A stretch of 20,964 nucleotides of DNA. Origin: a virus. This document shows, piece by piece, positions 1-20,964 of the stretch. Both the position numbers and the translations under genes were made by a program. Under the pieces are notes generated by a model. The model saw only the letters and a program-made list of their open reading frames with translations. It was not told the origin of the DNA and searched no databases. Every line of letters starts with the position of its first letter. Within the stretch, counting starts at the first letter, position 1. The DNA lies in IMG/VR virus record IMGVR_UViG_3300027553_000008, positions 1 to 20,964 of that record; one strand, written 5' to 3'.

Positions 1-717
1 GACATCCTTAGCGGAGGATTCCCTTGCCAACCATTTAGCGTTGCAGGAAAAAGAAAAGGAACAGAGGATGAACGCTACTTGTGGAAAGAGATGCTTAGAG
101 TTATCGGAGAGTGTAAACCCCGTTGGGTCTTGGGAGAGAACGTTCGGGGGCTTGTTAATTGGTCGGAAGGATTGGTATTCGAAACGTGTTGCTCTGACTT
201 GGAAGCTATTGGGTACTCCGTCCAATCGTTTATTATACCATGTTGTGCCGTCAACGCTCCCCACAGACGCGACAGAGTGTGGATTGTTGCTAAAAACACC
301 GACTGTGATGGACGGGGAAGTAACAAGCGGCAAGAAGAATCCAAAGAGTGGGGATTCGGGAACGTTAGCACAGGAGGTAATGAGCGAATACAAGCCGACT
401 ATGAAAAAAATAGGTTTGCTTTTAACTCCAACAACATCGGAACCAGTTCACGACACGGAGAAGTTCAAAGCAAGAATGGAGAAGTACCCAAACGGGACAA
501 CAATGCCCAATTTGGCAACGCAAGTAATGACTGGGAAAAATTCCCAACTGTCTCCCCTGTTTGTGGAAGAGATGATGGGATTCCCAAAGAATTGGACGGT
601 ATTACCTTTCCAAGGTGGAGAAGAGATAGCATTAAAGGATACGGCAACGCCATAGTGCCACAAGTAGCACATCGTATATTTGAGTCTATCAAGGATTACG
701 AATCCATGTTAAAATAA
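1..717 (+). CDS. C5-cytosine DNA methyltransferase, 5'-truncated by window edge
   Basis: This enzyme methylates cytosine at C5 in a specific DNA site. In phages it usually protects the genome from host restriction. The frame is open from base 1, so the start lies upstream. Numbered from base 1, residues 5-16 are the motif IV loop GGFPCQPFSVAG with catalytic Cys9. Motif VI (Glu46-Asn47-Val48) follows, then the motif VIII-like HRRDRVW (88-94). The variable target-recognition region spans about 98-180. Motif X is GNAIVP (215-220), and the gene ends at TAA 715-717. The AdoMet-binding motif I is outside the window. The C-terminal half, ending in SIKGYGNAIVPQVA, fits a family common in Bacteroidota phages as I remember it. 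It lies just upstream of the terminase genes. A second long frame overlaps it (see the 41-655 entry). Target specificity cannot be read from the sequence. Confidence 0.94.
   Translation, partial: DILSGGFPCQPFSVAGKRKGTEDERYLWKEMLRVIGECKPRWVLGENVRGLVNWSEGLVFETCCSDLEAIGYSVQSFIIPCCAVNAPHRRDRVWIVAKNTDCDGRGSNKRQEESKEWGFGNVSTGGNERIQADYEKNRFAFNSNNIGTSSRHGEVQSKNGEVPKRDNNAQFGNASNDWEKFPTVSPVCGRDDGIPKELDGITFPRWRRDSIKGYGNAIVPQVAHRIFESIKDYESMLK
41..655 (+). CDS. Overlapping +2-frame ORF inside the methyltransferase gene
   Basis: This frame is open from the window start to TAG 653-655, so it has no stop across about 650 nt of the methyltransferase gene. The first start candidates inside the window are TTG 41 and ATG 68, but translation could begin upstream. 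The product does not look random. It has WYSKRVALTWKLLGTPSNRLL, with two later 'LLxTPT' segments (LLLKTPT and GLLLTPT), and ends with LSPLFVEEMMGFPKNWTVLPF. The last segment resembles the 'LNPxFVEWLMGFPxxWT' motif near the C-terminus of another group of phage C5 methyltransferases. I also recall similar database proteins overlapping methyltransferase genes, but this cannot be verified here. It could be a real overprinted gene, part of a frameshifted methyltransferase, or a fossil of one. Expression is unproven. Confidence 0.45.
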   Translation: MQEKEKEQRMNATCGKRCLELSESVNPVGSWERTFGGLLIGRKDWYSKRVALTWKLLGTPSNRLLYHVVPSTLPTDATECGLLLKTPTVMDGEVTSGKKNPKSGDSGTLAQEVMSEYKPTMKKIGLLLTPTTSEPVHDTEKFKARMEKYPNGTTMPNLATQVMTGKNSQLSPLFVEEMMGFPKNWTVLPFQGGEEIALKDTATP

Positions 718-733
718 CATAGAATAACATAGA

Positions 734-1051
734 ATGCCATTTATAAAAGGGAACACACAGGGCAAAGGAAGACCAAAGGGAAAAAACAATAAGGTAAGCG
801 AAGCAAGCAAATCATTGTTTGTTGGCATAATGGAGGAGGAATTAGATCACGTACATAACAGTTTGCAACTACTAAGGGAAGAAAGCGCAGAAAAGTATCT
901 AAAAGCTCTAAGTAGTTTGTTCCCATACTTCATGCCTAAACAGTTAGAGCAAGACGTTACTATTAATGAACCACAAGGGAAACCTTCTTGGTTTGACGAA
1001 GTGTTAGCGAATGAGGATTCATCAGAAGACAACCCACTGCTAGAAGAGTGA
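734..1051 (+). CDS. Putative terminase small subunit (DNA-recognition)
   Basis: A 105-aa protein starting at ATG 734, 16 nt after the methyltransferase stop. The N-terminus KGNTQGKGRPKGKNNK is a basic, glycine-rich segment seen at the start of many phage small-terminase-like or DUF5681-type proteins. A helical middle section follows, then an acidic tail (NEDSSEDNPLLEE). Its stop overlaps the GTG start of the large terminase (GTGA, 1048-1051), which implies translational coupling. Small terminases bind the packaging site and regulate the large-subunit ATPase. The call rests mainly on position and the basic N-terminal motif. No helix-turn-helix is obvious, so another DNA-binding role is possible. 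Confidence 0.68.
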   Translation: MPFIKGNTQGKGRPKGKNNKVSEASKSLFVGIMEEELDHVHNSLQLLREESAEKYLKALSSLFPYFMPKQLEQDVTINEPQGKPSWFDEVLANEDSSEDNPLLEE

Positions 1052-2199
1052 AGCAGCCCAAAAGTTATTATGACTTAAAGTCAAACCGGAAGCGCATTGC
1101 TTGCTTGCAAGGTGGAACGCGTAGCGGAAAGACTTGGAGCAGCTTGCAGGTCTTAATAGAGATATGTTATAACAACGTCAATTCAGGATTAGTCATAACA
1201 GTTGTGCGTAGAACGTTTCCATCATTACGCGGATCAGTACTGCGTGACTTCATTGAGATACTACAAAAGGAAGGAGTGTATAGTGAGGCTTACCACAACA
1301 AGACAGAAAGCACATACGACTTATTCGGCAATACTTGGGAGTTTATAGCCGTAGAGCAGGAATCGCGGATAAGGGGAAGGAAGCGAGATATACTTTATTG
1401 TAACGAAGCTAACGAGTTGTCATTTGATATGTTTACTCAGCTTTTATTAAGAACCACTTGGAAGTGTGTATTGGATTTTAACCCGTCGATGGAGTACCAT
1501 TGGCTGTACGACCATGTAATACCTAGGGAAGATTGCGCGTTTTTCCAAAGCACTTATAAAGACAATCCACATTTAAGCGAAGAAACTGTCCAAGAGATTG
1601 AACGCTTAAAAGAAACAGACGATAACTATTGGCGCATCTATGGGTTAGGCGAAAGGGGAGTGTCTAAGACTACAATATTCCAAACGCATCAATATGTTAA
1701 CCTACCTGAGAATGTGGACTTCGTTGCTTATGGTCTTGATTTTGGTTTCGCGTCCGATCCTGCTGCACTTGTTGCAGTGTATGCAAGGGGGGATGAGCTG
1801 TACATAGAGCAAAAGCTATATTCAGGTGGGCTTACAAATCAAGACTTAGCGAGAGAGTTTGAAAAGCTAGGCATCACACGTCATCAAGAAATAATTGCAG
1901 ACAGCGCAGAGCCTAAAAGCATTACGGAATTGCACCGTATGAGTTACAATGTAAAGCCTGCAAAGAAGGGAGCGGACAGCATACGCAATGGCATTGACAT
2001 AATGCGCAGGCATAAGTTGCACATAAAGGATGATAGCCTAGATGTACAGAAAGAGTTTAGAAACTATCAGTGGATGACAGACAAGGATGGGCGCACATTG
2101 CCAACGCCAAAGGATGCGTGGAATCACAGCATAGACGCAATACGTTACGTGTGTTTAAATAAGCTTGCCCACAGAAACCGATCATATTACATAAGATGA
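1048..2199 (+). CDS. terL: Terminase large subunit (ATPase-nuclease)
   Basis: The packaging motor: it cuts concatemeric phage DNA and pumps it through the portal into the prohead. This 383-aa protein has the normal architecture and length for the Terminase_3 (PBSX/XtmB-like) group. Walker A is GGTRSGKT (22-29). Walker B with the catalytic glutamate is DILYCNEANE (114-123). A coupling-type LDFNPS follows near 142-147. The RNase H-like nuclease domain starts around 225, with Asp231 in LDFGF, Asp285 in IIADSAEP and Asp363 in HSIDAIRY as the likely metal ligands. The start is GTG 1048, overlapping the upstream stop. The end overlaps the next gene's ATG by ATGA (2196-2199). Assignment is secure; the packaging strategy (cos or headful) cannot be read here. 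Confidence 0.96.
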   Translation: MKQPKSYYDLKSNRKRIACLQGGTRSGKTWSSLQVLIEICYNNVNSGLVITVVRRTFPSLRGSVLRDFIEILQKEGVYSEAYHNKTESTYDLFGNTWEFIAVEQESRIRGRKRDILYCNEANELSFDMFTQLLLRTTWKCVLDFNPSMEYHWLYDHVIPREDCAFFQSTYKDNPHLSEETVQEIERLKETDDNYWRIYGLGERGVSKTTIFQTHQYVNLPENVDFVAYGLDFGFASDPAALVAVYARGDELYIEQKLYSGGLTNQDLAREFEKLGITRHQEIIADSAEPKSITELHRMSYNVKPAKKGADSIRNGIDIMRRHKLHIKDDSLDVQKEFRNYQWMTDKDGRTLPTPKDAWNHSIDAIRYVCLNKLAHRNRSYYIR

Positions 2200-2783
2200 A
2201 AATTACTTTACCGGACGATTGGCACGAAGTAACGCTTGAAAAATACAAGGAGTTGTGGCAAGTGTACGAACGAGAAACAGAATCCTATGCAGCCGTTAGG
2301 CGATCAATTGAAGTGTTGGCAGGGTTAGCACCTGGAACGCTTGAGCATGTGGAATGGGGAGATTTAGCAAAAGCTACAGAAAAAATACATTGGTTTCTAT
2401 CTGAGCCTGACGCACGTACAATGCAAATGCCTTTGCAGAACATCATAACACACAAGAACAAGCAGTACGGGTTTATACCGGATTGGTCAACCTTGACAGT
2501 GGGTGAATTTGCAGACATAGAAACATACATGCAGGATAGTACATTTAAAAATTTAGAGCATATCATGTCTATTCTGTACAGACCGATTGCACTAATCCGC
2601 GATGACTGTTATGAGATAGAACTATACAAGCCTGACAAAAAGAGAGCAGAGGATATGCTAACCTTGCCAATGAACGTAGTAATGGGTGCGCTTGTTTTTT
2701 TTTGCAACATAGAAAAGGCATTAGCTATCACTACGCAACAATCTTTAGTCAGAAAGGAGCAGACGAACAGCAAAAAAGTGTAG
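2196..2783 (+). CDS. Bacteroidota phage assembly-chaperone-like protein, frame-0 product
   Basis: A 195-aa protein beginning MKITLPDDWHEVTLEKYKEL. The pattern of an N-terminal 'LPDDWxEVTLxxYxEL', a central 'xxFIPDWSTLTVGEFADIETYM', then 'ILYRPI' and 'MGALVFFCNIEKAL' matches a protein family I know from many Bacteroidota phages. No enzymatic motif is visible. A T9 run at 2695-2703 falls inside codons for Val-Phe-Phe. The -1 frame continues through conserved-looking sequence to 2950, as in the G/GT tail-assembly chaperones of lambda-like phages. If the ribosome does not slip, translation adds 27 residues after the slip and ends at TAG 2781-2783. The tail-chaperone role is inferred from this two-frame layout and from the tail genes that follow, not from a recognised motif. 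Confidence 0.75.
   Translation: MKITLPDDWHEVTLEKYKELWQVYERETESYAAVRRSIEVLAGLAPGTLEHVEWGDLAKATEKIHWFLSEPDARTMQMPLQNIITHKNKQYGFIPDWSTLTVGEFADIETYMQDSTFKNLEHIMSILYRPIALIRDDCYEIELYKPDKKRAEDMLTLPMNVVMGALVFFCNIEKALAITTQQSLVRKEQTNSKKV
2695..2703 (+). promoter_or_regulatory. T9 slippery run, predicted -1 frameshift site
   Basis: Nine consecutive T residues read in frame 0 as G-TTT-TTT-TTT-T, that is codons GTT TTT TTT TGC. The heptamer T TTT TTT at 2696-2702 satisfies the X XXY YYZ rule in the zero frame. Slippage by -1 enters the open frame ending at 2950. No strong downstream pseudoknot was recognised by eye. Transcriptional slippage on the homopolymer is an alternative. Confidence 0.65.
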
Positions 2784-2950
2784 GTAGTAAATGGGGATGG
2801 TATGCTATCATTCATGAATTAGCAGGTGGGGATGTCCTGAAAATAAATGCTGTAACGGAATTATATATAGAAGTGGTACTTAACTTCATGTCTTATGAAA
2901 AAGACTTGCAAGTCAGCAAAAACGTAAAAATAGATGCAAACAATAACTGA
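2702..2950 (+). CDS. -1 frame extension of the 2196 gene (frameshift product)
   Basis: An 82-aa reading frame whose conserved-looking part is SKWGWYAIIHELAGGDVLKINAVTELYIEVVLNFMSYEKDL; it resembles a small protein family found next to the upstream gene in Bacteroidota phages. There is no in-frame ATG before the late MSYEKD. The only early start codon is TTG 2702, which is itself part of the T run. That points to translation by -1 slippage at U UUU UUU (2696-2702), giving a fusion of 169 residues from frame 0 plus 82 residues, about 251 aa. The last 17 nt overlap the next gene's start at 2934. Alternatives are independent initiation at TTG, or a homopolymer length error in the assembly that split one gene. 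Confidence 0.72.
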   Translation: MQHRKGISYHYATIFSQKGADEQQKSVGSKWGWYAIIHELAGGDVLKINAVTELYIEVVLNFMSYEKDLQVSKNVKIDANNN

Positions 2951-3398
2951 CATAAACAATATGCTCAAGGCAATTGTACAAGACCACCAGGTACTAAAAA
3001 GCTTTCAGACATTCACTATCGACACGCTCGACATGCAGAAGCTTAACGTCACGGATTACCCGTTGCTATACGGTCAGTGTACAGGAGCGCAAATCAATGG
3101 TGGCGACACAGTTCTTACCTATGAAATTATTGTTGGTGACTTAGTGATTGAGGAGCAGCAGGATCACATCACCGAAATCTATTCCGAAACGCTTTTGTTG
3201 CTGCAAGATGTCGCAAGTCAATTTGTCTTTAACATGAATGTTGGAAGTTTGGTAGAAGGAAACAATTGGTCGTTTCTACTGCCTTTGAACTGTCAGCCAT
3301 TTACAGCACGTTTTGATAACAGCCTTACAGGGTGGAGTACGCAGTTTGATATAAAGCTGCCAAATCCAATCAATCTATGTGAAGCCCCTTATGGATGA
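2934..3398 (+). CDS. Tail-completion / connector-like structural protein
   Basis: A 154-aa protein starting at ATG 2934 inside the end of the preceding -1 frame. It alternates strands and helices. A 'YPLLYGQCTGAQINGGDTVLTYEIIVGDLV' core is followed by a 'EIYSETLLLLQDVASQF' helix and a closing 'LTGWSTQFDIKLPNPINLCEAPYG' segment. The last part resembles conserved ends of small virion proteins in flavobacterial phages. The size and the position directly before an HK97 gp10-like protein suggest a tail terminator or head-tail joining role. That assignment is by context. I see no enzymatic motif or signal peptide. The stop overlaps the next gene. Confidence 0.6.
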   Translation: MQTITDINNMLKAIVQDHQVLKSFQTFTIDTLDMQKLNVTDYPLLYGQCTGAQINGGDTVLTYEIIVGDLVIEEQQDHITEIYSETLLLLQDVASQFVFNMNVGSLVEGNNWSFLLPLNCQPFTARFDNSLTGWSTQFDIKLPNPINLCEAPYG

Positions 3399-3999
3399 TT
3401 TAACAATCAACATATCAGTAGATGGCAAAGATTACGATTTAGAATTGTATGCCTTTGTGCAGGCGTGTAAAAAAATAGGCGCGAAAATCGTAGTTCAGGC
3501 ACGAGCAAATCTAGCAATGCAGGACAAGATTGTTACAGGAACACTTGCTGATGGCTTGTATTTTAGTCTGACAGAAACGGATGATGGCTTGACTATGCAG
3601 TTTAAAGGTCACGCACCTTACTATGATTTTGTAGAACAGGGCGTACAAGGTGCAGCCTCAAGCGCAAAAGCACCTAATAGCCCCTATCGCTTTGGTAGTG
3701 GTACAGGTCAAAAGGGTACGTTACAGCCTGCTATAAGAAAATGGATTGTAGACAAAGGCATCAGCAACCAAACATGGCGTGACGCAAAAGGCAGGTTTTT
3801 AAGTTTCGATACTATGTCGAAATGGATTAGCCGATCTGTTTATTTGACCGGTATAAAGCCTTCCTACTACTACTCAATGGCAATTGACGAAACGCTAAAG
3901 CAGGCAATAAGCTTGTTACAAGCAGGTCTTGAGAAAGACATAGACATTTTTCTTAAAGACAATTTTTCACGCACGTATGAAATTTCAATAACTATCTAA
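3391..3999 (+). CDS. HK97 gp10-like head-tail / tail-completion protein
   Basis: About 202 aa if started at ATG 3391 (MDDLTINISVDG), my preferred start. An in-frame GTG at 3379 would add four residues. The sequence has a helix rich in basic residues (QACKKIGAKIVVQARANLAMQDKIVTGTLADGLYFSL), then 'MQFKGHAPYYDFVEQGVQG'. This is the typical layout of gp10-type proteins: helix, 'GxLxxSI/YxSL', 'aYydFVEfGt'. The C-terminal half has 'LQPAIRKWIVDKGIS' and a long helix. Such proteins sit at the head-tail interface of siphophages. Its stop and the next start share one base (TAATG, 3997-4001). The family call is moderate; a virion location is likely. Confidence 0.66.
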   Translation: MDDLTINISVDGKDYDLELYAFVQACKKIGAKIVVQARANLAMQDKIVTGTLADGLYFSLTETDDGLTMQFKGHAPYYDFVEQGVQGAASSAKAPNSPYRFGSGTGQKGTLQPAIRKWIVDKGISNQTWRDAKGRFLSFDTMSKWISRSVYLTGIKPSYYYSMAIDETLKQAISLLQAGLEKDIDIFLKDNFSRTYEISITI

Positions 4000-5357
4000 T
4001 GCCGTATACACTCAATCAATCTACGACAGGTTTACATGGGTCATATGATGATTTTATCTATGTAGTCAAAGACACAGATAACGTAACTGATCCCAAATAT
4101 CGTTATGCGTGTCAAGTGACGGTAGGGTCAACAATAGAGGCAATACTTTTACAGCTTCCTAATAATGCAAACGCAGCAGTATTTAATCTACGGAATGTAA
4201 TTGCACAGGCTGTAAAGCAGGACGAAGACATACTGAACTTAGGTAAATCAAATAGCAATGTTTTAAGCACAAGCACCGATGCCTTTCGCACAATAAGTTT
4301 GGACTTTGGTTATAGCAAAGCAACAAGCGCAGATACAGAACCGACAATAACATTGGGTCAGGCATCAGCAAGTGTTGAGGTAGTCAACGGAAACTTTACC
4401 CTGGCAACCACGGACATAATAGACAACGCAGATAGCGATGAATATGTGCCGGACGCGGACACAAAATATATGCTAAGTGATATTCCCGTTACTGATTTAG
4501 GGCTGAAAACTGATGTGCTTTTTGACGGCATAGCAAAAACAAGTTGGGCAACATTAGCCTTTTTGAACAACTCTGATTCTTTAGCAACACACATTGGCTA
4601 CAGGTATTACAATGGATCAACTGTTTTAAGCACTACGGTTATTGAAAACAGCAGCACGAACGGTGGGCAAGACCCTAGTTCCGCATCGAATGATGGTGAA
4701 CGTTTAATTTACGTAGCAGTCGGGACGGCAAATTTAGCGACACAGACAGCAACTTATCTTAACCCAGGAGTAAGCGATAATAATGGTTGGACTCATTACG
4801 AAGTGGTATTAGGAAGTGCTGCTGATGCTTTTGCAAATCCTGTAAGCCAAACCTATAAATTTTATCGTTTACCATGCACTAAGTTTCAAAGCGCAGATGA
4901 CTTTTATACCGTGCATTGGTGGAACAGCAAAGGAGGTATTGATAATCTAGTTTTTAGTGGGCTTTCTGAACTAGCGCAAAACATGGAGCGCACCGACTTT
5001 AGACAGATTGGAGGAAATAGCTTTGATGCTGATGGCGATGGTACGAATTACGTCAAGTATTCTTATGAAGGTGGTAAGACACAAAGCAAGATTCGCACAA
5101 CAACAACCTTAAAGCTAAACACAGCCTTTGGTAATCCTGATGAACTTGCCCCTTTGATGATGTCATTGCTAAGTAGCGAAAGAGTCTATATCACACCGTC
5201 AAAAGATTATGGGCTAAATGCTAATGAGCAAAACACATACGGATATGTCAGAGGATTTGTGAGCGACAATCAGTTTATGCAAAAGTCAGCAGTTAAAGAT
5301 GGGTTGTCGTCGTATGAGGTAAACATCGAAGTAGCACGTAAAAGAGCAATCCGCTAA
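3999..5357 (+). CDS. Tail structural protein, 452 aa (major tail / sheath-adjacent candidate)
   Basis: A large beta-rich, low-lysine protein with a segment TKFQSADDFYTVHWWNSKGGIDNLVFSGL near residues 295-325. I associate this 'xxWxNxxGGID' signature with structural proteins of Bacteroidota phages. The second half contains an 'SLLSSERVYI' helix and a 'YGYVRGFVSDNQFMQKSAVKDGLSSYEVNIEVARKRAIR' ending. That ending is consistent with a fold related to tail or baseplate proteins. No signal peptide or enzymatic motif is visible. It is joined by TAATG overlaps to both neighbours, so it is probably co-translated with them. The exact role (tube, distal tail or baseplate hub) cannot be settled from sequence by eye. 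Confidence 0.62.
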   Translation: MPYTLNQSTTGLHGSYDDFIYVVKDTDNVTDPKYRYACQVTVGSTIEAILLQLPNNANAAVFNLRNVIAQAVKQDEDILNLGKSNSNVLSTSTDAFRTISLDFGYSKATSADTEPTITLGQASASVEVVNGNFTLATTDIIDNADSDEYVPDADTKYMLSDIPVTDLGLKTDVLFDGIAKTSWATLAFLNNSDSLATHIGYRYYNGSTVLSTTVIENSSTNGGQDPSSASNDGERLIYVAVGTANLATQTATYLNPGVSDNNGWTHYEVVLGSAADAFANPVSQTYKFYRLPCTKFQSADDFYTVHWWNSKGGIDNLVFSGLSELAQNMERTDFRQIGGNSFDADGDGTNYVKYSYEGGKTQSKIRTTTTLKLNTAFGNPDELAPLMMSLLSSERVYITPSKDYGLNANEQNTYGYVRGFVSDNQFMQKSAVKDGLSSYEVNIEVARKRAIR

Positions 5358-8300
5358 TGGCACAGCTTGTCGCAATTGTACAGGGTGGAACTACGCAGTA
5401 CGAATTAGACGTACCTAATATTCCTATAGAGCTAAACTTTCAGTTTCAAGACTTGAACGATCCGCTTGCGAGCAAATCGCCTTACACGTTCAACTTTAAG
5501 CTACCAATGACAAGAACAAATATTAAGTTCTTTTCATACTATCATGATTTTAATGTCAGCTTAGGGTCTTTTCAGCCGACCGTACGTACTAAGGTGCAGC
5601 TTTATGACGAAGGCATTTTAATAATGGAAGGCACGTTGCAATTGTATGCAGCAAGCGACAATGAATTTACAGTTAACATAGTAGAGCAACTAGCAGACCT
5701 ATTCGAACAGATAAGGGATTTATCATGGGAAGAGTTATTTACAAGTGACGCAGGTGTAGACACAGATTTAGACCATGCGCTAAATTGGTCAAACATCATT
5801 AGTTCCTGGACAACTACAAACGATGTGACAACAGGTGGAGTAGGTGCAGGCACAATTGTTTATCCGCTGTCTGATTGGGGGCAAAATTCCACTAATAACC
5901 AAAACCAAGAAGGTATTGGAATGGGTTTTGTTTATGGCGTTAACGGTGTGGGCATGGGAACAAGTGGTGGGCAAGCACCATTAGCAGCTAAAAACTTCAA
6001 GCCTGCCATACGCATACAGTATTTAATTGAATACATCTTTCAATACGCAGGTCTTGTATACAACAGTGCTTTTCTTGATGCAGCAGACTTTCGTAAAATT
6101 TACATGTTTCTTGCTACAGAAACAGAGCGAGCAGTCAGTCGTGCTTCTTACGGATTTAGGGTTGGTTTAAGTTCTAGTCTTGCAATACCTGCTTCAAGTG
6201 CAGGCATATATCAAACACTTGCGTTCACAGATGAATCAAGTTCACCTTTCTTTGATCCTGATGGACTAATAAATGCAGCCGGTGCATTCATAGTTCCTTA
6301 TGATGGCAACTACTATTTGACAAGTCGATTGATTTGTAGCGTGCCAACCGTAACAAGCGCGTCAAATTATAGCGTACAAGCGCGTTTCCTCGTTAATGGT
6401 CAGCCAACATCACAAACAAATCTTACCCAATGCACACCTTTAGAAACATGCCTAGCAGATTTTGCAGCGTTATTAGAATTAAACGCAGGGGATGTTGTGA
6501 CAGTGCAAGCACTGCATAACAATACGTTTGATGGTGTTACTTTTTCCAACACAGATTCATCCGGTGTTTCGCTATTTGCTTTGACTACGTACACGGGGAC
6601 GGCAGGCTTTGTTGATGTGTCTGCGAACTTCCCTGATGTTAGTGTAGACGAATGGCTACGTGCTATTTGCGAAAAGTTTAATTTGATTATGGTGACTAAG
6701 CGCACCGATCCGGGAGTAGTGTTTATAGAGCCTTGGAACGTTTATTGGGAAACAGGCACAACGCGTAAAGACTTTACCGATAAAGTTGATGCAGATAGCA
6801 TAGTCATTGAGCCAACAACAAAATACCAAAAAAAGGTTTACAAGTTTCAGGACGCAGAAGGCAAAGATTTTGTCAATCAATGGTTTCAAGCGCATTATCG
6901 AAAAGTGTATGGACGGTACTATTATGAAAATGATAATGACTTTGCTACAGATACACAGGAGTCAAGCGAGGTATTTCAACCTTTACGACTTAGACCTATC
7001 TATTCCAACATACAAAACACACCACCAAGTTTAATTCCTAATGTGTTGTGTCCTACGTTTTGGGATTGGCACGATGGCAGCAATGGGTCAATTTATCTTA
7101 AACAGTTTGTGGAATGCAAACCTGTTCTTGCTTACTACAATGGCTTACAGGATATAGGCAATGGTGGGCAATTTAATTATGGCGGTACGCTATATGACAA
7201 CTACCCATATTTCGCAGAATACAATACGGTAGGAGTTACTACGACAACGAACAGCCTGCAATGGGGATATAGTTATCCTGATAATTTATACGCACCTTTT
7301 GTCAGTAACGGAAACACGCCTGGCATTACAACCAACTACTTGTTTAATACGTATTGGTTGCGCATGATGAATGAATTGTTTAGCCGATCAAGCAGGTTAA
7401 TGTCTTGTAAGCTAAACTTGACAACAACAGATTTATACAAATTAGAATTTAACGATTTAATTTTTATAGAAGGTTCATATTGGCGCGTTCTATCAATTAG
7501 CAATTTTGCTTTAAATCAAGAGCGTTTATGTAATGCTGAGTTAATCAAAGTAATTGATGCACCAAAGAGCGTAAAGCTTAAAGAATGCAATCAAAGCGTT
7601 AGTTCTTTTAATGTAGACGGCACAGTCAATTTTGTAAATACAGAAACAGGATTAAGTGCAACACCTACAGAACGGTGTTGTATTGCCAATGGTTTTTTGT
7701 GGGACAATACACGGAGCGTTTGTTTTTACTTAACAGGCACAGATACAACAAGTCCAAATCCTAATGCGCCCAGTGGTAAATCTCAGCCATTGCCGTCACG
7801 GAGTACAGCAGCATCAAGCGCAGTACCTGTTGCCGTTCAAAGTGAAAGCTTCGTTTTTGGTAATATTATAGGTGGTGACTATACATTGCGCATGTTTGCT
7901 ACTACCACAAGCGCAACAGCAGTTAATGCCCAATCTGATCAGGGTGAAACTAACATCCCTGTTCCACCGGATACTATAGCCTATGTTTCGTATGATGTTA
8001 CAATGGTGCATGTAGGAGGTAGCGCAGCAAACGTAGGAGAGGCAAGCAACTTTACAGCACGGGTGTCAGTTGCAAACACAAGAGATGCAGCAGCAAACGC
8101 ACCAACATTACGAACAGTAGGTGGCGCACCGACAATAGTAAATACACAAAAAGACAGTGGTGTTACAGCATCAACAGGCGTAACTACAATACAACGTGCA
8201 GCAGGTGCTGACGCAAACTTTACTATAACATGCACGGGCGAAGCAGATGTTAAGGCGCAATGGCTACTCGAAGTAAAAGTGCAATATGTAGAAATTAGTG

Positions 8301-8404
8301 GATTAGATGTAATCACAGATTCTGCTGCGTATTTCAATTTAACAGGCAGTGTTAAAATTCACTTGAATCTGAGCAATAACGAAACACTTGATTTTAACCT
8401 ATGA
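5357..8404 (+). CDS. Large baseplate / tail-tip structural protein, 1015 aa
   Basis: The largest gene in the window. The N-terminus reads like a distal tail or baseplate protein of flavobacterial phages: 'ELDVPNIPIELNFQFQDLNDPLASKSPYTFNFKLPMTRTNIKFF' followed by 'VQLYDEGILIMEGTLQLYAA'. The middle contains a beta domain with a 'VSANFPDVSVDEWLRAICEKFNLIMVTKRTDPGVVFIEPW' segment. That segment resembles the hub-type 'conserved motif then cell-puncturing part' of tail proteins. Around residue 772 there is a cysteine cluster (ERCCIANGFLWDNTRSVCF), then a proline/serine linker and a C-terminal Ala/Thr-rich beta domain, possibly receptor- or carbohydrate-binding. It ends with ATGA overlap to the next gene. 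Placement next to the tape measure supports a tail role. Domain names are inferred. Confidence 0.66.
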   Translation: MAQLVAIVQGGTTQYELDVPNIPIELNFQFQDLNDPLASKSPYTFNFKLPMTRTNIKFFSYYHDFNVSLGSFQPTVRTKVQLYDEGILIMEGTLQLYAASDNEFTVNIVEQLADLFEQIRDLSWEELFTSDAGVDTDLDHALNWSNIISSWTTTNDVTTGGVGAGTIVYPLSDWGQNSTNNQNQEGIGMGFVYGVNGVGMGTSGGQAPLAAKNFKPAIRIQYLIEYIFQYAGLVYNSAFLDAADFRKIYMFLATETERAVSRASYGFRVGLSSSLAIPASSAGIYQTLAFTDESSSPFFDPDGLINAAGAFIVPYDGNYYLTSRLICSVPTVTSASNYSVQARFLVNGQPTSQTNLTQCTPLETCLADFAALLELNAGDVVTVQALHNNTFDGVTFSNTDSSGVSLFALTTYTGTAGFVDVSANFPDVSVDEWLRAICEKFNLIMVTKRTDPGVVFIEPWNVYWETGTTRKDFTDKVDADSIVIEPTTKYQKKVYKFQDAEGKDFVNQWFQAHYRKVYGRYYYENDNDFATDTQESSEVFQPLRLRPIYSNIQNTPPSLIPNVLCPTFWDWHDGSNGSIYLKQFVECKPVLAYYNGLQDIGNGGQFNYGGTLYDNYPYFAEYNTVGVTTTTNSLQWGYSYPDNLYAPFVSNGNTPGITTNYLFNTYWLRMMNELFSRSSRLMSCKLNLTTTDLYKLEFNDLIFIEGSYWRVLSISNFALNQERLCNAELIKVIDAPKSVKLKECNQSVSSFNVDGTVNFVNTETGLSATPTERCCIANGFLWDNTRSVCFYLTGTDTTSPNPNAPSGKSQPLPSRSTAASSAVPVAVQSESFVFGNIIGGDYTLRMFATTTSATAVNAQSDQGETNIPVPPDTIAYVSYDVTMVHVGGSAANVGEASNFTARVSVANTRDAAANAPTLRTVGGAPTIVNTQKDSGVTASTGVTTIQRAAGADANFTITCTGEADVKAQWLLEVKVQYVEISGLDVITDSAAYFNLTGSVKIHLNLSNNETLDFNL

Positions 8405-8592
8405 AATATTGGATCAATGCTATAGGGTATGGTTTGCCAACGGCTATTAGAATAATGACTGCAAAGCGAGCAAAAGGCAATCCCCTGTATAGAACATGGT
8501 ATGGTATACGTGACGCGAACACGAGCAATTGGGATAAAGTAAAACTGATAATGACAAACAGATATGGCAAGCGAAGTAAAGCTGAAAATTAA
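8401..8592 (+). CDS. Small basic hypothetical protein between tail genes
   Basis: A 63-aa protein (MKYWINAIGYGLPTAIRIMTAKRAKG...) starting within the preceding stop (ATGA 8401-8404) and overlapping the tape measure gene by 29 nt. It is rich in Lys/Arg, unlike the small acidic proteins further on. A short hydrophobic N-terminal stretch is present, but not a clear signal peptide. The tight overlaps on both sides argue that it is real and co-translated. I do not recognise its family. Confidence 0.6.
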   Translation: MKYWINAIGYGLPTAIRIMTAKRAKGNPLYRTWYGIRDANTSNWDKVKLIMTNRYGKRSKAEN

Positions 8593-10363
8593 AGGCGAAG
8601 AAACTGTTACTGAAGCAACAGAAAAAGCCGGTGAAGCTGTTGAGAATTTTGGTAAACGTGCAGCAAGAGCAGGTAAAGGCGCAAGAAAAGATTGGGCAGG
8701 TGTTGGCGATCTATTTAGTCAGTTCTTGCCACGCGGATTTCAGCGTACCATACGAGCGTTTAAATCTACACAGCGACAAGTAGGCAGGTTATCGCGTGGC
8801 TTTAAGGCTTTAAAGGGCGCAATTGCAGCTACAGGCATTGGTGCTTTGGTCGTTGCCCTAGGAATGCTAGTTGACAATTGGGATAAGATAAAAGGAGCAA
8901 TCCAAGGCGCAAATGAAGAAACTAAAACAGCAGTTGCGGACAGCGAAAAACTAGTCGAGGCAAGCAAGGAACAGCTTAATAATATTACAGCTACTGAAAG
9001 TATCCTAAAGCTTCAAGGCAAAACTGAGGAGGAGATTTTAATGATGCGTATGGCAGCAACTGATGAGGCAATCACACAGCAACGCATCTTAATTGAAAAC
9101 TTAAAGACACAGAAAGAAGAAGAAACTGCTGCTGCTACGCGCATAACAAATACTACAAAAGCAATAATTGGATTAACGCTGTTTCCGTTGGTTGCAGCAT
9201 TAGGTATCATTGATACAATTACAGGCGCATTAACTGATTTAGGTGTACTAGATAAAGGAACAAGTCTTGCTGATGATGCACTAAGTAGTGTAACGGGTTT
9301 AGTGTTTGATCCACCGGAAAAAGTAGCGGAAGATGCAGATGCTAGTATTGCTGAAGCTGAAAAGCAATTGCAGCGTTTAGAAAACACAAGAGCAGGCTAC
9401 ACGTTACGCCAACAAAAAGCAGATGAACAAGCACAAGCAGAAGCGAATCGCAAGCAAGAGGCTATCGACAAGCAAAGACTAGCTGATGAAAAGTATGTAA
9501 GGGAGCAGTTGTTCAGGCTGAACCAAGAATACGATGTTCGTAGCCTGGAAAGCCAGGACGAGCAAGCCAAGAAACGCTTAGAGCAACAGTTCAATGCAGA
9601 CTATTTGAGGCTGATACAAGCCGGTGCAACTTACGATGCGTTGCTTGCCTTACAGCGTAAGTACGATATGGACGTTGCAGAAATAGACGCACAAGCAGCA
9701 ACACGTATTAGCGAACAGCAAAGTAGTTTACAGGATCAGCTTTACGAGCAAGGATTGACGGATTACGAGCGCAGGGAAATGCAATTAATGCAGGAATACG
9801 AAAGGCGTATAGAGCTTGCTAATGGCAACGAAGAACTAATTGCACAAGTAGAAGCAGATTACATTGCTAAGTCAGAAAAGCTAACCAAGGACAGCGAAGA
9901 GGAAAAAGAAGACATCCGCATGCAAGGGATTGATGCTTTTGCCAATGCTACGAGCGGACTATTTAAAACAATAGGGCGTTTATCTGAAGACAACAGCGAA
10001 ACCCAAAAAGGACTAGCAATTGCAGATGTGCTTTTAAACCAAGCAATGGCAATGGCAGGTGCAGTTCGTGGTGCTGCTGAAACAGCCAAAGACCCAATTT
10101 CATTAGGCGTTTTGATAACAACTATGGTTGGTGGTGTGCTGTCTAGCTTTGTTGGCATTAAGGGAATACTCGATCAAGCAGGCAGCGCAGGTGGATCAGT
10201 TGGTCGTGGTGGTGGAGCAACTAGAAGTTCTTTGCCGGATATGAGCGCAACGCCTTTACCTGCTAGACAAGATAGTCCTGATATGCAGGCGTATGTAGTT
10301 CAAACACAATTGCAGGGTCAACTTGCTATGGCAAATCAACTTAATGCAAAAACTACATTATGA
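8564..10363 (+). CDS. Tail tape measure protein
   Basis: A 599-aa protein that is mostly helical, with long charged coiled-coil segments (about 265-455, rich in Glu, Gln, Lys and Arg). Three hydrophobic stretches are visible: about 82-105 (AIAATGIGALVVALGMLV), about 200-220 (IIGLTLFPLVAALGIIDTI), and near 515-535 (LGVLITTMVGGVLSSFVGI). An early basic helix region (RGFQRTIRAFKSTQRQVGRLSRGFKALKG) is typical of these proteins. It sets tail length by acting as a ruler inside the tube. Using the rough rule of 1.5 angstrom per residue, the tail would be about 90 nm. ATG 8564 overlaps the previous gene. The bases before it, ACAAACAGATATG, resemble the linker of the downstream array. No lysozyme or peptidase domain is evident. 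Confidence 0.88.
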   Translation: MASEVKLKIKGEETVTEATEKAGEAVENFGKRAARAGKGARKDWAGVGDLFSQFLPRGFQRTIRAFKSTQRQVGRLSRGFKALKGAIAATGIGALVVALGMLVDNWDKIKGAIQGANEETKTAVADSEKLVEASKEQLNNITATESILKLQGKTEEEILMMRMAATDEAITQQRILIENLKTQKEEETAAATRITNTTKAIIGLTLFPLVAALGIIDTITGALTDLGVLDKGTSLADDALSSVTGLVFDPPEKVAEDADASIAEAEKQLQRLENTRAGYTLRQQKADEQAQAEANRKQEAIDKQRLADEKYVREQLFRLNQEYDVRSLESQDEQAKKRLEQQFNADYLRLIQAGATYDALLALQRKYDMDVAEIDAQAATRISEQQSSLQDQLYEQGLTDYERREMQLMQEYERRIELANGNEELIAQVEADYIAKSEKLTKDSEEEKEDIRMQGIDAFANATSGLFKTIGRLSEDNSETQKGLAIADVLLNQAMAMAGAVRGAAETAKDPISLGVLITTMVGGVLSSFVGIKGILDQAGSAGGSVGRGGGATRSSLPDMSATPLPARQDSPDMQAYVVQTQLQGQLAMANQLNAKTTL

Positions 10364-10410
10364 TGGTACAGGCATATATAGTATATTAAACGCAAGTTAA
10401 AATTTAGATT
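10364..10410 (+). promoter_or_regulatory. AT-rich gap before the small-gene array; possible promoter
   Basis: A 47-nt gap between the tape measure stop and the first array gene, one of the few non-coding gaps here. It is very AT-rich and includes TATATATAG and TATATT (10382-10387), then an A/T-rich leader directly before ATG 10411. No clear Bacteroidota -33/-7 pair (TTTG and TANNTTTG) was found, so the promoter reading is weak. Confidence 0.25.
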
Positions 10411-10668
10411 ATGAACGGTTACAGGAATTACGAAACATGGACTTTATCTATTTGGGATTGGTTTGAGCCAATGGCAGAATCAGCAATTGACCAAGGGGAA
10501 CTACAGGTTGATGCTTCATGGTGCGAAGATTGGTTGTATGATGCTTTGGACATGAATAGAAATCCTGATGGAATTAAGGGTGATTGGCTAAACGCTTCGT
10601 TTGGAGAAATTGATTTCCGTGAAGTTGCTGAACACGTCAACGATACTATCCTAGACATCGGCATCTAA
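10411..10668 (+). CDS. Small acidic 'NGYxNYETW' phage protein, first gene of the array
   Basis: An 85-aa protein beginning MNGYRNYETWTLSIWDWF. The opening matches a short phage protein type I remember as 'NGYKNYETWNVALW', catalogued as a domain of unknown function (DUF7249, as I recall). It has about 19 acidic and 4 basic residues and many aromatic residues. It is the only array member without the linker in front. Instead it starts after an AT-rich gap at ATG 10411. The linker joins its TAA to the next gene. No function is known to me. The family is usually found among phage accessory genes. Confidence 0.74.
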   Translation: MNGYRNYETWTLSIWDWFEPMAESAIDQGELQVDASWCEDWLYDALDMNRNPDGIKGDWLNASFGEIDFREVAEHVNDTILDIGI

Positions 10669-10682
10669 ACAACAGCGATATG
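10666..10682 (+). repeat. Linker copy 1 (one change)
   Basis: TAAACAACAGCGATATG. It contains the stop of the 10411 gene (first three bases) and the start of the 10680 gene (last three). It differs from the consensus TAAACAACAGAGATATG at one position (A to C). Confidence 0.93.
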
Positions 10683-10907
10683 AGGCAGATTTTTATCGAA
10701 GCAATAGAAGCATTTGGTGTACCGTACACAATCACATATGACCAAGGCAATATGATTCTTGCTCAGGTTGATTTTACCGATATATTTTTTGGTAAAAATG
10801 ATGTAGATGATTTGCAAGATTGGATGGCACACGAAGTCGGCATTCCTATTTACGATCTTATTTTCGATGAAAATAGAGATGGTGTACAAGTAGGAATAGA
10901 CTACTAA
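10680..10907 (+). CDS. Small acidic hypothetical protein, array gene 2
   Basis: 75 aa, starting at the ATG that ends linker copy 1 and ending at the TAA that opens linker copy 2. It has about 15 Asp/Glu and 3 Lys/Arg residues. The layout looks like a small alpha/beta protein: IFIEAIEAFG helix, YTITYDQGNMILAQVDF strands, a helix at DVDDLQDWMAHEV, then IYDLIF. No cysteine and no membrane segment are present. Family not recognised. The fixed linkers at both ends support it as a real gene. Confidence 0.72.
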   Translation: MRQIFIEAIEAFGVPYTITYDQGNMILAQVDFTDIFFGKNDVDDLQDWMAHEVGIPIYDLIFDENRDGVQVGIDY

Positions 10908-10921
10908 ACAACAGAGATATG
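10905..10921 (+). repeat. Linker copy 2 (consensus)
   Basis: TAAACAACAGAGATATG, an exact consensus copy. It provides the stop of the 10680 gene and the start of the 10919 gene. Confidence 0.95.
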
Positions 10922-11152
10922 ATCGACAAAAACTCAGAGGAATTTTCGTACTTAATGCAATTAGTATTTGCGGTAGACGGTAACGATACTAGTGCAGTAG
11001 AGGATGCGTTTTATAACCTTGATGATTTAGGCGTTTCTTTTCGTATTCAAAATGATGTTGTCGCTTGGGCTGAAACTTATGGAGCAAGGCGCAAAGACGT
11101 TTCGAGAGTAGCAAGTGAGCTACAAGACTTACTTTACGATTACGGATACTAA
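10919..11152 (+). CDS. Small acidic hypothetical protein, array gene 3
   Basis: 77 aa between linker copies 2 and 3. It has about 15 acidic and 6 basic residues and is mostly helical (SEEFSYLMQLVFAV, TSAVEDAFYNLDDLG, RKDVSRVASELQDLLYDYGY). It ends in an aromatic tail, DYGY, similar to the AEYGY end of the 14365 protein. No recognised domain, signal or membrane segment is present. The mix of an N-terminal helical pair and a strand (VSFRIQNDVVAWAE) suggests a compact fold. Function unknown. Confidence 0.72.
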   Translation: MIDKNSEEFSYLMQLVFAVDGNDTSAVEDAFYNLDDLGVSFRIQNDVVAWAETYGARRKDVSRVASELQDLLYDYGY

Positions 11153-11166
11153 ACAACAGAGATATG
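11150..11166 (+). repeat. Linker copy 3 (consensus)
   Basis: TAAACAACAGAGATATG, exact. It joins the 10919 small gene to the much longer 11164 gene, so the linker is not limited to small acidic proteins. Confidence 0.95.
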
Positions 11167-11982
11167 TATAGATACTATTCGGCACTACAAGCAACTGACG
11201 GTTACCAAACATTAGTACGTCCCTTGTATTTGCACAATGACAATGCAGGAGTAATTACTTTAGACATTAAGCCGTTTCCTGAAAACAGCGTTATTGCACC
11301 ATTTGCAGCCACAAATACAGATGTATTGCCTGGCTTGACAAAATTTAGTCCTGAGTTAAAAGCAGCACAAGTTGCTACGGCATACCCTGTGCGGAATGAA
11401 ACAGGGAGTGGATCAGGCGCACAGATTACTACAACTGTAACGCAAACGCAAGACGGCACAATTGAGAACCTTACTAATATGTCATACGATACCGGTTCAC
11501 CAGGCGCAACTGCTGTAACTGAATATCGACCAACAACAGATGGTAACGGAACAGGTTTTGTAGTTAGATTTAGTACAAGTGTAGGCGCAATGAATCCTGG
11601 AAATGTACAAATTGTCAATGCAGGTTCAGGTTACGAAGTAGGCGATAAGCTAGTTTATACAATTCTTGGGCAGACAGTAACAGCTACAACGGTTATAGGT
11701 AACTACGGCACAGGCTTTTTTATTACGGCAGCAGTAAGCAGCACAGTAGGTAAAGATTATGCTAATGGCGATGTAGTCGCAATTACGCTTACAGAAACAG
11801 TTGATACTGTAGTGTATACGTATGAAGCATTGTTTACTGTGTCAAACGCTATGCTATTATCAGCAGGCGCAGTGCCGTTAAAATTAAACGCAGGTGAAAC
11901 AAGCGTAGTACCTGCTCTTGCGTTTAGAGTACAAGGAACGGCAGACAAATCCGTTCTTGCTTTACTTGCAGAACCGATTTAA
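11164..11982 (+). CDS. Beta-rich structural-type protein, 272 aa, within the array
   Basis: This is the only long protein in the array. It is rich in Gly, Thr, Ala and Val with low charge, typical of virion beta proteins. The N-terminus has LVRPLYLHNDNAGVITLDIKPFPENSVIAPFAAT. The middle (about 145-195) holds 'VQIVNAGSGYEVGDKLVYTILGQTVTATTVI', a glycine-bearing 'NAGSGYxVGD' motif that also occurs in some phage fibre and decoration proteins. The C-terminus (VPLKLNAGETSVVPALAFRVQGTADKSVLALLAEPI) reads like a beta-sandwich edge. It is flanked on both sides by exact linkers. It could be a decoration, head-fibre or tail protein. No enzymatic motif is visible. Confidence 0.66.
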   Translation: MYRYYSALQATDGYQTLVRPLYLHNDNAGVITLDIKPFPENSVIAPFAATNTDVLPGLTKFSPELKAAQVATAYPVRNETGSGSGAQITTTVTQTQDGTIENLTNMSYDTGSPGATAVTEYRPTTDGNGTGFVVRFSTSVGAMNPGNVQIVNAGSGYEVGDKLVYTILGQTVTATTVIGNYGTGFFITAAVSSTVGKDYANGDVVAITLTETVDTVVYTYEALFTVSNAMLLSAGAVPLKLNAGETSVVPALAFRVQGTADKSVLALLAEPI

Positions 11983-11996
11983 ACAACAGAGATATG
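11980..11996 (+). repeat. Linker copy 4 (consensus)
   Basis: TAAACAACAGAGATATG, exact. It joins the 11164 gene to the 11994 gene. Confidence 0.95.
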
Positions 11997-12257
11997 GACG
12001 AACAGGATATTGACGATTTAGTAGATATGTTAGAAGATGTTCAGCGCGAATATCCATATTACGTCTATGTGAATTATGATAGCCCAGGAGTAGGAGTCGG
12101 AGGCACTACTTATCCGTCCCGAAATTTTCCAAGAGGATTTGCTACGCTACTTATTGCGGCTGACAAAAACCGTAATTTTGTGGAAGATTACATTGATGCG
12201 TTCCACCCAGAGATTGATTACGAGTGGCAGAATAACCAGTTTTTTTGGAACTACTAA
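11994..12257 (+). CDS. Small acidic hypothetical protein, array gene 5
   Basis: 87 aa. The N-terminal helix MDEQDIDDLVDMLEDVQREYP is intensely acidic. It is followed by strands YYVYVNYDSPGVGVGGTTYPS, a helix (ATLLIAADKNRNFVEDYIDAF) and an aromatic tail ending FFWNY. About 17 acidic and 5 basic residues. Ends at the TAA that opens linker copy 5. Not recognised. The compact acidic character matches its array neighbours. Confidence 0.72.
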   Translation: MDEQDIDDLVDMLEDVQREYPYYVYVNYDSPGVGVGGTTYPSRNFPRGFATLLIAADKNRNFVEDYIDAFHPEIDYEWQNNQFFWNY

Positions 12258-12271
12258 ACAAAAGAGATATG
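12255..12271 (+). repeat. Linker copy 5 (one change)
   Basis: TAAACAAAAGAGATATG, with C to A at the eighth base. It fixes the start of the next gene at ATG 12269, not the in-frame ATG at 12245 that lies inside the previous gene. Confidence 0.93.
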
Positions 12272-12487
12272 AGAGGTGAAAGTAACGCAGACTACGAACT
12301 GAATCTAATTAAAAAACAAGCACAAGATTTAACGTCTACGCTTGAAATTTTATTAGAACACTTCTATTCTGAAGTAGATAGAGGAGCAGGCTATGAGGCT
12401 GAAAACGCAGCAGAAGGCATAGAAGATTTAATTGAAGGAGTTGAGGGCATACACGACCAAGCCCAATACTACTACCGTTCATTCTAA
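12269..12487 (+). CDS. Small acidic helical hypothetical protein, array gene 6
   Basis: 72 aa (MRGESNADYELNLIKK...). The start was chosen because linker copy 5 ends at ATG 12269; an upstream in-frame ATG at 12245 would overlap the preceding gene and break the pattern. The product is almost wholly helical: ELNLIKKQAQDLTSTLEILLEHFYSEVDRG and AAEGIEDLIEGVEGIHDQAQYYYRSF. It has about 16 acidic and 5 basic residues and may form a coiled coil. No family recognised. Confidence 0.72.
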   Translation: MRGESNADYELNLIKKQAQDLTSTLEILLEHFYSEVDRGAGYEAENAAEGIEDLIEGVEGIHDQAQYYYRSF

Positions 12488-12501
12488 ACAACAGAGATAT
12501 G
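12485..12501 (+). repeat. Linker copy 6 (consensus)
   Basis: TAAACAACAGAGATATG, exact. It joins the 12269 gene to the 12499 gene. Confidence 0.95.
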
Positions 12502-12783
12502 GCATACGCAAACGATAGAGCGCAAGAAGCATTTGGTGACTTCTTAGCAGATGAAACTGGTTTTGAGTACATAGGTTATTTGCCAAGCGAAAGGGCGAGT
12601 GCATTTTACGTAAATAAGGTTGCACTTGACATATTTATTGATGACATTAAAAGGTTTGAATTAGATGCTTTCGTTAGAGAAGAATTTCCTGAGATGATGG
12701 AGAACGATGAGTATTATGATTTTGGCTATTGGACAGAAGACGATAACGGACGTTTTATTGTTTATGTGCAATTCCAAGTATAA
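12499..12783 (+). CDS. Small acidic hypothetical protein, array gene 7
   Basis: 94 aa, about 22 acidic and 7 basic residues. A helix (RAQEAFGDFLADETGFEYI) is followed by strands (ASAFYVNKVALDIFIDDI), an acidic helix (FVREEFPEMMENDEYYDFG) and a final beta strand (RFIVYVQFQV). It is the longest of the small array proteins. The acidic surface and lack of a catalytic signature fit a binding or mimic role better than an enzyme. Not recognised. Confidence 0.72.
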   Translation: MAYANDRAQEAFGDFLADETGFEYIGYLPSERASAFYVNKVALDIFIDDIKRFELDAFVREEFPEMMENDEYYDFGYWTEDDNGRFIVYVQFQV

Positions 12784-12797
12784 ACAACAGAGATATG
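12781..12797 (+). repeat. Linker copy 7 (consensus)
   Basis: TAAACAACAGAGATATG, exact. It joins the 12499 gene to the 12795 gene. Confidence 0.95.
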
Positions 12798-13022
12798 GAA
12801 TGGATATATGACTTTGTACATGAGGCAGTCTTCTATGAGGTATATGAAAACGATGATGAAACATTGTATGATTGGGTCACCGATCGGGACTTTGCGGAGA
12901 TTGTCAATGAAGTAACGCAGTACATCTTAGATGAGTATAATGGCGTAGAAGAACCTACATGGCAACAAGAAGAATCAGCCCATCTTGACATTCTAGATTA
13001 CATGGGTAGTTACATTGGTTAA
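12795..13022 (+). CDS. Hyperacidic small hypothetical protein, array gene 8
   Basis: 75 aa with about 21 Asp/Glu and only one Arg/Lys, a net charge near -20. It is the most acidic protein in the window. Long helical stretches (MEWIYDFVHEAVFYEVYENDDETLYDWV; RDFAEIVNEVTQYILDEY; ESAHLDILDYMGSYIG) carry many aromatic residues. Such charge density in a phage protein of this size is reminiscent of DNA-mimic inhibitors such as Ocr, Gam-type or some anti-CRISPR proteins. That is a charge-based comparison, not homology. Not recognised. Confidence 0.72.
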   Translation: MEWIYDFVHEAVFYEVYENDDETLYDWVTDRDFAEIVNEVTQYILDEYNGVEEPTWQQEESAHLDILDYMGSYIG

Positions 13023-13036
13023 ACAACACAGACATG
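13020..13036 (+). repeat. Linker copy 8 (two changes)
   Basis: TAAACAACACAGACATG, with changes G to C and T to C. It is the most divergent copy but keeps the 17-nt length, the TAA and the ATG. Confidence 0.9.
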
Positions 13037-13258
13037 AGATATTCAGTGGATTTTTTTGTTGGCGTAAGATCAGTTCGTGAGGTAGAACAAGTAGTACGCG
13101 ACTATTATGATACGGAAGTTTGGGACATTGTAGAGGATGTGCAGCCATTTGATAATGGCGTAATTCTCACAACAAAAGATTTGGATCGCTTTGACCGTGA
13201 TGATTTATACGCTGTTTTGGCTGATGCCTTTGGTTATCAAGCTGTGAAAGAACTGTAA
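13034..13258 (+). CDS. Small acidic hypothetical protein, array gene 9
   Basis: 74 aa, about 17 acidic and 8 basic residues. It has an alternating layout: strand MRYSVDFFVGV, helix SVREVEQVVRDYYDTEVWDIVEDV, strand GVILTTKD, helix LYAVLADAFGY. The beta-alpha-beta-alpha look is ferredoxin-like in outline, but no family is recognised. It begins at the ATG of linker copy 8 and ends at the TAA of linker copy 9. Confidence 0.72.
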   Translation: MRYSVDFFVGVRSVREVEQVVRDYYDTEVWDIVEDVQPFDNGVILTTKDLDRFDRDDLYAVLADAFGYQAVKEL

Positions 13259-13272
13259 ACAACAGAGATATG
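13256..13272 (+). repeat. Linker copy 9 (consensus)
   Basis: TAAACAACAGAGATATG, exact. It joins the 13034 gene to the 57-aa gene at 13270 and is the last copy. Confidence 0.95.
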
Positions 13273-13443
13273 ATTGATTTTGACGGCTACGAAGACCGAG
13301 GCACTACTTATATCGAAGTAAACAATATTGAGATTTACCAACCACACGGCAGCAATTATTGGGTAGTACAGGACAAACGAGAGGGAGCAGTATGGGAGTA
13401 TGAAAACCTGGCACACGCTTTACGCAAAGCCGAATCCTTATAA
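13270..13443 (+). CDS. 57-aa hypothetical protein, last array gene
   Basis: A short gene revealed by linker copy 9: ATG 13270 to TAA 13441-13443. The product starts MIDFDGYEDRGTTYIEVNN and continues with IYQPHGSNYWVVQDKREGAVWEYENLAHALRKAESL. It is mildly acidic (about 11 acidic, 5 basic). The beta-hairpin-like layout 'IEIYQPHGSNYWVVQD' with an 'ENLAHALRKAES' helix at the end resembles small single-domain accessory proteins that bind by a sheet. Not recognised. Its coding extent rules out the upstream in-frame start at 13400 for the following protease gene. Confidence 0.72.
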   Translation: MIDFDGYEDRGTTYIEVNNIEIYQPHGSNYWVVQDKREGAVWEYENLAHALRKAESL

Positions 13444-13450
13444 GACTGTT

Positions 13451-14368
13451 ATGGAACGAAAGCTAATTGAATTACTTATCGAGGAAGACGGCACAGCATT
13501 TGGCGTAGAAGCTATTAGCTTGGTCAAATTTCCTGCCATCGAGGAATCTTTTGTTTTCTTCAATAAAAATGGCAACACACAGGGAATCAGTTTAGCCGCA
13601 ATGGATGAGGAGCAACGAACATTAGTTGGTGCTGCTTTAATTCCTGAGAAAAACATACCTAGGTACGATGAGCAAACCAATGAAGAGTACGATGTATTCT
13701 TTAGCCAAGAAACGGTGAAGCTTGCAAGCGAGTTGTTCTTAAAAACCAATCGAACCAACGATCACACAAAGGAACACTTAGAGAAAATCGAAGATGTTAG
13801 TGTAACTGAAAGTTGGATTGTAGAAGACCCTGAGTTAGATAAAAGCAAGATGTACGGGTTTAGTGTTCCAAAGGGAACGTGGATGGTAAAAGTACACGTA
13901 GCTAACGATGAGGTATGGCAAGAAGTAAAGGAAGGAAAACTTAGAGGATTTAGCGTCGAAGGATATTTTGCAGACAAAATGGTTGAGATGTCACAAGCAG
14001 CAAAAATTAAGCAGGTATTTAAAAAGCTATGGTTTGCCGTGAAGCGCAAATTCTATACAGAGATTACGTTATCTAACGGCACTGTCATTGCAACCGAAAG
14101 TGATGCTCTCTCAGCCGGTTCTACGGTTTTCGCAATTGATGAAGAAGGGTTGCCCACAGAATTGAGTAATGGCAAATACCAAAGCGAAGCAGGCGTAGAA
14201 CTAGAAGTTTACGAAGGTGTACTAATTGAATACAACGGTGAAGTAAAGGCTGTTGAAGATGCTGCTGAAGAAGTGGAAATGCACAACGATGTGCAGCACC
14301 TAAACAGCATGAAGGTTATGTTTTATAAAACACTGCTAAAGCGCAGATATTACAACCGTTACGAATGA
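13451..14368 (+). CDS. Prohead protease, XkdF-like (Peptidase_S78_2)
   Basis: A 305-aa serine protease that matures the capsid by cleaving scaffold and prohead proteins. Start ATG 13451 lies 7 nt after the preceding stop and gives MERKLIELLIEEDG..VEAISLVKFPAIEESF, the standard beginning of XkdF proteins. An in-frame ATG at 13400 would overlap the array gene. Family signatures follow: 'RTLVGAALIPEKNIPRYD', 'YDVFFSQETVKLASELFLK', the HTKEH segment with His105/His109, 'VTESWIVEDPELDKS', 'GTWMVKVHVANDEVWQEVKEGKLRGFSVEGYF' with candidate nucleophile Ser168. The C-terminal third (about 185-305) is less conserved and may be a self-processed tail. It overlaps the next gene by ATGA. Confidence 0.88.
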   Translation: MERKLIELLIEEDGTAFGVEAISLVKFPAIEESFVFFNKNGNTQGISLAAMDEEQRTLVGAALIPEKNIPRYDEQTNEEYDVFFSQETVKLASELFLKTNRTNDHTKEHLEKIEDVSVTESWIVEDPELDKSKMYGFSVPKGTWMVKVHVANDEVWQEVKEGKLRGFSVEGYFADKMVEMSQAAKIKQVFKKLWFAVKRKFYTEITLSNGTVIATESDALSAGSTVFAIDEEGLPTELSNGKYQSEAGVELEVYEGVLIEYNGEVKAVEDAAEEVEMHNDVQHLNSMKVMFYKTLLKRRYYNRYE

Positions 14369-14628
14369 ATCCTCTACTTGATCGCATTTGGGGTGTTTGG
14401 ACAAATACGTCACAAGAAGAACTGCTTGTTATGATTAGTGAGTTTCGCATCGACTATATGCTCGACGAAACATTTAATCATGCATTAGATATTGTAGAAG
14501 AAGCAATTTTAGAAGAGAATTACGAAAGAGCGAAAGTAATCTTTACCGAAATGTCGCCTAATGTTTTCACGTCCAGGGATTTTGATTTGTTCCTGGAAAT
14601 ATTAGATGAAGCAGAATACGGATACTAG
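14365..14628 (+). CDS. Small acidic helical hypothetical protein between protease and scaffold
   Basis: 87 aa, all helical in appearance (SQEELLVMISEFRIDYMLDE, NHALDIVEEAILEENYERAKVIFTEM, SRDFDLFLEILDEAEYGY), with about 20 acidic and 5 basic residues. It resembles the array proteins in size, charge and its Tyr-Gly-Tyr ending, but is joined to the protease by a 4-nt ATGA overlap and not by a linker. Possibly a helical-repeat or capsid accessory protein. Family not recognised. Confidence 0.66.
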   Translation: MNPLLDRIWGVWTNTSQEELLVMISEFRIDYMLDETFNHALDIVEEAILEENYERAKVIFTEMSPNVFTSRDFDLFLEILDEAEYGY

Positions 14629-14653
14629 GTATAAGTCACCATAAATAAAAAAA

Positions 14654-15187
14654 ATGAAGAATCGAAAATTCATGGAAGAAGAAGTAGTTGAAGAAACGGT
14701 AACAGAAGAAACCGTAACTGAAGAAGTGGAAGTCGCCCCGGACTCCCACGAACAATTTGTATCATTATTAGTCGATATGGGGCTATCGGCAGAACAAGCT
14801 GAAGCTGTGCATGAAATGGCTATGGAATTAGCCGATGCAGGTGGAGGCGAAGTAATTGAAGAAGAAGTGAAAGAAGAAGTAAAAGTCGAGGCTTCACGCC
14901 AACGACGACCACGACGATCACGACAAGGTATGCAACGATCCGAATTTGGACGCGAAGCACGACCACAACGTCGAGAATTGAGTCAAGAAGAAATGATGGA
15001 AAAGCGATTGACACGCTTGGAGCGTCAGAACCGATCATTGCGCAATCAACTGCGCGAATTTGGTGCTGCCCCTGCAACACGTCCATTGCGTAATGCACCA
15101 TCAGTAGACGGAGGAACTGTTGCTCCAAAGCCTATGAATAAAAACACGGCAGCAGCTATGGATATGATTAATAATTACGGAAAATGA
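14654..15187 (+). CDS. Putative capsid scaffolding protein
   Basis: A 177-aa low-complexity protein. The N-terminal half is highly acidic with Glu/Val repeats (EEEVVEETVTEETVTEEVEV). A short helical segment (FVSLLVDMGLSAEQAEAVHEMAMELAD) resembling a UBA-like helix set comes next. A strongly basic Arg-rich region (about 82-115) and a coiled-coil-like stretch (EEMMEKRLTRLERQNRSLRNQLREFG, about 115-140) follow. Its position directly between the protease and the major capsid gene, plus this charge-split helical character, fits a scaffold. Starts at ATG 14654 after an A-rich leader; stop overlaps the capsid start by ATGA. Confidence 0.66.
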   Translation: MKNRKFMEEEVVEETVTEETVTEEVEVAPDSHEQFVSLLVDMGLSAEQAEAVHEMAMELADAGGGEVIEEEVKEEVKVEASRQRRPRRSRQGMQRSEFGREARPQRRELSQEEMMEKRLTRLERQNRSLRNQLREFGAAPATRPLRNAPSVDGGTVAPKPMNKNTAAAMDMINNYGK

Positions 15188-16218
15188 GTAAGTACATGAC
15201 ACGAGCGTCACGTCGAGCGTTTGCAGCACCACTTGTAAGCCCCGATACTACTTATGCCGGAGAACGTGCAGCACCTTATGTTGCACCGGCATTGAAGATG
15301 GCAAAAACGCTCACCGAGGGATGGGTACGTCAAATTGACGGAATCCAAAGTAAAGCAGTAATTTCTAGCTTGTCATCGACAGGCGTATTGGTTACAGCAA
15401 ATTGCGATTGGAGTTCTACAGACAGCTTGACTTTGGGTGAGCGCGTTTTGGAATTGACAGATATTGCAGTAATGGAGGCACTTTGCCGAGGAACACTTTT
15501 GCCTACATGGGCAGGAATGACCGGAGCGCGTGAAACTATGACAGCAGGTAACCCTGAGTTTGTAACATTCTCTATGGCAACTGTTGCAGGCTATGCAGCA
15601 CAAGGCGTAGAAAATACAATTTGGAAAGGTGGCTTGGCTAATGGTTTCTTGTCTAATGATGGGGAATTTAACAACGCAGGTTACCGAGCGTCAATTCTTG
15701 CAGCAGGTGGAACAGAAACTGCTCCTGTAGCACTTGAAAAGGTTGTAACGGCAGCTGGTTTTTCAGCAGCTAACATCGGTCTTTCTACGGGTGCTTTTCA
15801 CGAAGCTTACAACAAAGCCGTAGCAGGAAACAGTGCTATTTTGGACAAGCAAGATGTTGCGTTTTACTGCTCTACTCAGACAGCAGGTAATTTGATGCAA
15901 TTCTTAGGTCAGTCAGGATCAAATCAAGGTGTTAACATGGCAGGTGTAAACCAAGGTTTCCCTTCATTGCAGTACCTCGGTATTCCAATTCATGTTTGTC
16001 CTGGAATGGCAAACGATGCTTTGGTTTTGACGTATGAAGACAATTTGGTAGTAGGTTCTAATCTAGCGACTGATTACACGTCTGCACAGTACATTGATGC
16101 TTGGCAATATGACGGAAGTGACAACGTAAAAATTGCAATGCGCTTTGGATTGGGCATGCAAGTTGGCATTCCCGGAGATTGCGTGGTAGCTGCGTATGAT
16201 GCGGTAATTGGGGACTAA
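15184..16218 (+). CDS. Major capsid protein candidate
   Basis: 344 aa, the size expected of an HK97-fold capsid subunit. It follows the protease and scaffold-like genes and precedes the tube-like gene. Composition is Ala, Gly, Thr and Val rich with low charge. Segments such as 'KTLTEGWVRQIDGIQSKAVISS', the 'FSMATVAGYAAQGVENTIWKGG' region and 'QYLGIPIHVCPGMANDALVLTYEDNLVVGSNLATDY' look like the E-loop to P-domain flow of Bacteroidota phage capsids. The start ATG overlaps the scaffold stop. The N-terminal 30 or so residues may be removed by the XkdF protease. The call rests on size, order and composition more than a single motif. Confidence 0.8.
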   Translation: MSKYMTRASRRAFAAPLVSPDTTYAGERAAPYVAPALKMAKTLTEGWVRQIDGIQSKAVISSLSSTGVLVTANCDWSSTDSLTLGERVLELTDIAVMEALCRGTLLPTWAGMTGARETMTAGNPEFVTFSMATVAGYAAQGVENTIWKGGLANGFLSNDGEFNNAGYRASILAAGGTETAPVALEKVVTAAGFSAANIGLSTGAFHEAYNKAVAGNSAILDKQDVAFYCSTQTAGNLMQFLGQSGSNQGVNMAGVNQGFPSLQYLGIPIHVCPGMANDALVLTYEDNLVVGSNLATDYTSAQYIDAWQYDGSDNVKIAMRFGLGMQVGIPGDCVVAAYDAVIGD

Positions 16219-16233
16219 TAAATTTCTCGAATT

Positions 16234-16782
16234 ATGGCATGTACATTATCAAGCGGTAGAATCGTTGACTGTAAAGAATCAGTTGGCGGTATTCAAAAGG
16301 TGTTTTTCAGTAATTACGTAAACTATTTAGCGCAAGCAGGTTTCGCAGAAACAGACGATGTAGTGTCGGTTGCTACTACGGATACTGCCATTGATGTTTA
16401 CGAGTTTGACGTAAGACCTGAAACAAGTAGTTTGACAGTCACATACCAAAGCGATCCTGCAAACGGGACGACTTTTTTCGAGCAATCGTTAAGTCTTACT
16501 TTTCAAAAGTTCGACAGCACAGACATCGGAGACATCAGGAGTATTTGTCAGGGCAGACCCAACGTTTGGGTACTTGACAATAACCTAAATCTGTTTTTAA
16601 TCGGTGCTGTTTACGGATGTAATGTACAAGGTGGTAATCTTGTTACAGGACAAGGGTTTGGAGATTTAAACGGTTACACAATTGATCTTGTAGGGCGCGA
16701 ACAGAATCCGGTATATGTAGCTACAGCTACACAAGCCAATGCTTTTGCAGCCGTATCAGGAATTAATGTAGTAGCCAATTAA
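16234..16782 (+). CDS. Tail tube-like / structural protein, 182 aa
   Basis: Begins MACTLSSGRIVDCKESVGGIQKVFFSNYVNYLAQAGF. Then 'YEFDVRPETSSLTVTYQSDPANGTTFFEQSLSLTFQKFDSTD', 'GRPNVWVLDNNLNLFLIGAVYGCNVQGGNLVTGQGFGDLNGYTIDLVGREQNPVYV'. This order (GRxxxCKxxVGGIxxVYF, NGTTFFEQxLxLTxxKL, GRPxVxVxDNNGNxFLxG, GDLxGYTLxLVGxE) is a recurring protein in flavobacterial and Bacteroides phages as I remember it. It looks like a major tail tube protein, although its position after the capsid gene, 11 kb from the other tail genes, would also suit a head-neck protein. It ends just before a terminator hairpin. Confidence 0.74.
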   Translation: MACTLSSGRIVDCKESVGGIQKVFFSNYVNYLAQAGFAETDDVVSVATTDTAIDVYEFDVRPETSSLTVTYQSDPANGTTFFEQSLSLTFQKFDSTDIGDIRSICQGRPNVWVLDNNLNLFLIGAVYGCNVQGGNLVTGQGFGDLNGYTIDLVGREQNPVYVATATQANAFAAVSGINVVAN

Positions 16783-16807
16783 TCGTTCTTGGTTGGTGGT
16801 TAGAGGG

Positions 16808-16837
16808 AAGGGGCAGGTCAAATGGCTTGCCCCTTTT
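16808..16837 (+). terminator. Rho-independent terminator
   Basis: A hairpin with stem AAGGGGCAGG (16808-16817), loop TCAAATGG and stem CTTGCCCCTT (16826-16835), including one G-T pair, followed by a short T run through 16837. It sits in the largest gap among the head genes. It probably closes or attenuates the capsid transcript before the 16852 gene. Confidence 0.82.
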
Positions 16838-16851
16838 CATAAAAAAAAAGC

Positions 16852-17211
16852 ATGGTACAATTAGTAAAATCGGCATCAGTACAGACGGCATACTTGCATC
16901 TTGACGGCTACACAACAGGTAGCTATACAGTCAAGGTTGAAAACGTGCTAACTGATTTTTCCAAAACAAAGTTGCAGGCTGTATCCGCTGTCACTAATGG
17001 AAGATCAAGTGCTGTATTAATTCCTATGAACGAGTGGTACGATAATGCGCAACTGCACGAGGGAATGTATATCTTAACAGTGTATTCGGGTAGCACTGTA
17101 TATGCAACAAGACTAGCGTACATCAGAGATAGCGCAGGGGCATTTAGCGAATCAGATTATACAGGATACAATGGTACTGATAGCAATATTTACAAAGTCT
17201 ACGAGCAGTGA
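16852..17211 (+). CDS. Small beta-sandwich-like structural protein
   Basis: 119 aa, mainly alternating polar/hydrophobic beta strands: SASVQTAYLHLDGYTTGSYTVKVENVL, AVLIPMNEWYD, HEGMYILTVYSGSTVYATRLAYIRD. This is an Ig-like or carbohydrate-binding-like strand pattern. It has no cysteine or catalytic motif. The start ATG 16852 follows an A9 leader right after the terminator. Its end overlaps the portal gene's GTG (GTGA 17208-17211). It probably belongs to the virion (neck, decoration or fibre attachment). Family not recognised. Confidence 0.62.
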   Translation: MVQLVKSASVQTAYLHLDGYTTGSYTVKVENVLTDFSKTKLQAVSAVTNGRSSAVLIPMNEWYDNAQLHEGMYILTVYSGSTVYATRLAYIRDSAGAFSESDYTGYNGTDSNIYKVYEQ

Positions 17212-19175
17212 AAAAAGAAAACTTTAGCATTTTAGAGTACCAGGCAACAAATGTTCCTTTCTTTCGAGAAAGCCAAAACAAGCTTTGGATTGACTCAGGT
17301 GCAGACAATATGTATCCGCATTACCTAGAAGAGTTGTACGCAAGCAGCAGCATGCACGGTGCAATTATTAAAGGTGTAAGTGAAATGATTTATGGCGAAG
17401 GCTTGAACGCTGTAAACAAAGACAATAACATCGAGCAATGGCTAAGAGCAAAGGCAATATTTGGCAGTGGTGAGTGTCTAAAGAAAGCAGCCTTTGACCT
17501 AAAGCTTTATGGGCAAGTATTTTTTAATGTCATTTGGTCACAGGATCGCACAACTATAAGCGAAGTGCATCATATTCCGGCATCTACAATGCGATGTGGA
17601 ATAGCCGACGATGAAGACCAAGTGCCATTGTTTTATCATAAAACAGATTGGGACGATCAGAAGACAGAACCACAAGTAATTCCTGCATTTAGCACAAGCG
17701 ATAGAACAGCAGCAAGTCAAATTATACATGCTAAAATGTATACGCCTTTGTCGTTCTACTATGGCTTACCTGATTACTTGCCAGGTACGGCTTACGCACA
17801 GGTAGAAGCAGACCTATCGGCTTACCATCTCAGTTCAATAAACCAAGGCTTCTTTCCCTCGACTATCATGAACTTCAATTCGGGCGTACCGACAGAAGAA
17901 GAACGTGCTGAATTAGAAAGGTTAGTATATAACAAGTTTGGAGGAGCAAACAACGCAGGTAAAATCCTGATGACTTTTAATGATTCTCAGGACACAGCAC
18001 CAACGGTAGAAAGCTTTAACATTACAGATGCGCATCAGGTGTTTGATTACCTAAGTGAGCAGTGCAGTAAAAAGGTACTTAGCGCACATAGGGTTACTTC
18101 GCCATTGTTGTTTGGTGTTCGTGACTCAGGAGGAGGATTTGGAAACAACGCGGAAGAGATGAAAGACTCGTATGATTTATTCTATCGTACAGTTATTTTG
18201 CCTTTTCAGCGTTTGATGCTCGATGCTTTGAAGCCTGTATTTGCAGCAAGCAACATTACGCTTGAAATGTACTTTACGCCATTAAAGCCTGCATCATTCA
18301 TAGAAGTTGATAATCTATTTGACGCAAACGCATCGGATACATCTAACGTCGATGCAAGTTATGATGGTGGGCAAATCGACAGCGCAATGATGCTAATTAA
18401 CCAAGTCAATCAAGGCTTGCTAACACAGGATCAGGCAAAGGTATTTTTAGTGCAGATGCTGCAATTTACTCCTGAAGTAGCGGATGCTTTGTTTAGCGAA
18501 GCAAGTGCTATTGAGCAGGTAGAGAAAGACGAAGAGGTAGAAGAGGCAATTGCACAGACGCAATTAAAAAAAAAAGACAGTCCGCTAAAAAAAAGGATGA
18601 GAGCCTTGGACGCGCGTGTGGGTGCTGATTATTACCATGTAAAAAGCGAAGCAATCGAAGAAAGTGGTGTTGATGCATTGCTACACGCCAAAAAACACAT
18701 GTTCTACAAGGAGTATTCAGACGTAGAGAATATTTCAGATTATGGCGATGTCATAGGGCGCGATGGTTATTTGTTTGCTGTTCGTTACCGCTATGAAGAA
18801 ACGGCTACTACACCTGCAAAAAGCGATGAAAGCAGGGACTTTTGCGTAGACATGATGGATTTAAGCAAGGAAGGTGTAATCTATCGTTACGAAGACATTG
18901 AAGCTATGTATGGGGAGAACGTAGAATTCTTTCATAAGCCGTCTATGCCATACGATATTTTCGAATGGAAAGGGGGAATTTACTGTAGACACGGATGGCA
19001 AAGAGAGATATTTATTTACGCACCTGAAGGCGAGCCGGAGGAAGTAGAGATGATAGATATTGTTGGCGATTGGGATGATGTAATGCGTAGAGTTGGCAAT
19101 AACCCTGACGTAGTACAGAAGGGAGAGGAATACATTGCACCTATAGACACACCGAATAGGGGCGCATACAACTAA
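17208..19175 (+). CDS. Portal protein with C-terminal minor-head-type extension
   Basis: 655 aa starting at GTG 17208. The N-terminal part (about 1-440) is a portal-type protein: 'FFRESQNKLWIDSGADNMYPHYLEELYASSSMHGAIIKGVSEMIYGEGL', then 'VEADLSAYHLSSINQGFFPSTIMNFNSG', a 'HRVTSPLLFGVRDSGGGFGNNAEEMKDSYDLFYRTVILPFQRLMLDALKPVF' region near the stem. It forms the dodecameric DNA gateway. After two poly-A runs (Lys-rich hinge, about 453-463), a second domain follows with 'SRDFCVDMMDLSKEGVIYRYEDIEAMYG' and 'YDIFEWKGGIYCRHGWQREIF'. I associate that pattern with the C-terminus of minor head proteins in Bacteroidota phages. It sits upstream of the connector at 19181. The fusion is unusual. Confidence 0.86.
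   Translation: MKKENFSILEYQATNVPFFRESQNKLWIDSGADNMYPHYLEELYASSSMHGAIIKGVSEMIYGEGLNAVNKDNNIEQWLRAKAIFGSGECLKKAAFDLKLYGQVFFNVIWSQDRTTISEVHHIPASTMRCGIADDEDQVPLFYHKTDWDDQKTEPQVIPAFSTSDRTAASQIIHAKMYTPLSFYYGLPDYLPGTAYAQVEADLSAYHLSSINQGFFPSTIMNFNSGVPTEEERAELERLVYNKFGGANNAGKILMTFNDSQDTAPTVESFNITDAHQVFDYLSEQCSKKVLSAHRVTSPLLFGVRDSGGGFGNNAEEMKDSYDLFYRTVILPFQRLMLDALKPVFAASNITLEMYFTPLKPASFIEVDNLFDANASDTSNVDASYDGGQIDSAMMLINQVNQGLLTQDQAKVFLVQMLQFTPEVADALFSEASAIEQVEKDEEVEEAIAQTQLKKKDSPLKKRMRALDARVGADYYHVKSEAIEESGVDALLHAKKHMFYKEYSDVENISDYGDVIGRDGYLFAVRYRYEETATTPAKSDESRDFCVDMMDLSKEGVIYRYEDIEAMYGENVEFFHKPSMPYDIFEWKGGIYCRHGWQREIFIYAPEGEPEEVEMIDIVGDWDDVMRRVGNNPDVVQKGEEYIAPIDTPNRGAYN
18566..18594 (+). promoter_or_regulatory. 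Poly-A runs (A10 and A8) at the portal domain hinge
   Basis: A10 at 18566-18575 and A8 at 18587-18594, read in frame 0 as TTA AAA AAA AAA and CTA AAA AAA AGG. The heptamer A AAA AAA at 18566-18572 fits X XXY YYZ. A -1 slip at A10 meets TGA at 18626, while a +1 slip meets TAA at 18586-18588. Either would release the portal core without its C-terminal domain. Slippage is a prediction from sequence only. Confidence 0.4.
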
Positions 19176-19180
19176 AAAAA

Positions 19181-19765
19181 ATGGCAAAAACACTATACAT
19201 CACATCAACTAAACTAAAACGCGATAGCGCGTTAGGTAGCACGGTTGACGACAATTTGATACAGCCGTACATTATGATTGCGCAGGACAGGTGGATATTG
19301 CCTGCAATCGGAACAAGCCTGGAAAACAAATTGAACACGTTAATTGATGCTGACGAAGTAGATGAAACTGAAAACGCAGCATATAAAAAGCTACTAGAAG
19401 AATACATTGCACCGGCTTTAGTGCAGTTAGCTTTCGTAGAATTAGCGTATGTGGTGCGCATCAAGTTTGCTAATAATGCTGTCACCATAAACAGTTCAGA
19501 ACAAGGTCAAACAGCAAGTTCTAGCGATATTAAGTTAGTGGTAGAGCAAAGCACAGAAATCGGCATGTTTTACCGACAGCAGATGATTAATTATTTGCAG
19601 TTCAACCAATCAAGTTTTCCGGAGTACACAAATAACACCGGATCAGACCTTTCACCTTCAGCACGTAATTATTTTGGCGGACTCAACGTATACCCGAAAA
19701 TCCCAACGGACAATAAACTCAGAGCAATTGCAAACGCTCTTGGCGTTAGATATTACAACACGTAA
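19181..19765 (+). CDS. Head-tail connector-like protein (DUF6712-type)
   Basis: A 194-aa protein, MAKTLYITSTKLKRDSALGSTVDDNLIQPYIMIAQDRWILPAIGTSLENKL. The pattern 'LxxxTxLxGNVDxxxxxPxIxxAQDxxIxPxLGxxLYNKL' is that of the DUF6712 family of Bacteroidota phages, which behaves as a neck or adaptor (gp6-like) protein. Later helices (YKKLLEEYIAPALVQLAFVELAYVVRIKF) match the expected adaptor helical bundle. The start ATG 19181 follows an A-rich leader five bases after the portal stop. It would sit on the portal ring, in agreement with its position. Confidence 0.78.
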   Translation: MAKTLYITSTKLKRDSALGSTVDDNLIQPYIMIAQDRWILPAIGTSLENKLNTLIDADEVDETENAAYKKLLEEYIAPALVQLAFVELAYVVRIKFANNAVTINSSEQGQTASSSDIKLVVEQSTEIGMFYRQQMINYLQFNQSSFPEYTNNTGSDLSPSARNYFGGLNVYPKIPTDNKLRAIANALGVRYYNT

Positions 19766-19794
19766 CGAATTCAAACTTGTAAAATATTTAGATA

Positions 19795-20964
19795 ATGTCA
19801 ACCAAAGTAACAGACCTAGGTGAGTTAGCAGCAACGCCCGATGATACAGATGTACTGCATATTATAGATGTAGGCGATGATACCGGTGGCACAGCCGGCA
19901 CAAGTAAAAAAATTCAAGTAAGTAACTTGTTGGCAAGCGCAGGATCGGTTGATTCTGTCAATGGGCAAACGGGTGTCGTGGTTTTAGATGTTGATGATTT
20001 AGATGATGTTGACGCTGCAAGCCCAAACAGCAATGATGTTTTAAAATGGACAGCAGGTGTTACAAATAAATGGCAACCTGTTGATTGGCTTAGTGTGTTG
20101 TACACAGAGTTTAAGCTAGGAGGCAGTACGAGTATAGGCAATGGTGGGCTGACTAATTCCAATCTCAATTTAACATCAACACAGGCAAAGCTAAAGTCAG
20201 GAATTACAGGTATTGAGATTACCGAAACAAGTCCAGGCGACATTGACCTGATTGTAGCAACAGATGCTACGGGTAGCACAGCGTACACAGCACTAAACAT
20301 TGACGGGTCTACAACGGCAAACGAGGCTGATATAAACGTGCATGGTAAGTTTTACATTCACGATGTCGCTAACACGACTAAGGCGTATATCCGTTTAAAC
20401 AGCGCAGGCAATGTAAACCTAAGCCTACCTACAAGTTCAGGAACACTTGCGCTCGCATCAGCAATACCATCTGTACCTGTAGATTCGGTAAACGGTCAAA
20501 CGGGAGTAGTTGTTTTAGATACTGATGATATTGCAGAAGGCACTACCAATGAATACTTTACAGATGCACGGGTTGCAGCAAATGCTGATGTCGTAGCCAA
20601 CACTGCAAAGGTTGGCATTACCACATCTCAGGCAGCAGACATTGTAACGAATACAGCAAAAGTTGGTATTACATCTACGCAGGCAAGCGACATTACTGCA
20701 AACAATGCGAAGGTAGGTATTACGTCAGGGCAAGCATCTGCAATCACAGCCAATACAGCCAAGGTAGGAATCACCACGGCACAAGCAGATGATATTACAG
20801 CTAACAACGCAAAGACAGGTATAACATCTAGTCAAGCTTCAGCGATCACAGCCAACACAGCCAAAGTAAGTAATGTACAATCTAATTGGAACGCAACATC
20901 AGGATTAGCAGTCATTCTAAATAAGCCCGTACTAACATCTGGAACAGTCACAAGTGTTACAGCA
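19795..20964 (+). CDS. Tail fibre / receptor-binding protein, 3'-truncated by window edge
   Basis: Starts at ATG 19795, 29 nt after the connector, and is open to the window end (390 codons). The N-terminus STKVTDLGELAATPDDTDVLHIIDVGDDTGGTAGTSKKIQVSNLL is a fibre anchor type. 'VDSVNGQTGVVVLD' occurs twice (residues 52-65 and 229-242), the second followed by 'TDDIAEGTTNEYFTDARV'. From residue 269 come five tandem 17-aa repeats with a consensus NTAKVGITSxQASDITA (51 nt each), and a partial sixth. Then 'VQSNWNATSGLAVILNKP' and TSVTA, which precede trimerisation or tip domains in many fibres. The C-terminal receptor tip lies beyond the window. Confidence 0.85.
   Translation, partial: MSTKVTDLGELAATPDDTDVLHIIDVGDDTGGTAGTSKKIQVSNLLASAGSVDSVNGQTGVVVLDVDDLDDVDAASPNSNDVLKWTAGVTNKWQPVDWLSVLYTEFKLGGSTSIGNGGLTNSNLNLTSTQAKLKSGITGIEITETSPGDIDLIVATDATGSTAYTALNIDGSTTANEADINVHGKFYIHDVANTTKAYIRLNSAGNVNLSLPTSSGTLALASAIPSVPVDSVNGQTGVVVLDTDDIAEGTTNEYFTDARVAANADVVANTAKVGITTSQAADIVTNTAKVGITSTQASDITANNAKVGITSGQASAITANTAKVGITTAQADDITANNAKTGITSSQASAITANTAKVSNVQSNWNATSGLAVILNKPVLTSGTVTSVTA
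20599..20868 (+). repeat. Tandem 51-nt coding repeats in fibre gene
   Basis: Five copies of a 17-codon unit (20599-20853) and a partial sixth (to 20868), varying in both bases and residues. The unit reads like NTAKVGITTSQAADIVT / NNAKVGITSGQASAITA. Nucleotide identity is imperfect, so the copies have drifted since duplication. Likely a coiled or beta-helical shaft. Confidence 0.88.

Follow-up and report, generated by a model that had tools for sequence, protein, structure and literature searches.

Can one stretch of phage DNA encode a C5-cytosine methyltransferase in two reading frames, and what would the second frame contribute? The question is raised by the first bases of a virus fragment of 20,964 nt (the whole stretch that was analysed; hereafter, the window), where the methyltransferase gene in frame 1 (alpha) shares its DNA with a long frame 2 (beta). 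In the original prediction, two methyltransferase-like frames had been taken to suggest overprinting or an ancient frameshift.

Layout and conservation of the two frames

The features of the locus are as follows.

1..717, + strand: alpha, C5-cytosine methyltransferase, frame 1; stop codon at 715-717, 5′ end cut by the window edge
2..655, + strand: beta, nested overlapping gene, +1 relative to alpha; stop codon at 653-655, 5′ end cut
13..39, + strand: alpha motif IV, GGFPCQPFS, with the catalytic Cys (from the sequence; mostly invariant in 58 relatives)
136..150, + strand: alpha motif VI, ENVRG (from the sequence and relatives)
173..544, + strand: putative target-recognition region of beta, WYSKRVALTWK...TPSNRLLYHVVPS...LLLKTPT...LLLTPTTSE (from dN/dS and invariant beta residues)
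250..291, + strand: alpha motif VIII region, VNAPHRRDRVWIVA, also coding for beta (from the sequence and reduced frame-1 pS)
292..540, + strand: alpha linker, open, near-neutral and predicted to be disordered (from dN/dS and pLDDT of the alpha model)
548..598, + strand: beta motif IX, LSPLFVEEMMGFPKNWT (dN/dS 0.12 in frame 2, 1.60 in frame 1)
631..681, + strand: alpha motif X, IKGYGNAIVPQVAHRIF (dN/dS 0.15 in frame 1, 1.33 in frame 2)

Frame 2 had been described as free of stop codons for about 650 nt, and 217 codons are indeed open from nt 2 to the stop codon at 653-655, but the 5′ end is cut by the window. The frame-2 strings quoted in that description were located at 173-205 (WYSKRVALTWK), at 284-316 and 416-442 (the 'LLxTPT' elements) and at 545-622 (QLSPLFVEEMMGFPKNWTVLPFQGGE). 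Frame 1 is open to 717 and carries its own motif X at 631-681, so that it is intact to its normal end as proposed; its start, however, lies outside the window. The missing 5′ ends of both genes are supplied by contig L002, which is identical over the gene: the start of alpha and the ATG of beta (L002:2454) are 189 nt and 47 nt, respectively, upstream of window base 1, and motif I of alpha, also upstream of the window, is present there. Beta motif IX is overprinted on VCGRDDGIPKELDG of alpha, and its DNA (548..598) reads as TVSPVCGRDDGIPKELDG in alpha. On the 3′ side of alpha lie a gene that may encode the small terminase, judged from its position alone, and then a large terminase gene.

The identity of alpha is clear. 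It matches PF00145 (Pfam, E 2.8e-34) and phrog_363 (PHROGs, labelled DNA methyltransferase, E 2.8e-51), the complete copy in L002 scores above the TIGR00675 dcm cut-off, and the motifs are largely invariant in 58 relatives. The alpha model has the HhaI/HaeIII fold (HhaI, Z 19.5, 189 residues aligned, rmsd 2.8). Thus, with motifs I, IV, VI, VIII and X and an HhaI-type fold, alpha meets the criteria for a C5-cytosine methyltransferase.

We asked whether frame 2 is open by chance. When 67 related genes were shuffled synonymously in frame 1, a mean of 5.6 stop codons was introduced into the frame-2 open stretch. Because these loci were partly found with frame 2 and the stretch was open by construction, the test was repeated on unbiased sets, for which loci were fetched with the N-terminus of alpha as the only query. 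The stretch scored for openness began at the motif IV cysteine and ended 20 codons short of motif X; in the window's clade, it is 193 codons long on average. Frame 2 was open in 59/59 distinct viral genes of the window's clade, against 3.2 expected from shuffling, which predicts 2.8 frame-2 stop codons per gene. The second set was a distant clade around Escherichia phage K1ind2; 24 of its genes were missed by our motif patterns and excluded, most of them varying before the catalytic Cys (for example, CPC). Here, too, frame 2 was open in every gene (42/42; 3.5 expected). The third frame contains a mean of 9.6 and 11 stop codons in the window's clade and the K1ind2 clade, respectively, and the +1 offset is the same in every viral locus where both frames could be placed. 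These locus counts do not represent independent events. A long frame can arise simply from base composition, and single GC-rich members do reach P ~0.06 for frame-2 openness. Nevertheless, shuffling leads to 2.8-5.6 stop codons on average and none is found in any member, so that we practically dismiss this explanation. Frame 2 is a conserved overlapping gene and not a chance product.

Segment-wise selection in the two frames

To locate the constraint, dN/dS was calculated for each frame from 29 non-overlapping pairs of the unbiased set of the window's clade. Because simple counting was used and the other frame was ignored, absolute values are inflated or depressed in dual-coded stretches. Therefore, the argument is carried by the contrast between frames and segments, by its repetition in separate clades and by the stop-codon tests. 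In the N-terminal segment, dN/dS was 0.04 in frame 1 and 2.58 in frame 2. In the segment of motifs IV-VIII, the values were 0.24 and 0.72, and the frame-1 pS was halved (0.22 versus 0.48 in the N-terminal segment). In contrast, frame 2 was the more constrained in the variable region after motif VIII (frame 1, 0.92 (0.82-1.07); frame 2, 0.42 (0.32-0.52)), a difference that was reversed in 0/1000 bootstraps. The contrast was stronger still in the motif IX stretch ('LSPLFVEEMMGFPKNW' in beta; 1.60 in frame 1, 0.12 in frame 2), and at motif X it was again frame 1 that was constrained (0.15, against 1.33 in frame 2). The K1ind2 clade repeats this pattern, with 0.98 for frame 1 and 0.40 for frame 2 in the variable region.

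Because dN/dS favours different frames in different segments, the enzyme is divided between the frames: motifs I-VIII and X belong to alpha, and motif IX together with the target-recognition region belongs to beta. Between motifs VIII and X, alpha is nearly free except for staying open. In the AlphaFold model of alpha, pLDDT is below 50 at residues 181-254 and 265-278; the disorder thus predicted falls exactly where beta supplies sequence. The overprinting that had been suggested is therefore borne out by purifying selection on frame 2 itself, by constraint at frame-1 synonymous sites and by conserved starts (described below). Stop codons in most close homologues together with an absence of frame-1 synonymous constraint would have refuted it, and neither was seen.

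It is conceivable that frame 2 is a functionless fossil, namely the former C-terminus, still readable after an ancient frameshift; the position of motif IX in frame 2 beside motif X in frame 1 would fit such an origin. However, frame 2 is open in 101/101 unbiased relatives and is under purifying selection at present divergence levels, and frame 1 is near neutral in the very segment where frame 2 is selected. We consider a fossil very hard to credit. A frameshift origin is a separate matter: it is plausible, and the placement of motif IX fits descent from a single-frame enzyme via frameshifts flanking the TRD, although the origin was neither tested nor dated and the direction of the change is likewise untested.

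A possible split methyltransferase and how beta may be translated

Alpha alone fails to provide motif IX and a TRD in one chain, since frame-1 dN/dS is 0.92-1.60 there and motif IX is in frame 2. Beta of the window matches phrog_1008 (PHROGs, labelled DNA methyltransferase) over residues 4-199 with E 4e-20; with the same profile, full-length beta of L002 scores E 1.9e-21 and beta of K1ind2 E 1.1e-64. Residues W74, S76, W83 and R92 of beta are invariant, and the beta profiles of three clades align with one another (hhalign 99.4%, 99.0% and 98.1%). No family was matched by beta in PDB, Pfam or NCBIfam, and the fold search, which relied on a poor AlphaFold model (pLDDT 54.5), returned only unrelated chains (Z <= 3.8). 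In actinophage enzymes such as gp4 of Gordonia phage JKSyngboy, a motif IX homologous to that of beta shares the frame of motifs I-VIII and X, and this in-frame motif IX matches the beta family, phrog_1008. The last frame-2 motif had been called methyltransferase-like from its appearance; it can now be identified as motif IX. The assignment of beta as the TRD is putative, and rests on its position, motif IX, selection and the in-frame relatives, without a usable fold or family match.

Beta might instead be unrelated to the enzyme and merely share the methyltransferase DNA, as an overprinted regulator or anti-restriction factor, for example; these observations bear on that possibility. The lack of a Pfam, NCBIfam or PDB match and the poor model would be expected of such a protein. 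However, beta carries the motif IX that is missing from alpha, the homologous motif is in frame in the actinophage enzymes, and alpha is near-neutral exactly where the TRD is expected; an unrelated beta is improbable.

From the observed conservation of both frames, the division of selection by segment, the conserved internal starts and the motif assignment, we consider it highly probable that the nested pair encodes one split C5-cytosine DNA methyltransferase, for which the translation of beta, assembly, activity and target site are inferred. We propose that frame 1 would produce alpha, in which motifs I-VIII serve AdoMet binding and catalysis and are followed by a spacer and by motif X. Frame 2, read from a separate start codon within alpha, would produce beta with motif IX and the target-recognition region. 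Between motifs VIII and X, alpha may serve merely as a spacer that has to be open for ribosomes to proceed to motif X, beta being encoded in the same DNA. Alpha and beta would then associate into one active enzyme, the full motif set being present in neither alone. The idea that both frames are methyltransferase-like thus holds insofar as motif IX is in frame 2; most likely, however, the two frames complete each other in a single enzyme and do not represent two methyltransferases. The role of the enzyme is likely to be self-methylation of the phage against host restriction, as inferred from the gene family and from the position just before the packaging genes.

How might beta be translated? 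In the window's clade, 59/59 genes have a frame-2 ATG that precedes the Cys codon of motif IV by 60-90 nt, whereas synonymous shuffling predicts 34.5. A Shine-Dalgarno signal was not seen before these ATGs of beta. Absence of this signal is usual in Bacteroidota, and a Bacteroidota host of the clade is inferred from relatives. In the K1ind2 clade, an ATG is found at -150 to -120, mostly at -146 or -128, in 39 of the 42 genes (19.3 expected), and 27 of the 39 have a Shine-Dalgarno match of at least 4 (4.3 expected). Because internal ATGs are conserved, with Shine-Dalgarno matches in the K1ind2 clade, we favour independent internal initiation over a programmed frameshift; translation was not observed. 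In the latter case, a programmed +1 frameshift after motif VIII would fuse the N-terminus of alpha to the frame-2 recognition region and motif IX, without a separate protein, in keeping with the switch of selection to frame 2 near motif VIII and its return to frame 1 ahead of motif X. However, frame-1 synonymous constraint is present already opposite motifs IV-VIII (pS 0.22 versus 0.48), the conserved ATGs lie upstream of motif IV, with Shine-Dalgarno matches in the second clade, and the frameshifted product would be without motif X. Although slippery sites were not scanned, we regard a programmed frameshift as quite unlikely.

Comparison with known systems and distribution in phages

Two-polypeptide C5-methyltransferases have been known in E. 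coli. Lee, Kam and Shaw are said to have found in 1995 that the gene for the small subunit of M.EcoHK31I lies inside that for the large one in another frame and that both proteins are needed in vitro. The window pair shows this nesting, beta being nested +1 in nearly all relatives checked. Motifs I-VIII and X of M.EcoHK31I are in the large subunit and motif IX is in the small one (PMC3404938); the window pair meets this motif split, and its division of motifs is that of M.EcoHK31I and M.EaeI. In contrast, the published prediction places the TRD of M.EcoHK31I in the large subunit, whereas the region between motifs VIII and IX of the window pair is selected in the small one (0.42 in frame 2 versus 0.92 in frame 1). 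The old prediction may be wrong for M.EcoHK31I itself. Furthermore, unlike M.EcoHK31I, the window pair is phage-borne and no restriction enzyme was recognised adjacent to it. M.EcoHK31I did not appear by name among the homologues found in plasmids and E. coli genomes. By analogy, the window pair may work like M.EcoHK31I; it is not filed as a proven member because the sequence of M.EcoHK31I was not compared and its published TRD is in the large subunit. The naturally split M.AquI also has motif IX in the small subunit (PMC3404938), but it is cut within the variable region and has motif X in the small subunit as well. The window pair does not meet this criterion: the ORFs are nested, and motif X is in alpha, where it is selected in frame 1.

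Part of the pattern is already visible in phage annotations. In Escherichia phages K1ind1-3 and K1H, both frames are annotated, as a 'C-specific methylase' and a nested 'Mte8-like protein' with the same +1 nesting, and beta is homologous to the latter; a single phage paper that mentions Mte8-like was found, and it assigns no function (PMC5582158). The PHROGs entry does not mention that phrog_1008 and phrog_363, the beta and alpha families, are two frames of one gene. An out-of-frame HNH endonuclease, the ShiLan domain, likewise occupies an overlapping frame in a phage methylase (PMC11855218). We rejected this type of insertion as a model, since it is an inserted homing element with a patchy distribution (PMC11855218) whereas beta is conserved and seems to belong to the enzyme itself. 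No account of a phage-wide overlapping methyltransferase pattern was found in the literature searched, which left out most subscription journals.

When beta of K1ind2 was used as the query, 220 phage records were found at E <= 1e-5, mostly with alpha alone annotated. By direct reading, nested frames were identified in Salmonella phage epsilon15, a prophage of E. coli, a cyanophage and a phage of Lacticaseibacillus, as well as in Bacteroides and Porphyromonas phages. The beta profile detected 102 loci in species genomes (GTDB); of 80 loci kept, about 75 have beta nested +1 in alpha, and these are mainly from Bacteroidota but also from Burkholderiaceae, Phycisphaerales and Bacillota bins. To judge from these matches, the second protein is widespread in phages and hardly ever annotated. 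A match in Vibrio phage VpaJT_1 was rejected as an ordinary Dcm, encoded in a single frame and including a motif IX of its own.

Two-frame coding is probably common, perhaps the default, for phage C5-methyltransferases, with a TRD subunit, which determines specificity, overprinted on a near-neutral alpha spacer and with lineage-dependent switch points, motif IX being in beta in most clades and in alpha in actinophages. If this is true, many phage Dcm proteins annotated as complete are half enzymes. Many 'DNA cytosine methyltransferase' annotations in phages and prophages, including those in E. coli genomes and phage epsilon15, list one subunit; therefore, cloning or prediction of specificity from alpha alone would fail. 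Long, fully nested gene pairs on the same strand have rarely been shown to be under selection in both frames, and in the present case the two products seem to complement each other within a single enzyme. The pair would thus turn M.EcoHK31I from a 1995 oddity into a broad class and offers a natural system for studying how overlapping genes arise and divide labour. What is new is the breadth, the evidence that the target-recognition region is in beta and not in alpha, and an actinophage variant with motif IX in alpha.

In this variant (77 actinophage-type genes), the frame-2 signal is limited to the variable region, where dN/dS is down to 0.25 in frame 2 and 0.86-1.28 in frame 1, and motif IX is back in frame 1 (0.13 versus 1.39 in frame 2). 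The layout, with the target-recognition region in frame 2 and motif IX in frame 1, is seen in L101:688-1752 and L350-L429 but was not seen in the window's clade. Beta of this type would consist of nothing but the TRD. The 'LLPTPxxxD' recognition modules of L399 and L425 are found in frame 2 ahead of the stop codon of beta and reappear in frame 1 downstream of it, a pattern that looks like movement between frames. Because part of these modules is in frame 1 after the stop codon, the switch point of the frames seems to move.

Several loci showed irregularities in alpha. In Bacteroides/Parabacteroides genomes (L165:2769-3986, L161, L164, L166, L173, L180 and L181), alpha contains 2-3 in-frame stop codons, all TGA, and beta is fully open. 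Several of these TGA codons are at otherwise conserved Trp positions (DLAAE-W-MGW and FSR-W-RQAS), and alpha of L165 is a complete protein of 405 aa if TGA is read as Trp. No tRNA was found in the loci searched, and the neighbouring genes look ordinary; readthrough, recoding and decay are all candidates. In viral contigs L067 and L070, alpha appears shifted near motif VI and frame 2 continues, which could reflect sequencing errors or a broken alpha. Elsewhere in the window (13400-14368), a protein matches head maturation protease families and also phrog_1530, labelled DNA methyltransferase; the latter match probably reflects a wrong label of phrog_1530 or a fusion within it.
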